A stretch of DNA of 64,000 nucleotides from Gemmatimonadota bacterium (GTDB lineage Bacteria > Gemmatimonadota > Gemmatimonadetes > Gemmatimonadales > GWC2-71-9), in NCBI GenBank assembly GCA_003169895.1, contig PNAE01000007.1, forward strand, positions 626,967 through 690,966, given 5' to 3'. The position numbers were made by a program, and so were the translations under genes. The notes beneath the pieces were generated by a model that saw only the letters and a list, made by a program, of their open reading frames with translations, was not told where the DNA came from and searched no databases. Numbering within the stretch: the stretch's first letter is position 1; every line of letters starts with the position of its first letter. Shown in pieces: positions 1 through 64,000 of the stretch.

Positions 1-570
1 GCACCGCGGCGCCACGCCATGCACGCATCGGGTGCTGACGCGCGCACCCGTCGCGGCGGCGAGCAATGCCCGGACCATTTCACAGCTGTCGGGACACTGC
101 CGCACCGCATCCGCGAGCGGGCATGCCACGCCTTCGACCATGACGTGCTCCGTGTCTCGCCGCACAGTCGCGGCCGCCCCGAGCGATTCGAGCAATGTTC
201 TGGCCAATTCGGCGGGGTCGCCTTGCATTGGCGCCGCGCGGCTCGCCGCAATACGCCGACCGGCGGCATTGAATACCGAATGCAATTCGGGCGGATCCAC
301 TTTCTCGCCGAGAGCAGCCACCAGCGCGGCCAGCGCCGGCGCATAGGCCACCGAGAATTGCGCCTCGGCCTGAGCAGTCACGGCGTAGATCTGCGGCGGC
401 TTCCCGGGACCGGCTCCGTGCCGGACACCAATCCGCCCCACAAGCCCGTCGCGCTCGAGCGCGGCCAGTTGGGCCCGAACGCCGTTGGCGGTCAGCCCGA
501 CCACCGCCGCCAACTCATCGACCGTATGTGGGCGGTACCGAAGGAGGTCCAGCAATCGGTCACGGGTCAA
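1..570 (-). CDS. SufR/ArsR-like helix-turn-helix regulator with C-terminal cysteine cluster (partial)
   Basis: The leftward frame is open from position 570 to the window edge (190 codons seen; the C-terminus lies outside). Residues 2-60 form a winged helix-turn-helix (RDRLLDLLRYRPHTVDELAA, then LTANGVRAQLAALERDGLV). The visible C-terminal part has a cysteine set, ACPLADAV, CPDSC and TRCVHGVAPRC, laid out like the Fe-S ligand region of SufR-type repressors and like the regulator at 25747-26445, so the two look like paralogues. The start is TTG at 570, because an in-frame stop lies just upstream and no ATG or GTG fits. It is divergent from the DUF4142 gene and shares its AT-rich promoter gap. 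An Fe-S or metal sensing role is inferred; its target is unknown. Confidence 0.75.
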   Translation of the reverse strand, partial: MTRDRLLDLLRYRPHTVDELAAVVGLTANGVRAQLAALERDGLVGRIGVRHGAGPGKPPQIYAVTAQAEAQFSVAYAPALAALVAALGEKVDPPELHSVFNAAGRRIAASRAAPMQGDPAELARTLLESLGAAATVRRDTEHVMVEGVACPLADAVRQCPDSCEMVRALLAAATGARVSTRCVHGVAPRC

Positions 571-652
571 CTGTTCACCACCACCAGGGGGTCAGGCTCA
601 TGGTTCAAATCAAACCGAACCCGCTCGTTTGCACAATATAACTACTAATTAC

Positions 653-680
653 TTGACATATTATGAATATTTGCGATATT
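653..680 (+). promoter_or_regulatory. Sigma70-type promoter for the first DUF4142 gene, with inverted repeat in the spacer
   Basis: TTGACA at 653-658, a 16-base spacer and GATATT at 675-680 lie in an AT-rich gap between divergent genes. The inverted repeat ATATT-atg-AATAT (658-670) sits between the two hexamers, where a repressor would block polymerase. The divergently encoded SufR-like protein is the obvious candidate ligand (inference). A possible leftward -10, TATATT on the minus strand near 636-641, could serve the regulator itself. Confidence 0.5.
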
Positions 681-761
681 TCAATCCGATCGGGCGGCGG
701 GAACGTATCCCAGCTGCCAAATCACTCAACCCTGATCACCGAAACCGATCCCGGAGGATCC

Positions 762-1313
762 ATGCAGGTCGTTACGCTCGCCATCATCACCATGCTCACC
801 CCGCTCCCGGCGAAGCCGGCTCATTCACCCGTCGTGCGTCGCGACGCCGTCGCTGTTCGTGTCGCGCTTGACGACGCCACGATCGTCGCCATTTTCGACG
901 CGGCCAACACGGCCGACATTGAGACCGGCCAGCTCGGCGCCAGGAAGGGATCTACCCAGAAGATTCGTGATTATGGCGCGATGCTGGTGGCCGCTCATAC
1001 CGGCGCCCGGCAGCAAGGCCGCGATCTCGCCAAGAAACTCGGCGTCACGCCCACTCCTCCCAAGGACGATCAAAGCGCTGCGCAGCATGCGGCGGCGATG
1101 AAGCAGCTCCGGGGGGTCTCGGGAAAGGCCTTCGACCGCGCGTTCCTGGAGCATGAGATCGCGTACCACAAGGCAGTGATTGCCGCGGTGCAGAACACCC
1201 TGCTCCCGGCGATCCAGAACGCCCAGCTCAAGGCCCTCGTCATCCAGGTGTCGCCGGTATTTCTGCAGCACCAGCAGGTCGCGGAGCAGCTCCTCGCCGC
1301 CATGGGGAAGTAA
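762..1313 (+). CDS. DUF4142 exported protein
   Basis: This is a 183-residue protein. ATG at 762 is preceded by GGAGG at 753-757, so it is preferred over upstream in-frame starts. Residues 1-22 look like a Sec signal peptide (hydrophobic core VVTLAIITML). The rest is helical and matches the DUF4142 pattern: an ATIVAIFDAANTADIETGQL opening, a KIRDYGAMLVAAH segment, and a C-terminal helix around FDRAFLEHEIAYHKAVI. DUF4142 proteins are predicted periplasmic or outer-membrane four-helix bundles; their biochemical role is not established. A second copy lies at 7171-7713. Confidence 0.8.
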   Translation: MQVVTLAIITMLTPLPAKPAHSPVVRRDAVAVRVALDDATIVAIFDAANTADIETGQLGARKGSTQKIRDYGAMLVAAHTGARQQGRDLAKKLGVTPTPPKDDQSAAQHAAAMKQLRGVSGKAFDRAFLEHEIAYHKAVIAAVQNTLLPAIQNAQLKALVIQVSPVFLQHQQVAEQLLAAMGK

Positions 1314-1349
1314 GCGACCGCAACTGCACAGGGACAGGACGGACGTGTA

Positions 1350-1380
1350 GCCGGAGGGGGGCAGGGCGTCCCCCTCCGGC
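1350..1380 (+). terminator. GC-rich hairpin downstream of DUF4142 gene
   Basis: An 11-bp perfect stem, GCCGGAGGGGG (1350-1360) with CCCCCTCCGGC (1370-1380), closes a 9-base loop 37 bases after the DUF4142 stop. No T run follows, so it is either a weak intrinsic terminator or a 3' end stabiliser. Nothing else recognisable lies between 1314 and 1547. Confidence 0.5.
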
Positions 1381-1547
1381 AGGTTGCGTCGTTACCCCGG
1401 CTGTGAGGTGCACCATGTTGGTCAGTTTTGCCAGTCAAGTGGCGGTAGCACCGGTCTCGCCCGCCCAGCGGGCCGGCCCGCACCCCCGATCAATCTGACC
1501 CCCGTCGTCACGCTCATCACACCCGGTTCCCCGGAAGGGGCGCTCTG

Positions 1548-2636
1548 ATGGAGTTCTTCAAGCGACTGATCGACTTCTTCACCCTCGGCTCGGACCGCCC
1601 GGTACGGCGATTATTCGCTTATTACACCGTGCTGGCCATCGTGTTGGTCATCCTCTTTCATTTTGTCCCCTACTTCGACCGGCTGTTCTCGGGCGAGCAC
1701 GTCAAGGCAATCACCGGCCCGGGCGTACTGCAGGACGCACTCGAAGGCGGCAAGGGCAAGCTGGTGGAAGTCCCCGTCCAGTCCCATCTCGATCTTGCGC
1801 TCACCACGGCGCTCGTCATGGTGAGCACGCTCGCCTTGATGCTGCCTGTCAGCTGGGTGTTCATGTCCGTTCGGCGAACGCGAGACTTCAGCCAGCACGT
1901 CGCCCAGACACTGATCCTCCTCCCCCTTGTGGTGGCCGGCATCGTGCTGGTGGTCCGGGCCAGTCTTGCGCTCGCGTTCAGCCTGGGCGGCATCGTCGCA
2001 GGGATGCGCTTCCGAACGGTAATGCGCGACGTGCGCGATACGGTGTACATCCTCCTTGGCATCGGCGTCGGCCTTGCAGCGGGAGTCCAGGCCCTCACCG
2101 TGGCCGCGATACTCTCGGTGATATTCAACCTCGTGGTACTTCTGGCGTGGCGGTATGACTTCGGCCGGAACGTGCTCGAGCCGACGGCGTCCTCACAGTG
2201 GGCCGAACCGCTCGGCGACCTGGCCGACAACAGGGTTGGCAGCGGACCCGTCCCCGATCGCGATCTGGTGTTGGCACTTTCTCCCAAGAAGGCCGCCACC
2301 CTGGCCAAACGCTTCAACCGAGTTCGGAAAATCCTCGGGCCCACCAAGAAAAAGCCGCGATTCAATGCGATTCTGTCGGTCACGACCGACACCGTCAGCG
2401 ACGCGCAGACACGCATCGAATCGGTGCTGGACACACTCGCCCGGCGCTGGCGGCTCGACCAGGTCGTGACCAACGAAGGCAAGCCATCCGAGCTGTACTA
2501 TCTGGTCGGCGTCCGCAAGAGCGTGACGCGCGATCGGTTGCTCACGGCGATTCGTGAGAGCGCCGGCGACAGGATCGTCGAGACCGATCTGGAGATCGGC
2601 GACGCCGTGGCACAAGAGCGCCAGGACACGAAATGA
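1548..2636 (+). CDS. DUF4956 domain membrane protein
   Basis: 362 residues. The N-terminal half is membrane-embedded: hydrophobic segments at about residues 23-41, 84-107, 121-150 and 165-200, the last spans carrying the glycine-rich LAFSLGGIVAGMRFRTVMRD typical of DUF4956. The C-terminal 150 residues are soluble, with a ferredoxin-like pattern (SVTTDTVSDAQTRIESVLD, then GKPSELYYLVGVR) as in MgtC-like regulatory tails. DUF4956 proteins often neighbour VTC-type polyphosphate polymerases; none is visible here. It is first in a four-gene operon: its stop overlaps the next start by 4 bases. The function is unknown; a link to phosphate or polyphosphate handling is an inference from neighbours. Confidence 0.8.
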   Translation: MEFFKRLIDFFTLGSDRPVRRLFAYYTVLAIVLVILFHFVPYFDRLFSGEHVKAITGPGVLQDALEGGKGKLVEVPVQSHLDLALTTALVMVSTLALMLPVSWVFMSVRRTRDFSQHVAQTLILLPLVVAGIVLVVRASLALAFSLGGIVAGMRFRTVMRDVRDTVYILLGIGVGLAAGVQALTVAAILSVIFNLVVLLAWRYDFGRNVLEPTASSQWAEPLGDLADNRVGSGPVPDRDLVLALSPKKAATLAKRFNRVRKILGPTKKKPRFNAILSVTTDTVSDAQTRIESVLDTLARRWRLDQVVTNEGKPSELYYLVGVRKSVTRDRLLTAIRESAGDRIVETDLEIGDAVAQERQDTK

Positions 2637-3559
2637 ACCGGCTCCGCCGCACCGCGGCGGTGCTTGGTGCCCTGACAGCCGCTGCCGCTTGCGGGCCGGC
2701 CGGCCGCCGCGACAGCGCTACGCCCGACAGCGTCCTGCTGGCCGAGCGCGAGACGCGACTGCGCCAGAACCTCGTCCATCCCGATTCCGGCGGGTCTGAG
2801 GCGCCGGTCGCGCGCTGGGAACTGTCCGACAACCTCAAGGAAATCTCGGGACTCGCACTCACCGCAGACGGGCGGTTGCTCACGCATGGCGACGAACGAG
2901 GCAAGGTCTTCGAGGTGGATTATCGGCGCGGCGTGGTGCTCAAGGAGTTCACCGTTGGCAACCCGGGAGTGCGGGGTGATTTCGAATCGATCACGATCGT
3001 TGGCGACACGGTCGTGCTGCTGTCGAGTGACGGCGTGCTCTATGAGTTTCCTGAAGGCGCTAACGGCTCATCGGTTGAATACACCACTGAGGACACCGGA
3101 CTGGGGTCCCAGTGCGAGTTCGAGGGGGTCGCGTATGACCCCACGATCAAGTCGCTCCTGCTGGCCTGCAAGAAGGTGTATGACAAGGCGTTCAAGGATT
3201 CGCTGATCATTTTCCGGTGGCAGCCACACCCGGCGAAAGTCGTGGGCAAGGCGACCGGCAGCAAGCCGTCGTATCTGGCGATCCCGATCGCGCGCGTAGT
3301 CGGTGCCAACGGCTGGGAGGGATTGCACCCGTCCGACATCACGATCAACCCGTTCAATGGCGACTACGTCCTGATCGCGTCCCGGGAAAAGGCGTTGTTC
3401 GAGGTCACCCCGGCGGGAGCTGTGGTGTTCGCCCGACCCCTGCCCCCAGGACACGACCAGGCTGAGGGCGTAGCGATCACCAAAGACAGCATCCTGATCA
3501 TCAGTGACGAGGCCAAGGGTGGCCCGGCCCTCATTACTCTCTATCGCTGGCCAAGGTAG
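2633..3559 (+). CDS. Lipoprotein with SdiA-regulated/phytase-like beta-propeller
   Basis: 308 residues. ATG at 2633 overlaps the previous stop (ATGA). Residues 1-20 form a lipoprotein signal ending in AAAAC. The body reads as a propeller of the SdiA-regulated or esterase-like phytase group: LKEISGLALTADGRLLTHGDERGKVFEVD, then GDFESITIVGDTVVLLSSDG, then EFEGVAYDP, then WEGLHPSDI, and finally DQAEGVAI. The acidic DFE and EFEG positions are those used for metal or phosphate binding in this fold (family knowledge). It sits between a DUF4956 protein and an outer-membrane protein, which suggests a periplasmic or outer-membrane-anchored partner. The exact substrate is not shown by the sequence. Confidence 0.72.
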   Translation: MNRLRRTAAVLGALTAAAACGPAGRRDSATPDSVLLAERETRLRQNLVHPDSGGSEAPVARWELSDNLKEISGLALTADGRLLTHGDERGKVFEVDYRRGVVLKEFTVGNPGVRGDFESITIVGDTVVLLSSDGVLYEFPEGANGSSVEYTTEDTGLGSQCEFEGVAYDPTIKSLLLACKKVYDKAFKDSLIIFRWQPHPAKVVGKATGSKPSYLAIPIARVVGANGWEGLHPSDITINPFNGDYVLIASREKALFEVTPAGAVVFARPLPPGHDQAEGVAITKDSILIISDEAKGGPALITLYRWPR

Positions 3560-3562
3560 CTG

Positions 3563-6154
3563 ATGCCATTGCCATACAAGCCATCATGTCGCAAGCTCGC
3601 TGCCGTTGGCGTGCTGTTCCTATCGCCGACCATCGTGTTGTCTCAGGCGGTTGCACCACGCACTACGATACCTGACAGCGTCACCATCGTTCCAGGCGCG
3701 CACTACCAGGCCGGCGGTCTCCATCGATCTCTGTTCGGCGACAATTATCGCGACCTGTGGACCACGCCAATCCGCCTTCCAGTGCTGGATCTGCGTTCTT
3801 TCGCGGGAGGCCTTCGGCCGGACAAAAAGGGCGGCGGCAACCAGACCAGTTCGCTGCATTTTGTCACGCCTGATGGCGTCGGATATGTGTTTCGATCGGT
3901 GGACAAGTACCGGGTTCCGATGTCCGCGATGTGGAAGGGCACCGTGGTCGAAAAAATCGCTCTCGACGCCGGCAGCACTGCCCATCCTGCCGGTATGCTG
4001 GTCGCCGCGCAGCTAATGGATGCCGCCGGCGTGCTGCATGTGACGCCAGTTCTGGTGGTGATGCCCGATGACACGCTGCTTGGCAAGTTCCGCAAGGAGT
4101 TCGCCGGCATGCTGGGTGCCATCGAGGAGGACCCGTCGAAGCCGAAACACGGCAATCCCGGATTTGCCGGCGCGCTCGAGGTCATTGATAGCGACACCCT
4201 GCTCGCGCTGATCGATCGTGACCCCGCGCAGCGAATCGACGTCCAGAAGTTTCTCGGGGTTCGGCTGTTGGACATGCTGCTCAATGATTGGGATCGCGGT
4301 CCGAGCCAATGGAAGTGGGCGCGATTCGGGGAGGGCGCGGCGTCGCCGTGGGAGCCGATCCCGCGCGATCGAGACAAGGCCCTGATTACCTATTCTGGCC
4401 TCCTCCCGACGCTGGCACGCTCATCGACCGTCAGGCTGGTGAAGTTCGGCCGAACCTATGGCGACATGCCCACCCTGACGGGCACGAGTGTGCAGCTGGA
4501 TGGACGGCTATTGGGCGGACTCGAAAAGCCGGTGTGGGACTCGGTCGCCAGTGCGCTGATGGGACGCATCACCGATTCGGTCATCGATGCCGCGGTGCAA
4601 ACGATGCCACCCGAGTTTCGATCGACCGCGCCAGAAATCGCACGCAACCTTCGCGCGCGGCGTGACTCGCTGCCGGCAGTTGCGAATCGGTTCTATCTCT
4701 TTCTCGCCGGTGTCGTGGACATCCATGCCACCGACGCAGCCGACCGCGCCACCATCACCCATATCGACGCCGATCACGTCGAAGTCCGCCTGCAATTGGG
4801 CGACGACCCTCCATACTACCGTCGACTGTTCGCGGCCAGCGAGACTCGGGAAATCAGGGTCTACCTCCACGGTGGTAACGACCGCGCGGTCGTCCTCGGT
4901 GATGTTGCCCGCAGCATCCCGGTCCGAATCATCGGCGGCAACGGCACCAACACGCTGGTCGACTCGTCGCGAGTCGGCGGTCATCGCGAGACCGCGCGGT
5001 TCTATGATGCCGGCGCCGTCAGGAACGTGAGCTACGGCCCGGACACGCTGTTCGACCGCAGACCACAACTCCATGTTCCCGGTGGCCTGGTTGATCCGGT
5101 TCGTGATCATGGATCGCGGACCGGACCGACGGCCAATATCACCAGTAACCATGACTTCGGCATCCTGCCGCGTCTTGGATTCGCGCACTACAGCTATGCA
5201 TTCAATCACTATCCGTATGCCAGCATGGTGGCGCTCGAAGGCGGGTACTCGTTCAAGCTCGGCCGATACAGGGTCGGGCTCATTACCGACAACAGGCTCG
5301 AGAACTCGCCCGTCCACTTCACGACGTTCTCGCGGATGTCGCAGCTCGAAGTAGTGAACTTTCACGGCTACGGCAATTTGAGCCCCGGTGCCGACACGGC
5401 ATCCTTCGTCGTGCACCAGCGCCAATGGCTCTTTCGGCCGGCGATCGCGCTGTCGCTCGGCGCGACCACTGACCTTTCCTTCGGCCCAGTGGTGCAGTAC
5501 TCCGTCACGGACAACACGCCGGGCACCTTTGCGTCCGACAGCCAGCCTTATGGTGTCGGGCGGTCCGGAACGTTCGGTGAAGCGAGCTTGCGGCTAAGCC
5601 TGCACCATGACAACCGGCAACCCCGGCGGCATGCCCGCGAGGGTTCGGTACTCGATCTCGGCGCCAGCTATTTCCCCGTAGTGTGGAATGTGACTACCGC
5701 CTTCGAAGAAATCGATGCCGCGGGCGGCCTGTACTTCGCGCTCCCGGTCCCGACGCATCCGACTCTCACGCTCCGTGGTGGGGGAAAGAAGTTGTTCGGC
5801 AACTTCCCGTTCGAGGAAGCCGCCTTCATCGGCGGCTCAACCACGATCCGGACACTGGACCCTCAGCGCTTCGCCGGCGATGCGTCACTCTATGGCACCG
5901 CCGAGCTTCGGATTCCGGTCCTCACGCTGACCGTGCTCGTGCCGGTCGACCTGGGGCTCTTGGGGACGGTGGACTACGGGCGCGTGTATGTAAATGGGAG
6001 CTCACCGGGCGGCTGGCACAACGCCTTTGGTGGTGGCTTCTGGGTTGGCTTCCGCCATCTGACAGCCGACATCCGGGTGGTGCGGGCAGATGACGTCGGA
6101 GCGACGATGGTGCTGACGATGCGAGCAGGATTTTCCGGAGGACCTTTCCAGTGA
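3563..6154 (+). CDS. Outer-membrane Omp85-like barrel with an N-terminal kinase-like module
   Basis: 863 residues. A signal peptide (about 1-28, ending TIVLSQA) leads into a soluble region of about 450 residues, then a C-terminal beta-barrel (about 500-863). Near residue 753 the motif GGSTTIRTLDPQRFAGD resembles the loop-6 signature of BamA/TamA proteins. The soluble part contains GYVFRSVDKY (about 107-117), NDWDRGPSQWKWAR (about 241-254) and PWEPIPRDRDKA (about 262-273), arranged like the ATP-lysine, catalytic-loop and metal-binding motifs of HipA/CotH/FAM20-type kinases. That reading is my inference. No POTRA repeats are evident. It lies 3 bases after the propeller gene, and its stop overlaps the phosphoesterase start. 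From memory, related proteins in other phyla fuse a metallophosphoesterase to this same architecture. Confidence 0.7.
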   Translation: MPLPYKPSCRKLAAVGVLFLSPTIVLSQAVAPRTTIPDSVTIVPGAHYQAGGLHRSLFGDNYRDLWTTPIRLPVLDLRSFAGGLRPDKKGGGNQTSSLHFVTPDGVGYVFRSVDKYRVPMSAMWKGTVVEKIALDAGSTAHPAGMLVAAQLMDAAGVLHVTPVLVVMPDDTLLGKFRKEFAGMLGAIEEDPSKPKHGNPGFAGALEVIDSDTLLALIDRDPAQRIDVQKFLGVRLLDMLLNDWDRGPSQWKWARFGEGAASPWEPIPRDRDKALITYSGLLPTLARSSTVRLVKFGRTYGDMPTLTGTSVQLDGRLLGGLEKPVWDSVASALMGRITDSVIDAAVQTMPPEFRSTAPEIARNLRARRDSLPAVANRFYLFLAGVVDIHATDAADRATITHIDADHVEVRLQLGDDPPYYRRLFAASETREIRVYLHGGNDRAVVLGDVARSIPVRIIGGNGTNTLVDSSRVGGHRETARFYDAGAVRNVSYGPDTLFDRRPQLHVPGGLVDPVRDHGSRTGPTANITSNHDFGILPRLGFAHYSYAFNHYPYASMVALEGGYSFKLGRYRVGLITDNRLENSPVHFTTFSRMSQLEVVNFHGYGNLSPGADTASFVVHQRQWLFRPAIALSLGATTDLSFGPVVQYSVTDNTPGTFASDSQPYGVGRSGTFGEASLRLSLHHDNRQPRRHAREGSVLDLGASYFPVVWNVTTAFEEIDAAGGLYFALPVPTHPTLTLRGGGKKLFGNFPFEEAAFIGGSTTIRTLDPQRFAGDASLYGTAELRIPVLTLTVLVPVDLGLLGTVDYGRVYVNGSSPGGWHNAFGGGFWVGFRHLTADIRVVRADDVGATMVLTMRAGFSGGPFQ

Positions 6155-7122
6155 TGCGCAGCAGAGTCGTGGTTCCATTCGCTTCATCAATAGTCATTCC
6201 CCTGCTGGCATTCTCGTGCAAGCCCACCGTACAGACGACGCCGGCACCGGCCGACGCGCCCGCTGCCCAGGTTGCGCTGACCGGTGCATCGGTCATGCTC
6301 GGCGCCGGTGACATCGCCGTCTGTGGCACGCAAGGCCATATCCAGACCGCCAAGCTGGTGGATAGCGTGCTGCGCGTCGACAGCATCGCCAAGGTGAACG
6401 ATGCGGTGTTCACGCTGGGCGACAACGCCTATCCCGATGGCTCCGCCAGCAATTTTGCGCTCTGCTGGGCAGTCTCGTGGGGCGACACCAGCAGGCGCAT
6501 CATGAAGAAGATCCATCCGGTCATCGGCAATCACGAGGATCAAGTCGTGGGTGCTTCGCCGTACTTCAATTACTTCGGAGTGAAGGCTGGCGATCCCAAG
6601 AAGGGTTATTACAGCTACGACGTGGGTGAATGGCATGTGCTGGTGGTCAATAGCGAAATCATCGTCAACCCGGGATTCACGGACGCGGAGCGGAAGGCTC
6701 AGTACGACTGGCTGCGCACCGAACTCAAGGGCCCGCAGAAGCTCTGTACCATGGCCATGTGGCACAACCCGCGATTCAGCTCCGGGTGGCATGGCACCGA
6801 CGCGACGTTCCAGCCCGTGTGGCAGATACTCTATGACGGCGGCGTCGACCTCGTTCTCAATGGTCACGACCACGACTACGAACGCTTCGCGCCGCAGAAT
6901 CCCGTCGGGGTGGCCGACTCCGCGAAGGGTATCACCGAGATCGTGGCGGGAACGGGAGGCGGCGATTTCTACGGGTTTCGAGTCCCGGTTCCGAACAGCG
7001 TCGCCCGGGTCGAGGGTCATTTCGGGGTGCTCAAGCTCACGCTTGGCAAGGGAGAATGGCGCTCAGCCTTCCTCGAGGTGAATGGGCGGGTCTGGGATCC
7101 CAGTGGCGGCAAGTGCCACTAG
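6151..7122 (+). CDS. Calcineurin-like metallophosphoesterase lipoprotein
   Basis: 323 residues. The start is GTG at 6151 or ATG at 6154, with GGAGG at 6137-6141. A lipobox, LLAFSC, is near residue 25. All metallophosphoesterase blocks are visible: GAGDIAVCG, LGDNAYPDG, VIGNHED, MWHNPRF and VLNGHDHDYERF, in the order of the purple-acid-phosphatase-like branch. It probably hydrolyses phosphoesters in the periplasm with a dinuclear metal centre. The start overlaps the outer-membrane gene, so the two are translationally coupled. It is the last gene of the 1548-7122 operon. Confidence 0.85.
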   Translation: MMRSRVVVPFASSIVIPLLAFSCKPTVQTTPAPADAPAAQVALTGASVMLGAGDIAVCGTQGHIQTAKLVDSVLRVDSIAKVNDAVFTLGDNAYPDGSASNFALCWAVSWGDTSRRIMKKIHPVIGNHEDQVVGASPYFNYFGVKAGDPKKGYYSYDVGEWHVLVVNSEIIVNPGFTDAERKAQYDWLRTELKGPQKLCTMAMWHNPRFSSGWHGTDATFQPVWQILYDGGVDLVLNGHDHDYERFAPQNPVGVADSAKGITEIVAGTGGGDFYGFRVPVPNSVARVEGHFGVLKLTLGKGEWRSAFLEVNGRVWDPSGGKCH

Positions 7123-7170
7123 ATCGTCACCTCCCGCGGGTCCGGTTTCTCCTCAGTTGAGAGGTATCGC

Positions 7171-7713
7171 ATGTTGGTCAGTCTTCTCGCCGTACTCATC
7201 GCCGTCCCAGGCTCGTCGCTCCATCCGGGCGCGCACCGTGCGCCGCAGCTCCCGGCGGTCGCGCGACGAATCAGCGATGCGGAAATTCTCGGCACCCTGG
7301 GGACGGCGGACGCGAATGAGATCGAAGCGGCCAAACTCGCGTCCACCAAAGCGCACAGTCAGGAAGTCCGCGACTATGCCAACATGCTGCTTCGCGATCA
7401 CCAGCAATCGTTGAATCTGGGCTTGCAGCTCGCCAAGGACCTGGGAATCGCCCCGATCCTTCCGAGTGACAGCACAATGACACGGGCGCACAAGCAGGAA
7501 ATGGATCAGCTCAACCTGAGTTCGGCCGTTCAGTTCGACAAGGCGTTCGTCCAGGATATGGTCGCCGACCACAAGATGGTGATCAACAAGGTCGACACGG
7601 TGCTGTTGCCGGGCGCATCTCATCCACAGGTGAAGGCGTTCATCCGGAAAGTCCAGCCAACACTTGCGATGCATGAAGCCAAGGGACAGGCGTGGCTGGA
7701 CAAGCAGAAGTAG
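7171..7713 (+). CDS. DUF4142 exported protein (second copy)
   Basis: 180 residues; ATG at 7171 after GAGAGG. Residues 1-18 form a signal peptide (LVSLLAVLIAVPGSSLH). The mature part follows the DUF4142 pattern closely: ISDAEILGTLGTADANEIEAAKLA, then EVRDYANMLLRDHQQSL, then FDKAFVQDMVADHKMVI. It is clearly related to the protein at 762-1313, so two copies flank the DUF4956 to phosphoesterase operon. Its role is unknown. It converges on the isomerase-like gene with a 20-bp palindrome between them. Confidence 0.8.
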   Translation: MLVSLLAVLIAVPGSSLHPGAHRAPQLPAVARRISDAEILGTLGTADANEIEAAKLASTKAHSQEVRDYANMLLRDHQQSLNLGLQLAKDLGIAPILPSDSTMTRAHKQEMDQLNLSSAVQFDKAFVQDMVADHKMVINKVDTVLLPGASHPQVKAFIRKVQPTLAMHEAKGQAWLDKQK

Positions 7714-7733
7714 GACGAGAGACGTCTCTCGTC
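7714..7733. repeat. Perfect 20-bp palindrome between convergent genes
   Basis: GACGAGAGACGTCTCTCGTC starts directly after the TAG of the DUF4142 gene and lies 12 bases before the stop of the convergent gene. As RNA it would fold from either strand, which fits a bidirectional terminator or transcript-end stabiliser. No T tract follows on the plus strand. Confidence 0.6.
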
Positions 7734-7745
7734 TCGCCTCCCACT

Positions 7746-8582
7746 TCAGAACGTCAGCGCCCGCAGATACTTGTAGCTCGCCGTGATGCTGGCAATCGGA
7801 TCGGCCGGGCTGTCGTGCTCGACAAAGTAGTGTTTGATGCCGGCTTCCTGCCGGCGTGCGAAGACTTCTCCCCACTTGATCGTTCCCTTGCCGACATCCT
7901 CCATGTGGTACTCCGGCGGTGGGCCGGCGTCCTTGACATGCACCATGGGAAAGCGGCCGGGCCAGCGCTTGAAGTAGTCCAGCGGATTGCCGCCACCCTT
8001 GGTGATCCAGTAGAGATCCATCTCGACCTGCAGTTCGTTGGGCTTCGTCAGCTCCAGCAATTGATCGAACATGCGCTTGCCGTCGACCTTCTGAAATTCC
8101 ACTTCGTGATTGTGGTAGGCCAGCTTGATCTTGTAGAACGTCGCATCATCCGAGGCCTTGTGGATCAGATCGGCGGTGCGCCTGATGGCTTCGGGCGAGT
8201 CACGATCGGAGTCGTTGACCGAGGCGATCACCAACCACTTGTGCTCGATCTCCGCTGCGTCGCTCAGCGTGCGATTCCACGGTCCGCGTAACGCGTCGAG
8301 TCCGATGTGTGCTGATGGTGAAGTCAGTCCGTTGTCGTCCAGCAATTGCTTGATCGCCCGGGGCGGCCGGTTGAAGTACCCCGCGAATTCCACCTCCTTG
8401 TAACCGATCGCCGCAACCTGCGACAGGGTGCGCTCGACGCTCACCTGCATGAGATCGCGCACGGTATACAACTGCACGCCGATCTTGTCGAGCCGGTCCC
8501 GGGCAAACAGCTCCGGCCGGATCGGCAGCATCGATGCGACGGCGGTCGCTCCAGTGGCCTTCACGAACGTCCGACGGTCCAT
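7746..8582 (-). CDS. Tat-exported sugar phosphate isomerase/epimerase-family TIM barrel
   Basis: 278 residues from ATG at 8582. The start is chosen because it opens with a twin-arginine signal, MDRRTFVKATGATAVASM. The body matches the AP-endonuclease-2/xylose-isomerase-like fold: DKIGVQLYTVRDLM, AAIGYKEVEFAGYF, KLAYHNHEVEF, LQVEMDLYWI, PMVHVKDAG and HYFVEHDSP, giving the usual acidic and histidine metal ligands. Members isomerise or epimerise sugars; the substrate cannot be read here. Export through Tat suggests a periplasmic enzyme, as seen for many such proteins in Bacteroidetes and Acidobacteria-type genomes. Confidence 0.85.
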   Translation of the reverse strand: MDRRTFVKATGATAVASMLPIRPELFARDRLDKIGVQLYTVRDLMQVSVERTLSQVAAIGYKEVEFAGYFNRPPRAIKQLLDDNGLTSPSAHIGLDALRGPWNRTLSDAAEIEHKWLVIASVNDSDRDSPEAIRRTADLIHKASDDATFYKIKLAYHNHEVEFQKVDGKRMFDQLLELTKPNELQVEMDLYWITKGGGNPLDYFKRWPGRFPMVHVKDAGPPPEYHMEDVGKGTIKWGEVFARRQEAGIKHYFVEHDSPADPIASITASYKYLRALTF

Positions 8583-8644
8583 CGGCAAACTCCAGGTTCT
8601 GTAGGCCCTAGGAACATCGCCCCGGACCGACTCCCGCGCCACCG

Positions 8645-9010
8645 CTACTGCGTGTGCGAGCCGCGACCTTCAAGGTGCAATCGATGCATCACCCGATGGA
8701 GCACCGGCGTCAACAACACGGCCGTCGAGACGATCACGACCAGGCCGGCGTACAATGCGTAGACACCGGCGAACACCTTGCCGGCGGACGTCTGGATATC
8801 ACCGACCGGTCCCATCCCGCCCAGCAACATCGCGGCATTGAGAAAAGCATCGATCCACGTGAAATGCGCCAGCAGGTGATACCCGACCATGCCGATCAGC
8901 AACGACGCCGCAATCAGCAGGAGCGCAACGAGAAAGTGCTGCCACATTCGGTAGGCGAACTTCCGCATCGACAGGAGCGGTTGACCATGATGCTCGTAGA
9001 GATAGCCCAT
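8645..9010 (-). CDS. Small two- or three-span membrane protein of unknown function
   Basis: 121 residues. One span lies around residues 28-52 (FLVALLLIAASLLIGMVGYHLL). A short semi-hydrophobic segment follows (WIDAFLNAAMLLGGMGPVGDI), then a second span at about 82-103 (FAGVYALYAGLVVIVSTAVLLT), and a basic tail. The span-loop-span layout resembles small ion channel subunits, but the GMGPVG loop is not a potassium selectivity motif. I do not recognise the family. An alternative start is ATG at 8968. It lies upstream of the isomerase gene on the same strand with a 62-base gap. Confidence 0.6.
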   Translation of the reverse strand: MGYLYEHHGQPLLSMRKFAYRMWQHFLVALLLIAASLLIGMVGYHLLAHFTWIDAFLNAAMLLGGMGPVGDIQTSAGKVFAGVYALYAGLVVIVSTAVLLTPVLHRVMHRLHLEGRGSHTQ

Positions 9011-9108
9011 TCAGCGGACCGGTCGGCGTGCGGCAGGCCGCAGTAAGGCGCAAACGGCCGGCGCATCGATGTGTCGACGTGAGTAGTAGTGCATTATGCT
9101 ACGCATGC

Positions 9109-10170
9109 TCATTTCGGCCCCGCTGCGGCAGAATCGAAGACCACCCGGAGTAGCTGCGCTCGCTTCCACCCACCGCGTGTATTGTCCACGTGCATGATCA
9201 CTCCGGGTTCGACCTCGGAAGGGTACCAAGCATCCATGCGGGCACTTGCCACCAGCTTGCCGGTCCGGAGGTCGATTATCTCCAGAACGGTATCAAACAG
9301 TTTGTCTGGATTCATGATTACCTGAGATAGGGAGCCTTGCCGGCGGGCGCCCAGTCCGAGCGGCCAGTGCGGGTCCGCCGCCATGCCTAGCACCCAAAGA
9401 CGACCGGCGCGGTCCGCCCAGGCGCCCTCGATCGCCGGCTGCGGAGCGTGCTGGCGGGTGAGTGGGAACAGCTCCGTGTAGGGCAGAAACCACCCTGGCC
9501 GGCGGTCGATGGCTGCGAGGGGAGTGCCAGTCGTATCCCAGTGTTCCAGACGCCAGCGGAATTGCATCGGCATAGACCAGATCGACCCGTCGGCATCACG
9601 CGCAATCCAGCGCGGGGTGTGGAGCGCGCCGGAGGCGCTATCGCCTCCACCGATATCCCGGATGTGGGCGCCGGTCGCACTGAGCAGGAGTAATGGCAAC
9701 GGTCGATCGCCATTCGCTGGAGCAATCACCATCCTGCTGTCAGGCAGCACCAGCGCGTCCCAGGGGCTCACCGGCAGCTGAGCGGTGCGCACATACTTGC
9801 GGTCGGGAGCAAATACCAGTACGCGCTGGCCCCCGTCGAATATCCAGACCGAATCGCCGGGGCCGATGCGAGCGAAGAGCGGCACCTGGAACTGCTCGTC
9901 AACCGAGCCACCGGCTTTCAGCGTCCCGAGAAAGTGCCCGTCATCACTGTAGACAAGTGGCAACGTGGCGACACCGCCGGCGCTGGGGATGACAATGCGG
10001 AACCCGCCCGGGTGACGAGCGCTCACTCGCGGAGTGGTCGCGATCGCGCCGTCGCCGCTTTCGGCGCCGAGAGTCGTCATCGGCTCGAGTCGTATCGGCG
10101 CCAGTTCCCTGCCGCCGTCCACACAGCCGGCGACAACAAACGCCACTGTCACGACGCAAAACGGGCGCAT
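9109..10170 (-). CDS. Lipoprotein with propeller-like repeats, unknown function
   Basis: 353 residues from ATG at 10170, chosen because it begins a lipoprotein signal with lipobox VVAGC at residue 15. Recurrent blade-like segments appear (GPGDSVWIFDGGQRVLVFAP, RDADGSIWSMP, WADRAGRLWVLG), as in six-bladed NHL/Kelch-type propellers. It starts 9 bases after the stop of the nucleoside-type permease gene, so it may be the last gene of that operon. No enzymatic motif is seen. Similar 6-bladed propeller lipoproteins are common and uncharacterised. Confidence 0.7.
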   Translation of the reverse strand: MRPFCVVTVAFVVAGCVDGGRELAPIRLEPMTTLGAESGDGAIATTPRVSARHPGGFRIVIPSAGGVATLPLVYSDDGHFLGTLKAGGSVDEQFQVPLFARIGPGDSVWIFDGGQRVLVFAPDRKYVRTAQLPVSPWDALVLPDSRMVIAPANGDRPLPLLLLSATGAHIRDIGGGDSASGALHTPRWIARDADGSIWSMPMQFRWRLEHWDTTGTPLAAIDRRPGWFLPYTELFPLTRQHAPQPAIEGAWADRAGRLWVLGMAADPHWPLGLGARRQGSLSQVIMNPDKLFDTVLEIIDLRTGKLVASARMDAWYPSEVEPGVIMHVDNTRGGWKRAQLLRVVFDSAAAGPK

Positions 10171-10178
10171 GGATTTCC

Positions 10179-11087
10179 TCAGTGCGATTGGCCGAGAGCC
10201 GCTGGGCCCCGGTGACGTCCAACGGCCATGCCCAGCGCCGCCAGCGCCAGAAGATATGGCAACGCCAGGAACAACTGATACGGAACGTGGCTGCCGGCGG
10301 CCTGAAAGGTGTACTGGAGTGCTGTCGCCCCGCCAAACAGGAGTGCCGCCGCAGCCGTGCCCCATGGGTTCCATCGGCCGAGCGCGACGATTGCGATGGC
10401 AATGAAGCCACGCCCTGCCGTCATCCGTTCGGTGAACATGCCAACTTGAGCGAGCACCAACGCCGCGCCGGCAAGTCCCGCGCACGCGCCGCCCATCAGC
10501 ACGGCGAGCGCTCGGGTGCGCCCAACGTGCACGCCAGCGGCGGTCGCCGCCGCCGGGGCTTCACCGCACGCTCGCAGCTCCAAGCCAAATCGCGTACGCC
10601 AAAGCAGCGCGCTCGCCAATGGGATGAGCACGTAGCAGGCATACGTCAGGACCGTTTGCCGGAAGAACACCGGGCCAACGAGCGGAATATGCTCGATCAC
10701 CGGCACATGCACGACCGGTAGAATCGGCAGCGACAGGTTGCCGCCGGTGAAGGCGCGCTGCGCCAGCAATCCAGTGAGCCCGGTCGCGCCCAACGTGACC
10801 GCCGTTCCGGAGATGATCTGGTCGGCGCGCGCCGCCACGGCGACCGCGGCGAAGACGGTCGCGACAAGCAAGCCAGCTACCACCGCGGCACCCACGCCGC
10901 TGGCCACACCGCCATGGGCTGCGCCAACGGCGGCACCGAAGGCCCCGGCAAGCATCGCACCTTCGATCCCGAGATTGATCATGCCACTCCTTTCCGCGAT
11001 CGACTCGCCGACTGCAGCGAGCGCAAGCGGCGTTCCGACGCGAACCGATGCCGCCGCAAACCCCACGAGCAGCGCCGAGTCGATCAT
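10179..11087 (-). CDS. nupQ: ABC importer permease, BmpA/Nup nucleoside type, second subunit
   Basis: 302 residues, about eight hydrophobic segments. The conserved ERSGMINLGIEGAMLAGAF block near residue 32 is the signature of the BPD-transp-2 permeases that pair with Bmp lipoproteins (YufQ/NupQ, RbsC superfamily). A second conserved stretch is RTRFGLELRACGEAPAAATAAG. The start overlaps the upstream permease stop by 4 bases. Together with 11084-12115, 12112-13566 and 14372-15355 it forms a complete importer, probably for nucleosides or purines. The substrate is inferred from family only. Confidence 0.85.
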   Translation of the reverse strand: MIDSALLVGFAAASVRVGTPLALAAVGESIAERSGMINLGIEGAMLAGAFGAAVGAAHGGVASGVGAAVVAGLLVATVFAAVAVAARADQIISGTAVTLGATGLTGLLAQRAFTGGNLSLPILPVVHVPVIEHIPLVGPVFFRQTVLTYACYVLIPLASALLWRTRFGLELRACGEAPAAATAAGVHVGRTRALAVLMGGACAGLAGAALVLAQVGMFTERMTAGRGFIAIAIVALGRWNPWGTAAAALLFGGATALQYTFQAAGSHVPYQLFLALPYLLALAALGMAVGRHRGPAALGQSH

Positions 11088-12115
11088 GCCGATCGCCTGG
11101 CCGTGAGCAATGCAGTGATGATCACCACCGCCTCAACCACCTGCACTGCGACCGCAGGAATCCCCGCGTCCCGCTGCATCGCGCCTGCCCCGGCCTCGAG
11201 CGCACCGAACAATACCCCGGCAACCAGCACGAGCATTGGTCGCTCTCGTCCGAGCAATGCGACCGCGATCGCGGTGAAACCGTACCCCGGTGACAGGTTT
11301 TGAAAGAGCGCGTAGGAGACACCGCTGACTTCAACGGCACCCCCCAAGCCGGCGAGCGCGCCCGACCACAACAGTGCCACACCCGCGACCTTCGTCAGCG
11401 GAATTCGGCCGGTGAGTGCCGCGGCGCGTGGTCCGGCTCCCACGGCCCGAAGCCGGAAGCCCCATGTTGTGCGCCGGAGCAATACGGATAACAGTGCTGC
11501 CGTCACCAAGGCCAACACGAAGCCCAGATGCAATCGACTGCCGTGACTGAGTTGCGGCAACCGGGCGCTGGCGGCTATTGCATCGCTCTGTGGGTACGTA
11601 CGACCGGATTCCTGGAGCGGACCGGTCACAGCGTAGCTCACCGCGGCGTACCCGACGAAGTTGAGCAACAGCGTCGATATGACCTCGGTGATTCCGAACT
11701 TGATCCGTAGAATCACCGGTGCCGTGATCCAAACGGCACCGCCGAGCAGCCCGGCTGCGAGGACGATGGGAATCGCGACCATCGCCGGCAACGCGCCGAG
11801 GTGCAATCCCACCCAAGTGGCGGCAATCGCACCAGCGGCGAACTGGCCTTCCATCCCCACGTTGATCGCGCCGGCTTTGCTGCCGAGCGTGAACGCCAGG
11901 CCGAGGATGATCAGTGGGGTCGCGTGAACTAGCGCCGCGGAACTGAACGCATACCACGATCCAAACGCCCCGCGCCACAATGCGTTGACGGCCGGCATGA
12001 CCGGAAATCCGGCGAGAACCAGGAATCCGGCCAGGACCAGCAGTCCCAGGCCAAGCGGGACCGTTGCCTGGAGCAGGCTGCGAGTGCGGTCGGGCGCCAG
12101 CGCCGTACCGCTCAC
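11084..12115 (-). CDS. nupP: ABC importer permease, BmpA/Nup nucleoside type, first subunit
   Basis: 343 residues and strongly hydrophobic. The segment LGSKAGAINVGMEGQFAAGAIAATWVG near residue 80 is the counterpart of the sister permease's ERSGMINLGIEG block and identifies the YufP/NupP branch. A second motif, RTTWGFRLRAVGAGPRAAALTG, is also shared. It overlaps the ATPase gene upstream and the second permease downstream by 4 bases each, so the three subunits are translationally coupled. Confidence 0.85.
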   Translation of the reverse strand: MSGTALAPDRTRSLLQATVPLGLGLLVLAGFLVLAGFPVMPAVNALWRGAFGSWYAFSSAALVHATPLIILGLAFTLGSKAGAINVGMEGQFAAGAIAATWVGLHLGALPAMVAIPIVLAAGLLGGAVWITAPVILRIKFGITEVISTLLLNFVGYAAVSYAVTGPLQESGRTYPQSDAIAASARLPQLSHGSRLHLGFVLALVTAALLSVLLRRTTWGFRLRAVGAGPRAAALTGRIPLTKVAGVALLWSGALAGLGGAVEVSGVSYALFQNLSPGYGFTAIAVALLGRERPMLVLVAGVLFGALEAGAGAMQRDAGIPAVAVQVVEAVVIITALLTARRSA

Positions 12116-13566
12116 CGTGCCGCCGCCATTGCCAACAGCGCGTCGCCAATCTGCTCGCGCGTCGGGTCGGATGGCAGGTCCTGCACCTCGCCGCGCCTGA
12201 GTACGAGCACGCGGTCGGCCAACGCCAGCACTTCATCGACATCGGACGAATGCATGATGACAGCGGCCCCGTTCCGCGCTGCCGCCCGGATCCGCTCTTG
12301 AATCATGTCGGCCGCCTGTATGTCAAGCCCGCGAACCGGATTTTCCGCGACGATCACCCGCGGCTGTCGGGCCAGGGCTCGGGCGAAGACCAGCTTCTGC
12401 TGATTCCCCCCAGAGAGCGTTGCAGCTTGGGACTCCGGCCCACCGGCACGGATGTCATGGCTTGCGAGCAAGGCTTGCGTGTCGCGCCGGATCGCATTCC
12501 AATCAAGCCACCACGACGATTGGTCCAGTGTCCCGAGCAACAGGTTTTCCGCGAGCGAAAATGACGGGATCAGCGCCTCGCTGCTGCGATCCTCGGGGAT
12601 GAAAGCGACGGGCCCGGCGACCTCGAGTGTTCCAGCCACGGTCACGACGTCGTCGACCCCGGCTATGGCGCGCAGCAGCTCGCGCTGGCCGTTTCCCTCT
12701 ATCGCGGCAACGCCGACGATCTCGCCAGAACGGACTTGGAAGCTCGCATTCACAACGGCGAGCTGCCCACCACGCGTGAGGCTCAACCGGCTCGCCTCCA
12801 CCGCTACGACGCCTGGCTGCGCCTTGAGCGGGATCGGCCGTGCCAGATCCGCGCCGATCATCGCGTGAGCCAGCGAGTGCGGCGTCTGCTCGGCCAACAC
12901 ACCGGTCAGCGTCACGACGCCGCGCCGCAATACTGTGACGCGATCCGCCACGCGAAATACTTCGTCGAGCTTGTGGGTGATCAGCACCGCGATGCCACCG
13001 GCCGCTGCAAACCCGCGCAAGAACTCAAGCAGCTCGTGGACCTCGCGCGGTGCGAGCACCGCGGTCGGCTCGTCCAGCAACAGGATGCTGGCATCGGTCG
13101 CGAGGGCCTTCACGATCTCCAGCCGCTGCCGCATCTGGGCCGACAGGGACTCGACATGAGCCGATATCGCGAGTGGCAGGCCGAGTCGCGCAACGATGTG
13201 GGCTGCGCGCCGCTCCGCCGCCCGCCCCGTTTCCGTCCATCCCGCTGTGAGCGCAATGTTTTCGCTGACAGTGAACGCCGGGATCGACGTGAAGTGTTGG
13301 TGCACCATCCCGATCCCCGCTGCGCGCGCCTCACGCGGCGAGGCAAATGCCGGTGTCGCCAGAGCGACACCGCCGCGCTGCTGCACTTCGATCATCCCGG
13401 CCTCAGGCCGGATCATGCCGTATGCGATGTCCATCAGCGTGGACTTCCCGGCACCATTTTCACCGAGCAGCGCGTGGACCTCGCCAGGTATGGCGGAAAA
13501 ACTGACGCCGTCCAGCGCGACGGTGGTGCCGAAGTGCTTGGAAATGCGGCTGAGTCGAAGTGTCAT
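12112..13566 (-). CDS. nupO: Tandem ATP-binding protein of the nucleoside-type ABC importer
   Basis: 484 residues from ATG at 13566 (MTLRLSRISKHFG); the upstream in-frame extension has no homology features. There are two ABC domains. The first has GENGAGKST, an LSAQMRQRLEIVKAL signature and ILLLDEPTAVL. The second has a changed P-loop (AIEGNGQRELL) but a good LSGGNQQKLVFARAL signature, and IVAENPVRGLD in place of a standard Walker B. That split matches RbsA/MglA/NupO-type sugar and nucleoside importers. The next gene upstream is nif3, 41 bases away. Confidence 0.9.
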   Translation of the reverse strand: MTLRLSRISKHFGTTVALDGVSFSAIPGEVHALLGENGAGKSTLMDIAYGMIRPEAGMIEVQQRGGVALATPAFASPREARAAGIGMVHQHFTSIPAFTVSENIALTAGWTETGRAAERRAAHIVARLGLPLAISAHVESLSAQMRQRLEIVKALATDASILLLDEPTAVLAPREVHELLEFLRGFAAAGGIAVLITHKLDEVFRVADRVTVLRRGVVTLTGVLAEQTPHSLAHAMIGADLARPIPLKAQPGVVAVEASRLSLTRGGQLAVVNASFQVRSGEIVGVAAIEGNGQRELLRAIAGVDDVVTVAGTLEVAGPVAFIPEDRSSEALIPSFSLAENLLLGTLDQSSWWLDWNAIRRDTQALLASHDIRAGGPESQAATLSGGNQQKLVFARALARQPRVIVAENPVRGLDIQAADMIQERIRAAARNGAAVIMHSSDVDEVLALADRVLVLRRGEVQDLPSDPTREQIGDALLAMAAAR

Positions 13567-13607
13567 GCGGTGTGCGTCGTCCAGCTGTGGAGGCGAGGCA
13601 GGTGACC

Positions 13608-14375
13608 TCACCGCCCGGTTGGATGGTCGTGAAACTCCCACTCAAGACCGAATCGTTCCGCCAGATGCTCGGCGAGCGCCTTCACACCGACGGTCTCGGT
13701 GGCATAGTGGCCCGCGTACAGCACGTTGATGCCCAGCTCGAGTGCATCGAACACCGTGTGATGCATCCCTTCTCCGGTGATGAATGTGTCGAGCCCGGCG
13801 TCGACAGCTGCCTGGATCCGGTTGCCGGCGGCGCCGGTGATGATTCCCACGCGCGTTGTCGTCTCGGGTCCGCCCGGGATCAGCTGCACGCGCCCGCCCA
13901 GCAATTCGACCAGGCGCGCGACCAGGGTTTCACGCGACATGATCAGGTGCCCGGAAGCGCCGAACGGCGTGCCGTGGTAGGTGTCGAACGGCGCCGGATC
14001 GAGAATACCCAGTTGTCGCGCCAATACTGCATTGTTGCCGACGTCGGGGTGGACGTCGAGCGGGATGTGAGCGCCGTAAACCGCGATGTCGTGGTCGAGC
14101 AAGGCCTTCAGGCGCCGATACCGCCGCTCGCGCACCGGCAGGTTGCCGTCCCAGAACAGGCCGTGATGCACCAAGAGCATGCTGCCAGCCGGGCATTCGG
14201 CGACTACCCGATCGATGGTGCGCTGCGACGCATCGACCGCGGCAACCAGGCGGGTAATGGTACCGCTGTTCTCGACCTGCAGCCCGTTGAGGGCGGCATC
14301 GTGATCCGGAATTTCAGCAATCCGGAGGTAACCATCGAGATAGCTCACCAGTTCGTCGATTGTGGCGGTTCTCAT
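13608..14375 (-). CDS. Nif3-like dinuclear metal-centre protein
   Basis: 255 residues, the short YbgI-type length without the inserted middle domain. Metal-ligand motifs are visible: SMLLVHHGLFWDG around residue 73 and VLYAGHYATETVGVKALAEH around 220, with GEGMHH between them. The family forms hexameric rings; its activity is disputed (proposals include GTP cyclohydrolase I type 2-like and hydrolase roles). Its start overlaps the bmpA stop by 4 bases, placing it inside the nucleoside-type transporter operon, which may hint at a nucleotide- or nucleoside-related substrate (inference). Confidence 0.88.
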   Translation of the reverse strand: MRTATIDELVSYLDGYLRIAEIPDHDAALNGLQVENSGTITRLVAAVDASQRTIDRVVAECPAGSMLLVHHGLFWDGNLPVRERRYRRLKALLDHDIAVYGAHIPLDVHPDVGNNAVLARQLGILDPAPFDTYHGTPFGASGHLIMSRETLVARLVELLGGRVQLIPGGPETTTRVGIITGAAGNRIQAAVDAGLDTFITGEGMHHTVFDALELGINVLYAGHYATETVGVKALAEHLAERFGLEWEFHDHPTGR

Positions 14376-15355
14376 CGCGGTGCCTGCCCGGCCACCTTGA
14401 GCGTTCCCGCGATGATTGAATCGCTCGCCGCCTTGATGCGTTCCGCGAGGCCGGTGGGCCAGAGCCGTTCCAGCTCGGGGTTCACCGCGAGCCGGATCAC
14501 GCCACTGCCGAGGCCGAAGCTCTCGGCGTGGGGCGTGAAGGCGCCATGCTGAATCTCGCGACTCACCACGAGGAGTGCTCGCGGCAGGTCCACGACCGCC
14601 GACGCCACGACGCGGTCCGGTGCCAGCGACTTCTGGTCGCCATTCGCACCGTAGACAAGCACACCGGGTGATTCTCTTGCCGCGGAGAATACGCCGAGCC
14701 CAGCTGCATCGGCGTTGTGATGCAGTTGATCGACGCCGATGCGAATCATCGCCAATGCGGCTTCCTTGCCGGCGGCGGCGTCGTCGAACGAGTTCAGGTA
14801 GGTGATGCGGATCTGGACGTCGGGACGCACAGCCCTGGCACCTTGTATCCAGCCGTCAAGCCCAAGCTTGATTGGCGGTAGCTCCATCCCGCCGATGAAC
14901 CCGATCTTCCCGGTGCGGGTCATCACGCCGGCGAGCATGCCTGCGAGATACGTTGCCTCGTGAATGCGGAACACCAGCGGAATCACGTTGCCACTCAGCC
15001 GCTGGCCGCTGGTGATTATAAAGATGGTATTGGGATAGTCACGCGATACGCGCTCGGCCGGTTGCTGGAATTCGTAGCCGTGCCCGAACACGAGGCGGTA
15101 TCCCTGTGCCGCATAACTGCGCAGCGCCTCTTCCTGCTCGGCTGGCGTATGTGCTTCGATGTTGGAAATCGCCGCGCCGAGAGAATCCTTGATTTGCTGC
15201 AGACCCTGATACGCGCCCGCGTTCCAGGCCGCGTCGGCGATTGATCCCGGCGTGATGAGGGCGACCTTGAACGCGTTGGATGTCGCGTGGACAGGACTCC
15301 GATGGCATGCGCCGAGCAGCAGCGCGACCAGCACGAGTGCGCGACGCAGCGTCAC
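14372..15355 (-). CDS. bmpA: BMP-family substrate-binding lipoprotein
   Basis: 327 residues. The start is GTG at 15355, which gives a short lipoprotein signal, VTLRRALVLVALLLGAC, with the lipid cysteine at residue 17. The mature domain shows the Bmp/PnrA pattern: FKVALITPGSIADAAWNAGAYQGLQ, GYRLVFGHGYEF, FIITSGQRLSGN, IGFIGGMELPPI, and YLNSFDDAAAGKEAAL. PnrA-type proteins bind purine nucleosides. It begins 4 bases after the parB stop, so the transporter is transcribed with parAB. Confidence 0.88.
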   Translation of the reverse strand: MTLRRALVLVALLLGACHRSPVHATSNAFKVALITPGSIADAAWNAGAYQGLQQIKDSLGAAISNIEAHTPAEQEEALRSYAAQGYRLVFGHGYEFQQPAERVSRDYPNTIFIITSGQRLSGNVIPLVFRIHEATYLAGMLAGVMTRTGKIGFIGGMELPPIKLGLDGWIQGARAVRPDVQIRITYLNSFDDAAAGKEAALAMIRIGVDQLHHNADAAGLGVFSAARESPGVLVYGANGDQKSLAPDRVVASAVVDLPRALLVVSREIQHGAFTPHAESFGLGSGVIRLAVNPELERLWPTGLAERIKAASDSIIAGTLKVAGQAPR

Positions 15356-15359
15356 TCGA

Positions 15360-16243
15360 TCATCCCGCGAACGCGCGGCCCAGAATGATCTCGAGCAGTC
15401 GTGCCAGATCGTCGTTTGAATAGTATGAGATGCTGAGCAGGCCACGACCTCGCCGTTTGGCGGTCAGTCGTATGTCGGTGCCGAGCCGCTGGCGGAGGGC
15501 TTCTTCGATTCGGCGCGCGTCGGCGGTCGCCGGTTTTTGCGCGGCCGGCTTTTTCATCATGCGACCGCGCGGCTTTTCGGACGTCTCACCCCGGACGAAG
15601 GCTTCGATCTCACGCACCGACCAACCGCCCTCGACTGCGCTCCGCGCCAAGCGCGACATCTCGGCGGAATCATTGGCGGCGAGCAGGGCGCGACCGTGGC
15701 CCTCCGACAGCGTCCTGGCCTGTAACAAATCCTGAACGTCGGATGGTAACTTCAACAGGCGCAATGTGTTGGCGACAGTAGAGCGATCCTTACCAACCAG
15801 TCTGGCCACATCATTGGGCGAAAGGTTGAACTCGGTGACCAGACGCTGGTAACCTCGCGCCGCATCCAAGGCGCTGAGATCGTCGCGCTGCAGGTTTTCT
15901 ATCAGTGCCAGCGAAAGAACGGTTTGATCGTCGAAATCACGAATGATTGCCGGCACTTTTGACCAACCCAACCGTTGGACGGCACGCAACCGGCGCTCGC
16001 CGGCGATCAGCTCAAACCCGGATCCGACCGGCCGCACAATGATGGGCTGCAACAGTCCCGAGCTCTCAATCGATGCGGCCAGTTCCGCCAGACCTGCTTC
16101 GTCGAAACTGCGCCGGGGCTGAAAGGGATTAGACGCAATCGTGCTGACCGCCAGATCCCGCAGAGCCCCGGTCGCCTCGGCCTGTTCCCGGGTGATCGGA
16201 CCGAGAAGTGCCTCCAACCCCCGGCCCAACCGTTTGGTCTCGT

Positions 16244-16247
<4 letters not shown>
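15360..16247 (-). CDS. parB: Chromosome-partitioning protein ParB
   Basis: 295 residues. The N-terminal ParB/Srx CTPase domain includes [48 protein letters not shown] (box II GERRxRA) and [25 protein letters not shown]. The central helix-turn-helix is [27 protein letters not shown], and the C-terminal dimerisation helix region is [17 protein letters not shown]. It binds parS and spreads as a CTP-dependent clamp. The start overlaps parA by 4 bases. A near-consensus parS lies upstream of parA. Confidence 0.95.
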
Positions 16248-17047
<800 letters not shown>

Positions 17048-17215
17048 GAGCAGCCAAGGGGAGGAGGGTTCGCTGCGGTGAACATATGGGAGCCGGCGGC
17101 GAGCAGCAAGACCAGGGAACCGCATATCGCGCTTGACGGTGGCGACACCTGGCCAGAGGGCCTGAGATCGCATGAATGCGGGGAACCATGTCCAGCGGTC
17201 GGAGACTAATCTGCT

Positions 17216-17231
17216 CGTTTCACGTGAAACA
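17216..17231. promoter_or_regulatory. parS: parS centromere site
   Basis: cGTTTCACGTGAAACa matches the bacterial 16-bp parS consensus TGTTTCACGTGAAACA at 15 of 16 positions, with a perfect 14-bp palindrome core at 17217-17230. It sits in the 222-base gap upstream of parA, the usual place for an origin-proximal parS. It may also let ParB regulate parAB. Confidence 0.92.
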
Positions 17232-17269
17232 ATTTCTGATAGATGTACGCGTAACTCAGTATCACTAAA

Positions 17270-18589
17270 TTACTTAGCCTTTATCCATCTCATGGCCTCC
17301 ATCAGCGAGGGCTTCTTTCCGTACATCAGTACACCGGTGCGGTAGATCCGTCCGGCTACCCAGGTCACCGCGAGAAGCGCCAACACGCTGAGCACCAAAG
17401 ACACCGCGAGCTCGGAGTGTGGCACTGCGGTCAACGACCACCGCGCTGGCATGACGAACGGCGACACGAAGGGAATCATCGATGCCGTGACGGCGAGGCT
17501 GCCCGTCGGATCCTTCATGACCGCGAACAGCGTAAAGAAGCCGATCACGATCGCCATATTCACAAACATCGAGACCTGCTGCGCTTCCTGAACGGTGTTG
17601 AACATCGACCCGATCGCAGCGTAGAGCGCACCATACAGCAGGAACCCGAGCACGAAATACACCAGGAACACGACGAGCAGGTCCGGTGCCATCGACGGAA
17701 TCGGAAACTGCTGCATCGCATCTGCGCTCACGCCGATCGCGTGGGCGATACGGGCGTGCTGACTGGTCACGAGGAAGATCGTGCCACCCCAGATTGAGAG
17801 CTGCAGCAGGCCGGTTGCACCGACGCCGAGCACCTTGCCGAGCAGCATCTGGAAGGGCCGCAACGACGACATCAGCACTTCCATGATACGAGAAGTCTTT
17901 TCCTCGATCACCGATGTCAACGTCTGTTGACCGTAGATGATCATCGCGAGATACAGGATGAAGCCCATGATGTAGGCGATGATGAACGACGCAAAGCCAC
18001 TCTCGCCGGTTGCCTTGCCGTCACTGACTTTCACCGTTTGCATGTCCGCCGGCGTCATCGCGCCCATCATCACCGCCGGATTCACCCCGGCGCGCTCCAG
18101 GCGCGTCGTCGCCAGGACGCGGCTGACCGCGCCCTCGAGCTGTCCCATCGCTTCGAACGCGCTGGTGTTGCTGCCCAGGTACTGGAGCTTCCCGGTGACG
18201 AGCGTGGTATCCGACAGTACCAGCACCCCGTCGAGCGCCTGCGGATCGTGTTCCCTGCTGATCCCCGTGTGCGCGACCAGTGAATCGCGGACACGTGCGA
18301 TGCCAGCGGCATTCGCGCGTACGCGGTGGAGCTCATACCGAGGGACCGAGTTGGTGTCGCGCGACAATTTCTGCTGCGCGAGCGACGCTTCGACATCTGC
18401 GCCCAAACTGTCGCTGCTGCCGTCGACGATCGCCACGCGAAGAGTGCGATTGCCACCGCGGGACAACAACGCCGGAAGTACGGCGAACATCACCATCATG
18501 ACGGGAAGCAGCAGGGTCGAAATGATGAACGCCTTGGTCCGTACCCGAGCATTGAGCTCGCGCAGCAATACGACGAAGATCTTTCTCAT
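17270..18589 (-). CDS. ABC-2 type permease, NatB-like
   Basis: 439 residues. The N-terminal span is LLRELNARVRTKAFIISTLLLP (about residues 8-35). A large extracytoplasmic domain of about 190 residues follows, then five or so C-terminal spans, with the conserved VIEEKTSRIMEVLMSSLRPFQMLLGKVLG segment. This layout is that of NatB-like sodium-efflux or peptide-exporter permeases. The start overlaps the ATPase gene stop by 4 bases. The substrate is unknown; NatAB sodium export is only one option. Confidence 0.82.
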   Translation of the reverse strand: MRKIFVVLLRELNARVRTKAFIISTLLLPVMMVMFAVLPALLSRGGNRTLRVAIVDGSSDSLGADVEASLAQQKLSRDTNSVPRYELHRVRANAAGIARVRDSLVAHTGISREHDPQALDGVLVLSDTTLVTGKLQYLGSNTSAFEAMGQLEGAVSRVLATTRLERAGVNPAVMMGAMTPADMQTVKVSDGKATGESGFASFIIAYIMGFILYLAMIIYGQQTLTSVIEEKTSRIMEVLMSSLRPFQMLLGKVLGVGATGLLQLSIWGGTIFLVTSQHARIAHAIGVSADAMQQFPIPSMAPDLLVVFLVYFVLGFLLYGALYAAIGSMFNTVQEAQQVSMFVNMAIVIGFFTLFAVMKDPTGSLAVTASMIPFVSPFVMPARWSLTAVPHSELAVSLVLSVLALLAVTWVAGRIYRTGVLMYGKKPSLMEAMRWIKAK

Positions 18590-19533
18590 GCCGCCGCCTT
18601 GGCCGGCACTTCTGCTGCGTTGCCGACCTTCGCGATGAAGATTGACTGGAGCGACGGCTCGACCACTTCAAACCGGTTGAGGCCGACATCCGCAGCGACC
18701 AGGGCACGCAGCAACGCCTGGGGATCAACGCCGACTGCCATCGCGACTTCGGCGCTGGCGCCATAGTCATCGAGCTTGGCGACGAGGGCGGGATCAGCGA
18801 GAATCCGTTCGGCGACCTCCTTCCCACGGAAGAAGGTCAGCGCGATGTGCCGCTCGCCGAATCCCGCCTTGACCTCGCTGACCGTCCCGTCGACGACTTT
18901 CTCCCCGCGCGCGATGATCACGATGCGATCGCACATCCGCTCCGCCTGCTCCATTACATGCGTCGAGAACAGCACCGTGCGACCACTGCGGGCAATTTCC
19001 ACCACCACGTCCTTCATCACCTGCAGGTTGATCGGGTCCAGGCCGGAAAACGGTTCATCGAGAATGACCAGCTCCGGATCGTGGATCAGCGTGCCAGCGA
19101 ACTGGATTTTTTGCTGCATACCCTTGGACAGGTCTTCGATTCGTTTGAGCCTCCAGTCGCTCAGGCCAAGACGCTGTAACCATCTGTCCGCCTTGACTTT
19201 AGCATCTGCTTTACGCATCCCCTTCACCTCGCCCAAAAAGGCGAGGTGATCGAGGACCTTCATTTTCCGGTAGAGCCCCCGCTCTTCCGGGAGAAAGCCG
19301 AGGCGCTCCGAGAGATCACGTGACGAGGCCGAGCTGCCGAAGAGGGTGATCTTCCCGGCATCCGGCTCAATGATGTCCATGATCATCCGAATGGTGGTCG
19401 ACTTCCCTGCCCCGTTCGGTCCCAACAGGCCAAAGATCCCCCCACTCGGCACCGTGAACGACAGGTCCTTCACCGCGGTGAACGCGCCAAAGCGCTTGGT
19501 GACGTGGTCGATGCTGATGGCAGGCGTACTCAT
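18586..19533 (-). CDS. ABC ATPase, NatA-like
   Basis: 315 residues. GLLGPNGAGKST (Walker A, about residue 34-45), LSERLGFLPEERGLYRKM (Q-loop region), the DLSKGMQQKIQFAGTLI signature, LVILDEPFSGLD (Walker B and D-loop) and LFSTHVMEQAERMCD (switch histidine) are all present. The C-terminal 90 residues form the accessory domain seen in NatA-type ATPases. It pairs with the permease at 17270-18589. A 180-base gap separates it from the next gene upstream. Confidence 0.9.
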   Translation of the reverse strand: MSTPAISIDHVTKRFGAFTAVKDLSFTVPSGGIFGLLGPNGAGKSTTIRMIMDIIEPDAGKITLFGSSASSRDLSERLGFLPEERGLYRKMKVLDHLAFLGEVKGMRKADAKVKADRWLQRLGLSDWRLKRIEDLSKGMQQKIQFAGTLIHDPELVILDEPFSGLDPINLQVMKDVVVEIARSGRTVLFSTHVMEQAERMCDRIVIIARGEKVVDGTVSEVKAGFGERHIALTFFRGKEVAERILADPALVAKLDDYGASAEVAMAVGVDPQALLRALVAADVGLNRFEVVEPSLQSIFIAKVGNAAEVPAKAAA

Positions 19534-19713
19534 CGTGATGGTTCCCCAGGACGCGGTGGACCTTCGGACAATCGTCGAAAAGGGCTTGGTTCACGTTGAA
19601 TCTCGGACACTCGCAAGTCTGCGCCGTGAGCCGTGAGCCGTGTGCTCGGCGAACAACCTAGCGCGTGCGCGCGATGCCAGCGCATCCGCGCCCGCGCGGC
19701 TCATGGGTGCCAC

Positions 19714-19995
19714 TCAGGGGAATGAGTCGAACCGCCTGACGCTGCCGGCTTCTTCGATCGGGATCACGAAGTGCTTCTCGGTTGCCGCGACCCCGAACTT
19801 CTGCTGCTTGGCGAGCCAGACCTCAAGCACCAACGGGTTGCTCGCCGGGTCGTGAATCGCGACGTCACGCATGGTGATTCCGCGCGGTCCCCGCTCATGC
19901 CAGCGTCCGACGTACGTGCGACCGCTGGCACCGGTGATCACTACGGTAACCCCGTGCAGTTCATCGTGACCGGGGTGAAAGACGTGACCGGTCAC
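19714..19995 (-). CDS. Small conserved-looking protein at the end of the suf operon
   Basis: 93 residues. GTG at 19995 overlaps the bacilliredoxin stop (GTGA), which supports real coupled translation. The sequence is a compact soluble beta-rich protein (ELHGVTVVITGASGRTYVG, then MRDVAIHDP, then VLEVWLAKQQKFGVA) ending in a proline. No metal-binding cysteines or membrane spans are visible, and I do not recognise the family. Position suggests a role connected with Fe-S assembly or thiol redox. Confidence 0.65.
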   Translation of the reverse strand: MTGHVFHPGHDELHGVTVVITGASGRTYVGRWHERGPRGITMRDVAIHDPASNPLVLEVWLAKQQKFGVAATEKHFVIPIEEAGSVRRFDSFP

Positions 19996-20411
19996 GCGCA
20001 GTGGCTGTCGAACGCCTGGGTCAACAGCGCCGCGACCTGATCGGGGTGGCGGCCCTCGATCTGGTGCCGATGCACGAACGCCACCACTTCGCCGTCCTTG
20101 AGAAGGGCCACCGACGGCGACGAGGGCTGATACTCGCCGAAGTACGACCGCGCTCGCGCGGTGGCGTCAAGGTCCTGCCCGGCGAACACCGAATACAACC
20201 TGCCCGGCTTCACCTCGTGCTGCAGCGCCTTGGCGAGCGCTGGGCGCGCCATGCCGGCCGCACAACCGCAGACCGAATTCACGAACACGAGCGCAGTACC
20301 GTTCGCGTCAGCAAGCGCCGCGTCCACATCGGCAACCGATCGCAGCTCTTCGACGCCGAGACGGGTGACTTCCTCGCGCATCGGCTTGATCATCATTTCA
20401 GGATAAGGCAT
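19992..20411 (-). CDS. brxA: BrxA/BrxB-type bacilliredoxin
   Basis: 139 residues from ATG at 20411 (MPYPEMMIKPMREEV), preceded by GGAG. The active-site CGC motif lies in LVFVNSVCGCAAGMARPAL, the hallmark of the DUF1094/YphP family that removes bacillithiol or other low-molecular thiols from oxidised proteins. The thioredoxin-like fold is supported by LYSVFAGQDLDATARARSYF and SPSVALLKDGEVVAFVHRHQIEG. It follows sufU by 28 bases, so it sits in the suf operon, where it could keep SUF cysteines reduced (inference). Confidence 0.9.
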   Translation of the reverse strand: MPYPEMMIKPMREEVTRLGVEELRSVADVDAALADANGTALVFVNSVCGCAAGMARPALAKALQHEVKPGRLYSVFAGQDLDATARARSYFGEYQPSSPSVALLKDGEVVAFVHRHQIEGRHPDQVAALLTQAFDSHCA

Positions 20412-20439
20412 CTCGATTGAACTCCGGTGAATGTCTGGA

Positions 20440-20886
20440 TCATGTGTCAGCCGTGAGCTGTGAGCCATGGCTCAACGCGGCCTTCATCGCATGCCACGCC
20501 AGCGTCGCGCACTTCACGCGCATCGGAAACTCAGCGAGGCCGCGGAACACGACGAGCTTTCCAAGGTCATCGGCATTGGTTTCCGCTCCAGTCACCAGGG
20601 CGTGGAAGTGATCGAACAATTCCCGCGCCTCGGTGGTGGTCCGACCTTGCAACATCGTTGTCATCAAGGACGCCGAAGCGCGGGAAATGGCGCAGCCACG
20701 GCCCTGGAAGCCGATGTCGGTAATGCGGCCGTCACCATCCAGCTGCAACTCGACGGAGACCTCGTCGCCGCACATCGGGTTCCGGCCCTCGGCCCGACAC
20801 GATGGCGCGAGCAGTGGCCGGCAGTTTCGCGGACTGCGGTCGTGGGCGATGATCACGCTCTGATAGAGCTCGGCTATCGTGCTCAC
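20440..20886 (-). CDS. sufU: Fe-S assembly sulfur-transfer/scaffold protein SufU
   Basis: 148 residues. The three conserved cysteines of the SufU/IscU fold are visible: NPMCGDEV, QGRGCAISRASASLM and MRVKCATLAWHAMKAAL, with the SufU-type insertion (GRTTTEARELFDHFHALVTG) between the second and third. In Gram-positive-type SUF systems SufU accepts persulfide sulfur from SufS through zinc. The start overlaps sufS by 4 bases. Confidence 0.93.
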   Translation of the reverse strand: MSTIAELYQSVIIAHDRSPRNCRPLLAPSCRAEGRNPMCGDEVSVELQLDGDGRITDIGFQGRGCAISRASASLMTTMLQGRTTTEARELFDHFHALVTGAETNADDLGKLVVFRGLAEFPMRVKCATLAWHAMKAALSHGSQLTADT

Positions 20887-22127
20887 AAGCCGAACACCTT
20901 GCGCACGCCGGCGAGACCGCGGGCAAGCGCGTCGACGTCCGACCTGGTGTTGTACAGCGCGAACGATGCACGTGCGGTCGCGGTCAGCCCGAAGCGCTGG
21001 TGCAGCGGCTGCGTGCAGTGATGGCCGGCGCGAATGCAGATCCCGTCGCCGTCAAGCAATGATGCAATATCATGGGCGTGAACGCCGCGCATCGTGAACG
21101 CAACCACAGGCGCCTTGTGGGGGGCGGTACCGACCAGCTGGAGACCAGGAATCCCGGACAGCGACTCGATCGCGTAGTCGCGCAGCGCGTCTTCATGCCG
21201 GCGAATTGCGTCGTGGTCCTGGGATCCCAGCCAGTCGAGCGCGGCGTCGAGACCTACCGCACCGGCGATATCCGGAGTGCCTGCTTCGAATCTGCGAGGC
21301 GGGAGTGCGTAGGTCGTGCGCTCGAAAGTCACTTCGTCAATCATGTCTCCGCCGCCCTGGTATGGCGGCATGGCGGCCAGGTGCTCCTGCTTCGCCCAGA
21401 GGACGCCGATGCCCGTCGGCCCGAAAACCTTGTGGCCGGAGAAACAATAGAAGTCGCAGCCCAGTGCGGCGACGTCGATGGCGACATGCGCGACGGCCTG
21501 CGCCCCGTCGACCAGCACCGGAACGCCGGCGGCCTGCGCCATGCCGCAAAGCTCTGCCACCGGGTTGATGGTCCCGAGCGTGTTGGAGACATGCGTGACG
21601 GCCAGCAGGCTCGGACCCTCGTGCAGCATCCGCTCGGCGGCGGCCAAATCGAGTTCACCGACATCAGAAACGGGAATCGGTACGGTCGCCGCCCCGACGA
21701 GCTGCCACGGAACGATGTTGGCGTGATGCTCCATCGTTGTCACGAGCACGGTACCACCGCGCGGCAGGCGCGGGGTCAGGAAACTGTGCGCAACGAGGTT
21801 GATTGCCTCGGTCGTGCCGCGCACAAAGACCACCTCGTCCGCCATACTGGCACCGATAAACCGGGCGGCCCGCGCGCGCGCGGCTTCCCAGGCGATGGTC
21901 GCACGTTCGCTCAGTTGGTACACGCCGCGGTGAATGTTGGCGTTGTCGTGCAGGTAAAAATCGCGCACCGCGTCGATCACCCGTCGTGGCTTCTGGGTCG
22001 TCGCCGCGCTGTCGAGATATACCAGCGGCTTACCGCGGGACATGGTCGACAGGATCGGAAACTGCGACCGGAGTGCTGCTTCGTCCAGCTCGGCATGCTC
22101 GGGGGCAACTGCGATCGGCGCGGTCAT
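20883..22127 (-). CDS. sufS: Cysteine desulfurase SufS
   Basis: 414 residues, group II SufS. The PLP lysine is in YCFSGHKVFGPTGIGVLWAK. The catalytic cysteine is in CIRAGHHCTQPLHQRFG. Other blocks are PLVYLDSAATTQKPRRVIDAV near the N-terminus and VTTMEHHANIVPWQLV in the middle. It removes sulfur from cysteine to form a persulfide that SufU relays to the SufBCD scaffold. Four bases separate its start from the sufD stop. Confidence 0.95.
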   Translation of the reverse strand: MTAPIAVAPEHAELDEAALRSQFPILSTMSRGKPLVYLDSAATTQKPRRVIDAVRDFYLHDNANIHRGVYQLSERATIAWEAARARAARFIGASMADEVVFVRGTTEAINLVAHSFLTPRLPRGGTVLVTTMEHHANIVPWQLVGAATVPIPVSDVGELDLAAAERMLHEGPSLLAVTHVSNTLGTINPVAELCGMAQAAGVPVLVDGAQAVAHVAIDVAALGCDFYCFSGHKVFGPTGIGVLWAKQEHLAAMPPYQGGGDMIDEVTFERTTYALPPRRFEAGTPDIAGAVGLDAALDWLGSQDHDAIRRHEDALRDYAIESLSGIPGLQLVGTAPHKAPVVAFTMRGVHAHDIASLLDGDGICIRAGHHCTQPLHQRFGLTATARASFALYNTRSDVDALARGLAGVRKVFGL

Positions 22128-22131
22128 GGTA

Positions 22132-23496
22132 TCAGGCGATCAAGGCGTTCATCTCGGCGTACACCAACGCCTCCAGCGCCTCGCGCACCTGTGGTTGGGT
22201 GATCTCGGCGACGACCTCGGCGACGAATGCCGTGATGAGCAACACCTCGACGGCGCGACCGGCGATCCCGCGACTGCGCATATAGTATCGTTGCTGGTCG
22301 TCGAGCTTCCCGACGGTCGCACCGTGCGTGCACTTGACGTCATCGGCGAAAATTTCCAGTTGCGGCTTCGTATCGATCCTGGCCTCGTCGCCGAGCAGCA
22401 GGTTGCGATTGGTCTGCTTTGCGTCGGTCCTTTGCGCCTCAGGCCGAACGATCACCTTGCCGTTGAACACGCCGCGAGCGCGCTCGGCCAGCACGCCCTT
22501 GTAGACCTCCCACGACCTGCAATCGGGGTGATCGTGGAAGATCGCGGTATGGCTATCGACCAGTTGTTCCCCGCGGGCAACGTACAGCCCGTAGAGCAGT
22601 GTTTCGATGTTGGCGCCGCCGAGCCGGGCATGGAGGTTGTGTCGCGACAACCTGCCACCAAGGGCGAGCGCAAAGGAGCGGTAATGGGAAGCGCGCGCCT
22701 GATCGACCGCCGTGAAGCCGACATGGTACGTCGCGAGCGACTCGCGCTGCAGGCGGGTGTGTTCGAGGCGCGCGCTCTCACCCAGGACGATCTCGGCACA
22801 GATGTCAGTCAGCTGGGGACGCGGCGTGCCCCGCGCGTGACCCAAATGAACGAAGGTCTCGATCACGGTGGCTTGCGCGCCACGATCGAGCACCGTCAGC
22901 ATCCGCGGAGCGACGATCGACCCGGCGGCGCCGTCGGTGGCCACATAGAGCACGTGGAGGGGCTCCTGAAGCGCCACGCCGGCGCCGACGTGAACGAACG
23001 CACCATCACGCACCAGCGCCGCGTTGACGGCGGTGAACGCCGACGCGTCGACTGGCGCGTGGTGTCCCAGATGCCGCTCAACCAGCGGATGGCCGATGGC
23101 GATTGCGTCTGCGAGCGACCCGAACGTGGCGCCGGGCGGCAGCGTGCCGATGCGCGACAGTCGACGATCGACGTAACCGTCGACAACGACGAGGAGAGGC
23201 CAGCCAGGCATGCCGAGCAGGAAGGGCGCGAGGTCCACGATAGCGACCGGCATTGCTGGCCCTGGCGCGTTGAACTGCAGCGCAGCCAGGCCCTGCAGCG
23301 GCGTGAATCGCCACTCTTCGTCCTTCGATCCCGGCAGTCCGACGTCGGCGAAGCGCGCCACTGCAGCGCGGCGCAGGTCCGCAAGCCAGGCCGGATCACC
23401 GGCAGCATCGGCCACGGCGGTCGCCAACTCGGCGAAGCCGCGCAGGGTCCGGCTGCCCGCGCGGCTCGTCACCACATCCGCCGCCAATGACGTCAT
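22132..23496 (-). CDS. sufD: Fe-S cluster assembly protein SufD
   Basis: 454 residues. The C-terminal two-thirds is the beta-helix shared with SufB, ending with DVKCTHGATVGKLDDQQRYYMRSRGI and a helical tail. The family histidine (CTHGATVG) is present. The N-terminal helical part contains LPGSKDEEWRFTPLQGLA, typical of SufD. It forms the SufBC2D scaffold with the neighbouring products. The start overlaps the sufC stop by 4 bases. Confidence 0.93.
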   Translation of the reverse strand: MTSLAADVVTSRAGSRTLRGFAELATAVADAAGDPAWLADLRRAAVARFADVGLPGSKDEEWRFTPLQGLAALQFNAPGPAMPVAIVDLAPFLLGMPGWPLLVVVDGYVDRRLSRIGTLPPGATFGSLADAIAIGHPLVERHLGHHAPVDASAFTAVNAALVRDGAFVHVGAGVALQEPLHVLYVATDGAAGSIVAPRMLTVLDRGAQATVIETFVHLGHARGTPRPQLTDICAEIVLGESARLEHTRLQRESLATYHVGFTAVDQARASHYRSFALALGGRLSRHNLHARLGGANIETLLYGLYVARGEQLVDSHTAIFHDHPDCRSWEVYKGVLAERARGVFNGKVIVRPEAQRTDAKQTNRNLLLGDEARIDTKPQLEIFADDVKCTHGATVGKLDDQQRYYMRSRGIAGRAVEVLLITAFVAEVVAEITQPQVREALEALVYAEMNALIA

Positions 23497-24317
23497 GGCG
23501 CCGCGGGGACTGGCGAAGCGGTGGCCGCATAGGACGCGGCGGGCGCCGTCACCGACTCGGCATCACCCGTTCCAGTCAACCATTCGTAGCCGCGCTCCTC
23601 GAGTTCATGCGCGAGTTCCTTGCCGCCAGACTTCACGATGCGTCCGCCAGAAAGCACATGCACCCGGTCCGGAACGATGTAGTTGAGCAACCGCTGGTAG
23701 TGGGTCACCAGCACGGTCGCACGATCGGGACGGCGGAGCGCGTTGACGCCTTTGGCCACGATACGCAACGCATCGATGTCGAGTCCGGAGTCAGTTTCGT
23801 CAAGCACCGCCAGCGTGGGTTCGAGCACCGCCATCTGGAGAATCTCGTTGCGCTTCTTTTCGCCGCCGGAGAACCCGGCATTCACGGCGCGTTCCATGAT
23901 CTCCGGTCCCCATTCGACGACGCGCAACCGGTCCTCGAGCAGGTCGAGGAAATCCATGGGGTCGAGTTCGTCCAAGCCGCGTGCCTTGCGAATTGCGTTG
24001 TAGGCCGTGCGCAGGAAATAGGCGTTGGTCACGCCGGGGATTTCGACCGGATACTGGAATGCGAGGAACAGCCCGGCGTGTGCGCGCTCCTCCGGCTCCA
24101 TGTCGAGGAGGTCATGGCCGGCAAATGTGACCGTTCCCCGGGTCACGCGGTACGCGGGGTGGCCAGCGAGCACCTGCGCGAGCGTGCTCTTCCCCGATCC
24201 GTTGGGACCCATGATGGCGTGGACTTCACCGGCGTCCACGGTGAGCGAGACGCCGCGGAGGATCTCGGCGTCACCAGCGTTGGCGTGTAGATCCACGATT
24301 TCGAGTAACGCCATCAT
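23493..24317 (-). CDS. sufC: Fe-S assembly ATPase SufC
   Basis: 274 residues. GPNGSGKST (Walker A), [28 protein letters not shown] (the SufC-specific Q-loop region), [19 protein letters not shown] (signature) and [16 protein letters not shown] (Walker B plus the SufC D-loop) are all in place. The C-terminal 25 residues (from about 250) form an alanine-rich tail beyond the usual end. It drives conformational change of SufB/SufD. The start overlaps sufB by 4 bases. Confidence 0.95.
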
Positions 24318-25750
24318 CCCACGCTCCCCTCGAGACTGACTCCAAGCAGCTTCTGCGCCTCGACGGCAAACTCCATCGGCAACTCGCGAAACACCTCCTT
24401 GCAGAAGCCGTTCACGATGACGCTGATGGCGTTCTCGGTATTCATGCCGCGCTGCTTGCAGAAGAAGATCTGGTCCTCACCGATCTTGGAGGTGCTCGCT
24501 TCGTGCTCCACCTTGCTCGACGAGTTCTGCACATCGATGTACGGAAAGGTGTGCGCGCCGCACCGATTGCCGATCAGCATCGAGTCGCACTGGGTGTAAT
24601 TGCGCGCACCGCTCGCCTTTGGCAGGATCTTGACCTGCCCACGATACGAATTCTGGCCGCGGCCCGCGCTGATTCCCTTCGACACGACCGTACTCTTCGT
24701 GTTGCGTCCCAGGTGAATCATTTTGGTACCGGTGTCGGCCTGCTGCCAGCCGTTGACGACCGCTACCGAGTAGAACTCGCCCACGGAGTCGTCACCCTGC
24801 AGGATCACGCTGGGATACTTCCAGGTGATCGCGGAGCCGGTCTCGACCTGCGTCCACGAAATCTTCGCGCCACGCATGGCCTTGCCGCGCTTGGTGACGA
24901 AATTGTAGATCCCCCCCACCCCGTTCTCGTCGCCGGCATACCAGTTCTGCACCGTCGAGTACTTGATGGTGGCGTTGTCGAGCGCCACTAACTCCACGAC
25001 GGCGGCGTGCAGCTGGTTTTCGTCTCGCTTGGGTGCGGTGCAGCCCTCGAGGTACGAGACGTAGCTGCCTTCGTCCGCGATGATAAGCGTGCGCTCGAAC
25101 TGGCCGGTGTTCGCGGCGTTGATGCGGAAGTAAGTCGACAACTCCATCGGGCAGCGAACGCCCTTGGGGATGTACACGAAGGAGCCATCGGAGAATACCG
25201 CGGCGTTGAGCGCGGCGAAGTAGTTGTCCGACGCGGGGACCACCGAGCCGAGATAGCGCTGCACGAGGTCGGGATGCTCCTGCACTGCCTCGCCAAACGA
25301 GCAGAAGAACACGCCGGACTTGGCCAGCGTCGCCTTGAACGTCGTGCCGACCGAGACCGAATCGAAGATGGCGTCGACGGCGACCCCGGCGAGCAGCTTC
25401 TGCTCGCTCAGCGGGATGCCAAGCTTGGCGTAGGTCTCGAGCAGCTTCGGGTCGACGTCATCGAGCGAACCCAGCGGCTTCTGGGTCCTGGGAGCAGCGA
25501 AGTACGAGATCGCCTGGTAGTCGATCGGCTCGTGGTGGATGTTGGCCCAATGGGGCTCGTGGGTCATTTCCAGCCAGCGTCGGTACGCCTTCAGGCGCCA
25601 CTCGAGCAGCCATTCCGGCTCGCGCTTCCGCGCCGAAATGAACCGGACGGTTTCTTCCGACAGACCGATCGGCGCGGTCTCCTGCTCGATATCGGTGACG
25701 AACCCGTACTTGTATTCACGGTTGACGAGCGCCTCGACCGGCGAACTCAT
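24314..25750 (-). CDS. sufB: Fe-S cluster assembly scaffold SufB
   Basis: 478 residues from ATG at 25750 ([17 protein letters not shown]), which overlaps the regulator stop by 4 bases; the longer frame upstream is a shadow of that regulator. It shows the SufB core: [34 protein letters not shown] with the functional cysteine, [28 protein letters not shown], and [24 protein letters not shown]. It is the scaffold on which the new cluster forms. Confidence 0.95.
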
Positions 25751-26445
25751 GAGGCGCCCTCCGGCGTCGGAACGCTGATGGTGACGTGATAGCTGCAGGA
25801 TCCACACCCCGCCGCGATGTGGGACTGACGCTCGATCGTCGCGCCGAACGCCTGCGCAAGGAATGCTTCTTCGGCCGCGCACACCTCAGGAAACCGTTCA
25901 GCCACCATGCGCTGGGGGCAATTGTGCTCGGTGAGCACGCCGCCATCCGCTGCCGGCTGCCATGTTGCCATGAAGCCTTCGTCATCCAGGGCGCGGGCGA
26001 TGTGCTCGCCACGGGCCTCCCGCGCCAGTTCCGCCGTCTCCGCGCAGATGCGCGCACCGAGCGCGCCATAGTGCGCCTGCAGGAGCGTGGCGGACGCGTC
26101 CCGGCCCTGCAGCGCGACCATGTGATCGAGCAAGTGGGCCACGGTCGCTGCATAACGTTCGGGAAAGAGCGCGTGGCCCCTTGCGCTCAAGCGGTAGGCG
26201 TAAGCCGGTGCACCAACGCCGTGAGGCGTCCGGTCATGCACCACCAAACCGTCGGCTTCGAGTTCCTTGAGGTGGTGCCGCACGGCGTTGAGTGAGCAGT
26301 CGAGCGTTCCTGCGAGGGCGGCGGCGGTAGCGACACCGGCCTGCTTGAGGCACCGCAACACGACCGCCCGGGTACCACGGTGGCCAATCGGCGCGGGGGG
26401 CGGCGCGGAACTGCCGGCGTCAGAGGTGTGACCATGGACACGCAT
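25747..26445 (-). CDS. sufR: SufR-like Fe-S transcriptional regulator of the suf operon
   Basis: 232 residues. A winged helix-turn-helix lies at about 25-85 ([41 protein letters not shown]). The C-terminal part carries the SufR ligand set: [23 protein letters not shown] and [11 protein letters not shown]. In cyanobacteria and actinobacteria SufR binds a cluster and represses suf when clusters are sufficient. Being the first gene of the operon fits autoregulation. The ATG at 26445 lies only a couple of bases from the predicted transcription start. A relative is cut by the left window edge. Confidence 0.9.
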
Positions 26446-26453
26446 AGCCCCAA

Positions 26454-26482
26454 ATTCTAGACTTCGATGCCGGCATTGTCAA
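26454..26482 (-). promoter_or_regulatory. Strong sigma70-type promoter of the suf operon with palindromic spacer
   Basis: Read leftward: TTGACA at 26482-26477, a 17-base spacer, then TAGAAT at 26459-26454. The spacer contains the perfect palindrome ATGCCGGCAT (26467-26476), a good operator candidate for the SufR-like product. Transcription should begin near 26447, and the first codon starts at 26445, so the message is essentially leaderless. Confidence 0.75.
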
Positions 26483-26621
26483 TTCATCCAATGTTCTTGG
26501 TACGAATCCGTAGCTTATTGAACCACTGGCGGTTGAGTCAGCTCTGGCTGTCCGGAACCGCCCTTCCTTCGGTCCCGGCGACGCGCTAGCCTCCAGTGCC
26601 TTTCACCTCCTCCCAACCTGG

Positions 26622-27038
26622 ATGGCCGTGATGCGACGGAGTCGGATGTTCGCCAGTCTGGCAGCCGCTGTCTTGGCCATGTCGATCACGGCCCAATCCC
26701 CCGCCCAGGTGACGATGCCCTCCGGGAACTACGTGATCCAGGCACGAGACAGCAACAAGACCAGCGAAGTCGCGATCGTCGGCTGGCCATTCGTGCTCAA
26801 GGGCAACGGTGCGTTCACGCTGACCAATCCGGACAGCTTGACGTTCACTGGAAGGATTGTCCAGAAGGACGGCATGGCGACGTACACGGATCAGAGCTGC
26901 GACCAGCCCGGGCTGTACTTCGTCCGCCAGGAACGCGGTGGATACACGTTCGACCTCAAGTCGCCGGGGTGTGTGGGGACGGATTCCAGCTGGGTCAAGC
27001 TGTTGTTCGTTCCGGAGAAGCCCAGGAAATCACCCTGA
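26622..27038 (+). CDS. Small exported protein, unknown function
   Basis: 138 residues with a signal peptide ([25 protein letters not shown] region). The start is uncertain among ATG 26622, GTG 26628 and ATG 26631, and no clear ribosome site is present. The mature part is a small beta-rich domain ([37 protein letters not shown]) with two cysteines (QSCDQPG, SPGCVG) that could form a disulfide. It is divergent from the suf operon. I do not recognise the family; similar small secreted beta-barrels are common in soil bacteria. Confidence 0.7.
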
Positions 27039-27159
27039 TTGCGGTCCACACCGACATACCCCTTGCGCGGCGCGGGGGCGCGTTCCTACTGTGTGCCGGT
27101 GCCGCATCGCATCACGCGGTCGTGCATCAGCCCAGTCTGGCGTGTCGGAGGGATGTTCG

Positions 27160-27423
27160 ATGCCGTACATCATCACTGAAGCCTGTATCGGCGTGAAGGA
27201 TCGCGCCTGCGTGGACGTTTGCCCGGTCGATTGTATCTACGAAGGTGAAGATCAGTTGTACATCCATCCCGATGAATGCATCGACTGCGGCGCTTGCGAG
27301 CCGGAATGCCCGGTGAGTGCGATCTACCCGGAAGAAGATGTCCCCGAGAACCTCCAGTCGTTCATCGCCAAGAACAAGGAGGTATTCGACTCGAACACGC
27401 CACCCGGGCGACCGAACAAGTAG
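27160..27423 (+). CDS. Seven-iron ferredoxin
   Basis: 87 residues. ATG at 27160 follows GGAGGG at 27147-27152; longer frames upstream are non-coding. The first cluster motif is [17 protein letters not shown] (a spacing that usually gives a 3Fe-4S site) and the second is [12 protein letters not shown] (4Fe-4S). The acidic tail [21 protein letters not shown] resembles FdxA-type ferredoxins. It is a soluble electron carrier. The stop is followed immediately by an inverted-repeat element and a structured non-coding stretch. Confidence 0.93.
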
Positions 27424-27505
27424 GGGCTGGAAGCTGGAGCCACCCAATGCAATCGCGAAGATCGCACCGGAAAGTGGAGCGACTCCCAGCCCCGGGCTCC
27501 CAGCC
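27423..27505. repeat. Intergenic inverted-repeat element, GCTGGGAGC family, copy 1
   Basis: The left arm at 27423-27441 (GGGGCTGG then AAGCTGGAGCC) and the right arm at 27484-27505 (CTCCCAGCCCC then GGGCTCCCAGCC) pair in inverted orientation; GGGGCTGG (27423-27430) matches CCAGCCCC (27486-27493) exactly. The same core flanks rnpB (40746-40816) and the CDGSH gene (48746-48860). Confidence 0.55.
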
Positions 27506-27537
27506 TCCGACGCCTCACCGAATCCCGCCTGTATACA

Positions 27538-27770
27538 AAGAGGATCGCCCGTCAGGCCGTGGCGAATAACCACGGCCCCGACGGGCGTCTCTTAGGAAGG
27601 CTTCATTGTGATGGCGGTAACGGATGGAGAGGTTCCGTCGGGCCCGCCACCTCTTACGACGTGTGACCCCCCGCAATGGTTTCACACACCGGGGGGCGGC
27701 CGTGAGCGTGAGCCCGCGGGCTGCGCCGCCGCGCGGCCAGCGGACTAATCCGTTCGGGGACACGGTGTCC
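27538..27770 (+). ncRNA. Structured intergenic region, candidate non-coding RNA or long structured leader
   Basis: This is most of the 398-base gene-free gap between the ferredoxin stop and the next ORF. A long hairpin at 27538-27593 has stems AAGAG/CTCTT, CGCCCGTC/GACGGGCG and GGCCGTGG/CCACGGCC with a 7-base loop CGAATAA. A second fold near 27613-27652 uses GGCGG/CCGCC and ACGGA/TCCGT. A third, at 27666-27698, pairs CCCCCCG with CGGGGGG and competes with GTGTGA/TCACAC. I searched by eye for tmRNA, SRP RNA and tRNA signatures and found none; 6S RNA cannot be excluded. It might instead be a terminator plus 5' leader of the downstream genes. Confidence 0.35.
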
Positions 27771-27821
27771 GACCACTCCCCTGCTCCGCTACGTTTCGGT
27801 CTTTACGAGGTGGAGCTGAAC

Positions 27822-27992
27822 ATGCCGACTACCGATTACATTCGCCACGCCGCCAAGTTGGCGCGCAAACTGTATCTCGACTCGGCGATGGGCACACCGC
27901 CCGCGCCCGATCCCGAATTCTTCAAGACACTCGCCAAGGCGCTCGAAGACATCGCGGACGGTCTGGAGCAAGTGGCCAAGAGGCGCGACTGA
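27822..27992 (+). CDS. 56-residue helical protein upstream of RNase D
   Basis: ATG at 27822 follows TGGAGC. The protein is short and helical: TDYIRHAAKLARKLYLDSAM, then PDPEFFKTLAKALEDIADGLEQ, ending in KRRD. It ends exactly where the rnd start begins (27993), which supports real coupled translation. A longer in-frame reading from 27624 runs through the structured, GC-rich leader and is not convincing. The family is unknown. Confidence 0.6.
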   Translation: MPTTDYIRHAAKLARKLYLDSAMGTPPAPDPEFFKTLAKALEDIADGLEQVAKRRD

Positions 27993-29150
27993 ATGAGCGT
28001 ACGGCTGGTTGATACGCCCGAAGGTTTCCGCGCGCTCCTGAGCGAAATCGCTGGCGCGACGCTGGTCGCGCTCGACACCGAAGCCGCTTCGTTTCACCGC
28101 TACCACGATCGGATCTACCTGGTCCAGCTGTCCACACCCGCGCTGACCGCAGTTATCGACCCGCTCGGCGTTGGCGACCTCTCTCCCATCGGCGAATTGC
28201 TCGCGAATCCAGACACCGAGAAGGTATTCCACGACGCCGATTACGATCTGCGGCTATTCGACCGGCAGTTCGGTTTTCGGGCGACGCGGCTGTTCGACAC
28301 CCGGATCGCCGCGCAGTTTCTGAACGAGCCAGGCATCGGCCTTGGAGCCCTCCTGGAGAAGTACTTCGGGGTCCTGGCCGACAAGCGCTTTCAACGTGCC
28401 GACTGGTCGGCCAGGCCGCTGTCGGCCGCCATGCTGGAGTACGCCGCTGGAGATACCAACAATTTATGTGAGTTGCAATACATACTACGAGACAAACTCG
28501 CGCAGGTCGGCAGGCTGTCATGGGTACTGGAGGAATTCGCCTTGCTGGAGGGCACGAGATGGACGGCAGCCGAGGCGGACCTGGAACTGGACTACTTGCG
28601 ATTGAAGGGGGCAAAGGCGCTCGACCGCCGGTCGCTAGCTTTGTTGCGAGAATTACATCGCTGGAGGGCCCAGACTGCGGTGAGTCTTGACCGGGCGGAG
28701 TTCCGGGTGCTCGGCAACGAGGTACTCCTGCAACTGGCGCAGCATCCCGTCGCAACGATCGCCGATCTCGCCACGGTGAAGGGGGTCGGGCGCGACACGC
28801 TCGAGCGGCGCGGCGATGAGATCCTCCGGGCGATCAGTCTCGGCCAGGCAGTGCCGGATGCCGAATTGCCGCAGCTGCCACGACCGGCGCGGCGCACTGC
28901 CGATCCGGTGTTCGAGCTGCGCCTGGAGGCCCTGAAGAAGGCTCGCAACGCTAGCGCCGAGCGCTTGCAGCTCGCTCCGGGCGTGCTCTGTCCCAATGGA
29001 ACATTGGAGGCGATCGCGCGGGCGGAACCGGAGAACCTCGAAATGCTCGGCGGCGTTCCCGGAGTGAGGCATTGGCAGCTCGAAGCACTTGGCGCGGAGT
29101 TGCTCACCGCGATGCACGCGCTACAACCGACCGCAGCAAAGGAGTTGTGA
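27993..29150 (+). CDS. rnd: Ribonuclease D
   Basis: 385 residues. The DEDDy exonuclease domain (about 1-200) has VALDTEAASFHRYHDRIYLVQLS (Asp and Glu of ExoI), VFHDADYDLRLFDRQFG (ExoII) and YAAGDTNNLCELQYIL (ExoIII). An HRDC domain follows (about 205-290: RRSLALLRELHRWRAQTAVSLDRAEF) and then a helical C-terminal part with HRDC-like repeats. It trims 3' ends of tRNA precursors and other stable RNAs. It begins immediately after the 56-residue ORF. Confidence 0.92.
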   Translation: MSVRLVDTPEGFRALLSEIAGATLVALDTEAASFHRYHDRIYLVQLSTPALTAVIDPLGVGDLSPIGELLANPDTEKVFHDADYDLRLFDRQFGFRATRLFDTRIAAQFLNEPGIGLGALLEKYFGVLADKRFQRADWSARPLSAAMLEYAAGDTNNLCELQYILRDKLAQVGRLSWVLEEFALLEGTRWTAAEADLELDYLRLKGAKALDRRSLALLRELHRWRAQTAVSLDRAEFRVLGNEVLLQLAQHPVATIADLATVKGVGRDTLERRGDEILRAISLGQAVPDAELPQLPRPARRTADPVFELRLEALKKARNASAERLQLAPGVLCPNGTLEAIARAEPENLEMLGGVPGVRHWQLEALGAELLTAMHALQPTAAKEL

Positions 29151-29480
29151 GTGAACGGCGAAGCACGAGAGCGCACCAGCACCATATCGGCTGAGGTCGC
29201 ACGCAAGGCGTTGCGCGCCGTGAAAGACCCCGAGCTCGGCCTGAACATCATCGACATCGGCCTGGTATACGACGTGGCCGTCACCGACGACGGCGTCGCG
29301 CACGTCAAGATGACGCTAACGTCGCCCGGCTGTCCCGCCGGAACCGAGATCATGGACGACGTGAGGAGCACGCTCAGTGACCTCGATGGAGTCACCGGAG
29401 TGGATCTCGAGCTGGTATGGGAGCCGTACTGGACGCCAGAAAGAATGGACCCGCGAATTCGAGCGTTCCTGGGACACTGA
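29151..29480 (+). CDS. MIP18/DUF59 (SufT-like) Fe-S assembly factor
   Basis: 109 residues; GTG at 29151 follows the rnd stop directly. The MIP18 fold markers are LRAVKDPELGLNIIDIGLVYDV, then KMTLTSPGCPAGTEIMDDV and GVDLELVWEPYWTPERM. The hyper-reactive cysteine of PaaD/SufT proteins (SPGC) is present. Family members help mature Fe-S proteins or act in phenylacetate ring oxidation; with a suf operon 3 kb away the Fe-S role is more likely here. Confidence 0.88.
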   Translation: MNGEARERTSTISAEVARKALRAVKDPELGLNIIDIGLVYDVAVTDDGVAHVKMTLTSPGCPAGTEIMDDVRSTLSDLDGVTGVDLELVWEPYWTPERMDPRIRAFLGH

Positions 29481-29482
29481 CA

Positions 29483-29540
29483 AGAAAGAAGTGAGACGTA
29501 AAGAGCAAGAAGTGAGAGGTGAGAAGTAAGACGTGAGATG
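29483..29540. repeat. Intergenic GTGAGACGTAAGA-type repeat tract
   Basis: Degenerate direct repeats of about 7-8 bases (AAGTGAGACGTAAAG, AAGTGAGAGGTGAG, AAGTAAGACGTGAGATG) fill the gap between two convergent genes. Related sequence occurs after yidC and on both sides of the NUDIX gene. Confidence 0.5.
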
Positions 29541-29542
29541 TA

Positions 29543-30691
29543 TTACGTGCTGCACAGCCCGAGTGTCGCACGCACGTCATCGGCCACCTTGGCGCGGACT
29601 TCCTTCAATTCCGCAAACGATTGGGCTGGATGGGTTGGCGCGAAACTACGATTGGTGAGCAATACCGCGAACAGGTCCTGTCCAGGATCAATCCAGATTT
29701 CGGTGCCGGTCCAGCCGGTGTGCCCATAGGTCGAGGTCGTGGCACACCGACCGTAGAGTGACTCCGTGGGGCCACCCGCCGGCAACGGCGTGTCCCATCC
29801 GAGAACCCGCGTACCGCTGGTGGCCGAGTGGGTCAGAAATTCCGCCACGGTATTGCGCTTGAGCCAGTCGCCGTGACCGCTCGCTGCCCTGAGCCACGCC
29901 TGGGCGAACCGCGCCAGGTCGACCCCGGTCGAAAACACTCCCGCATGTCCCGACACGCCACCCAGCACGGCGGCATTCCGATCGTTGACGACACCCCCGA
30001 CTGGACGACCATGAAATCGACCGGTGGGCGCGGCGCTGGTCTTGTCGCTCGCCGTCGGCCGGTATCGGGTCGAGAGCATGCCGAGCGGCCGGAACACGGT
30101 GGATTCGGAGAACTGCTCGAGCGGCTGATCGGTTATGCGTTCGACAATGAGGCCGGCAAGCATCGCGTTGAGATCACTGTATTCGGCGCTCGAGCCGGGA
30201 GCGCGCCGCAGGGGAATCAGAAACAGGGTGGCCCGTGCCTGGGCAACGGTGTGCGCTGATTCCCAGAGCTTGGCGTACGGGGGCATCCCGCTGGTGTGAT
30301 TCAAGAGCATGCGCACGGTCACTTCGCTTTTCCGGCCGCTGGAAAACTCGGGGAGATAGTGCGCCACCGGCGCGTCGAGGTCGACTCGATGCTGCTGGAC
30401 CAGAACGGCGATCGCGCTGGTCGTGGCGAGAATCTTGGTCAGCGATGCCAGATCCCAGCGGGTCGTCGACGGGTCAGGTGTGGGGCTGGCAGTGCTCCAG
30501 GTAAAGTGCCCATAGCCTCTGGCATACAGGATCGTGTCGGCACGACCCGCCACCAGCACCGCACCGGGGTAGATACCGGCGGCGATGCCGTTCTTGATCG
30601 CCGCATCGGCGGCCGTGAAATGCTGCGCGGATGCGGATGTGGTCGCGGCGGCGATGAGCGCGCCCGCGAGAACCATGCGGCAATCGATCAA
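29543..30691 (-). CDS. Serine beta-lactamase-fold hydrolase, exported
   Basis: 382 residues. I place the start at TTG 30691 because AGAAGGAG lies about 7 bases upstream and it supplies a basic residue before the hydrophobic signal (IDCRMVLAGALIAAATTSASA). The next ATG, at 30676, is poorly spaced. Catalytic motifs of the class C/esterase group are the SxxK in WDLASLTKILATTSA, a tyrosine block AEYSDLNAMLAG, and YGHTGWTGTEIW replacing KTG. It may be a D-alanyl peptidase, esterase or lactamase; the sequence does not decide. It lies downstream of the protease gene on the same strand. Confidence 0.85.
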   Translation of the reverse strand: MIDCRMVLAGALIAAATTSASAQHFTAADAAIKNGIAAGIYPGAVLVAGRADTILYARGYGHFTWSTASPTPDPSTTRWDLASLTKILATTSAIAVLVQQHRVDLDAPVAHYLPEFSSGRKSEVTVRMLLNHTSGMPPYAKLWESAHTVAQARATLFLIPLRRAPGSSAEYSDLNAMLAGLIVERITDQPLEQFSESTVFRPLGMLSTRYRPTASDKTSAAPTGRFHGRPVGGVVNDRNAAVLGGVSGHAGVFSTGVDLARFAQAWLRAASGHGDWLKRNTVAEFLTHSATSGTRVLGWDTPLPAGGPTESLYGRCATTSTYGHTGWTGTEIWIDPGQDLFAVLLTNRSFAPTHPAQSFAELKEVRAKVADDVRATLGLCST

Positions 30692-30773
30692 CCGACGACT
30701 CCTTCTGGGCGGGCGCGCGGATCGCGCCTCGCCGACGACTCGCGGGGCCCGGGCGGAGCACCGCGGGGACTGC

Positions 30774-31589
30774 CTACAGCTGGATGCGGAGCGCACCCGG
30801 TGGAACTGCATACAGGAGACGAAGAGTAGCCTGGTCCCGAGTTGAAGGCGTGACGACCGGGGACGTGCGGAACATGATGTCGCTGGCATCATCGGAATGC
30901 GGCAGACCAAGGGCGTGGCCGAACTCATGGGCGGCGACTCGGACGCGGACCGCTGCCGGCACGACCACCGAATCGGGATTGCGTCGCAGCGCAAGACTGA
31001 TTGCGGCGGCGTGCAGCGCACCATCGCTGCTCCAACTCAGTGCCGTCGTGCCCACCTGGCCGCTGTCGTGGACCGTGACAGCCCAACGCACCGTGATATC
31101 GGCAGAATCCGCGTTCGCGATTTCGCGCAGCGCGACCCCGGCTCCGTTGGTGTCCCATGCATGCATGCCGGCACGGGCCTCATCGAGCAGGGCAGGGGTC
31201 CACCCGGCAACGCTGGTGTCGGCGACGAAGGCGACGGTCAGTGTGGCGTGATCGACCCAGCGGATCAGAACCGAGTCGGTGTGGGCCAGCAGCGAATCCA
31301 GATAGACCAGGGTGCCTTCGCGGGCGAGGCGGCGCCGAATGGCCAGGCGCGCCATCATGTCGAGCGCGGGTGTGGCGGGTGGCGACTCGAGCTGGATAGC
31401 TGGCGTCGCCAGCGGACGGGGTGATGTCGGCTGCGGTGGGGCCGTCGACCGCGGCTGCTGGTCCGGGGCTGGCGATACGAACAGCGGTGCATGCCGCGCA
31501 CGGCGCATGGCACCCACGACGATCAGCGTGCCGAGACAGAGTAAGACGGCAATCAGCAGGGCGCGAACCATGTGTCGCAATATCGGCAC
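30774..31589 (-). CDS. Matrixin-like zinc metalloprotease, membrane-anchored
   Basis: 271 residues. One N-terminal hydrophobic segment (MVRALLIAVLLCLGTLIVVGAM) is followed by a proline-rich linker of about 45 residues. The C-terminal catalytic domain has the metzincin zinc motif HEFGHALGLPHS (HExxHxxGxxH), with a DIMF segment, close to the Met-turn, 10 residues on. ATG 31571 is an alternative start. Its substrate is unknown. It is divergent from the MMPL gene, with about 60 bases between starts. Confidence 0.85.
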   Translation of the reverse strand: MPILRHMVRALLIAVLLCLGTLIVVGAMRRARHAPLFVSPAPDQQPRSTAPPQPTSPRPLATPAIQLESPPATPALDMMARLAIRRRLAREGTLVYLDSLLAHTDSVLIRWVDHATLTVAFVADTSVAGWTPALLDEARAGMHAWDTNGAGVALREIANADSADITVRWAVTVHDSGQVGTTALSWSSDGALHAAAISLALRRNPDSVVVPAAVRVRVAAHEFGHALGLPHSDDASDIMFRTSPVVTPSTRDQATLRLLYAVPPGALRIQL

Positions 31590-31650
31590 GAAGCCGGAGA
31601 AATTGCGAGCTGCGCTAGCGCCCGTGCGTGGCGGGTCCTACCATTGTGCC

Positions 31651-33906
31651 GTGTTTGACTCTCTTGGCAGAGCCCTCGTCCGCCGGCGATGGCTGGTGAT
31701 CGCGACGTGGCTGGTCATAGGGGTCTTCGCGGCGAAGCACGCCGGGGAGACCGTCGGCCGCCTGGAATTGCGCGGTGGTGCTGACGAGATGACCGAGGCC
31801 AGACTGGCCGACTCCTTGCTGACCGCCCGCTTTTCGCGCCCGATTTCCGAATTCTTTGCCGTTACGGTGCAGGGACCCACGCCGATCACCGAGGGCGTGG
31901 CCGGCCAGGTGCTCGACTCATTGATCGCGACAGCGAAAGCCGAGCCGTGGGTGCGCGGCGTGCTATCGGTACGCGCCACCCAGGATTCGACGTTCCTCGC
32001 CCACGACAAGCGAACCACCTTCTTCCTGGTGTCGCTCGCAGTGTCGCACGATTCCGTCGGCAACGTCGTCCAGCCGCTGCGCGACGCGTTTCAGCGCGTC
32101 TTGCGCCATGTCCCGGACGGTGAGGCTTACAGCGTCCTGGTGACCGGGCGAGCGCCGCTCGACATCGACATACGCACCGTGAGCGCCCAGGACGCGCACC
32201 GCAACGAGCGCAAGCTGGTGCCGATCACGCTCGCCGTGCTCGTGCTGGCGTTCGGAGCGCTGGTCGCCGCATTCCTGCCGGTGGTGGTGGGCATCATGGC
32301 GATCACGATCGCGCTCACGATCGTCGGGATCCTGGCCCAATACATGCCGATGTCGGTGTTCGTCCTCAACATGATCTCGATGATCGGATTGGGCGTCGGA
32401 ATCGACTATTCGTTGCTGGTCGTGACGCGATTCCGCGAGGAGCTGAATGCCGGCCTGAGCGCGGACGCCGCCGCGGTCCGCACCTTTGCCACGGCCGGCC
32501 ACGCGGTCATGACGTCCGGCATGACTGTGGTCGTGGGCTTCGCCGCGCTCCTGCTGACACCGCTGTCGGAGACCAAGAGCGTCGGCATTGCGGGCCTGGC
32601 GGTGGTCGCGGTCGCGGTGCTGCTGTCGACGACGCTGCTCCCGGCGCTGCTGGCGGTGCTCGGTCGCGCGATCGATCGCCCGCGTTGGATCGCGCGTCGA
32701 CTCGCCTGGTATCACCGACCAGCGGTCTGGGAACGCTGGGCGCGGTCGTTGTCTCGCCATCCCTATCGCGCGCTGGCGCTGGGCGGGTGCGCGATCGCGC
32801 TGCTCACGGTACCGGCATTCTTCCTGCGCATCGGACTGCCCAGCCGGAACTGGTGGCCCACCGAAACCGAAGCCGGCGCCGGCATTGCGACGCTCGAACG
32901 GATGGGGATGTCGGGCTATGTCCAGCCGCTCCGCATGATAATCGAGTTTCCCGAAGGTACCGAAGCGACCAGCGCCACTGCGCTCCGCGGGCTCAAGCAC
33001 CTCTCCGACTCGCTCCGCAGCGACCCCCGAATCCGCGATATCAAGTCGCTGGTCGACCTCGGGCCCGGCAAGGGCGTGCTGGAATACTCGCTGCTGTACA
33101 GCGAACCCGACACCGTTCGCGCGAAGTATCCGGACTTCCTGGATGCCTATCTCGCGCGCGACGGACGGACTACCCTGATGGACGTCATCCCGTCGGACAC
33201 GACGTCGCTGACGACGACAATGGACGTGGTGCGCGACGTACGCCGGCTGGTTGCCTCCCAACAGATCCGGCAGCTGAAGGGGACGACGATCCGGGTCGGC
33301 GGCTACGTCGCTGGAGCGCTGGACTTCCAGCGGTTGCTCCTCGCGCGCCTGCCGTTGATCATCGCCCTGATTCTGGGGGTGACAGCACTGATGCTGGCGC
33401 TCGTGTTCAAGTCTGTGCTGGTACCGCTCAAGGCTGTGCTGATGAATTCCCTGTCCGTCGGCGCAACGTTCGGGATCGTGGTGCTGGTGTTCCAGCACGG
33501 CATCGGGGCGCAGATGTTCGGGATCGATGGCCCCACATCGGCCATCTACGTGCTGGTGCCGGTGCTCGTGTTCGCGGTCGTGTTCGGTCTGTCAATGGAC
33601 TACGAGGTATTCCTGCTGACCCGGATCAAGGAGGCGTTCGACATCACGGGCCAGAACACGCTTGCCACGCGCGAGGGTCTGTCAGCAACGGCGTCGGTCA
33701 TTACCTCGGCGGCGCTGATCATGATCGCCGTATTCGGTGCGTTTGCCTTCGCCCACATCCTGCTGATGCAGTTCATCGGCTTCGGCCTGGCAGTCGCGGT
33801 GTTCCTGGACGCGACGCTCGTGCGCATGATTCTGGTGCCAAGCTTCATGCAGATCGCGGGACGGTGGAATTGGTGGCCAGGGGTGAGGGCCGAGCGACGC
33901 TCTTAG
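31651..33906 (+). CDS. MMPL/RND-family membrane transporter
   Basis: 751 residues from GTG at 31651, where the typical MMPL opening begins (GRALVRRRWLVIATWLVIGVFA). Twelve spans are expected: one, a periplasmic domain, a block of five, then the same again. Recognisable blocks are GLGVGIDYSLLVVTRFREEL in the first half and VFGLSMDYEVFLLTRIKEAF in the second, which are the paired proton-relay aspartate and tyrosine regions. Family members export lipids, siderophores or drugs. Its stop overlaps the convergent polA stop. Confidence 0.9.
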   Translation: MFDSLGRALVRRRWLVIATWLVIGVFAAKHAGETVGRLELRGGADEMTEARLADSLLTARFSRPISEFFAVTVQGPTPITEGVAGQVLDSLIATAKAEPWVRGVLSVRATQDSTFLAHDKRTTFFLVSLAVSHDSVGNVVQPLRDAFQRVLRHVPDGEAYSVLVTGRAPLDIDIRTVSAQDAHRNERKLVPITLAVLVLAFGALVAAFLPVVVGIMAITIALTIVGILAQYMPMSVFVLNMISMIGLGVGIDYSLLVVTRFREELNAGLSADAAAVRTFATAGHAVMTSGMTVVVGFAALLLTPLSETKSVGIAGLAVVAVAVLLSTTLLPALLAVLGRAIDRPRWIARRLAWYHRPAVWERWARSLSRHPYRALALGGCAIALLTVPAFFLRIGLPSRNWWPTETEAGAGIATLERMGMSGYVQPLRMIIEFPEGTEATSATALRGLKHLSDSLRSDPRIRDIKSLVDLGPGKGVLEYSLLYSEPDTVRAKYPDFLDAYLARDGRTTLMDVIPSDTTSLTTTMDVVRDVRRLVASQQIRQLKGTTIRVGGYVAGALDFQRLLLARLPLIIALILGVTALMLALVFKSVLVPLKAVLMNSLSVGATFGIVVLVFQHGIGAQMFGIDGPTSAIYVLVPVLVFAVVFGLSMDYEVFLLTRIKEAFDITGQNTLATREGLSATASVITSAALIMIAVFGAFAFAHILLMQFIGFGLAVAVFLDATLVRMILVPSFMQIAGRWNWWPGVRAERRS

Positions 33907-36791
33907 CTCTTTGCGTCCACCCAGTTGTCGCCGATGCCAACCGTGACTTCCAAGGGCACGTCCAGCCTCGCTGCGCCTTCCATGTGTCGCTTGACGACCT
34001 CCGCCGCAACTTCCGCTTCCGCCGCCGGGGCTTCGATTACCAACTCGTCGTGAACCTGCAGCACCATCCTGGCCTGGAGTCCCGCTTCCGGGAGTGCCCG
34101 GTGAATCCGGATCATCGCAATCTTGATCAGGTCGGCCGCGGAGCCTTGCAGCGGAGTGTTTTGCGCCGTGCGCTCGCCAAAGGCCCGGATGTTGAAATTG
34201 CGATCACGTATCTCCGGGATGTAGCGCCGCCGGCCGAACAGGGTCTCGACGTAGCCCTGCTGGCGCGCGAGTTCGATCTGGCGATCGAGGTAGGCCCGGA
34301 CGCCGGCGAACCGGGTGAAGTACTCAGCGATGAACTGTCGAGCTTCTTCCTGGGAGAAGCCAAGCTTCTTGGAAAGCGCGAACGGCCCCTGGCCGTAGAT
34401 GACGCCGAAGTTCGTCGTCTTCGCGCGCGAACGCATTTCCCCGGTCACCGCTTCCAGCGGGACGCCGAAAATGATCGCCGCTGTCTGCCGATGAATATCG
34501 TGGCCCTGGCGGAACGCCTCGACAAACGCCGGGTCGCCTGACAGGTGAGCCATCAGGCGCAACTCGATCTGCGAGTAATCGGCGACCACGAACTTCCACC
34601 CCGGAGCCGGCACGAACCCGCGCCGGATGCCCTCGCCGCGCAGCGTGCGGACCGGGATGTTCTGCAGGTTGGGGTCGCTCGACGAGAGGCGCCCGGTCTG
34701 GGCCCCCACCTGGTTGAACGAGGTGTGAATCCGGCCCGTCTCACGGTTCACCGTCCTCGGCAACACATCGACGTAGGTACTCTTGAGCTTCTGCAGCTCG
34801 CGGTATGCCAGGATCAACTTCGGCAGTGCGTGCCCCATGTCTGCCAACTGCTCGAGTACTTCGGCGTCGGTGGACGGGCCCGTGCGCGTCTTCTTGAGCA
34901 CCGGCAGGTGCTGCTCCTCGAACAGGACGGTCGCGAGCTGGCGCGGTGAGTTGATGTTCAACTCCTTGCCGCCCGCCGCCTGCTGAATCTCCTGACTGAT
35001 GACGTCGAGGTCGCGGCCGAGTTCCCGGCCCAGTTCGGCAAACCGCGCGGAGTCGATCCCGATGCCGGTCCATTCCATGTCGGTGAGCACCGGAACCAGC
35101 GGCATCTCGATTTCGGACAGCAGTGGGGACAGCGCGGCGCGCTCCAGTTCCGGGCCGAAATGCTCGTGAAGCAGGAGCACGGTCGCGCTGTCGGCACCGC
35201 AGTATGCAGCGGCCTTGGCGACTTCGACCTCGGCGAACGGCACCTGGGCTTTTCCCTTGCCGGTCAGGTCGGTGTACTGGCTCATGGTGCGACCGAGGAA
35301 CTCGACGGAGAGCGCATCAATACCGTGCGACCGGCGCGATGGGTCGAGTACGAACGACGCCAGCATCGAATCGTAGACTACACCGCGTACGTCCACCCCG
35401 GCCCGCCGCAATACCTGGATGTCGTACTTGGCGTTATGGGCGGCCTTCGGCACCGATGCGTCCTCAAGCAGATCCTTGATCGGGGCGCACTCGGCGGACG
35501 TAATCGCCGGCAGGTTGCGCACCGGCTCCCGGGGCGTCGTGTCGGTCGCCTGAAACAGGTCGTTGGACGGCTCGCGATGGCCGAACGGGAGGTACCACAC
35601 CTCGCTCGGGCCAGCGGCGAGCGAAAGGCCGACCAGATCGGCGTCGTGCGGGTTCAGCGACGAGGTCTCGCAGTCGAATGCCACGAGTGACGAAGCACGA
35701 AGGCGCGCAACGATCGCCGGCAGGCGAGCAGGGTCAGTGACGGTGATCGCGTTGCAAGCCATCGACTCGGCGGGCGAACTGCGCCCGCCCACCTCACCCG
35801 GGATGACGGAATCGGCTGCGTCGTTGAGACTGGAGACTGCGCTGGATCGGCTGGCCGTTGACTCCACCGCCGCGCTTGGCAGAGCGGTATTGCTCGGCCC
35901 GAGGCGGGGGAGCAAGGAGTGGAATTCGAGTTCGACGAAGAGTCGGGCGAGAGCCTGCTGGTCCGGGGGATGGGCGACGATGGTGCTGAGGTCCAATTCG
36001 ACCGGAACGTCGGTCTTGATGGTGACCAGGCGGCGTGACAGCCGCGCGGCATCGGCCTGCTGCTGCAGGGCTTCACGGGCACGCTTCTGCTTGACCTCGC
36101 CAGCGCGAGCCAGCAGGGTCTCGAGGTCGCCGAACTCCTGCAACAGTTGCACGGCCCCTTTTTCGCCGATGCCCTTGACACCGGGAACGTTGTCCGAGGA
36201 ATCGCCGACCAGGGCGAGCCAATCGGTGACTTGCGACGGCGGCACCCCGAGCCGCTCGCCGGCATTGGCTTCGGTCACCCAGACCTCTTCGACACCGGCC
36301 GGTCCGCCCCTGCCGGGGTTGAGCAGTGCGACGCCAGGCCGGATCAACTGGTAAAAGTCCTTGTCGCCGGACACGATTACGGCCTGCAATCCGGCATCGG
36401 CGGCTCGAAGGCTCAGCGTGCCGATGACATCATCAGCCTCGTAGCCGGCGACCTCCACGAGCGGGATGCGAAAGCCCGCGAGCAACGCACGCACCCGCTC
36501 GACCGCTCGATCGAAATCAGCCTGGAGCTCCTCGTCGAGCTTCTCGCGGGTCGACTTGTATTCGGCATATTCGGCGGTGCGGAACGAATCGCCCGCGTCG
36601 TTGATCCACACGACGTAATCCGGGCGGTACTTCTCGCGGAGGCGCAACAGGAAATTGGTGACACCCCACACGGCCGAGGTGTTCTCGCCCTTCGCAGTCC
36701 GCAGCGGTCGCGAGATCAGCGCAAAAAACGCCCGGTAGATGAGGGCGTAACCATCGACCAGGAACAATTGGGGTGGGGTGTGCTGTGCCAT
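33903..36791 (-). CDS. polA: DNA polymerase I
   Basis: 962 residues with three domains. The 5'-nuclease is at about 1-290 (DGYALIYRAFFAL, VIVSGDKDFYQL, GDSSDNVPGVKGIGEKGA). The 3'-5' proofreading domain is at about 350-530 (VAFDCETSSLNPHDADLVGLSLA, AAHNAKYDIQVLRRAG, YCGADSATVLLL) and appears intact. The polymerase domain has motif A DYSQIELRLMAHLSGD, motif B RSRAKTTNFGVIYGQG and motif C QVHDELVIEAP. It acts in Okazaki-fragment processing and repair. Confidence 0.96.
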   Translation of the reverse strand: MAQHTPPQLFLVDGYALIYRAFFALISRPLRTAKGENTSAVWGVTNFLLRLREKYRPDYVVWINDAGDSFRTAEYAEYKSTREKLDEELQADFDRAVERVRALLAGFRIPLVEVAGYEADDVIGTLSLRAADAGLQAVIVSGDKDFYQLIRPGVALLNPGRGGPAGVEEVWVTEANAGERLGVPPSQVTDWLALVGDSSDNVPGVKGIGEKGAVQLLQEFGDLETLLARAGEVKQKRAREALQQQADAARLSRRLVTIKTDVPVELDLSTIVAHPPDQQALARLFVELEFHSLLPRLGPSNTALPSAAVESTASRSSAVSSLNDAADSVIPGEVGGRSSPAESMACNAITVTDPARLPAIVARLRASSLVAFDCETSSLNPHDADLVGLSLAAGPSEVWYLPFGHREPSNDLFQATDTTPREPVRNLPAITSAECAPIKDLLEDASVPKAAHNAKYDIQVLRRAGVDVRGVVYDSMLASFVLDPSRRSHGIDALSVEFLGRTMSQYTDLTGKGKAQVPFAEVEVAKAAAYCGADSATVLLLHEHFGPELERAALSPLLSEIEMPLVPVLTDMEWTGIGIDSARFAELGRELGRDLDVISQEIQQAAGGKELNINSPRQLATVLFEEQHLPVLKKTRTGPSTDAEVLEQLADMGHALPKLILAYRELQKLKSTYVDVLPRTVNRETGRIHTSFNQVGAQTGRLSSSDPNLQNIPVRTLRGEGIRRGFVPAPGWKFVVADYSQIELRLMAHLSGDPAFVEAFRQGHDIHRQTAAIIFGVPLEAVTGEMRSRAKTTNFGVIYGQGPFALSKKLGFSQEEARQFIAEYFTRFAGVRAYLDRQIELARQQGYVETLFGRRRYIPEIRDRNFNIRAFGERTAQNTPLQGSAADLIKIAMIRIHRALPEAGLQARMVLQVHDELVIEAPAAEAEVAAEVVKRHMEGAARLDVPLEVTVGIGDNWVDAKS

Positions 36792-36825
36792 CGACCAAGG
36801 ATAACGCGCCGCACTGGCGCGTGGT

Positions 36826-38250
36826 TCACCCCGAGATGTGCTGAACCCGGACGCGAATACGCTCGAAATCCGATCGGGATTGCGGCGTCAGCTGGAAGCG
36901 GCCAAACCCGGTGATATCCTGGAAGTACAGCACGACACGGTAGTCGTTGTACAGCCACTGGATGACGCGGCTCTGGTTCTGCAATTGGGCGGACTGATCG
37001 TGGATCTCGTCCGGTTCGCCGATCGTGACGAATACCTCGCCCCGATCGGTGCGCCAGCCGGAAATCCCCTCCTGGCGGAAACGCTGGTTCGCGATCGCGA
37101 TGCGGGCGAAGTACGTATCAAGTGCTTCGTTCTCCGGGGTGGCGGGAATGGGGTCCGTGGCGTGATAGAATTCCTGCCAGAGCTGGGTGCGATCGGTGCC
37201 CTTGGCGCGCCGCATCGCTTCGACCCGCCGGTCCTCGCCGAAGTATCGCAGCAGCGAGAGCAGGTCCTCGAAATTGGTCACGACCCATGCGGAGGAGAAC
37301 GACACCAGGGCGTTCGTCCGGTGAATGGCGTCGCCGCCCGGGGCCAGCGCGAACTTGCCCGGTGGTGCTTCGTTGTGAACGGCGTTGTCGGGGCCGACCA
37401 TGATCTCGAGTTGACCGAGGGGCGCCGAATCGGGAGCCAGCCGGATGATGCGCCCTTCGATCTTTCCGGTACCGGTAAAATGCGCGGTGGCGTTCAGCAC
37501 GAGACTGTCATGCTCGTCGCGAGCAACAACCGGAATGTCGGTCGGCTTGGTGTAACCGTTGCCCTCGATGTAGATCAGCAGCGTATCGCCGCCGTACGCG
37601 ACGGTTCCACGCGGGTTGAGTACGATCGACAGCGAGTCCTCACGACTCGCGCGGCCACGAACCCGGTAGGCAAGAATTGGAGCCGTGTAGGTGCTGGGCC
37701 CGAACAGCGGGGCAACCACGCGCCGCACCGCGGTTCCAGTCTGTCCATTGCCGGGGTCACGCACGCGCACGGTGAGCTGGTAGTTGCCCGGTTTCAGCGA
37801 GATGCGTTGCTGTAGCAGGATGCTCTCGTCGGTGCGCATCGTTTCCTGGAACGAACCCACGCGAACGACTTCGTCGCGCCCAACGATGACCGGCGCCGCG
37901 CCAGTCCGGTCGAACTGGTACTCGACGCGATATCGAGCGGCAAAGGCGTTGCCACTGCGCTCGAAGGTGAACACGTGATTGGCCAGAGAAATCGCGACGA
38001 TCGCGACGGTCGAGTCCACGGGACCGGCGACGAAGGCGACGGAGCCCACGTACGGGATGTTCTGGGCGGAGACCAGGCGCCCGAGACGGGTGAACAAGGC
38101 GTTGGCATCGAACATCTGGACGACTTCGCCCTGGGTAGTGGCTTGCGGCCCGGCGTTGACTCGCTGCCAATTGCCGCAGCCGGCTGTAACCATGCCGGTG
38201 CATGCGAGGAGGCCAGCCGCGGCGTGGCGGCGAAGCAAGACGGAGACCAT
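36826..38250 (-). CDS. GWxTD-domain lipoprotein
   Basis: 474 residues from ATG at 38250, which gives a lipoprotein signal ending TGMVTAGC; the long upstream extension is antisense to the kinase gene. The C-terminal 130 residues carry the GWxTD pattern (TQLWQEFYHATDPIPATPENEALDTYFARIAIANQRF, then GWRTDRGEVFVTIGEPDEI, then QWLYNDYRVVLYFQD). The N-terminal 300 residues are beta-rich. The domain is common in Gemmatimonadota, Acidobacteria and Ignavibacteria and has no assigned function. Confidence 0.85.
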   Translation of the reverse strand: MVSVLLRRHAAAGLLACTGMVTAGCGNWQRVNAGPQATTQGEVVQMFDANALFTRLGRLVSAQNIPYVGSVAFVAGPVDSTVAIVAISLANHVFTFERSGNAFAARYRVEYQFDRTGAAPVIVGRDEVVRVGSFQETMRTDESILLQQRISLKPGNYQLTVRVRDPGNGQTGTAVRRVVAPLFGPSTYTAPILAYRVRGRASREDSLSIVLNPRGTVAYGGDTLLIYIEGNGYTKPTDIPVVARDEHDSLVLNATAHFTGTGKIEGRIIRLAPDSAPLGQLEIMVGPDNAVHNEAPPGKFALAPGGDAIHRTNALVSFSSAWVVTNFEDLLSLLRYFGEDRRVEAMRRAKGTDRTQLWQEFYHATDPIPATPENEALDTYFARIAIANQRFRQEGISGWRTDRGEVFVTIGEPDEIHDQSAQLQNQSRVIQWLYNDYRVVLYFQDITGFGRFQLTPQSRSDFERIRVRVQHISG

Positions 38251-38328
38251 CCCGGATAATACGCCGAGTGAGGACGACCCGCTTGCGCTTGCCGCCCCGG
38301 CAGGGCGGGCGATACCTTTCGTATCCCC

Positions 38329-39219
38329 ATGGCACAAGATCCCCTCGTCGGTCGAACCATTGCCGGCTATACGATTCGGAAAGCGGTCGGCGAAGGCGGC
38401 ACGGCACAGGTCTATCTCGCCGAGCATCCGGAGCGCGGCAAGGTCGCACTCAAGGTGCTGCGCCCGCGGCTCGCAACCGACGCGGTGGCGGTAAAGCGCT
38501 TCCTGCGCGAGTCGGAGTTCGGCGCCCGGGTGCTGCACCCTAACGTGGTGCGTACGTTCGAGTTCGGCGAGGCTGACGGGGTGCAGTACCTGGCCCTGGA
38601 ATGGGCCGAAGGTGAGCCGCTCGAGACCTTCATGACCCGTGCCGGCAAGCTGGCGCCGCCGGTGGCCGCGAACATCGTCCAACAGCTCGGGTCGGCACTC
38701 GAAGAGGCCCACCGGGCCGGGATCATACATCGCGACCTCAAGCCCGCGAACATCATGTACGATCCGGCGACCCAGACCGCACGGCTGCTCGATTTCGGCA
38801 TCGCCCGTGACTCCGAACTACCGGCTGAGGAACGGCTGACCCGGGCGGGGTTCTTCGTCGGCACCCTGCAGTATGTCGCCCCGGAAGCCCTGTCGGGCGA
38901 GCTGGTTGGCGAGCAGGCCGATGTCTATTCGCTGGCGGTCATCGCGTACCAGCTTCTGACAGAAGTGACGCCCTTTCCAGGCAAGAATCCGCGCGAACTG
39001 TTCCAGCAACTGTTGACGCAGGACCCGATCCCGCTCAACCAGGCGGACCGCAGCGTCAAGTTTTCGGCGCGGCTCGAGGAAGTCGTCATGAAGGGGCTGG
39101 CACGTGATCGCACCAAGCGGTGGAAGACGGTGACCGACTTTACCACCGCCTTCTGCGACGCCGCGAACGCCGAAGCGGAAAAGAAAGGGTTCTTCTCGTC
39201 ACTGTTCCATCGCGAGTGA
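38329..39219 (+). CDS. Soluble Ser/Thr protein kinase (PknB family)
   Basis: 296 residues. All kinase blocks are visible: glycine loop VGEGGTAQVYLAEH, VALKVL lysine, IIHRDLKPANIMYD catalytic loop, LLDFGIARDSE, and VGTLQYVAPEALSGE, followed by ADVYSLAVIAYQLLTE. Unlike most bacterial kinases of this type there is no transmembrane segment or sensor domain; the protein ends about 15 residues after the kinase fold in a lysine- and phenylalanine-rich tail. Targets are unknown. pyrE starts 4 bases after its stop. Confidence 0.92.
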   Translation: MAQDPLVGRTIAGYTIRKAVGEGGTAQVYLAEHPERGKVALKVLRPRLATDAVAVKRFLRESEFGARVLHPNVVRTFEFGEADGVQYLALEWAEGEPLETFMTRAGKLAPPVAANIVQQLGSALEEAHRAGIIHRDLKPANIMYDPATQTARLLDFGIARDSELPAEERLTRAGFFVGTLQYVAPEALSGELVGEQADVYSLAVIAYQLLTEVTPFPGKNPRELFQQLLTQDPIPLNQADRSVKFSARLEEVVMKGLARDRTKRWKTVTDFTTAFCDAANAEAEKKGFFSSLFHRE

Positions 39220-39223
39220 CGGC

Positions 39224-39781
39224 GTGGCTGGCGATCGCGCCGCACTGATCGCCCTGCTCAAGCAACGGTCCGTCCGCTTTGGCGATTTTACGCTCGCCTC
39301 GGGCGCGCGATCCTCGTGGTACATCGATTGTCGCCTGACGACGATGTCTGCCGCGGGGCAACGGTTGATCGGTCCACTCGCACTCACTGAAATCAACGCG
39401 GCCGGCTGGCGGCCGGACGCCATCGGCGGCCTGACCATGGGCGCCGATCCGGTCGCGTATGCGATCGCCGCTGCGAGCATGGATGCCGAGGTACCGATTG
39501 ACGCCTTCTCCGTTCGCAGGGAGGCAAAACGTCACGGAACGGGACGACGCATCGAAGGAAATTTCTCGGCCGGCCACAAGGTCGTCGTGATCGAGGACGT
39601 AATCACGTCCGGTACATCGGCGCTGGCGGCGATCGAGGCGATTCGTGAAGCGGGCGGAGAAGTGCTCGGGCTTCTGGCACTGGTGGATCGCGAAGCCGGC
39701 GGGCGGGAGAAGATCACAGCCGCCGGCGTGCCGGCCAGGGTGCTGGTGACGGCGACCGAGCTCGGCGTCACGTCGTCGTAA
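39224..39781 (+). CDS. pyrE: Orotate phosphoribosyltransferase
   Basis: 185 residues from GTG at 39224. The PRPP-binding motif is KVVVIEDVITSGTSALAAIEAI; other family blocks are FTLASGARSSWYIDCRLTTM, GLTMGADPVAYAIAAAS and FSVRREAKRHGTGRRIEG. It converts orotate and PRPP to orotidine 5'-phosphate in pyrimidine synthesis. It is probably co-transcribed with the kinase. Confidence 0.93.
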   Translation: MAGDRAALIALLKQRSVRFGDFTLASGARSSWYIDCRLTTMSAAGQRLIGPLALTEINAAGWRPDAIGGLTMGADPVAYAIAAASMDAEVPIDAFSVRREAKRHGTGRRIEGNFSAGHKVVVIEDVITSGTSALAAIEAIREAGGEVLGLLALVDREAGGREKITAAGVPARVLVTATELGVTSS

Positions 39782-39796
39782 GCCACACCCGTTGTC

Positions 39797-40636
39797 TCAC
39801 CCTCGTCCTGGCGCCAGCGGCCGGAATGTCTTCCACGCGTCCTTGTACGGCCGCACGAAGCGATCAAGAAAGCGCTGCAACACCGCGCAGAAGGGAAAGC
39901 GGGTGCGAAACTCGCTCGGTGTAATGCCGAGCACCACGCGCAGGTGGCGTCCGAACGACTGCGGCGAGGCGTAATCCATCCGGTACGCCACGTCGGCAAC
40001 GGTGAGATCGCCTTCATCGAACAGCCTGGCCGCGTGGCAGAGCCGCACCGCGACGAGGTGATCCTTCGGGCTCGGCAAGCCGGAACGGACAAAGCGCGAA
40101 ACGAAGGTCGATGGCGTGATCGAGAGCGCGTTCGCGAGACGTCGCACGGTCGTGGTTTCCGGAGCGGTGCGAATCAGTTCTTCCCAGAACCGCCGGCTCC
40201 CGGTTGTCAGCGGACTCAGCACTTCCATCACCGGATTGAGGATTGCGTGCGCTCGTTCGGTCGGCGGCGCACCGAGCACCTCGCGCAGTCGGCGCCACCC
40301 GGCCGGATCAGTCGCGTCGACCACCTGGCGGACGCCGGTGGCGCCGAGGCGGAGCAGGGCCTCCGCATCGCCCGGCTCGCGGCGCGTAACCAGGGCCACT
40401 GTGGGCACCGAGGGGAAGCTGCGCGAGAATTGCTCGAGCAGGGCAGGGGCCTCGCCCACGCAACGGCGCACCGACACGAGCACGGCATCGACCGGACGTT
40501 CGCGCACCACGCGCAGCGCGTCCCGCACCGACTCGCGATGCACGAGGGCGAAGCAGCCACTGCCGGCGGCATCGACGCGGGAGCGTTCCATGGGATCGAG
40601 AACAGCGGCGACAGTAGGGGTCAGGGTACCAGCCAT
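39797..40636 (-). CDS. AraC-family regulator with degenerate receiver-like N-terminus
   Basis: 279 residues from ATG at 40636 (MAGTLTPTVAAVLD); the longer frame would run into rnpB. The C-terminal AraC helix-turn-helix pair is at about 165-245 (TVRRLANALSITPSTFVSRFVRSGL, LTVADVAYRMDYASPQSFGRHLRVVLGITP). The first 120 residues follow a response-regulator fold (FALVHRESVRDALRVVRERPVDAVLVSV, VPTVALVTRREPGDAEALLRLGATGVRQ), but the phospho-acceptor position reads VLVSVRR, with serine in place of aspartate. It is convergent with pyrE. Confidence 0.8.
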   Translation of the reverse strand: MAGTLTPTVAAVLDPMERSRVDAAGSGCFALVHRESVRDALRVVRERPVDAVLVSVRRCVGEAPALLEQFSRSFPSVPTVALVTRREPGDAEALLRLGATGVRQVVDATDPAGWRRLREVLGAPPTERAHAILNPVMEVLSPLTTGSRRFWEELIRTAPETTTVRRLANALSITPSTFVSRFVRSGLPSPKDHLVAVRLCHAARLFDEGDLTVADVAYRMDYASPQSFGRHLRVVLGITPSEFRTRFPFCAVLQRFLDRFVRPYKDAWKTFRPLAPGRG

Positions 40637-40745
40637 GAATGCGCTCCGGTGCGGGTTGCCCGGATGTTCGGCAATAGGGGTCAACAGCGCGTCAAGGCGG
40701 GGCAGGGACCTGATGGTGGCGCGCGGTGCCGAATGACGCGTACGC

Positions 40746-40816
40746 GCTGGGAGCCAGGAGCTAAGGGCTCGCGCGCGCGCCAGCGTGAGAAGACGGCACC
40801 GGTTTCGGCTCCCAGC
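40746..40816. repeat. Intergenic inverted-repeat element, GCTGGGAGC family, copy 2
   Basis: GCTGGGAGCC (40746-40755) and GGCTCCCAGC (40807-40816) form a perfect 10-bp inverted repeat around 51 bases, between the AraC-type gene and rnpB. The right flank adds CCACCAGCCACCAGC. It belongs to the same family as 27423-27505 and 48746-48860. Confidence 0.6.
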
Positions 40817-40842
40817 CACCAGCCACCAGCTACCTTTCCCCC

Positions 40843-41223
40843 GGGGCAGAACGCGATGATCGCGGTCCGGGGCAACCTGGATCGAGGAAAGTCCGAGCTC
40901 CACAGGGCAGACCGCCAGGTAACGCCTGGGCGCCGCGAGGCGACGGACAGGGCAACAGAGAGCAGACCGCCGATGGTCCCGAGTACTAAGCGAGGGACAC
41001 AGGCAAGGGTGAAACGGTGGGGTAAGAGCCCACCGCCCCAAGCGCAAGCAAGGGGGCACGGTAACCCCCGGTCGGAGCAAGGCCAAATAGGCGGCAAGGT
41101 GCGGCCCGCACCGTCTGAGCCGCGGGTAGGCTGCTTGAGGCGGTCGGCGACGACCGTCCCAGAGAGATGATCATCCGCGCCGGTCACACGGCGCGAACAG
41201 AACTCGGCTTACGGTTCTGCCCC
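40843..41223 (+). ncRNA. rnpB: RNase P RNA
   Basis: 381 nt bounded by a perfect 10-bp P1 helix, GGGGCAGAAC (40843-40852) with GTTCTGCCCC (41214-41223). Universal conserved regions are present in order: GAGGAAAGTCCGAGCTCC (P4 and CR-I), ACAGGGCAG, AACGGTGGGGTAAGAGCCCACCG (P10-P11), AGAGAGATGATC (CR-IV) and ACAGAACTCGGCTTACGG (CR-V). The length and layout fit bacterial type A. It is the catalytic RNA that matures the 5' ends of tRNAs, partner of RnpA at 46133-46480. Confidence 0.97.
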
Positions 41224-41224
41224 A

Positions 41225-41248
41225 CCGCGCCGCGATACTGCGGCGCGG
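41225..41248 (+). terminator. Hairpin at the 3' end of rnpB
   Basis: The 9-bp stem CCGCGCCGC/GCGGCGCGG with 6-base loop GATACT starts one base after the P1 helix. It has no T tract. It probably ends or protects the rnpB transcript. Confidence 0.6.
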
Positions 41249-41318
41249 CCTGCATCAGGCGGCTGATGTCGTTCTGATTCCATCCTGGTTCAAGGCCTTT
41301 CCGGCAACCGAGGTCCAG

Positions 41319-42080
41319 ATGCTCGCAGCCATGCTCATGATCGCGGTCGCCCAGGCACCAATGCCACCCACATCGCCGCATCGGTACCGGCTTGAAGTGA
41401 AGACGCTTCGAGAACTCGACCAATCCTCGATCGGGGGAGCGAAAACCACGGACGGACTCACCACGTCAGCAATGATCTCGGTGACGCTCACGGACAGTGC
41501 CGGTGGCCAGCTCGGTCGGATCGTGGTGGACTCCATGTCGCTCGACCCCACCGGCGTCGTCGTCGAGGACCTGCAGCGGCATCCCACTGCGGCGGCCGAC
41601 GCGCGCGGAGCGTCAGTTCGGGTGTACATCGCCGGCGGCAAGATCCAGGGAGTGCAACTGTCGGACTCCACCAATCCTGCACTCGGCGCGATTGTACAAG
41701 CCGTGGCCGTGTTGTTTCCCGGAATCCGCCGGGGAGCGAAGGTCGGCGACCGCTGGGCCGATACCAGCCAGGTCAACAATGGCTCCGGTCCCAGGCGCGT
41801 AACAGGCCAAGTGATCGCGTCGTGGAAGGTGCTCGCGACCGAAGGCGATGCGCTGGTACTTGAAGGCTCGTCGATGTCGCGAACCAAGACGGAGGATGGC
41901 TCGGGTCAGGTCATGACGCTGACCGGGGAAAGCAAGGAGCGCGTGGTGATTCCACCAATCGGACTCGCCCGGCGCGCAGCGATCGAGACCGCCAACGAAA
42001 TGAGCATCACGGCACCGCGCCTTGCCAGCCCGATTCCCGGGAAGACGACCGGTTCGCTGACGCTGACGCCGGTGCCGTAA
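41319..42080 (+). CDS. Exported protein of unknown function
   Basis: 253 residues with a short signal peptide (MLAAMLMIAVAQA). The mature protein is beta-rich and repetitive in pattern (TSAMISVTLTDSAGGQLGRIVVDSM, GASVRVYIAGGKIQGVQLSD, VTGQVIASWKVLATEGDALVLEGSS), with LAVLFPGIRRGAKVGDRWADT in the middle. That KVGDRW segment recalls DUF6263-type or lipocalin-like secreted proteins, but I cannot name a family with confidence. No enzyme motif is seen. GAGG lies about 7 bases upstream of the start. Confidence 0.7.
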   Translation: MLAAMLMIAVAQAPMPPTSPHRYRLEVKTLRELDQSSIGGAKTTDGLTTSAMISVTLTDSAGGQLGRIVVDSMSLDPTGVVVEDLQRHPTAAADARGASVRVYIAGGKIQGVQLSDSTNPALGAIVQAVAVLFPGIRRGAKVGDRWADTSQVNNGSGPRRVTGQVIASWKVLATEGDALVLEGSSMSRTKTEDGSGQVMTLTGESKERVVIPPIGLARRAAIETANEMSITAPRLASPIPGKTTGSLTLTPVP

Positions 42081-42121
42081 GGACCCTCGCCCGCCGTTTC
42101 ACGATTCACGGCACTCCTGTG

Positions 42122-42149
42122 TTGACGCGGGCTTGAGCAACGTTGTACT
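42122..42149 (+). promoter_or_regulatory. Possible promoter that decides the next gene's start
   Basis: TTGACG at 42122-42127, a 16-base spacer and TGTACT at 42144-42149. Transcription would begin near 42156, downstream of ATG 42154, which favours ATG 42193 as the real start. Confidence 0.35.
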
Positions 42150-42192
42150 ACGCATGGAAACGCCACGCGTCGCGCCGTCAGCACCAAGTGTC

Positions 42193-43029
42193 ATGCCGAT
42201 TGCGAACCGGCTACTGATTGCGATGTTTCTGGCGGGATGCGCCGGCCAGCCACCCGCTTCCGAGCCGGCCCCGACGACAGGAACGGCCGGAATGACAGGC
42301 GGAATCAGCCTGCGCGGTGGTTGGCGCGCGACGGTGCTCGTTCAACGCGACGACTCGATCGTTCTCACCTTGCCGTCGGGCGACCAGCAATTACAACGCT
42401 TTGACCGCCGTGCCGGTATTACGCTGGTCATGGATGGCGATGGGAAAGTCACACTCCGGCTGGATTCGCTGACGTTCCGGCCCCGGAACGCCAACGATTC
42501 CGTCACCCCGCTCGGCGCCACCTGGGCCGGCCGCGCCGACGACGCGCGCGTCAACGCCCTCCGACTGACCTCAGGCGGGGACCTGGCCGCCGAACTGACC
42601 ACGGTCGTGCGGAACTTGCTGCCCAGGCTCCCGGCGGGCGGGATTCGCGCGCGAATGACGTGGACCGATTCCGCCAGTGGCGCGGTCCGCGTCAACGTGT
42701 TCAATGCCAATGAAAGGCGAACCGTGGCGTGGTCCTCGGGTTCGCTCAGCGAGCGACCGGGCGGACGGGTGCTGGCGGTGCGGATGCGGGAGGATTTCGA
42801 GCAGCTGGGCAATGGGTCGCAGGGTGGACACAAGCTGACCATGACGTCGCAAGGACGACGTATTGGAACATACTACGTTACTCAGGATGGCCGCGTCAGC
42901 AGCGCAGAGCTCGATGATTCGGTCGCCATGCTGATCAGCATCCCAACCACCAAACAGGTGGTGCCGACGATGTGTTATGCTCGCACTAGCGTTCGTTTTC
43001 TTCCGGCTTCGCCCGATCAGTCCGACTGA
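42193..43029 (+). CDS. Lipoprotein of unknown function
   Basis: 278 residues from ATG 42193, chosen because it yields a compact lipoprotein signal, MPIANRLLIAMFLAGC, and because a likely promoter sits over the upstream ATG at 42154. The mature part is beta-rich (RGGWRATVLVQRDDSIVLTLP, ITLVMDGDGKVTLRLDSLTF, GAVRVNVFNANERRTVAWSSGS, HKLTMTSQGRRIGTYYVTQDG). It may pair with the preceding exported protein, which has a similar strand pattern. I do not recognise the family. It converges on dnaN. Confidence 0.65.
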   Translation: MPIANRLLIAMFLAGCAGQPPASEPAPTTGTAGMTGGISLRGGWRATVLVQRDDSIVLTLPSGDQQLQRFDRRAGITLVMDGDGKVTLRLDSLTFRPRNANDSVTPLGATWAGRADDARVNALRLTSGGDLAAELTTVVRNLLPRLPAGGIRARMTWTDSASGAVRVNVFNANERRTVAWSSGSLSERPGGRVLAVRMREDFEQLGNGSQGGHKLTMTSQGRRIGTYYVTQDGRVSSAELDDSVAMLISIPTTKQVVPTMCYARTSVRFLPASPDQSD

Positions 43030-43094
43030 CAACCCGTAAGTGGTTGCCTAAGCTACACCTATAGATATTCCGTTCGAATCATCGGCGTCGGTTT

Positions 43095-44207
43095 TCAGTC
43101 CAGCAGCCTCAATGGCATCACGAGAGTGAGATATGCTGCCGGGTCGTCCCAGCCGACCGGTTCGACGGTCGCCGCCCGCTCCGGCGCCTTGAACGTGAGC
43201 CGGACCTCGTCGGTCGGCATGTACTTCAACACCTCGAGCAGGTAATTCGCGTTGAAGCCGATATCAAGCGCCTCGCCCTCGTAGGAGACCGTGATCTCCT
43301 CCTGGGCCTCGCCGAGGTCTGGTGTGGTCACGGAGAGCCGGCACGAGCCATCACCGAAGGCCATGCGGATGCGATGCGTCTGATCACTCGCCACGATGCT
43401 CATGCGGCGCAACGCGGACATCAACGACGCCTTCTCGACCGTGGCAACCTTGTCGTTCTCCCGCGGGATTACCTGCTCGTAATTCGGATAGGGTCCCTCG
43501 ATTAACCGCGTGAAGACCTGGGTCGTCGCCGACCGGAAGCCCAGGTGATTGTCAGACCGGCCAATTTCGATCTCATCGTCCGGACCGAAGAGTTTGCGGA
43601 ATTGCTCGAGCGCCTTGGGTGGCACGATCAACTCCGCCTGCTGGGCGACGGTGCTCTGCATCGGGATTTCCATCTTGGCGAGCCGGTGCCCATTCGTGGC
43701 CACCATCCGCATCCGATCCGGAAGCAGTTGCCACAGGACGCCGTTGAGCACCGGCCGGCTCTCCTCCGTGCTCGCGGCAAAGGCGACATGCGCGATCAGC
43801 TTCTGCAGCTCGCGTGCAGTGGTCTTCGACGACCCATCAAAGGCGACCTGCGGAAAGCTCGGAAATTCCTCGCGGGGCAGTCCAAGAAGCTTGAACTTGG
43901 ACCGCCCGCACTCGATGGTAACGCGCTGCTCTCCCTGGGTAGTCATGCGGATGCCCGCGCTCGGCAACTCGCGAACCAGCTCCACCAGCTTGCGAGCCGG
44001 TAGCGTGATGGCGCCTTCCTGATCGACCGCTGCGGGAACCATGGTAACCACCGCGATATCCAGATCGGTCCCGGAAAGCCGCAATCCGTCCTTGGTTGCT
44101 TCGAGGAGGATATTGGCGAGCACGGGCAGCGTGGTCTTGGTTGGAACAGCCGCCGCGACGGCGGTCAATCCTTCCTGGAGCTGCTCTCGCGTGATGGTGA
44201 ACTTCAT
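43095..44207 (-). CDS. dnaN: DNA polymerase III sliding clamp (beta subunit)
   Basis: 370 residues from ATG 44207 (MKFTITREQLQEGL), the usual family start. Three clamp domains are seen: LQEGLTAVAAAVPTKTTLPVLANILLEA at the start, FAASTEESRPVLNGVLWQL and HRLAKMEIPM in the middle, and IGFNANYLLEVLKYMPTDEVRLTFKAPERAATVEP followed by the C-terminal VMPLRLLD. It tethers the polymerase to DNA. It lies downstream of dnaA across a 231-base candidate origin. Confidence 0.96.
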   Translation of the reverse strand: MKFTITREQLQEGLTAVAAAVPTKTTLPVLANILLEATKDGLRLSGTDLDIAVVTMVPAAVDQEGAITLPARKLVELVRELPSAGIRMTTQGEQRVTIECGRSKFKLLGLPREEFPSFPQVAFDGSSKTTARELQKLIAHVAFAASTEESRPVLNGVLWQLLPDRMRMVATNGHRLAKMEIPMQSTVAQQAELIVPPKALEQFRKLFGPDDEIEIGRSDNHLGFRSATTQVFTRLIEGPYPNYEQVIPRENDKVATVEKASLMSALRRMSIVASDQTHRIRMAFGDGSCRLSVTTPDLGEAQEEITVSYEGEALDIGFNANYLLEVLKYMPTDEVRLTFKAPERAATVEPVGWDDPAAYLTLVMPLRLLD

Positions 44208-44438
44208 CGGCTTCCCCGGGTTGCCAGAAAAACTACTGTTTCTCACTAATTAAGACTCTAGTAGTAGCAGTAGAGGGCTGGGAAATGTGGACCCATTCCC
44301 TAAACGGCATCCGCGTACCGTGCTACGATGCTTCGGCTCGCGTGGAGTCACCGTGGAGCACGGGGAACGTCCGGTGACTTCCCCACGCAAATCCGCATTC
44401 GCCAACGTCATCCACGATGCTGCATTGCACACTGTGTA
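44208..44438. other. oriC: Candidate replication origin (oriC) between dnaA and dnaN
   Basis: An AT-rich patch (44225-44258) is followed by the triplet run TAGTAGTAGCAGTAG (44259-44273), a short G-rich spacer and TGTGGACCC (44286-44294), a degenerate reverse DnaA box. Further box-like copies are CGTGGAGTC (near 44340), CGTGGAGCA (near 44352) and TCATCCACG (44408-44416). The order AT-rich, TAG triplets, GC spacer, DnaA box matches the DnaA-trio unwinding element of Bacillus subtilis. None of the boxes is a perfect TTATCCACA. Confidence 0.55.
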
Positions 44439-45830
44439 CTACACTGTCAACAACTCCGCCCGGGCCGATTCTACGCGTTCACGGAACTGCCGGTCGCGGC
44501 CCAATTGGGTCTGCACCTTGTCGACGCTGTGAATCACGGTCGAGTGGTCGCGACCGCCGAAGGCCTGACCGATCTCGACCAACTGCATCTGCAATAGCTC
44601 GCGCGCGAGGAACATCGCGATCTGCCGCGGCACGGTCAGGGTCTTGATGCGCGCCTTGGAACGCAGTCCCTCCGGCGTGACGCCCCAGCGACGCGCGACG
44701 ACTTCCTGGACTTTTTCGATGGTGGGCAGTGTCCGTGACTTGGCGTCGCCGTCGTCGCCAGGGCGGATCCTATCAGCCAGCGCCTCGCGCGCCAGATCGA
44801 TGGAGATCTCGCGGTGCCGAAGTGACGCATAGAGCAGCAGCTTGATGATGCATCCTTCGAGCTCACGCACGTTGGAGCGGACATTCTCCGCCATGAAGCG
44901 CAGAACATCGTCGGGGATCGTGGTTTCGAGGTGGTCCTGCTCCTGCTTCTTGCGCAGGATCGCGATCCGGTGCTCGAGGTCCGGTTGCTTGACGTCCGCG
45001 ACCATGCCCCACTCGAAGCGTGACACCAGACGGGCCTCGAGCCCGGGAATCTCCTTGGGGGCGCGGTCCGAAGTCAGGACGATCTGCTTGCCAGTTTCGT
45101 ACAGCGCATTGAAGGTGTGGAAGAACTCTTCCTGCGTGGCTTCCTTGCCCTCGAGGAAGTGCACGTCGTCCACCAGGAACAGGTCCACGTCGGCCCGATA
45201 GCGCTTGCGGAGATCAGGCATGGTGCGGCCGTGGATGCCCTCGATCACTTCGTTGATGAACTGCTCGGCACCGATGTAGAGCACCCGTGTCCCGGGCGCC
45301 TTGAAGACCACCTCGTGCGCGATGGCCTGCATGAGGTGGGTCTTCCCCAGCCCGGTCGGGCCGTAGATGAAGAACGGATTGTATTGCTTGCCCGGCGCCT
45401 CGGCGACGGCGTGCGCGGCCGCGGCAGCGAGTTCATTGGACTTGCCGATGACGAACGTATTGAAGCTATAGCGCTCGTTGAGCGGCTGGGCGCTGGGATT
45501 CACCGGGGCCTGTGGCGCTGCGGAGGTCTCGCTGGCGACCTGCGGAACAAACAGGTCCATCTGGGGCCGCTTCTGCCGGTCGGCGGCGACGCGGAACGCA
45601 ACTGCGACGGGCTCGCCGGCCGCTTCCGTGGCAACGGCGGTGAGCGCGGAGCCGTACTTCTCTTCGTTCCAGCGCTTGGCAAAGTCGTCCGGCGTGGTGA
45701 CGACCAGCGTGCCGCTTTCATAGGAGATTGCTTCGTTGCTGGACAGCCAGGTCTGGATCATGGGCTCGGGGATATCGCGCTTGGCGCCCTCGAGCACACG
45801 CTTCCAGAGATCTTTGGCTGACAGGGGCAT
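44439..45830 (-). CDS. dnaA: Chromosomal replication initiator DnaA
   Basis: 463 residues. Domain I is at about 1-85 (PEPMIQTWLSSNEAISYESGTLVVTTP). A proline/alanine linker follows. The domain III AAA+ core has FVIGKSNELAAAAAHAVAE, FFIYGPTGLGKTHLMQAI (Walker A), LFLVDDVHFLEGKEATQEEFFHTFN (Walker B) and arginine-finger region LEARLVSRFEWGM. Domain IV ends with the DnaA signature EIGQAFGGRDHSTVIHSVDKV that binds DnaA boxes. Confidence 0.97.
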   Translation of the reverse strand: MPLSAKDLWKRVLEGAKRDIPEPMIQTWLSSNEAISYESGTLVVTTPDDFAKRWNEEKYGSALTAVATEAAGEPVAVAFRVAADRQKRPQMDLFVPQVASETSAAPQAPVNPSAQPLNERYSFNTFVIGKSNELAAAAAHAVAEAPGKQYNPFFIYGPTGLGKTHLMQAIAHEVVFKAPGTRVLYIGAEQFINEVIEGIHGRTMPDLRKRYRADVDLFLVDDVHFLEGKEATQEEFFHTFNALYETGKQIVLTSDRAPKEIPGLEARLVSRFEWGMVADVKQPDLEHRIAILRKKQEQDHLETTIPDDVLRFMAENVRSNVRELEGCIIKLLLYASLRHREISIDLAREALADRIRPGDDGDAKSRTLPTIEKVQEVVARRWGVTPEGLRSKARIKTLTVPRQIAMFLARELLQMQLVEIGQAFGGRDHSTVIHSVDKVQTQLGRDRQFRERVESARAELLTV

Positions 45831-45897
45831 CGTATCGATTGTCTTCTAGTACAGTGTAGGGCGGCGTGTTTTAGGGAGGCCGATTCTACGGTCCGTA

Positions 45898-45906
45898 TGT
45901 GGAAAA
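45898..45906 (-). promoter_or_regulatory. DnaA box
   Basis: TTTTCCACA on the minus strand matches the relaxed TTWTNCACA consensus. It lies in the 144-base gap between dnaA and rpmH, where it could take part in initiation or in DnaA autoregulation. Confidence 0.6.
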
Positions 45907-45974
45907 GTCAAACCTTGATTTTCCGGCACTCAGTCGGGTAGGTTCTCCGGCTCTACTGGAAGGAGTAAACCGCG

Positions 45975-46136
45975 ATGATGCCGACGTATCGCCCGCGAAA
46001 CAAGCGCCGGATCGCCAAGCACGGGTTCCGGTTGCGCATGTCCGACCGTTGGGGCCGGGCCGTGCTGTCGCGCCGCCGGAAGAAGGGGCGGAAGCGGCTG
46101 ACGGTTTCCCTCGGCTCGAAGCACGCACGCATCTGA
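45975..46136 (+). CDS. rpmH: Ribosomal protein bL34
   Basis: 53 residues, highly basic, with the full bL34 pattern: [20 protein letters not shown], then [22 protein letters not shown] 45975 (or 45978) follows AAGGAG at 45958-45963. It is divergent from dnaA and first in the conserved rpmH-rnpA-yidD-yidC run. Its stop overlaps the proposed CTG start of rnpA. Confidence 0.96.
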
Positions 46137-46480
46137 TCGGCGACGAGCGCTTTGCGCGCTCGCGCCGATTGGGTCACGCCACTCAAGTTCGCCGCGTGCT
46201 CATGACCGGACGTCGTTCCCGCCGGGCCCACCTCGACATATTCTGGATGAGTAATGACGCGGGTCATCCGCGCCTCGGATTGGTGGTGCCCAAGTACCAG
46301 CAGACTGCGATCGCGCGCAATCGGCTACGGCGCCGGCTGAAAGAACTATGGCGGCGCGACCTCCAGGCGCGACTGCCAGGGTGGGACGTCGTCCTTCGCA
46401 CTCGCCAGGAAACCTACGCGGCGTCCTTCGACCTCCTGCGCACCGACCTCGTGACCTGGTGCGAGGCGTCAGGTCGGTAA
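46133..46480 (+). CDS. rnpA: RNase P protein component, proposed CTG start
   Basis: 115 residues. The RNR signature is [19 protein letters not shown], with the family opening [24 protein letters not shown] and the strand [10 protein letters not shown]. No ATG or GTG lies between the rpmH region and this opening. CTG at 46133 overlaps the rpmH stop as CTGA and gives an N-terminus of the usual length (MIGDERF compared with E. coli MVKLAF). Alternatives are TTG 46049, TTG 46169 (too short) or a long GTG 45899 form enclosing rpmH. The product binds rnpB RNA to process tRNA 5' ends. Confidence 0.88.
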
Positions 46481-46484
46481 TGGA

Positions 46485-46736
46485 ATGGGCGGCGCCCACC
46501 ATGCGGATGCTCGAGCATCCGGACCGGTCGCCCGGGTGCTCGCCCTCGTCATTCGGGGCTACCAACGCTTCATTTCGCCGGCACTGCCCCCGGCGTGCCG
46601 CTTCGCGCCCTCCTGTTCGCAGTACGCGCTCGAGGCCATCCAGCGTCATGGCGCGATCCGCGGCGGCTGGTTGGCGATCCGGCGAGTGGCACGCTGTCAT
46701 CCTTGGCATCCAGGCGGTTATGACCCGGTTCCCTGA
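46485..46736 (+). CDS. yidD: Membrane protein insertion efficiency factor YidD
   Basis: 83 residues. The family core is complete: [38 protein letters not shown], then [24 protein letters not shown], with three conserved cysteines. The protein may really start at GTG 46536, giving [12 protein letters not shown] as in most relatives. It sits 4 bases after rnpA and 15 bases before yidC, the standard order, and assists Sec/YidC insertion. Confidence 0.92.
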
Positions 46737-46751
46737 ACCCGCGGGCGCGCG

Positions 46752-48443
46752 GTGAACGATCGTCGACTGCTCGCGGCGCTGGCGTTGATCATGGTGATCG
46801 CGTTCGTGCCGACGTTCATCCTCAAGCGCCAGGCGCCGCCGTCACTCGTCGCGGCGGCCCAGCGGGACACGCTCTCGCCGCCGGTTGCTGCAGCGCCGGT
46901 CGTTTCGGTGCCCGATGGCACGGCGCGTCCGGATTCGGCGTCGGGTTCGCTGGTGCACGAAGACACCGTGGTGGTACGCTCGAAGCTCTACCGCTACGGC
47001 ATATCGACGCGCGGCGGCCGGATCATTTCGAGCCGCTTTCTGCACTATCGCTCGCTGGCTGTGGGCGATCATCGCGACACGCTCGAGCTGCTTCCTCCGG
47101 GCGAGGGCCTGCTGGACGGGACAGTGATCGCCGGCGGCGACACGCTCCGATTCGACCAGATCGCGTTCACCGCCAGCGCGGACTCCCTCAACACAACCAC
47201 CGGACCGGCGACACTGAGCCTGCACGGGGCGTCCGGAACGTACCGCGTCGACCTCGCCTACGGGTTTTCTCCGGTGGACTATCGGGTCAACGTGACCGGA
47301 CGCGTGACCGGTCTTGGGCCGGCCGGTGGTACGCTGCTGATTGGACTCGGCAATGGGTTTCGCGCCACCGAAGCCAGCATGGCGGATAATTGGGGCCAGA
47401 GCGGCGTGGTGACCAAGTTCGAGAAGACCAGCGTCACCCTGTTCAGCCGCTTCAAGCCCAGACAGGTCACGACGATGAGCGGCCCATTTGAATGGGTGGC
47501 AGTGAAGTCGAAGTACTTCGTCGCCGGGCTGTTTGCGTACGACTCGTCCGCGAGCCAGGGCGTCAAGGGGAAGATCGGCGGCGTGCAGGCCTTCGCGGCG
47601 GACACCGCGTCACGTCCGATTCGGGCGCAGGTGGCCGCCTCGCTTGCTGTCCCGGCCGACGGCGCGTTTCAGTGGTCGCTCTATCTCGGGCCGATGGAGT
47701 ACGACCGGCTCAGCCACATGGGCCGGGATTTTGACGATGTGAATCCCTATGGATGGGCATGGCTGCGGCCGATCATCCGGCCGATCGCGGTCGTCATTCG
47801 AACCATCTTCGTCTGGATGCACACGGCGCTCGGCCTGGGGTACGGGCTGGTGATCGTGATGTTCGGGCTGCTGGTGCGCATCCTGTTGTGGCCGCTGAGC
47901 CGGATCGCGATGCGATCGATGGCCCGAATGCAGGCGGTGCAGCCGGAGTTGACCGCGCTGCAGGCGAAGTACAAGGACAATCCGCAGTTGCTGCAGCAGG
48001 AGACCTTCAAGCTCTACAAGCAACGCCAGGTCAATCCATTTGGCGGCTGCTGGCCGATGCTGCTGCCGTATCCGGTGCTGGTGGCGGTGTTCTTCGTGCT
48101 GGCGTACACCATCGAGGTGCGGGGCGTTTCGTTTCTCTGGATGCCGGATCTCGCCCGCGCCGATCCGCTGTACCTGATCCCGATCCTGATGGCCGGCTCG
48201 ATGTTCGCGGTCTCGAAGATCGGACAGATGGGGCTGCCGCCGAACCCGCAGACCAAGATGATGACCTGGATGATGCCGGCGATGATGCTGGTGTTCTTTG
48301 CACGGTTTGCCGCCGGCCTGAATCTGTACTACGCGGTTCAGAACCTGGCGTCGATTCCGCAGCAATGGCTGGTGGTGAAGGAGCGGATGCAGATGCAGGG
48401 GAAGCTGTCGGCGCCGGGCGCGGCCGAAAGAAAGAAGGCGTGA
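46752..48443 (+). CDS. yidC: Membrane protein insertase YidC
   Basis: 563 residues from GTG 46752. The N-terminal span (RRLLAALALIMVIAFVPTFIL) and a periplasmic beta domain of about 290 residues mark the Gram-negative long form. The C-terminal insertase region follows, with the hydrophilic-groove segment GLGYGLVIVMFGLLVRILLWPLSRIAMRSMARMQAVQPEL, NPFGGCWPMLLPYPVLVAVFFVL and further spans. It inserts and folds inner-membrane proteins alone or with Sec. Confidence 0.95.
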   Translation: MNDRRLLAALALIMVIAFVPTFILKRQAPPSLVAAAQRDTLSPPVAAAPVVSVPDGTARPDSASGSLVHEDTVVVRSKLYRYGISTRGGRIISSRFLHYRSLAVGDHRDTLELLPPGEGLLDGTVIAGGDTLRFDQIAFTASADSLNTTTGPATLSLHGASGTYRVDLAYGFSPVDYRVNVTGRVTGLGPAGGTLLIGLGNGFRATEASMADNWGQSGVVTKFEKTSVTLFSRFKPRQVTTMSGPFEWVAVKSKYFVAGLFAYDSSASQGVKGKIGGVQAFAADTASRPIRAQVAASLAVPADGAFQWSLYLGPMEYDRLSHMGRDFDDVNPYGWAWLRPIIRPIAVVIRTIFVWMHTALGLGYGLVIVMFGLLVRILLWPLSRIAMRSMARMQAVQPELTALQAKYKDNPQLLQQETFKLYKQRQVNPFGGCWPMLLPYPVLVAVFFVLAYTIEVRGVSFLWMPDLARADPLYLIPILMAGSMFAVSKIGQMGLPPNPQTKMMTWMMPAMMLVFFARFAAGLNLYYAVQNLASIPQQWLVVKERMQMQGKLSAPGAAERKKA

Positions 48444-48500
48444 AACGTGAGACGTGAAACGGACGGCAGCACGAATCGCCTCTGACGGTTCACGGCTTTC
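48444..48500. repeat. Intergenic GTGAAACGTGA-type repeat after yidC
   Basis: AACGTGAGACGTGAAACGG directly follows the yidC stop, with GGTTCACGG about 25 bases on in inverted orientation. It belongs to the same family as the tracts around the NUDIX gene (58238-58333 and 58861-58985). Confidence 0.45.
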
Positions 48501-48530
48501 GCCCATTACCGTGACTGCGAGATCGTCCCA

Positions 48531-48758
48531 ATGTCAGACGAACATCTGCACACCCTGGTCACCGTCCGAGCGACGAGCCCATCGCGTGGCCCCTATCGCA
48601 TCGACGGCGACTGGACGATCGTCGACATTGACGGCAACGCGGTCCCGCTACCTGCCGAACGCAAGGACTTGCGGCGGATTTCTCTGTGTGGCTGCGGCAT
48701 GTCGGCGACTTGGCCGATCTGTGATGGGACACACAAGACACTCGTGGCTGGGGGCTAG
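48531..48758 (+). CDS. CDGSH iron-sulfur domain protein
   Basis: 75 residues. The CDGSH motif is complete, LCGCGMSATWPICDGTHK, giving the 3-Cys-1-His ligand set of a redox-active 2Fe-2S cluster (mitoNEET family). The N-terminal part (RGPYRIDGDWTIVDIDGNAVPL) is the short beta region seen in bacterial stand-alone members. It is a soluble, probably electron- or cluster-transfer protein. It converges on the unknown gene at 48877. Confidence 0.92.
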   Translation: MSDEHLHTLVTVRATSPSRGPYRIDGDWTIVDIDGNAVPLPAERKDLRRISLCGCGMSATWPICDGTHKTLVAGG

Positions 48759-48860
48759 AAGCTGGGGGCTGGGAGCCGCTCCGGTTGTGAAGCCCGCTCG
48801 CTCGCGTAAAGACGCGGGCGGCAATGCAACTGCTTTCCGCTCCTAGCTCCCAGCTGCTGG
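48746..48860. repeat. Intergenic inverted-repeat element, GCTGGGAGC family, copy 3
   Basis: The left arm (48746-48779) carries tandem GGGGGCT units and GCTGGGAGC (48768-48776). The right arm (48839-48860) carries GCTCCCAGC (48846-48854), its exact reverse complement. The element fills the gap between two convergent genes and slightly overlaps the end of the CDGSH gene. Confidence 0.55.
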
Positions 48861-48876
48861 CGCCCGTTCGCGCTTC

Positions 48877-49710
48877 TCACGCCGCCATCCGGATCGCCTC
48901 GCGCAGTCCAACCCGTTCTATTCGCCCAGCGAGCATGCGCCACGCCAGGTAGTGTCCAGCCAGTGGCGGGAGCACGACTCCGGCGACTGTGCGCGCCCCG
49001 GCCGGTGCGGCCGGCGTAAGCCAGCGCAGCACCAGCCCGAGCCCGCTCCGATCAAGGTCCGCCGCGAGCAGGGCGTCGTAGACTTTCTCCCGTTGGCGAA
49101 GGCGAGTGAACGCGGCCTGGCTCATCCCGAGTAGCTGGTGGGGCCGGAGTTCGGGCAGCAACGCCTGGGCGAGGTGTGCGCCGAGCCCCGCGGTATAGAT
49201 CCACTCGCCGAGGGGAAGGTCGCGGGAGGCCTGCCAGCGGTCCCAGGGTACCTCCCGCCAACGGCGGACCGGACTGTGTGAATCAACCGCCCGCCACCGC
49301 GTCAGCGCGGCCACACTGCGCCCAACTGCAGCAATGAGGGTGCGGGTGTCAGGGGTGCGGTCGAGAAAGACCACGGCTTCGCCATTTGGCCACGGCAGGG
49401 ATTCTGCCGTCTCGCCGGTGCCGTCGCCGGCTAGCAGTATGACGCAGGCGCAGCCATCGGCGCCAAGTCGGGCTGCGTGGCCGAGCGCGTCGCGCAGGCC
49501 TTGCAGGCCGTCCGGATCGGCGGCGCGCCGCGCCAGTCGTTGCAGTTCGTCGGTGTCCGTCGCCAGCGGAAGGCTGTCTGCTAGGGGGGCGCGCTGGCGG
49601 CGAAGGGTTTCGAATAATGCGGAATGGCGGCTGCGAAAGGTGCTCTGTGCGTGCGCGGGCTCGGCGGCCTCGACCGCAGTGCGCCACGGAGAGACAAGGT
49701 CGAGGATCAC
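48877..49710 (-). CDS. Protein of unknown function, possibly HDOD-related
   Basis: 277 residues, alanine- and leucine-rich, mostly helical. A central stretch (FLDRTPDTRTLIAAVGRSVAALTRWRAVD, then WDRWQASRDLPLGEWIYTAGLGAHLAQALLPELRPHQLLGMSQAAFTRLRQRE) looks like a globular helical domain. No zinc or kinase motif is seen. I considered an HDOD or peptidase fold but found no decisive residue. It is last in the leftward run from mutS, 39 bases after the rhomboid gene. Confidence 0.6.
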   Translation of the reverse strand: MILDLVSPWRTAVEAAEPAHAQSTFRSRHSALFETLRRQRAPLADSLPLATDTDELQRLARRAADPDGLQGLRDALGHAARLGADGCACVILLAGDGTGETAESLPWPNGEAVVFLDRTPDTRTLIAAVGRSVAALTRWRAVDSHSPVRRWREVPWDRWQASRDLPLGEWIYTAGLGAHLAQALLPELRPHQLLGMSQAAFTRLRQREKVYDALLAADLDRSGLGLVLRWLTPAAPAGARTVAGVVLPPLAGHYLAWRMLAGRIERVGLREAIRMAA

Positions 49711-49749
49711 GGGACGATCGCTACCCGGCGATCAGAATGACGTCCACAT

Positions 49750-50610
49750 TCAGGCGGGGTGCTGGCGGCGCCGAGCCATGGCGTCGAGGAAGCGGCGCTC
49801 CTCGGCGGTGAGCGAACCAATGCCGGTGGCGCTGATCTTGTCGAGCACGCGGTCGATCTCGGCGGTTTCTTCTCCGCGATGGTGCTGCGACTCACGCGAT
49901 GGTTGCGGCGCGGTGGGTTCTGGACGTGCTGTGATCACCGGCTGCTGACTGCCGCCGCCTCCCCGCGCCGCGACCGGGATCCGGGGGCGTGGCGACGAGA
50001 GCGGCATGGGATCGGCCGGGCGCGCGATGCCGCGAAGCACGAAGTAAAGCGCGCCGGAGAGCAGGCCGCCCAAGTGGGCGCCGTGTGCGATGCCATCGTT
50101 GAGGAAGAACAGGCCAACGACGTCAAACGCCGCCAGCAGCAGAATCAACCAGCGCGCCCGGATCGGCACCGGAATCGGGAAGACCATCAGTTCCGCGTCG
50201 GGCGCGATGCGGGAAAAGGCGTAGGCGATGCCGAGAATGGCCCCCGATGCACCGACGAACGGATCGGCGCCAAGGTTGATCGAGTGCAGCAACAACGAAA
50301 AAACTGCGGCTCCGATGCCGCAATACATGTAGTAGACAATGAACGCCGGACCGCCAAGGCGGCGCTCGACAGTGGGCCCCAGAACGAAAAGCGCAAGCGA
50401 GTTGGCGGCGAGATGCAGAACGCCGCCATGGATGAACATGTAGGTGATGAAGGTCCACGGGCGCTGCAGCGCAACGGACGAGCTGAAGCTCAGTAACTCG
50501 GTCAGATGGTCCGAGGTGAAGATGGTCTCCTGCAACAGCAGCACGACTGCGTTGATCGCCAGCAGGCGGCCAACCCAGGTTGTGAGGCGAGACGACGCCG
50601 AGTCCGTCAC
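49750..50610 (-). CDS. Rhomboid-family intramembrane serine protease
   Basis: 286 residues from GTG 50610, preceded by GAGG and clear of the ddl coding region. Six spans carry the rhomboid motifs: WTFITYMFIHGGVLHLAANSLALFVLGPTVERRLG, the catalytic GASGAILGIAYA, and GIAHGAHLGGLLSGAL with the catalytic histidine. A cytoplasmic tail of about 90 residues is proline/arginine-rich and ends in a helix-loop motif (IDRVLDKISATGIGSLTAEERRFLD) found in many bacterial rhomboids. The substrate is unknown. Confidence 0.9.
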   Translation of the reverse strand: MTDSASSRLTTWVGRLLAINAVVLLLQETIFTSDHLTELLSFSSSVALQRPWTFITYMFIHGGVLHLAANSLALFVLGPTVERRLGGPAFIVYYMYCGIGAAVFSLLLHSINLGADPFVGASGAILGIAYAFSRIAPDAELMVFPIPVPIRARWLILLLAAFDVVGLFFLNDGIAHGAHLGGLLSGALYFVLRGIARPADPMPLSSPRPRIPVAARGGGGSQQPVITARPEPTAPQPSRESQHHRGEETAEIDRVLDKISATGIGSLTAEERRFLDAMARRRQHPA

Positions 50611-50656
50611 GGCGTGCCGATCCTCGATTTGTCCTGAGGCAGGTGACCCACGACCA

Positions 50657-51667
50657 TTACTCCTCCAATGCCAGCTCGCATATCCTCTCACACAGCGTCC
50701 CGAAGTCGATCCCCATCGCGGCGGCCGATTGCGGCATCAGGGAGGTCGCCGTCATGCCGGGGAGTGTGTTCACTTCCAAACAGAACAGTTCGTCCCCGTC
50801 AGTCAAGCGAAAATCGACCCGCGAATACCCTCGCAATTTGAGGGCCCGATGAGCCCGGAGGGCGATTTCCTGGGCTTGCTCGACCAGTAGCGCCGGGATT
50901 TCTGCCGGAAAGATCTCCCGGCACATGCCCGGGGTGTATTTGCACTCATAGTCGAACAGCTCGTGGCGCGGGATAATTTCGCCAACAGCGAGCGGCAGGT
51001 CACCGAGAATACCGACGGTCAACTCCCGACCCGGGACAAAGGCTTCGACCATGATCTCGTCATCGTAGCGGGCCGCTTCGGCAATCGCCGCCGCAAGACC
51101 TGATGCATCGTGCACGACGGTCAATCCTACGGTGGATCCCTCCCGTGAAGGTTTTACCACCACCGGCCAGTCGAGATCCAGATCGACCGCGTCAGCGGTG
51201 ACGGGAGCCATGAGCCAGGCCGCGGTCAGTACTCCGGCGCCAAGGAACAGTCGCTTCGCCAGATCCTTGTCCAAGGCGACGCCACTCGCGACCGGACCCG
51301 CACCGGTATAACAAACGCCGGCCATTTCGAGCAGGTTCTGGATGGTGCCATCCTCTCCCCGCCCGCCGTGAAGCCCGAGAAACACCACGTCGGCGTCGCG
51401 GATTGCGGGGTCGGTGAGCAGGCCCCCAAGGAGCACGGCACGTTCCTGGGCGATCAGCTCGTCGACAGCGGCAGCCGGCGGTGGCCCGGTCCGCACGCTG
51501 GCGACCAGCAGCCGGGCCTCGGCGGCGTGGTCGAGCACACCGCTGGCCGTATCGGCGACGGTCACCTGATGGCCCCTGCCCCGGAGGGCGGCCACGACCT
51601 GGGTCGCCGATGCGAAGGCGACGTCGCGTTCGGACGAGGAGCCGCCGGTGAGGACGCAGATGTTCAT
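50657..51667 (-). CDS. ddl: D-alanine--D-alanine ligase
   Basis: 336 residues, ATP-grasp. Seen are LTGGSSSERDVAFASATQV at the N-terminus, LHGGRGEDGTIQNLLEMAGVCYTG, WPVVVKPSREGSTVGLTVV (ATP-binding lysine region), FVPGRELTVGIL and LFCLEVNTLPGMTATSLMP (metal and substrate end). It makes the dipeptide for peptidoglycan precursors. It lies 47 bases after the cystathionine synthase gene, with a 24-bp palindrome in between. Confidence 0.95.
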   Translation of the reverse strand: MNICVLTGGSSSERDVAFASATQVVAALRGRGHQVTVADTASGVLDHAAEARLLVASVRTGPPPAAAVDELIAQERAVLLGGLLTDPAIRDADVVFLGLHGGRGEDGTIQNLLEMAGVCYTGAGPVASGVALDKDLAKRLFLGAGVLTAAWLMAPVTADAVDLDLDWPVVVKPSREGSTVGLTVVHDASGLAAAIAEAARYDDEIMVEAFVPGRELTVGILGDLPLAVGEIIPRHELFDYECKYTPGMCREIFPAEIPALLVEQAQEIALRAHRALKLRGYSRVDFRLTDGDELFCLEVNTLPGMTATSLMPQSAAAMGIDFGTLCERICELALEE

Positions 51668-51692
51668 GGCGGTAAGATGGTGGCGTTGCGGC

Positions 51693-51716
51693 AGGTGCGC
51701 AGCATGCTGCGCACCT
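51693..51716. repeat. Perfect 24-bp palindrome between ddl and the CBS gene
   Basis: AGGTGCGCAGCA (51693-51704) is followed at once by its exact reverse complement (51705-51716). It touches the stop codon of the cystathionine synthase gene. As RNA it would form a loopless or cruciform-like hairpin; it resembles dispersed REP-type palindromes. Confidence 0.6.
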
Positions 51717-53103
51717 ACCGGCCGATCATCAGCTGCAACACGTCATACCGCGATACGATGCCCACCAGCTTGCCATGCTCCGCCACCAAGGCCGCCGGCG
51801 TCTCCCGCGTGAGCATCGGGGCCAGACGGTCGAGTGTCAGGCTGGCGTCGACGACCGGAAATGCCGGTTCCATTATGTCCCGCACCGCACGATCGAGCAG
51901 CGTCGGTTGCTCGAGGGCAGCGGTCATGAGCGAGTTTTCGACGAGCGATCCGATGCAATTGTCCCCCTCGATCACCGGGATCTGGGAAACCCCGAAGGTG
52001 CTCATCAGGTTGAGCGCCTGGCGCACCTGAGCCGATGGGGCAACCTGCACCAACGGCGGTGCATCGCCCTGCCGCCGCTTGAGCAGGTCAGCGACGGTGG
52101 GGCGCGGCGCATCGAGCAGCTGATTTTCCTGCAACCACGCGTCGTTGAACACCTTGGAGAGATAGCGCTCGCCCGTATCGGCGAGGATGGTGACGACGCA
52201 GGCATCCGGGTCGTTGACGGCGCGGGCGAGCTCAAGCGCCACGAACAGATTCACCCCGGTGGACCCCCCTGCGAGAATGCCTTCCTCACGTGCCAGCCGG
52301 CGGGCAAGCGCCATCGCGTCCCGGTCGCTCACGGTGCGGAATTCGTCGATCACGTCCCACCACAGGGTCGTGGGTACCTTGTCACCGCCGATACCTTCGA
52401 CCTTGTAGGGAGCACCGTCGTGGCCGAGTTCATGGGTGCGGTGATAACCGGCGTAGAGGGACCCGACAGGATCGCCGGCGATCACCTTGACCGCCGGGTT
52501 CCTTTCCTTGAGAAACTTTCCGGCACCGCTGATGGTCCCGCCGGTTCCGGCGCCGGCTACGAGGTGGGTCACCTTGCCGTCGGTCTGTTCCCAGATCTCG
52601 GGTCCGGTGGTGGCATAGTGCGCTTCCGGATTGAGCTGGTTGTAGAACTGGTTGGCGAGGATCGCGCCCGGCGTGTCGTGGGCAATCTGCTTCGCCTTCA
52701 TCACGTAGTGCTCGGGATGATCCGGTGGCACGGCGGTGGGCGTGATCATGACTTCGGCACCGTAGGCCTTCAGCAGCCGGACCTTCTCCTGGCTCATCTT
52801 GTCGGGCATCGTGAAGATGCAGCGGTAGCCCTTGATGGCCGCGGCGATCGCGAGCCCAACGCCGGTATTGCCGCTGGTGCCTTCGACGATCACCCCACCG
52901 GGCTTGAGTTCGCCGGATCGTTCCGCGCCTTCGATGATGGCCAGGCCGATGCGATCCTTGACGGAACCGCCCGGATTGGCATACTCGGCCTTGCCGTAGA
53001 GCGGCGTGCGGATGCCGCGACCGAGTCGAGCAAGCCGAATGAGCGGCGTCCAGCCGATAGTCGCGAGCACCGAGTCATACGGGCGAAGATTTTGCGGCGT
53101 CAC
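51715..53103 (-). CDS. Cystathionine beta-synthase with C-terminal CBS pair
   Basis: 462 residues from GTG 53103, which overlaps the upstream stop (GTGA). The PLP fold-type II domain shows ANPGGSVKDRIGLAIIEGAE (PLP lysine), EGTSGNTGVGLAIAAAIKG and VAGAGTGGTISGAGKFLKE. The PDHPEHY-type insertion favours CBS over cysteine synthase. Two CBS regulatory domains follow at about 335-460 (APSAQVRQALNLMSTFGVSQIPVIEGDNCIGSLVE, then VVDASLTLDRLAPMLTRE). It condenses serine and homocysteine; O-acetylserine or sulfide use cannot be excluded. Confidence 0.9.
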   Translation of the reverse strand: MTPQNLRPYDSVLATIGWTPLIRLARLGRGIRTPLYGKAEYANPGGSVKDRIGLAIIEGAERSGELKPGGVIVEGTSGNTGVGLAIAAAIKGYRCIFTMPDKMSQEKVRLLKAYGAEVMITPTAVPPDHPEHYVMKAKQIAHDTPGAILANQFYNQLNPEAHYATTGPEIWEQTDGKVTHLVAGAGTGGTISGAGKFLKERNPAVKVIAGDPVGSLYAGYHRTHELGHDGAPYKVEGIGGDKVPTTLWWDVIDEFRTVSDRDAMALARRLAREEGILAGGSTGVNLFVALELARAVNDPDACVVTILADTGERYLSKVFNDAWLQENQLLDAPRPTVADLLKRRQGDAPPLVQVAPSAQVRQALNLMSTFGVSQIPVIEGDNCIGSLVENSLMTAALEQPTLLDRAVRDIMEPAFPVVDASLTLDRLAPMLTRETPAALVAEHGKLVGIVSRYDVLQLMIGR

Positions 53104-53486
53104 TTGTGGTCTCGGGCGTTCTTGAGGGAGTCCGGCAGGATGAACCGGATCGGAATCTGTATCGGCGCGGTGATCGGTACCGTACCGCGGTGGGCCGGGG
53201 CAAAGCGCAGGATCGACGCGGCTTCGAGTGCCGCGGCGTCGAATGCCGCCTGGCCGCTCGACTTCACGATCCGAGTGGAATCCCGTACCAACGAACCTGC
53301 GGAATCGATTACGAGATAGAGCATCACTTCGCCTTCGATCCGCCGGGAGTAGAGGTCCGGCGGATAGGGAATCGTAGCCTGACCGGAGATGAGTACCGCA
53401 GGGGTCAGCTCGACGCCGTGCTTTGCGCCGCGCTGACAAGCGGTGGCGACGGCGAGAACGGCGCAGAGCGGAGCGGACGAGCGCAC
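53100..53486 (-). CDS. TonB C-terminal-domain lipoprotein
   Basis: 128 residues. A lipobox (LAVATAC) is at residue 17. The rest is a single TonB C-terminal fold (PYPPDLYSRRIEGEVMLYLVIDSAGSLV, then GQAAFDAAALEAASILRFAPAHRG, then PIQIPIRFILP). Unlike true TonB it has no inner-membrane span or proline-rich rod, so it is not a classical energy transducer. It starts 16 bases after mutS. The function is unknown. Confidence 0.82.
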   Translation of the reverse strand: MRSSAPLCAVLAVATACQRGAKHGVELTPAVLISGQATIPYPPDLYSRRIEGEVMLYLVIDSAGSLVRDSTRIVKSSGQAAFDAAALEAASILRFAPAHRGTVPITAPIQIPIRFILPDSLKNARDHK

Positions 53487-53502
53487 GGGAAAAAGGTAAT
53501 CG

Positions 53503-56172
53503 TCAGTCCGGCCCGGCCGACTCCAATTCGTCGCGAATGCGCGCGAGCTCCTGCAACGCCTGGATCGGCGTCATGGTGTCGGGGTTCAGGCCGCGGAGGT
53601 GCACGGAGAGGGCAACGGCTCGCTTGTCGCTCTCGGTCAGGTCGGCGCTCCCGGGTCTTGGCCCCTCGCCGCTGCGCTCCGCGGCTCGCTCGGGGTCAAA
53701 GAGCGATGGCTGCGACGGGTCGGCCTCGGACGGCGGCGCGCCAGGGACGACACGATGGCCGGTTTCGAGGGTGCCGAGGACATCGCGAGCGCGCTGTACC
53801 ACGGCCGGCGGCAGGCCGGCGAGCTCCGCTACGTGGATGCCATAGGAGCGGTCCGTTCCACCCGGCTCCAGGCGATGCAGGAACACGATGCTGCCCGCGG
53901 TTTCACGGACGGCGACGTTGAGGTTGCGCGCGTGCGCGAGTTTTTCGGGGAGCTGCATCAGTTCGTGGTAATGGGTCGCGAACATCGTGCGGCAGCCGAC
54001 CTGGTCGTGCAAATGCTCGCTCACGGCCCATGCGATCGCGACGCCGTCGTAGGTGCTGGTGCCCCTGCCGATCTCATCAAGCAGCACCAGCGAGCTTCGG
54101 CTGGCATTGTGCAGGATCGCGCTGGTCTCGCTCATTTCCACCATGAACGTCGACTGGCCGCGCGCCAGGTTGTCGCTCGCGCCCACGCGGGTAAACAGTC
54201 GATCGACGACGCCAATGCTCGCTCGCGCGGCGGGCACGAAGCAGCCGATCTGCGCCAGCAGGACACAGAGGCCGATCTGCCGCAGGATCGTGCTCTTGCC
54301 GGCCATGTTCGGCCCGGTGACGAGCAGGAGTCGCGCGTTCTCGTCGAAGTGCACGTCATTGGGAACGAAGCGCTCGCGCGGCATCATCCGCTCGATGACC
54401 GGGTGGCGCGACGCCGTGAGCGTCAGCGCGTATCCGGTGTGGACTTCCGGCCGGACGTAGTGCTGGCTTACGGCAACGTCGGCAAACGACGCCAGCACGT
54501 CGAGGCGCGCCAGCAGGCGGGATGTCTCCTGGATGCGTGCGATCTCGCGGCCGACGCGCTCCCGCAGGGCACCGAAGAGCGCGCCCTCGCGGTCAGCGAT
54601 CTCGGCTTCCGCCCCGAGGACCCGAACCTCATGGTCCTTCAGCTCGGGCGTCACGTATCGTTCCGCGTTGCTCAACGTCTGCCGACGTTCGTAGTCCGCA
54701 GGCACCGCCGCCGTGTTACTGTGGGTCACTTCGAGGTAATAACCGAAGACCTTGTTGTAGCCGACCTTGAGCGACTGGATTCCGGTCCGCGCGCGCTCGC
54801 GCTGCTGAATTCCGGCCAGCGCCTGCTTGCCGTTGTCACGCAGGTCGCGCAACTCGTCGAGGGCCGCATCATACGCGGGGGCAATGACGTCGCCGTCGGC
54901 GAGCGCGATAGGCGGGCGCGAAACCAACGAGCGTTCGAGGTCTGCGGCCAGGTCGGCGAGCGGGTCGAAATGACTGGCGGCGTGGGCGAGAAGCGCCGCC
55001 GCCGCCGCGCCGGGAACCGACGACACCGGGCGTGCGGCGAGATCCTCGAGCGCCGCCTGAACCTGGGGCAGGCGGAGGAATGAATCGCGCAGCGCACCCA
55101 TCTCGCGCGGATTGGCGCGACCGGCCGCGGCGCGGGCGGCAAGCCGTTCGATGTCGCGCACGCCCTCCAGGGCGGCACGCAGATCGGCGCGCATGCGGGC
55201 AGCCTCGACCATCACATGCACCGCGTCGAGTCTGGCATTGATGCGCTCCGGTGTGCGCAGCGGAGAAACGATCCACTGCCGCAACAAGCGCGCGCCCATC
55301 GGCGTGATGGTGCGGTCGAGTGTTTCGAGGAGCGTGACGCCCTTGGCGCCCGCCCGCAACGGCTCCACCAGCTCGAGATTGCGCCGGGTCATCTCGTCCA
55401 GCCAGCAGAGTTCATCGCTGCGTCGCAGGTACGGGCGGCCGAGGTGCGGCAGGCCCTGGGGTTGGAGTTCGAGGATGTACCGAAGCAGGGCTCCGGCGGC
55501 ACCGATGCACGGGCCATCCTCCGGGGCCAGCCCAAGACCGTCGAGCGACGCGATCTGCAGGCGTCGGGTCAGCTCGTCGGTGGCCAGGTCGACATCGAAC
55601 TCCCATCGCTCACGACCGGTGCGCATGACGCCGTTGTCGAGCGGCACGTTGGCGTCGTCCGGCAGCACGACTTCGGCGGGCGACAGCCGGCTCAGCGCCT
55701 CGGAAAGGCCGTCGAGCGGAACGGCTTCCAGGATGAACTCGCCAGTTGAAAGGTCAATCGCGGCGAGCCCGACGGAGGCAGCCTGCGGCAGGAGTGCGAC
55801 CAGCCAGTTATTGCGCGAACCCGGCGTCCAGTCCTCGTCGAGGAACGCGCCAGGAGTTACGGTTTCGACCACGGCACGCTTGACAATGCCCTTGGCCGCG
55901 CGCGGATCCTCGATCTGCTCGCAGATGGCGACGCGAAATCCTTGCGCGATGAACTGACGCAAGTAGCCGGCGGCGGCCTTCACCGGCACGCCGGCGAGCG
56001 GCACGCCGTCGCCGCGCGACGTGAGCGTGATATTCAGCGCGCGCGCGGCGGTGTGGGCGTCCTCGTAGAACATCTCGTAGAAATCGCCCATGCGAAAGAA
56101 CAGGATGGCGTTGGTGTGGCGCGCCTTGATTTCACGATATTGAGCGAGGAGCGGAGAGACGGATTCGGACAC
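53503..56172 (-). CDS. mutS: DNA mismatch repair protein MutS
   Basis: 889 residues. The mismatch-reading motif is FFRMGDFYEMF near residue 25. The ATPase has LVTGPNMAGKSTILRQIG (Walker A), SLVLLDEIGRGTSTYDGVAIAWA (Walker B) and TMFATHYHELMQL. A short C-terminal helix-turn-helix region, TPIQALQELARIRDEL, forms the dimerisation end. All motifs of the MutS1 type are intact. It begins the leftward gene run that includes cystathionine synthase and ddl. Confidence 0.96.
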   Translation of the reverse strand: MSESVSPLLAQYREIKARHTNAILFFRMGDFYEMFYEDAHTAARALNITLTSRGDGVPLAGVPVKAAAGYLRQFIAQGFRVAICEQIEDPRAAKGIVKRAVVETVTPGAFLDEDWTPGSRNNWLVALLPQAASVGLAAIDLSTGEFILEAVPLDGLSEALSRLSPAEVVLPDDANVPLDNGVMRTGRERWEFDVDLATDELTRRLQIASLDGLGLAPEDGPCIGAAGALLRYILELQPQGLPHLGRPYLRRSDELCWLDEMTRRNLELVEPLRAGAKGVTLLETLDRTITPMGARLLRQWIVSPLRTPERINARLDAVHVMVEAARMRADLRAALEGVRDIERLAARAAAGRANPREMGALRDSFLRLPQVQAALEDLAARPVSSVPGAAAAALLAHAASHFDPLADLAADLERSLVSRPPIALADGDVIAPAYDAALDELRDLRDNGKQALAGIQQRERARTGIQSLKVGYNKVFGYYLEVTHSNTAAVPADYERRQTLSNAERYVTPELKDHEVRVLGAEAEIADREGALFGALRERVGREIARIQETSRLLARLDVLASFADVAVSQHYVRPEVHTGYALTLTASRHPVIERMMPRERFVPNDVHFDENARLLLVTGPNMAGKSTILRQIGLCVLLAQIGCFVPAARASIGVVDRLFTRVGASDNLARGQSTFMVEMSETSAILHNASRSSLVLLDEIGRGTSTYDGVAIAWAVSEHLHDQVGCRTMFATHYHELMQLPEKLAHARNLNVAVRETAGSIVFLHRLEPGGTDRSYGIHVAELAGLPPAVVQRARDVLGTLETGHRVVPGAPPSEADPSQPSLFDPERAAERSGEGPRPGSADLTESDKRAVALSVHLRGLNPDTMTPIQALQELARIRDELESAGPD

Positions 56173-56220
56173 CCGACAATACTAAGAGGTGAGAGGCGGG
56201 AGGTAAGCTGGACGGAAGTG

Positions 56221-57162
56221 TCACGGCGCCCGCGTGACGAACGGCGAACCACCGACAATGGCCTTCAGCCGGGGCAACTGCGCGACAGCCGCGGCTCGCG
56301 ACGCGAACGGACCGGCCTGGACCTTGGTGAGGCCCTTCGGCCCCGGCACGATGTACGTCTTCAAGCGGGCGGCCTGGATCTGCTGTGTCAGCCGCCGGAT
56401 GACCGCCTTGTCGCTGATCGCCGCGACCTGGATGCGCCAAGGCGACGCGACGTTGCCGGCCATCGGCTTCGTCGGCGCCGGCGGCGCACCAGGCCGCGCG
56501 GTGGTGTCGGGCGCGGGCCGAGATGGTGGTCCGGCACGCAGCGACTCGGGTACGACGGGGGCGAGCTGGACGCCGTTCCCGACGTTGCAGCGCTGCCGGG
56601 CGAACTGCAGCTGGTTCCGGAGTTCGAGATCACCGCCAACCGCGGCGATCCCGCGCGTCAGCCAATCGCACGCCAGCTGAAGCTTCCGTTGTTCGAAGGC
56701 GGCGCGGGCGCCCCACAGCGCCGCCGTGGCAATCACAGGCGAGCTCGGATGATCGGTGAACAGGCGGGTGACCCGGGTGACCACGTCATCCATCTGACCC
56801 TCGCCATAGGACAGTTCCGCCAGGCGCAACTGAGCCTTGTCAGCCCACGGCGATGAGGGGTACTCCACCACCACACGCTTGAACCAGGTGCGGGTGTCCT
56901 GGCCGGTATTCGCGACGGCGCCCGCAGTGTACAGCGCCTCGGCAAAGCTGGGGTCGGTGCTCTCGGTCTTGCTGAGGATGCGGGTGATCATCCTGCGGGC
57001 GGAATCGCCGTAGCCATCCTGCGCAAGTCGAGCGACCTCCTGGAATCTTGGCGCGGTGGGCGCGAGCGAAAGTTGGGCGGCAGCCGGTGAGGTTGCGGTC
57101 GACAACGTTGCCAGCGCGAGGGCGGCGCCGGCGAGGCAGTTGTGAAGTCGAGCGGAACTCAC
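56221..57162 (-). CDS. Exported SPOR-domain protein with TPR-like repeats
   Basis: 313 residues. A signal peptide (AGAALALATLSTATSPAAAQ) precedes two or three TPR-like hairpins (RFQEVARLAQDGYGDSARRMITRIL, YPSSPWADKAQLRLAELSYGEGQ, HPSSPVIATAALWGARAAFEQ). A proline-rich linker of about 35 residues leads to a C-terminal SPOR domain (WRIQVAAISDKAVIRRLTQQI, then LTKVQAGPFASRAAAVAQLPRLKAIVGG). SPOR domains bind denuded peptidoglycan at division sites. The start overlaps the holA stop by 4 bases. Confidence 0.85.
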   Translation of the reverse strand: MSSARLHNCLAGAALALATLSTATSPAAAQLSLAPTAPRFQEVARLAQDGYGDSARRMITRILSKTESTDPSFAEALYTAGAVANTGQDTRTWFKRVVVEYPSSPWADKAQLRLAELSYGEGQMDDVVTRVTRLFTDHPSSPVIATAALWGARAAFEQRKLQLACDWLTRGIAAVGGDLELRNQLQFARQRCNVGNGVQLAPVVPESLRAGPPSRPAPDTTARPGAPPAPTKPMAGNVASPWRIQVAAISDKAVIRRLTQQIQAARLKTYIVPGPKGLTKVQAGPFASRAAAVAQLPRLKAIVGGSPFVTRAP

Positions 57163-58217
57163 GCGGCCTGTTTCACGCGCGAGGCGCCGAGCACCAGCAC
57201 GAGATCGGTCAGGATGCCGGCTTCATCCGAAATCGTGGTGCTCTTGAGGGCGATGTCGGCGTCGAGGGCCGCCGCCGCCGCCGCCTGCAGCCGCGGCAGC
57301 GGCCAGCGACCGACAACCTGGGCCAACAACTTCGCTGCGGGATCATAGCTGCCCACACTTGGCCGCGCCGTGAACAGCAGCTCGGTCTTGATCCGGGTTG
57401 CGAGTACAGCGTCACGAATCCGGTGCCGCTCCGCGGTCGCACGAGCCCAGCGCAATGCCAGGAGAGACGTGCCAAGTGCGGTGACCAGCTTGACGCCCGA
57501 CACGCCGGGCGATTCGAGCAGCCGGGGGACGAGCATCAATGCCCGCGCCGTGTCGTCCCGGAGGACTGCGTCACGCCAGTCGTCGGCGGTCTCGCCAAAC
57601 CGGATGCCGACCAGGGCGCCGACCGTATCCGCGTCGAGGGGCCCGTCGACCTGGAGTCCGCTGAGCTTCTGCACCTCAGCCGTAAGGACTCCGAGGTCGC
57701 CACCGGTCGCCCGGATCAGATGCTCGCGTGCCGCCGGCACGACGGCGACGCCGTGAGCGGCGAGCCGATCATCCAGCCACGCTTCGAGTTGATCGCCGGT
57801 GGGCGCGACGCACTCAATGCTGCTGCAGCGCGAAGCGAGGTCGTCATCCGGGTCGTCACCGTTGCCCTGCACCATCACCAGCACGGTCTCGGTCATCGGC
57901 CGGTCGAGGTACTGCACCGCGGGCAACTTCGCCTTGCTCTTCCGCTTCCACACCTCGATGTCACGCAGGACCACCACGCGGCGTTCAGCCATCATCGGAA
58001 GCGTGGCGCAGGCCGCGGGCAGTTCGGCGGGGTCAAGTTGCTGCGCCGAGAACGTATCGAGATTGAAATCACGGGTACCAGGTTCGAGGGCGCGATCGAG
58101 AATCAGCGTGAGGGCCTCATCCTTGAGAATGCCTTCGCCGCCGTAGATGTAGTACGCCGGTGCCGGGGCGGCAGCCTTGAGCGACTGGGGGAGGCGGCTG
58201 AGCGGGAGACGCGGCAT
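57159..58217 (-). CDS. holA: DNA polymerase III delta subunit
   Basis: 352 residues. The delta family pattern runs from AYYIYGGEGILKDEALTLILDRAL through DPAELPAACATLPMMAERRVVVLRDIEVW to LEAWLDDRLAAHGVAVVPAAREHLIRATGGDLGVLTAEVQKLSGL and a C-terminal collar domain (VPRLLESPGVSGVKLVTALGTSLLALRWA). It opens the sliding clamp within the loader complex. Confidence 0.92.
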   Translation of the reverse strand: MPRLPLSRLPQSLKAAAPAPAYYIYGGEGILKDEALTLILDRALEPGTRDFNLDTFSAQQLDPAELPAACATLPMMAERRVVVLRDIEVWKRKSKAKLPAVQYLDRPMTETVLVMVQGNGDDPDDDLASRCSSIECVAPTGDQLEAWLDDRLAAHGVAVVPAAREHLIRATGGDLGVLTAEVQKLSGLQVDGPLDADTVGALVGIRFGETADDWRDAVLRDDTARALMLVPRLLESPGVSGVKLVTALGTSLLALRWARATAERHRIRDAVLATRIKTELLFTARPSVGSYDPAAKLLAQVVGRWPLPRLQAAAAAALDADIALKSTTISDEAGILTDLVLVLGASRVKQAA

Positions 58218-58237
58218 GGCTGAAAACTACAGGAAAC

Positions 58238-58333
58238 AGGTGAGACGTGAGAGGTAGGACGGGAGAGGCGAGGGGCGAGAGGGGAGAGCAAATAACACCG
58301 GCGCCCCCTTTTTACGTCTTACCTCTTACCTCC
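58238..58333. repeat. Intergenic GTGAGACGTGA-type inverted element overlapping the NUDIX C-terminus
   Basis: The left arm (58238-58260) reads GGTGAGACGTGAGAGGTAGG. The right arm (58313-58333) reads TACGTCTTACCTCTTACCTC, its approximate reverse complement. The last six codons and stop of the NUDIX gene (EVRGKT then TAA) lie in the right arm, so the end of that protein appears to be repeat-derived. The short T run CCCCCTTTTTA at 58304-58314 may add termination for a rightward transcript. Confidence 0.5.
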
Positions 58334-58857
58334 ACTTCGACATACAACAAGGCAACGAGCGTCTTGGCGTCGACGATTTCGCCGCGCCGGATCATGGCGC
58401 GCGCTTCGGACCAGCGCAGCGGGTGGACGTCGAGGACTTCGTCGGCCTCGAGGGCGGTGGTTCCGGGCGACAGGTCCGTCGCCATGAAGAGATGGATGAC
58501 CTCGTCGGTAAACCCCGGCGTCGTCCAGATCGAGGTGAGCTTGGCCATGCCGGTGCACGTGTAACCGGTCTCCTCCCGCAGCTCACGAGCGGCGGTCGCT
58601 GCGGCCGCTTCATCTCCGTCGCGGCGGCCGGCAGGGATTTCCCAGAGAAAATCCCCGGTGGCATGACGAAACTGGCGGATGAGGAGTACCCGGGGATCAG
58701 CGTCGCACGGGTCGTCGAGAAACGGCACCACTGCGGACGCACCGGGATGCCGCAACATCTCGAGTTCGCCGACGGTGCCATTGGGATAGCGGACCGTGTC
58801 GAGATCGAGCGATACGATGCGGCCGGAGTAGATGCGCTTGGTGTGCAACAGGGTCAT
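58312..58857 (-). CDS. NUDIX hydrolase, ADP-ribose pyrophosphatase type
   Basis: 181 residues. The Nudix box is intact: GRRDGDEAAAATAARELREETGY (G-x5-E-x7-REL-x-EE-x-GY). The flanking pattern (KRIYSGRIVSLDLDTVRYPNG, then VLLIRQFRHATGDFLWEIPAG, with a PG/TPGFTDEVIHLF motif) matches ADP-ribose pyrophosphatases. It hydrolyses ADP-sugars or similar nucleotides. Repeat-like tracts flank it on both sides. Confidence 0.9.
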   Translation of the reverse strand: MTLLHTKRIYSGRIVSLDLDTVRYPNGTVGELEMLRHPGASAVVPFLDDPCDADPRVLLIRQFRHATGDFLWEIPAGRRDGDEAAAATAARELREETGYTCTGMAKLTSIWTTPGFTDEVIHLFMATDLSPGTTALEADEVLDVHPLRWSEARAMIRRGEIVDAKTLVALLYVEVEVRGKT

Positions 58858-58860
58858 GAC

Positions 58861-58985
58861 GGAAAACGTAAGACGTGAAAGGTGAAACGTGAAACGGAAG
58901 GCAGAAGGCCGTCGAGTCCGGGGGTCCTTCGGCCTCGCTCAGCACGAGGGCCAGCCAACTTCACCTTCACGTTTCACGCGTTCAC
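58861..58985. repeat. Intergenic GTGAAACGTGA-type inverted element
   Basis: GTGAAACGTGAA (58882-58893) and TTCACGTTTCAC (58966-58977) form a perfect 12-bp inverted repeat around 72 bases. The left flank adds GTAAGACGTGAAAG. The loop contains GTCCTTCGGCCTCGCTCAGCA, akin to the GCTCAGGATGA stretch at 60450-60465. Confidence 0.55.
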
Positions 58986-60470
58986 CTAATACGTTTGCAC
59001 CTCGACCGGGCCGAGGTTGAGTTTCTCGATTCCGGCGCGGATCTTGGCGAGGTCGCCGACAACCACGACAGTCATCCTTGCGGGGTCGAAATAGTCATCG
59101 GCGGCCCGCTGGACCTCGGCGGTCGTGAGGAGCTCGATCTTGGCGTATTCCCGCGAAATGGCCGCGAGCGGGCGACCGAACATCACGCTACTGCTGATCG
59201 CGCCGGCGACCTGTCCGGCGGTCTCGTAGTTGTCGAGCGCGCCGAGGACGATATAGGCCTTGCCGCGCTCGAGCTCGGTCGCGGTTATGGGCTCGGTCTG
59301 GATGCGCTTGAATTCGCGAAAAAACACGGCAAGGGACGAGTCGGTGACGTTCGTCCGGACCTGGGCGCTCGCGATGAACGCGCCTGGAACCGGCGACCAT
59401 TCGAATCGGGAATTGGCGCCATAGGTATAGCCGAGTTGTTCGCGCAGGAAGTCGTTCAGCCGCGAGGAGAATGAACCGCCGAGAATGGTGTTCATCAACT
59501 CGATCGCCGGGTAATCGGGCGAGGTGCGGCTGGCGCCCGGTGCGCCGATCCAGATAACCGATTGAGCGGCGCCGGGCTTGTCCACGAGGACGACGCGCGT
59601 GGATGGGTGGGGCGGGGCAGCAATCGTCGCGATCGCAGGCTTCGTGGGCGGATGTACGGGCGCGATCCAATTACCGAAGTGCTTGGTGACCCAGGCCCGC
59701 GCTTCAGCGAGTGTGACGTCTCCGGTGACAATGAAGGTGGCCCGATGCGGATCGATGGCGCTGCTCCAGAGGCGCCGGACCGCAGCTGAATCGAACGTCG
59801 CGACGCTGGCGGAGTCGCCGACGATTTCACCATGGAATGGATGGCCCGCCGGGAACACATTGCGATAGAACACCTTCGAGGCAACCGACCCGGGGCGATC
59901 ACGGGCAGTCAGGAAACCCACCAGCCGGAGATCGCGCAGCCGCTTTACGTCGGCGGACGCGAAGTTCGGCCGCAACGCGACATCGGCCATCAACGACAGA
60001 GCGGGGTCGATTGTGCGCTTGGGCGCCCGCACGCTCACGGTGAAGTTCTCCCAGCTCGCGCCCGCACCAATGCGCGCACCGAGCAGGTCGATCTCTTCGG
60101 CGAGCTGCACCCCGGTGCGCCCGCCGGCACCCTCCATCAATGCTCCCGCTGCGAGTGACGCGAGCCCGGGAGCCACACCCTGCAGACGCGCGCCGCCGTC
60201 GATGATCAACCGGCCTTCGACGATCGGGACTTCGGCATTGCGGGAGACAAGGAGCGTGATGCCGTTCGGCAATACCGCGCGTTCGACGGCGGGAAGCACC
60301 AGAGTCGGCGCCGGTCCGAGGGTGGGAGCGGTGGTGACCTGGGCGGCGAGCGGGGAAATGCTCGCCGCGAGGAGCAGGATCGCCACGATGACGTCCGTCG
60401 ACATCAGGCGACCTGCGGCCGCGCTTCCGCTCGCCAGGCTCGGGGCAAGCTGCTCAGGATGACGGATCAT
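58986..60470 (-). CDS. M16-family peptidase, non-catalytic partner subunit
   Basis: 494 residues. The M16 fold is clear (AVERAVLPNGITLLVSRNAEVPIVEGRLIIDGGARLQG, then FSSRLNDFLREQLGYTYGANSRFEWSPVPGAF), but the zinc motif HxxEH is missing; the equivalent place reads GLASLAAGALMEGAGG. The conserved R/Y loop of the C-terminal half is kept. Such proteins form heterodimers with an active M16 subunit, here the adjacent gene. ATG 60470 overlaps the partner's stop; ATG 60404 (MSTDVIVAILLLAASISPLAAQ region) is an alternative, because the first 22 codons fall in repeat-like sequence. Confidence 0.88.
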   Translation of the reverse strand: MIRHPEQLAPSLASGSAAAGRLMSTDVIVAILLLAASISPLAAQVTTAPTLGPAPTLVLPAVERAVLPNGITLLVSRNAEVPIVEGRLIIDGGARLQGVAPGLASLAAGALMEGAGGRTGVQLAEEIDLLGARIGAGASWENFTVSVRAPKRTIDPALSLMADVALRPNFASADVKRLRDLRLVGFLTARDRPGSVASKVFYRNVFPAGHPFHGEIVGDSASVATFDSAAVRRLWSSAIDPHRATFIVTGDVTLAEARAWVTKHFGNWIAPVHPPTKPAIATIAAPPHPSTRVVLVDKPGAAQSVIWIGAPGASRTSPDYPAIELMNTILGGSFSSRLNDFLREQLGYTYGANSRFEWSPVPGAFIASAQVRTNVTDSSLAVFFREFKRIQTEPITATELERGKAYIVLGALDNYETAGQVAGAISSSVMFGRPLAAISREYAKIELLTTAEVQRAADDYFDPARMTVVVVGDLAKIRAGIEKLNLGPVEVQTY

Positions 60471-61882
60471 GGCACGACTCTCCGCTGAGCCGCCACGCCG
60501 GGTGTTGCGGCCTTTCCGATCGGGACCACTGAAATGATGGCGCGAGGACCGAGCAGGTACTGGCGCACGACGCGTTGCACGTCGGTCGCGGTCACCGCGC
60601 GAAGCCGGTCGATGTCCTTCTGGAACCCATCCGGATTCCCCGTCTCGATGTAGTACTGATTCAGGCGATTCGCCTTTCCCTGGATTGTCTCCATGCCGCC
60701 CAGGATTCGTGACTCCATGGAGTTCCTGGCCTGCTGCATCTCGCGTTCGGTCGGGCCGTCCTTGGCGAGCCGCTGCAACTCGGCGTCGATCGCGGCCTGC
60801 AGCTCAGGAAGACCGTGGCCCGGACGCGCCCGCGTGAGAATCTCGAAGTAGCCGGCGAGGTGCTCGTCGTTGGCGAAGGCGGAGACCTGACTCGCGCTCT
60901 GATCGACGTACACCAGCCGCTGTGTCAGGCGAGAATTCTTGGCGCCGGTCAGGATGTACGAAGCCACCTTGAGCGCCTCGTCATCGGGAGCCCACGCGCG
61001 CACTGACTCGAAGTCGTACGTGAGCTGCGGCACCTGGACCCGGTCTTCGAGGGTGACCATGGTGTCGGCCGCGAGGCGAGGCTGCGACGGTGTGGGATGG
61101 GTCACGCCCGGTCCGCGCGGAATGGCGCCGAAATACGTGCTGATGAGCTTGAGAACACTGTCTCGACGGACGGCGCCAACGACCGCGATCACGGCATTAT
61201 CAGGCGCGTAATAGTGGCGAAAGAAGTCGCGGACGTCTTCCAGCGATGCCGCTGACAGGTCGGCCATCGATCCGATCACCGGCCACGAGTAGGGATGTCC
61301 GGGCGGGAAGAGCATACCGGGTTCGTAGTCCTCGACCAGGCCATATGGCTGGTTCTCAACGCTTTCGCGGCGCTCGTTCTTCACGATGTCGCGCTGGGCG
61401 TCAACCTTTTTCGCGTCCATTACGGGCAGGAACCAGCCCATGCGGTCGGCGTCGAGCCAGAGCATGAGGGGCAGGGCGTGGACCGGGCCGGCTTCGAAAT
61501 AGTCGGTGCGGTCGTTCGCCGTCGACGCGTTGTTATTGGCACCCGCGGCTTCGAGCAGCCGATCGAACTGCGGGTATGGCGCATGCTGCGAACCCATGAA
61601 CATCAGGTGTTCGAATAGGTGGGCCAGTCCGGTGCGGCCGGGTATTTCGTTGGCTGAACCGACGTCGAACCACGTATTTACGGTGACGATCGGCGACGAC
61701 TGATCTTCGTGGATCAGGACCCGGAGGCCGTTAGGCAGGGTGTCGACGGTGACGGGGACGTGAACGACCTGGGCGGGAAGCCGGGACAGGCCTCCGAGCG
61801 CCAGCAGCGCGCCGGCGAGTCGCCATGGTGATCGAATCAAGGTGGATACCCCATAGTGGTCGAGGGTCGAAGGTCGAGTCAC
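60467..61882 (-). CDS. M16-family zinc metallopeptidase, catalytic subunit
   Basis: 471 residues. The inverse zinc motif is present, RTGLAHLFEHLMFMGS (HxxEH), with the downstream glutamate expected in the DIVKNERRESVENQPYG segment. The C-terminal half is the non-catalytic lobe. The signal peptide probably begins at TTG 61840 (LIRSPWRLAGALLALGGLSRLPAQ); GTG 61882 overlaps the upstream stop. With the next gene it forms a heterodimeric periplasmic protease of the pitrilysin type. Confidence 0.9.
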   Translation of the reverse strand: MTRPSTLDHYGVSTLIRSPWRLAGALLALGGLSRLPAQVVHVPVTVDTLPNGLRVLIHEDQSSPIVTVNTWFDVGSANEIPGRTGLAHLFEHLMFMGSQHAPYPQFDRLLEAAGANNNASTANDRTDYFEAGPVHALPLMLWLDADRMGWFLPVMDAKKVDAQRDIVKNERRESVENQPYGLVEDYEPGMLFPPGHPYSWPVIGSMADLSAASLEDVRDFFRHYYAPDNAVIAVVGAVRRDSVLKLISTYFGAIPRGPGVTHPTPSQPRLAADTMVTLEDRVQVPQLTYDFESVRAWAPDDEALKVASYILTGAKNSRLTQRLVYVDQSASQVSAFANDEHLAGYFEILTRARPGHGLPELQAAIDAELQRLAKDGPTEREMQQARNSMESRILGGMETIQGKANRLNQYYIETGNPDGFQKDIDRLRAVTATDVQRVVRQYLLGPRAIISVVPIGKAATPGVAAQRRVVP

Positions 61883-63270
61883 CCGATCTCGAACTTATCC
61901 CCGTGGTTCGGCACGTGCACCTCCTTGACGCCTTCTTCCTGCAGGATCTTCTGCATCGCGACCAGCGACTCCGACTCCCCGTGAACGCAGAACGCGCGCT
62001 GGATCGGTCCGCCGAGTTCCTTCACCCAGCGGCGCAGTTCGTCGCGGCCGGCGTGGGCGGAATACCCGTCGATGGTCGCGACCTCGGCCTCGATGTGATG
62101 CGGTTCACCCAGGATGCGCACATCCCGCTGGCCGTCCTGGATCCGGCGCCCCAGCGTGCCCTCGCCCTGGTAGCCAACCAGGAGGATGCAGTTCGCGGCG
62201 TCCTCACAGTGGTTGGCGAGGTGATGCGTGATGCGACCGTTTTCCGCCATCCCCGATGCGGCGATGATGATGGCCGGGCCATTCAGCGAGTTGAGCTGCT
62301 TGGACTCGTTGACGTCGCGCACATACGTCACGAGATGGTAGTCGAACAGCCTGGAGTCGGTCTGGATCAGGGTTTCGGTGTTGTCAAACAACTCGGGATG
62401 CAACCGGAAGACCGCAGTCGCCTCAACCGCGAGCGGCGAGTCGATATAGATCGGCAGCTGCGGGATCCTGTTGGCGTCGGCGAGCTGGTGCAGTGCGTAG
62501 ACCAATTCCTGGGTGCGTCCGAGCGCGAAGGACGGAATCAGGATGATGCCCTTGCGCGCCGCGACGTGGCGCACGATCTCCCCAAGATGTTCGCTGGCGT
62601 TGGTCGACGTGTCGTGATTCTTGAGGGCGTAGGTGCTTTCGATGATCAGGGTGTCGATGGCGCCGCGTGGGCCGGTCGGGTCCCTGATGATCGGCTGCCC
62701 CCAGCGACCAACGTCTCCGGAAAATACCAGCCGGTGCGGCGTGGCGCCGGCGACCTGCACGTCGACGTTGGCGCTGCCAAGGATGTGGCCGGCGTCGCGA
62801 TAGGTGACCGTCAGGTCGCGGGCCACGGTGAATGGCCGTTCCAGCGGATGCGATTCCATCAACCCGACCGCCTTCACCGCATCGGCCATCGTGTACAGCG
62901 GGGCCGACGATGGACCAGCGCGCCCCTTCTTATTGAGCCACTTGAAGTCACTTTCCTGGATGTGCGCGGCATCCGGGAGCATCGAGGCGGAGAGGTCGCG
63001 GGTTGCCGACGTCGCGGCAATCGCCTTGTTGTAGCTGTTGGCGACGAGCAGGGGCAGCCGCCCCGAGTGATCGATATGCGCGTGACTGAGCACTACTGCG
63101 TCGAGCTGTCGGGGGTCGAACGACAGGGTGGCGTTGAGCCGCGCCGATTCATCTCGCCTGCCCTGGAACATGCCGCAGTCCAGGAGCACGCGGTGACCGC
63201 CCCATTCGAGCAGATGACACGAGCCGGTCACCTGGCCGGCCGCGCCCCAGAACGTGATCGCTATTGTCAC
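61879..63270 (-). CDS. Beta-CASP metallo-beta-lactamase RNase-like protein
   Basis: 463 residues from GTG 63270. The MBL zinc motifs are LSHAHIDHSGRLP, RDAGHILGSANV and VFSGDVGRWG. The beta-CASP cap has LIIESTYALKNH, ILIPSFALGRTQELVYAL, and IIIAASGMAENGRITHHL. The C-terminal motifs are TIDGYSAHAGRDEL and FCVHGESESLVAMQ. The layout matches bacterial YSH1/CPSF73-like RNA-processing enzymes of the RMMBL group. The first M16 gene overlaps its stop by 4 bases. Confidence 0.92.
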   Translation of the reverse strand: MTIAITFWGAAGQVTGSCHLLEWGGHRVLLDCGMFQGRRDESARLNATLSFDPRQLDAVVLSHAHIDHSGRLPLLVANSYNKAIAATSATRDLSASMLPDAAHIQESDFKWLNKKGRAGPSSAPLYTMADAVKAVGLMESHPLERPFTVARDLTVTYRDAGHILGSANVDVQVAGATPHRLVFSGDVGRWGQPIIRDPTGPRGAIDTLIIESTYALKNHDTSTNASEHLGEIVRHVAARKGIILIPSFALGRTQELVYALHQLADANRIPQLPIYIDSPLAVEATAVFRLHPELFDNTETLIQTDSRLFDYHLVTYVRDVNESKQLNSLNGPAIIIAASGMAENGRITHHLANHCEDAANCILLVGYQGEGTLGRRIQDGQRDVRILGEPHHIEAEVATIDGYSAHAGRDELRRWVKELGGPIQRAFCVHGESESLVAMQKILQEEGVKEVHVPNHGDKFEIG

Positions 63271-63331
63271 GAAACCCGTCACTTGAGAATGGGCAGCCCA
63301 CCACCAAGCAGCCGTCGGCGGGCGTGGGGAC

Positions 63332-64000
63332 TCAGAACGAGAAGGCCTCGCCCTGGCGTGGCACAATGACGTCGCGGACGCCTTCCTCGCGCAGGATCGT
63401 GACCATCATGGCGACGGCAAGGTCGTCTCCCTGCACGACGAACGCGCGCTTCACCGGTCCGCCGAGGGCGCGGATCCAGCCGCGCATCTCCTCGCCGTCG
63501 GCAAAGCCTGAGTACGCCGTCATCGTCTCGATCGTGGCCTTGCGCTCGACTGTCTCACCCTGGAGGTCCACCGTTTCAGCGCCGTCCTGGAGCAGGCGGC
63601 CCACCGAGCCTTCCTCCTGGAACGACGTCAGGATGATGGTATGGCGGGGGTCGCCGAGACAGCGTCGCAGGTGATGGGCCGCGCGTCCGGCGTCGCATGT
63701 TTCGTTGGGCGCGACGATGATCGCCGGGCCCTCGATGCGGTCGACGTGATCGGGCTGGCCCTGCGGCACATAGTGGAGCAATGACCGGTCGAATGCGCCG
63801 GTATCGTGCTGGTAGGCGCGTTCGTTGGCCGCGACGCTCTCGGGATGCAGGCGCAGGATGGTCGAGAGGGACACCGGCGCGGGTGTGTCCATCCAGATGG
63901 GAATCTCGGGAATGCTGCTTCGGTGCCAGAGATCCTGTACGGCGCGCACGAACTCGTGGACCGGTCCGATCGTGGCGGCCGGAACGATGATCAGTCCGCC
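63332..64000 (-). CDS. Second beta-CASP protein, partial and apparently degenerate
   Basis: 222 residues of the C-terminal part are in the window; the N-terminus lies beyond 64000. It aligns along its length with the neighbour at 61879 (GLIIVPAATIGPVHEFVRAV, IPIWMDTPAPVSLSTILRLHPES, PAIIVAPNETCDAGRAAHHL, EEGSVGRLLQDGAE), but active-site positions differ: YSGFADGEE in place of YSAHAGRDE, VVQGDDLAV in place of CVHGESESL, and PNETCDAG in place of ASGMAENG. It is probably a catalytically dead paralogue that partners or regulates the active enzyme (inference). Confidence 0.85.
   Translation of the reverse strand, partial: GGLIIVPAATIGPVHEFVRAVQDLWHRSSIPEIPIWMDTPAPVSLSTILRLHPESVAANERAYQHDTGAFDRSLLHYVPQGQPDHVDRIEGPAIIVAPNETCDAGRAAHHLRRCLGDPRHTIILTSFQEEGSVGRLLQDGAETVDLQGETVERKATIETMTAYSGFADGEEMRGWIRALGGPVKRAFVVQGDDLAVAMMVTILREEGVRDVIVPRQGEAFSF

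Follow-up and report, generated by a model that had tools for sequence, protein, structure and literature searches.

The DNA analysed here, called the window (64,000 nucleotides; G000:C8:626967-690966), belongs to a Gemmatimonadota assembly of 3.42 Mb in 13 contigs that is 98% complete. Among named relatives, its DnaA was closest to those of Gemmatimonadetes genomes (94% and 87% identity). The gap between dnaN and dnaA (44208-44438) holds, in plus-strand order, an inverted trio pair, an AT-rich patch, five DnaA-trios, a GC cluster, a pair of DnaA boxes and weaker box-like sites (Table 1). The comparison set of 125 dnaA–dnaN gaps combined 60 relatives belonging to the window's own genus, family and order with genomes drawn from across the phylum, and the same extraction was applied to 70 loci of other phyla, mostly Bacillota. 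The order and strand of the two genes were conserved in all but a few relatives, with a gap of approximately 180–320 bp. No experiment on any Gemmatimonadota origin was found in the open-access literature, and Gemmatimonas may figure in the supplementary tables of PMC8287927.

Table 1. Features in and around the dnaA–dnaN gap, numbered from the first letter of the window
Feature	Position	Strand	Remarks
dnaN, DNA polymerase III sliding clamp	43095-44207	-	Pfam DNA_pol3_beta domains 1-3
Inverted trio pair, CTACTG on + (5'-CAGTAG-3' on -)	44233-44238	-	Opposite the trios, on the far side of the AT patch
AT-rich patch (DUE), predicted to melt first	44239-44258	.	70% A+T
Five DnaA-trios TAG TAG TAG CAG TAG, TAGTAGTAGCAGTAG	44259-44273	+	Polarity 3'-GAT-5', leading away from the boxes
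GC cluster AGGG, separating trios from boxes	44274-44277	+	4 bases, length as in Bacillota
Degenerate proximal DnaA box, CTGGGAAAT (on +)	44278-44286	-	5 mismatches; clearer in relatives
Distal DnaA box, TGTGGACCC	44286-44294	-	3 mismatches to TGTGGATAA; core TGTGGA conserved
Weak box-like site, CGTGGAGTC	44341-44349	-	Core retained in most of the genus
Weak box-like site, CGTGGAGCA	44352-44360	-	Box-like sequence
Weak box-like site, TTCCCCACG	44379-44387	+	Core retained in the genus
Box-like site, TCATCCACG	44408-44416	+	2 mismatches; retained in most of the genus
dnaA	44439-45830	-	Pfam DnaA_N, Bac_DnaA, Bac_DnaA_C: domain I, AAA+, domain IV helix-turn-helix
Possible upstream DnaA box, TGTGGAAAA	45898-45906	-	1 mismatch to DnaA box; dnaA–rpmH gap

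The trio run and its conservation

The earlier note had placed a trio run and a reverse box, 12 bases apart, between dnaN and dnaA. The coordinates of both were correct, the Bacillus subtilis-like order (AT-rich, trio, GC cluster, reverse box) is present, and the spacing matches that of Bacillota origins. The length of the spacer also held, but it is better read as the four-base AGGG followed by the degenerate proximal box. Just upstream of the run, 70% of 20 bases are A+T, compared with a mean of 71% in the relatives, against 42% on the dnaA side. The trio pattern TAGTAGTAGNAGTAG had a single exact occurrence in the 3.42-Mb assembly, at the dnaA–dnaN gap.

Conservation of the run and boxes in relatives, which the note had proposed as a check, was borne out, with a clear trio run in 115 of the 125 gaps across order, class and phylum (by trio score cut-off). 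With the run aligned from its box-proximal end, the best conserved columns of the gap were the trio run, the GC cluster AGGG and the box core. The fifteen trio bases carried 1.1-2.0 bits in families f1 and f3, with approximately 0.6 bit or less just outside; since conservation falls sharply after the fifth trio, the element comprises exactly five trios. The GC cluster, in the window's own family, had 1.2 and 1.5 bits at its first two positions, then 0.2 and 0.5. A strict search (five perfect TAG plus TGTGGA) matched in only two of 101 genomes, because this pattern permits no trio variation. The trio motif is short and repetitive, and one-mismatch copies of the run lie at two other places in the genome, as a chance or microsatellite triplet repeat would allow; however, phase and repeat number are fixed in those 115 gaps and the box-proximal trios are nearly invariant across the relatives. 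This conservation refutes the chance reading, to which we give practically no weight.

A role of the run in dnaN expression, as promoter, start site or mRNA leader, was also considered. The dnaN start codon is 51 bp from the run, the minus strand of the run lies upstream of dnaN, and a -10 element could sit in the AT-rich patch. However, the triplet grammar, attached boxes and fixed box spacing are those of the basal unwinding system (BUS) rather than of a promoter, the run of locus L048 retains its boxes though its distance to dnaN reaches 389 bp, and Bacillota origins hold the same element, so that we regard this explanation as very unlikely.

In the outgroup family f9 and some members of f5, trios were either weak or not detected. 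Five f5 loci (L235, L237, L244, L246 and L247) were without a clear TAG run and had another pattern in common near TAGTAACAG, accompanied by GATCGTCATCATAG and, further along, by a TGTGGAAA box; the trio may have been reworked in these loci.

DnaA boxes, initiator proteins and the probable origin

By the criteria used for a BUS, namely at least three consecutive in-register NAN trios and a box no more than 16 bp off, from which the trios lead away with polarity 3'-GAT-5', the window has five such trios of this polarity and a TGTGGA core 12 bp off whose position is conserved. The published box threshold allows at most two mismatches to TTATCCACA or to a species-specific motif, and the distal box TGTGGACCC, with three, falls outside it. 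Threshold-passing boxes beside the trios were found in 13 of 38 origins of the window's own family plus f3 (2.5 expected), 22 of 31 of f2 (4.0 expected) and 17 of 20 of the class (1.6 expected). Since the sister families pass the threshold at an equal locus and spacing, the element in the window is most readily understood as a diverged BUS. The earlier note had anticipated that box relaxation would be needed, and indeed the core TGTGGA is kept in the window's family while the flanks are not, the boxes of sister families being near-consensus at equal spacing. The distal box begins 8 bases beyond the start of the proximal box, and the pair in the window overlaps by one base. The proximal box reads TNTGGAAA in f1 and TGTGGA in f2, f3 and other families of the class, with clearer examples such as TCTGGAAA and TGTGGAGAT.

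Four more box-like sites had been claimed beyond this pair; TCATCCACG lies within two mismatches of TTATCCACA, but the other three (CGTGGAGTC, CGTGGAGCA and TTCCCCACG) are weak. Their cores nevertheless recur in place in most of ten genomes of the genus. Overall, the gap holds two box-like sites (TGTGGACCC with its intact core, and TCATCCACG) compared with 0.34 expected per 231 bp at the whole-window rate. An AA dinucleotide (44301-44302) lies 28-29 bases past the trio end, which puts it a helical turn further on than the distal box, and carries 1.0-1.1 bits in f1/f3, 0.6-1.0 in f2 and none in other families of the class. The TGTGGAAAA site in the dnaA–rpmH gap could belong to an upstream box cluster or to dnaA autoregulation.

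In published work (PMC8287927), a BUS search found the element in 1755 of 2070 origins (85%) with a spacer peak of 10-13 bp, within which the 12-bp spacer of the window falls. The suggestion that trios are little described in such phyla held in so far as we found no open-access paper, but not with regard to this wide prediction, and the presence of the core here is expected rather than surprising. The consensus of the Bacillota-dominated set, TAGTAGTAG-GGGC-TGTGAATA-TGTGGATAA, had the same order, polarity and spacing as the window. As in the B. subtilis oriC BUS (DnaA-boxes 6/7), the element lies between dnaA and dnaN with the same order, orientation and trio consensus 3'-GAT-5', a 4-nt GC cluster and a box pair 8 nt apart. 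Unlike the B. subtilis BUS, which has six trios, there are five here, C is common as the middle base, the boxes are degenerate, a facing inverted trio pair is present and no DnaD-family protein was found. The Thermotoga maritima eTrio, whose TAG trinucleotides in the DUE are required both for unwinding and for binding to the single strand (PMC10316083), likewise has a TAG run in the DUE, but differs in having three TAG repeats beyond another trio-like stretch and another box array.

The window's DnaA carries domains I, III and IV (Pfam). In B. subtilis DnaA, Glu183, Asn187, Arg202 and Glu228 grip the trio bases, Lys222 and Glu223 are backbone contacts, and Ile190 and the arginine finger Arg264 are essential (PMC8287927, PMC10721633). 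Alignment showed that the window's DnaA is identical at all eight positions, and the sole difference among the trio-binding residues compared was Asn196 to Arg. DciA is present in the genome. The DnaD/DnaB_2 family (PF07261) gave no match in the window's own genome (98% complete), with positive controls from B. subtilis and Lactococcus. The genome also encodes a 671-aa protein (G000:C13 L058:1489-3504, plus strand) in which two DnaA-type ATPase domains stand in tandem and the DnaA DNA-binding domain is missing. Its gene adjoins a Roadblock/LC7-like ORF, a P-loop GTPase-like ORF and a gene for a DUF4388-TPR protein, and most of the Gemmatimonadota genomes searched gave DnaA-like double-domain matches. 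The protein resembles a DnaA ATPase that has taken on another task, perhaps cell polarity signalling.

GC skew, sampled on 43 stretches of the 1.85-Mb contig C8, gave moderate backing for an origin at dnaA. The cumulative minimum (~643-659 kb; the gap is at 671 kb) fell inside the window, no more than approximately 30 kb from dnaA, and the skew changed sign between the left and right of dnaA, a weak signal (P = 0.028). The skew check raised by the earlier note thus gave a mixed picture: the contig minimum lies in the window, but with a weak signal, and there was no switch at dnaA in the closed relative G029 (P = 0.73). The weak skew and the missing switch in G029 would fit a gap that is a DnaA-binding regulatory or relic region, with replication beginning elsewhere. 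Against this stand the contig minimum, a skew switch at dnaA in the closed same-order genome G104 (P = 0.008) and a genome without a second exact trio run, and we consider such a region highly improbable.

What the analysis establishes is the anatomy of the gap, its conservation, its agreement with the trio rules and the presence of a DnaA suited to trios. We conclude that 44208-44438 is very probably the chromosome origin (oriC), with a BUS-type core at 44233-44294, and from this core we infer binding, unwinding and firing. DnaA would bind the box pair (44278-44294) as double-stranded DNA, and an ATP-DnaA filament would extend from the boxes onto the plus strand, one protomer per trio (44259-44273). 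The filament would pull this strand off its partner so that the AT-rich patch (44239-44258) opens, where helicase loading, assisted by DciA, would take place. Beyond this expected core, it is the middle-base pattern and the facing element that merit further study.

The middle base of the trios

The middle base was counted in trios 3-5 of 82 non-redundant origins, with the two box-proximal trios serving as anchor. A was found 196 times, C 38, G 10 and T 2; C thus made up 38 of the 50 non-A bases, an excess over one third with a binomial P value of 8e-10 if kinship of the origins is ignored. A-to-G is usually the commoner mutation. Group by group, C-bearing origins outnumbered G-bearing origins 12 to 3, 11 to 4, 7 to 2 and 1 to 0. 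The score used to place the run slightly favours TCG over TGG, which is a small bias. In the window itself, all five trios have A in the middle.

Mutagenesis in B. subtilis showed that the middle A can be replaced by C, but not by G or T, since A and C both have an amino group that contacts Asn187 (PMC10721633). The excess of C in natural non-A trios therefore indicates that natural sequences obey the amino-group rule found by mutation, and the ranking of the four counts parallels the preference seen in those mutants. A search for three NAN trios failed in 25 of 99 Gemmatimonadota origins, compared with six of 99 when NMN was allowed, so that some origins may escape the search rules in present use.

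The facing inverted trio pair

The inverted pair was followed through the relatives by counting CT[AG]CT within 45 nt upstream of the trios, with the expectation taken from dinucleotide shuffles. It was present in 22 of 33 origins of the window's family (6.0 expected; maximum of 12 in 300 shuffles), 13 of 31 of f2 (6.4 expected) and 42 of 88 phylum-wide (14.0 expected), with the positions concentrated between 31 and 20 bases ahead of the first trio. The opposite orientation showed no enrichment, nor did the word in 46 origins of other phyla including Bacillota (two vs 1.6 expected). Read on the minus strand away from dnaN, 3'-GAT-GAC-5' is oriented as a trio pair would be if a filament grew towards the AT patch. 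On the dnaN side, a forward DnaA box was found 42-49 bases before the trios in 9 of 20 origins of the class families (1.6 expected), and a reverse box, mostly 47-53 bases before them, in 16 of 31 of f2 (4.5 expected); the window's family had none above chance. The orientation of this box is opposite in f2 and the class relatives (e.g. L042 and L232).

No description of facing trio sets was found in the open-access literature. The nearest comparison is the Bacillus DnaD recognition element (DRE), proposed to place the second helicase (PMC10201434). Like the DRE, the inverted pair is a second single-strand motif within the melting zone. The DRE, however, is the sequence complementary to the trios and is recognized by DnaD, a protein not found here, whereas the inverted pair is a separate site approximately 25 nt from the trios.

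The inverted pair is thus an additional element under conservation, and our preferred guess is that it serves as a DnaA site on the other strand. Alternatively, it may mark the region where the dnaN transcript starts, or form a hairpin with the trios in the melted strand, with no second DnaA site, and this has not far from an even chance. Its distance to dnaN was barely more variable than that to the trios (S.D. of 12.6 vs 11.6), and an upstream CTGC accompanied GCAG in the trios, as pairing predicts, in 8 of 13 origins vs 7 of 31, a weak co-occurrence (Fisher P = 0.019, kinship ignored). In long trio–dnaN gaps, however, the pair stayed near the trios in L048, L199 and L210, though not in L046; regression of its position on dnaN versus the trios gave a slope of 0.55, which favours neither clearly. 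As a putative DnaA site, the pair together with the dnaN-side boxes of sister families suggests a double-ended origin. A fuller version, in which Gemmatimonadota origins are double-ended, the inverted pair guides an opposite DnaA filament onto the other strand and DnaA itself places both helicases of bidirectional replication without DnaD, is in our view unlikely.

Taken together, our results give strong comparative support for a DnaA-trio origin in a further phylum, one from which the open-access literature yielded no described origin. The alignments provide natural evidence for the rule of A or C in the middle of a trio, earlier shown by mutation, and the facing inverted trio bears on how bacteria that lack DnaD position a second helicase on the opposite strand.
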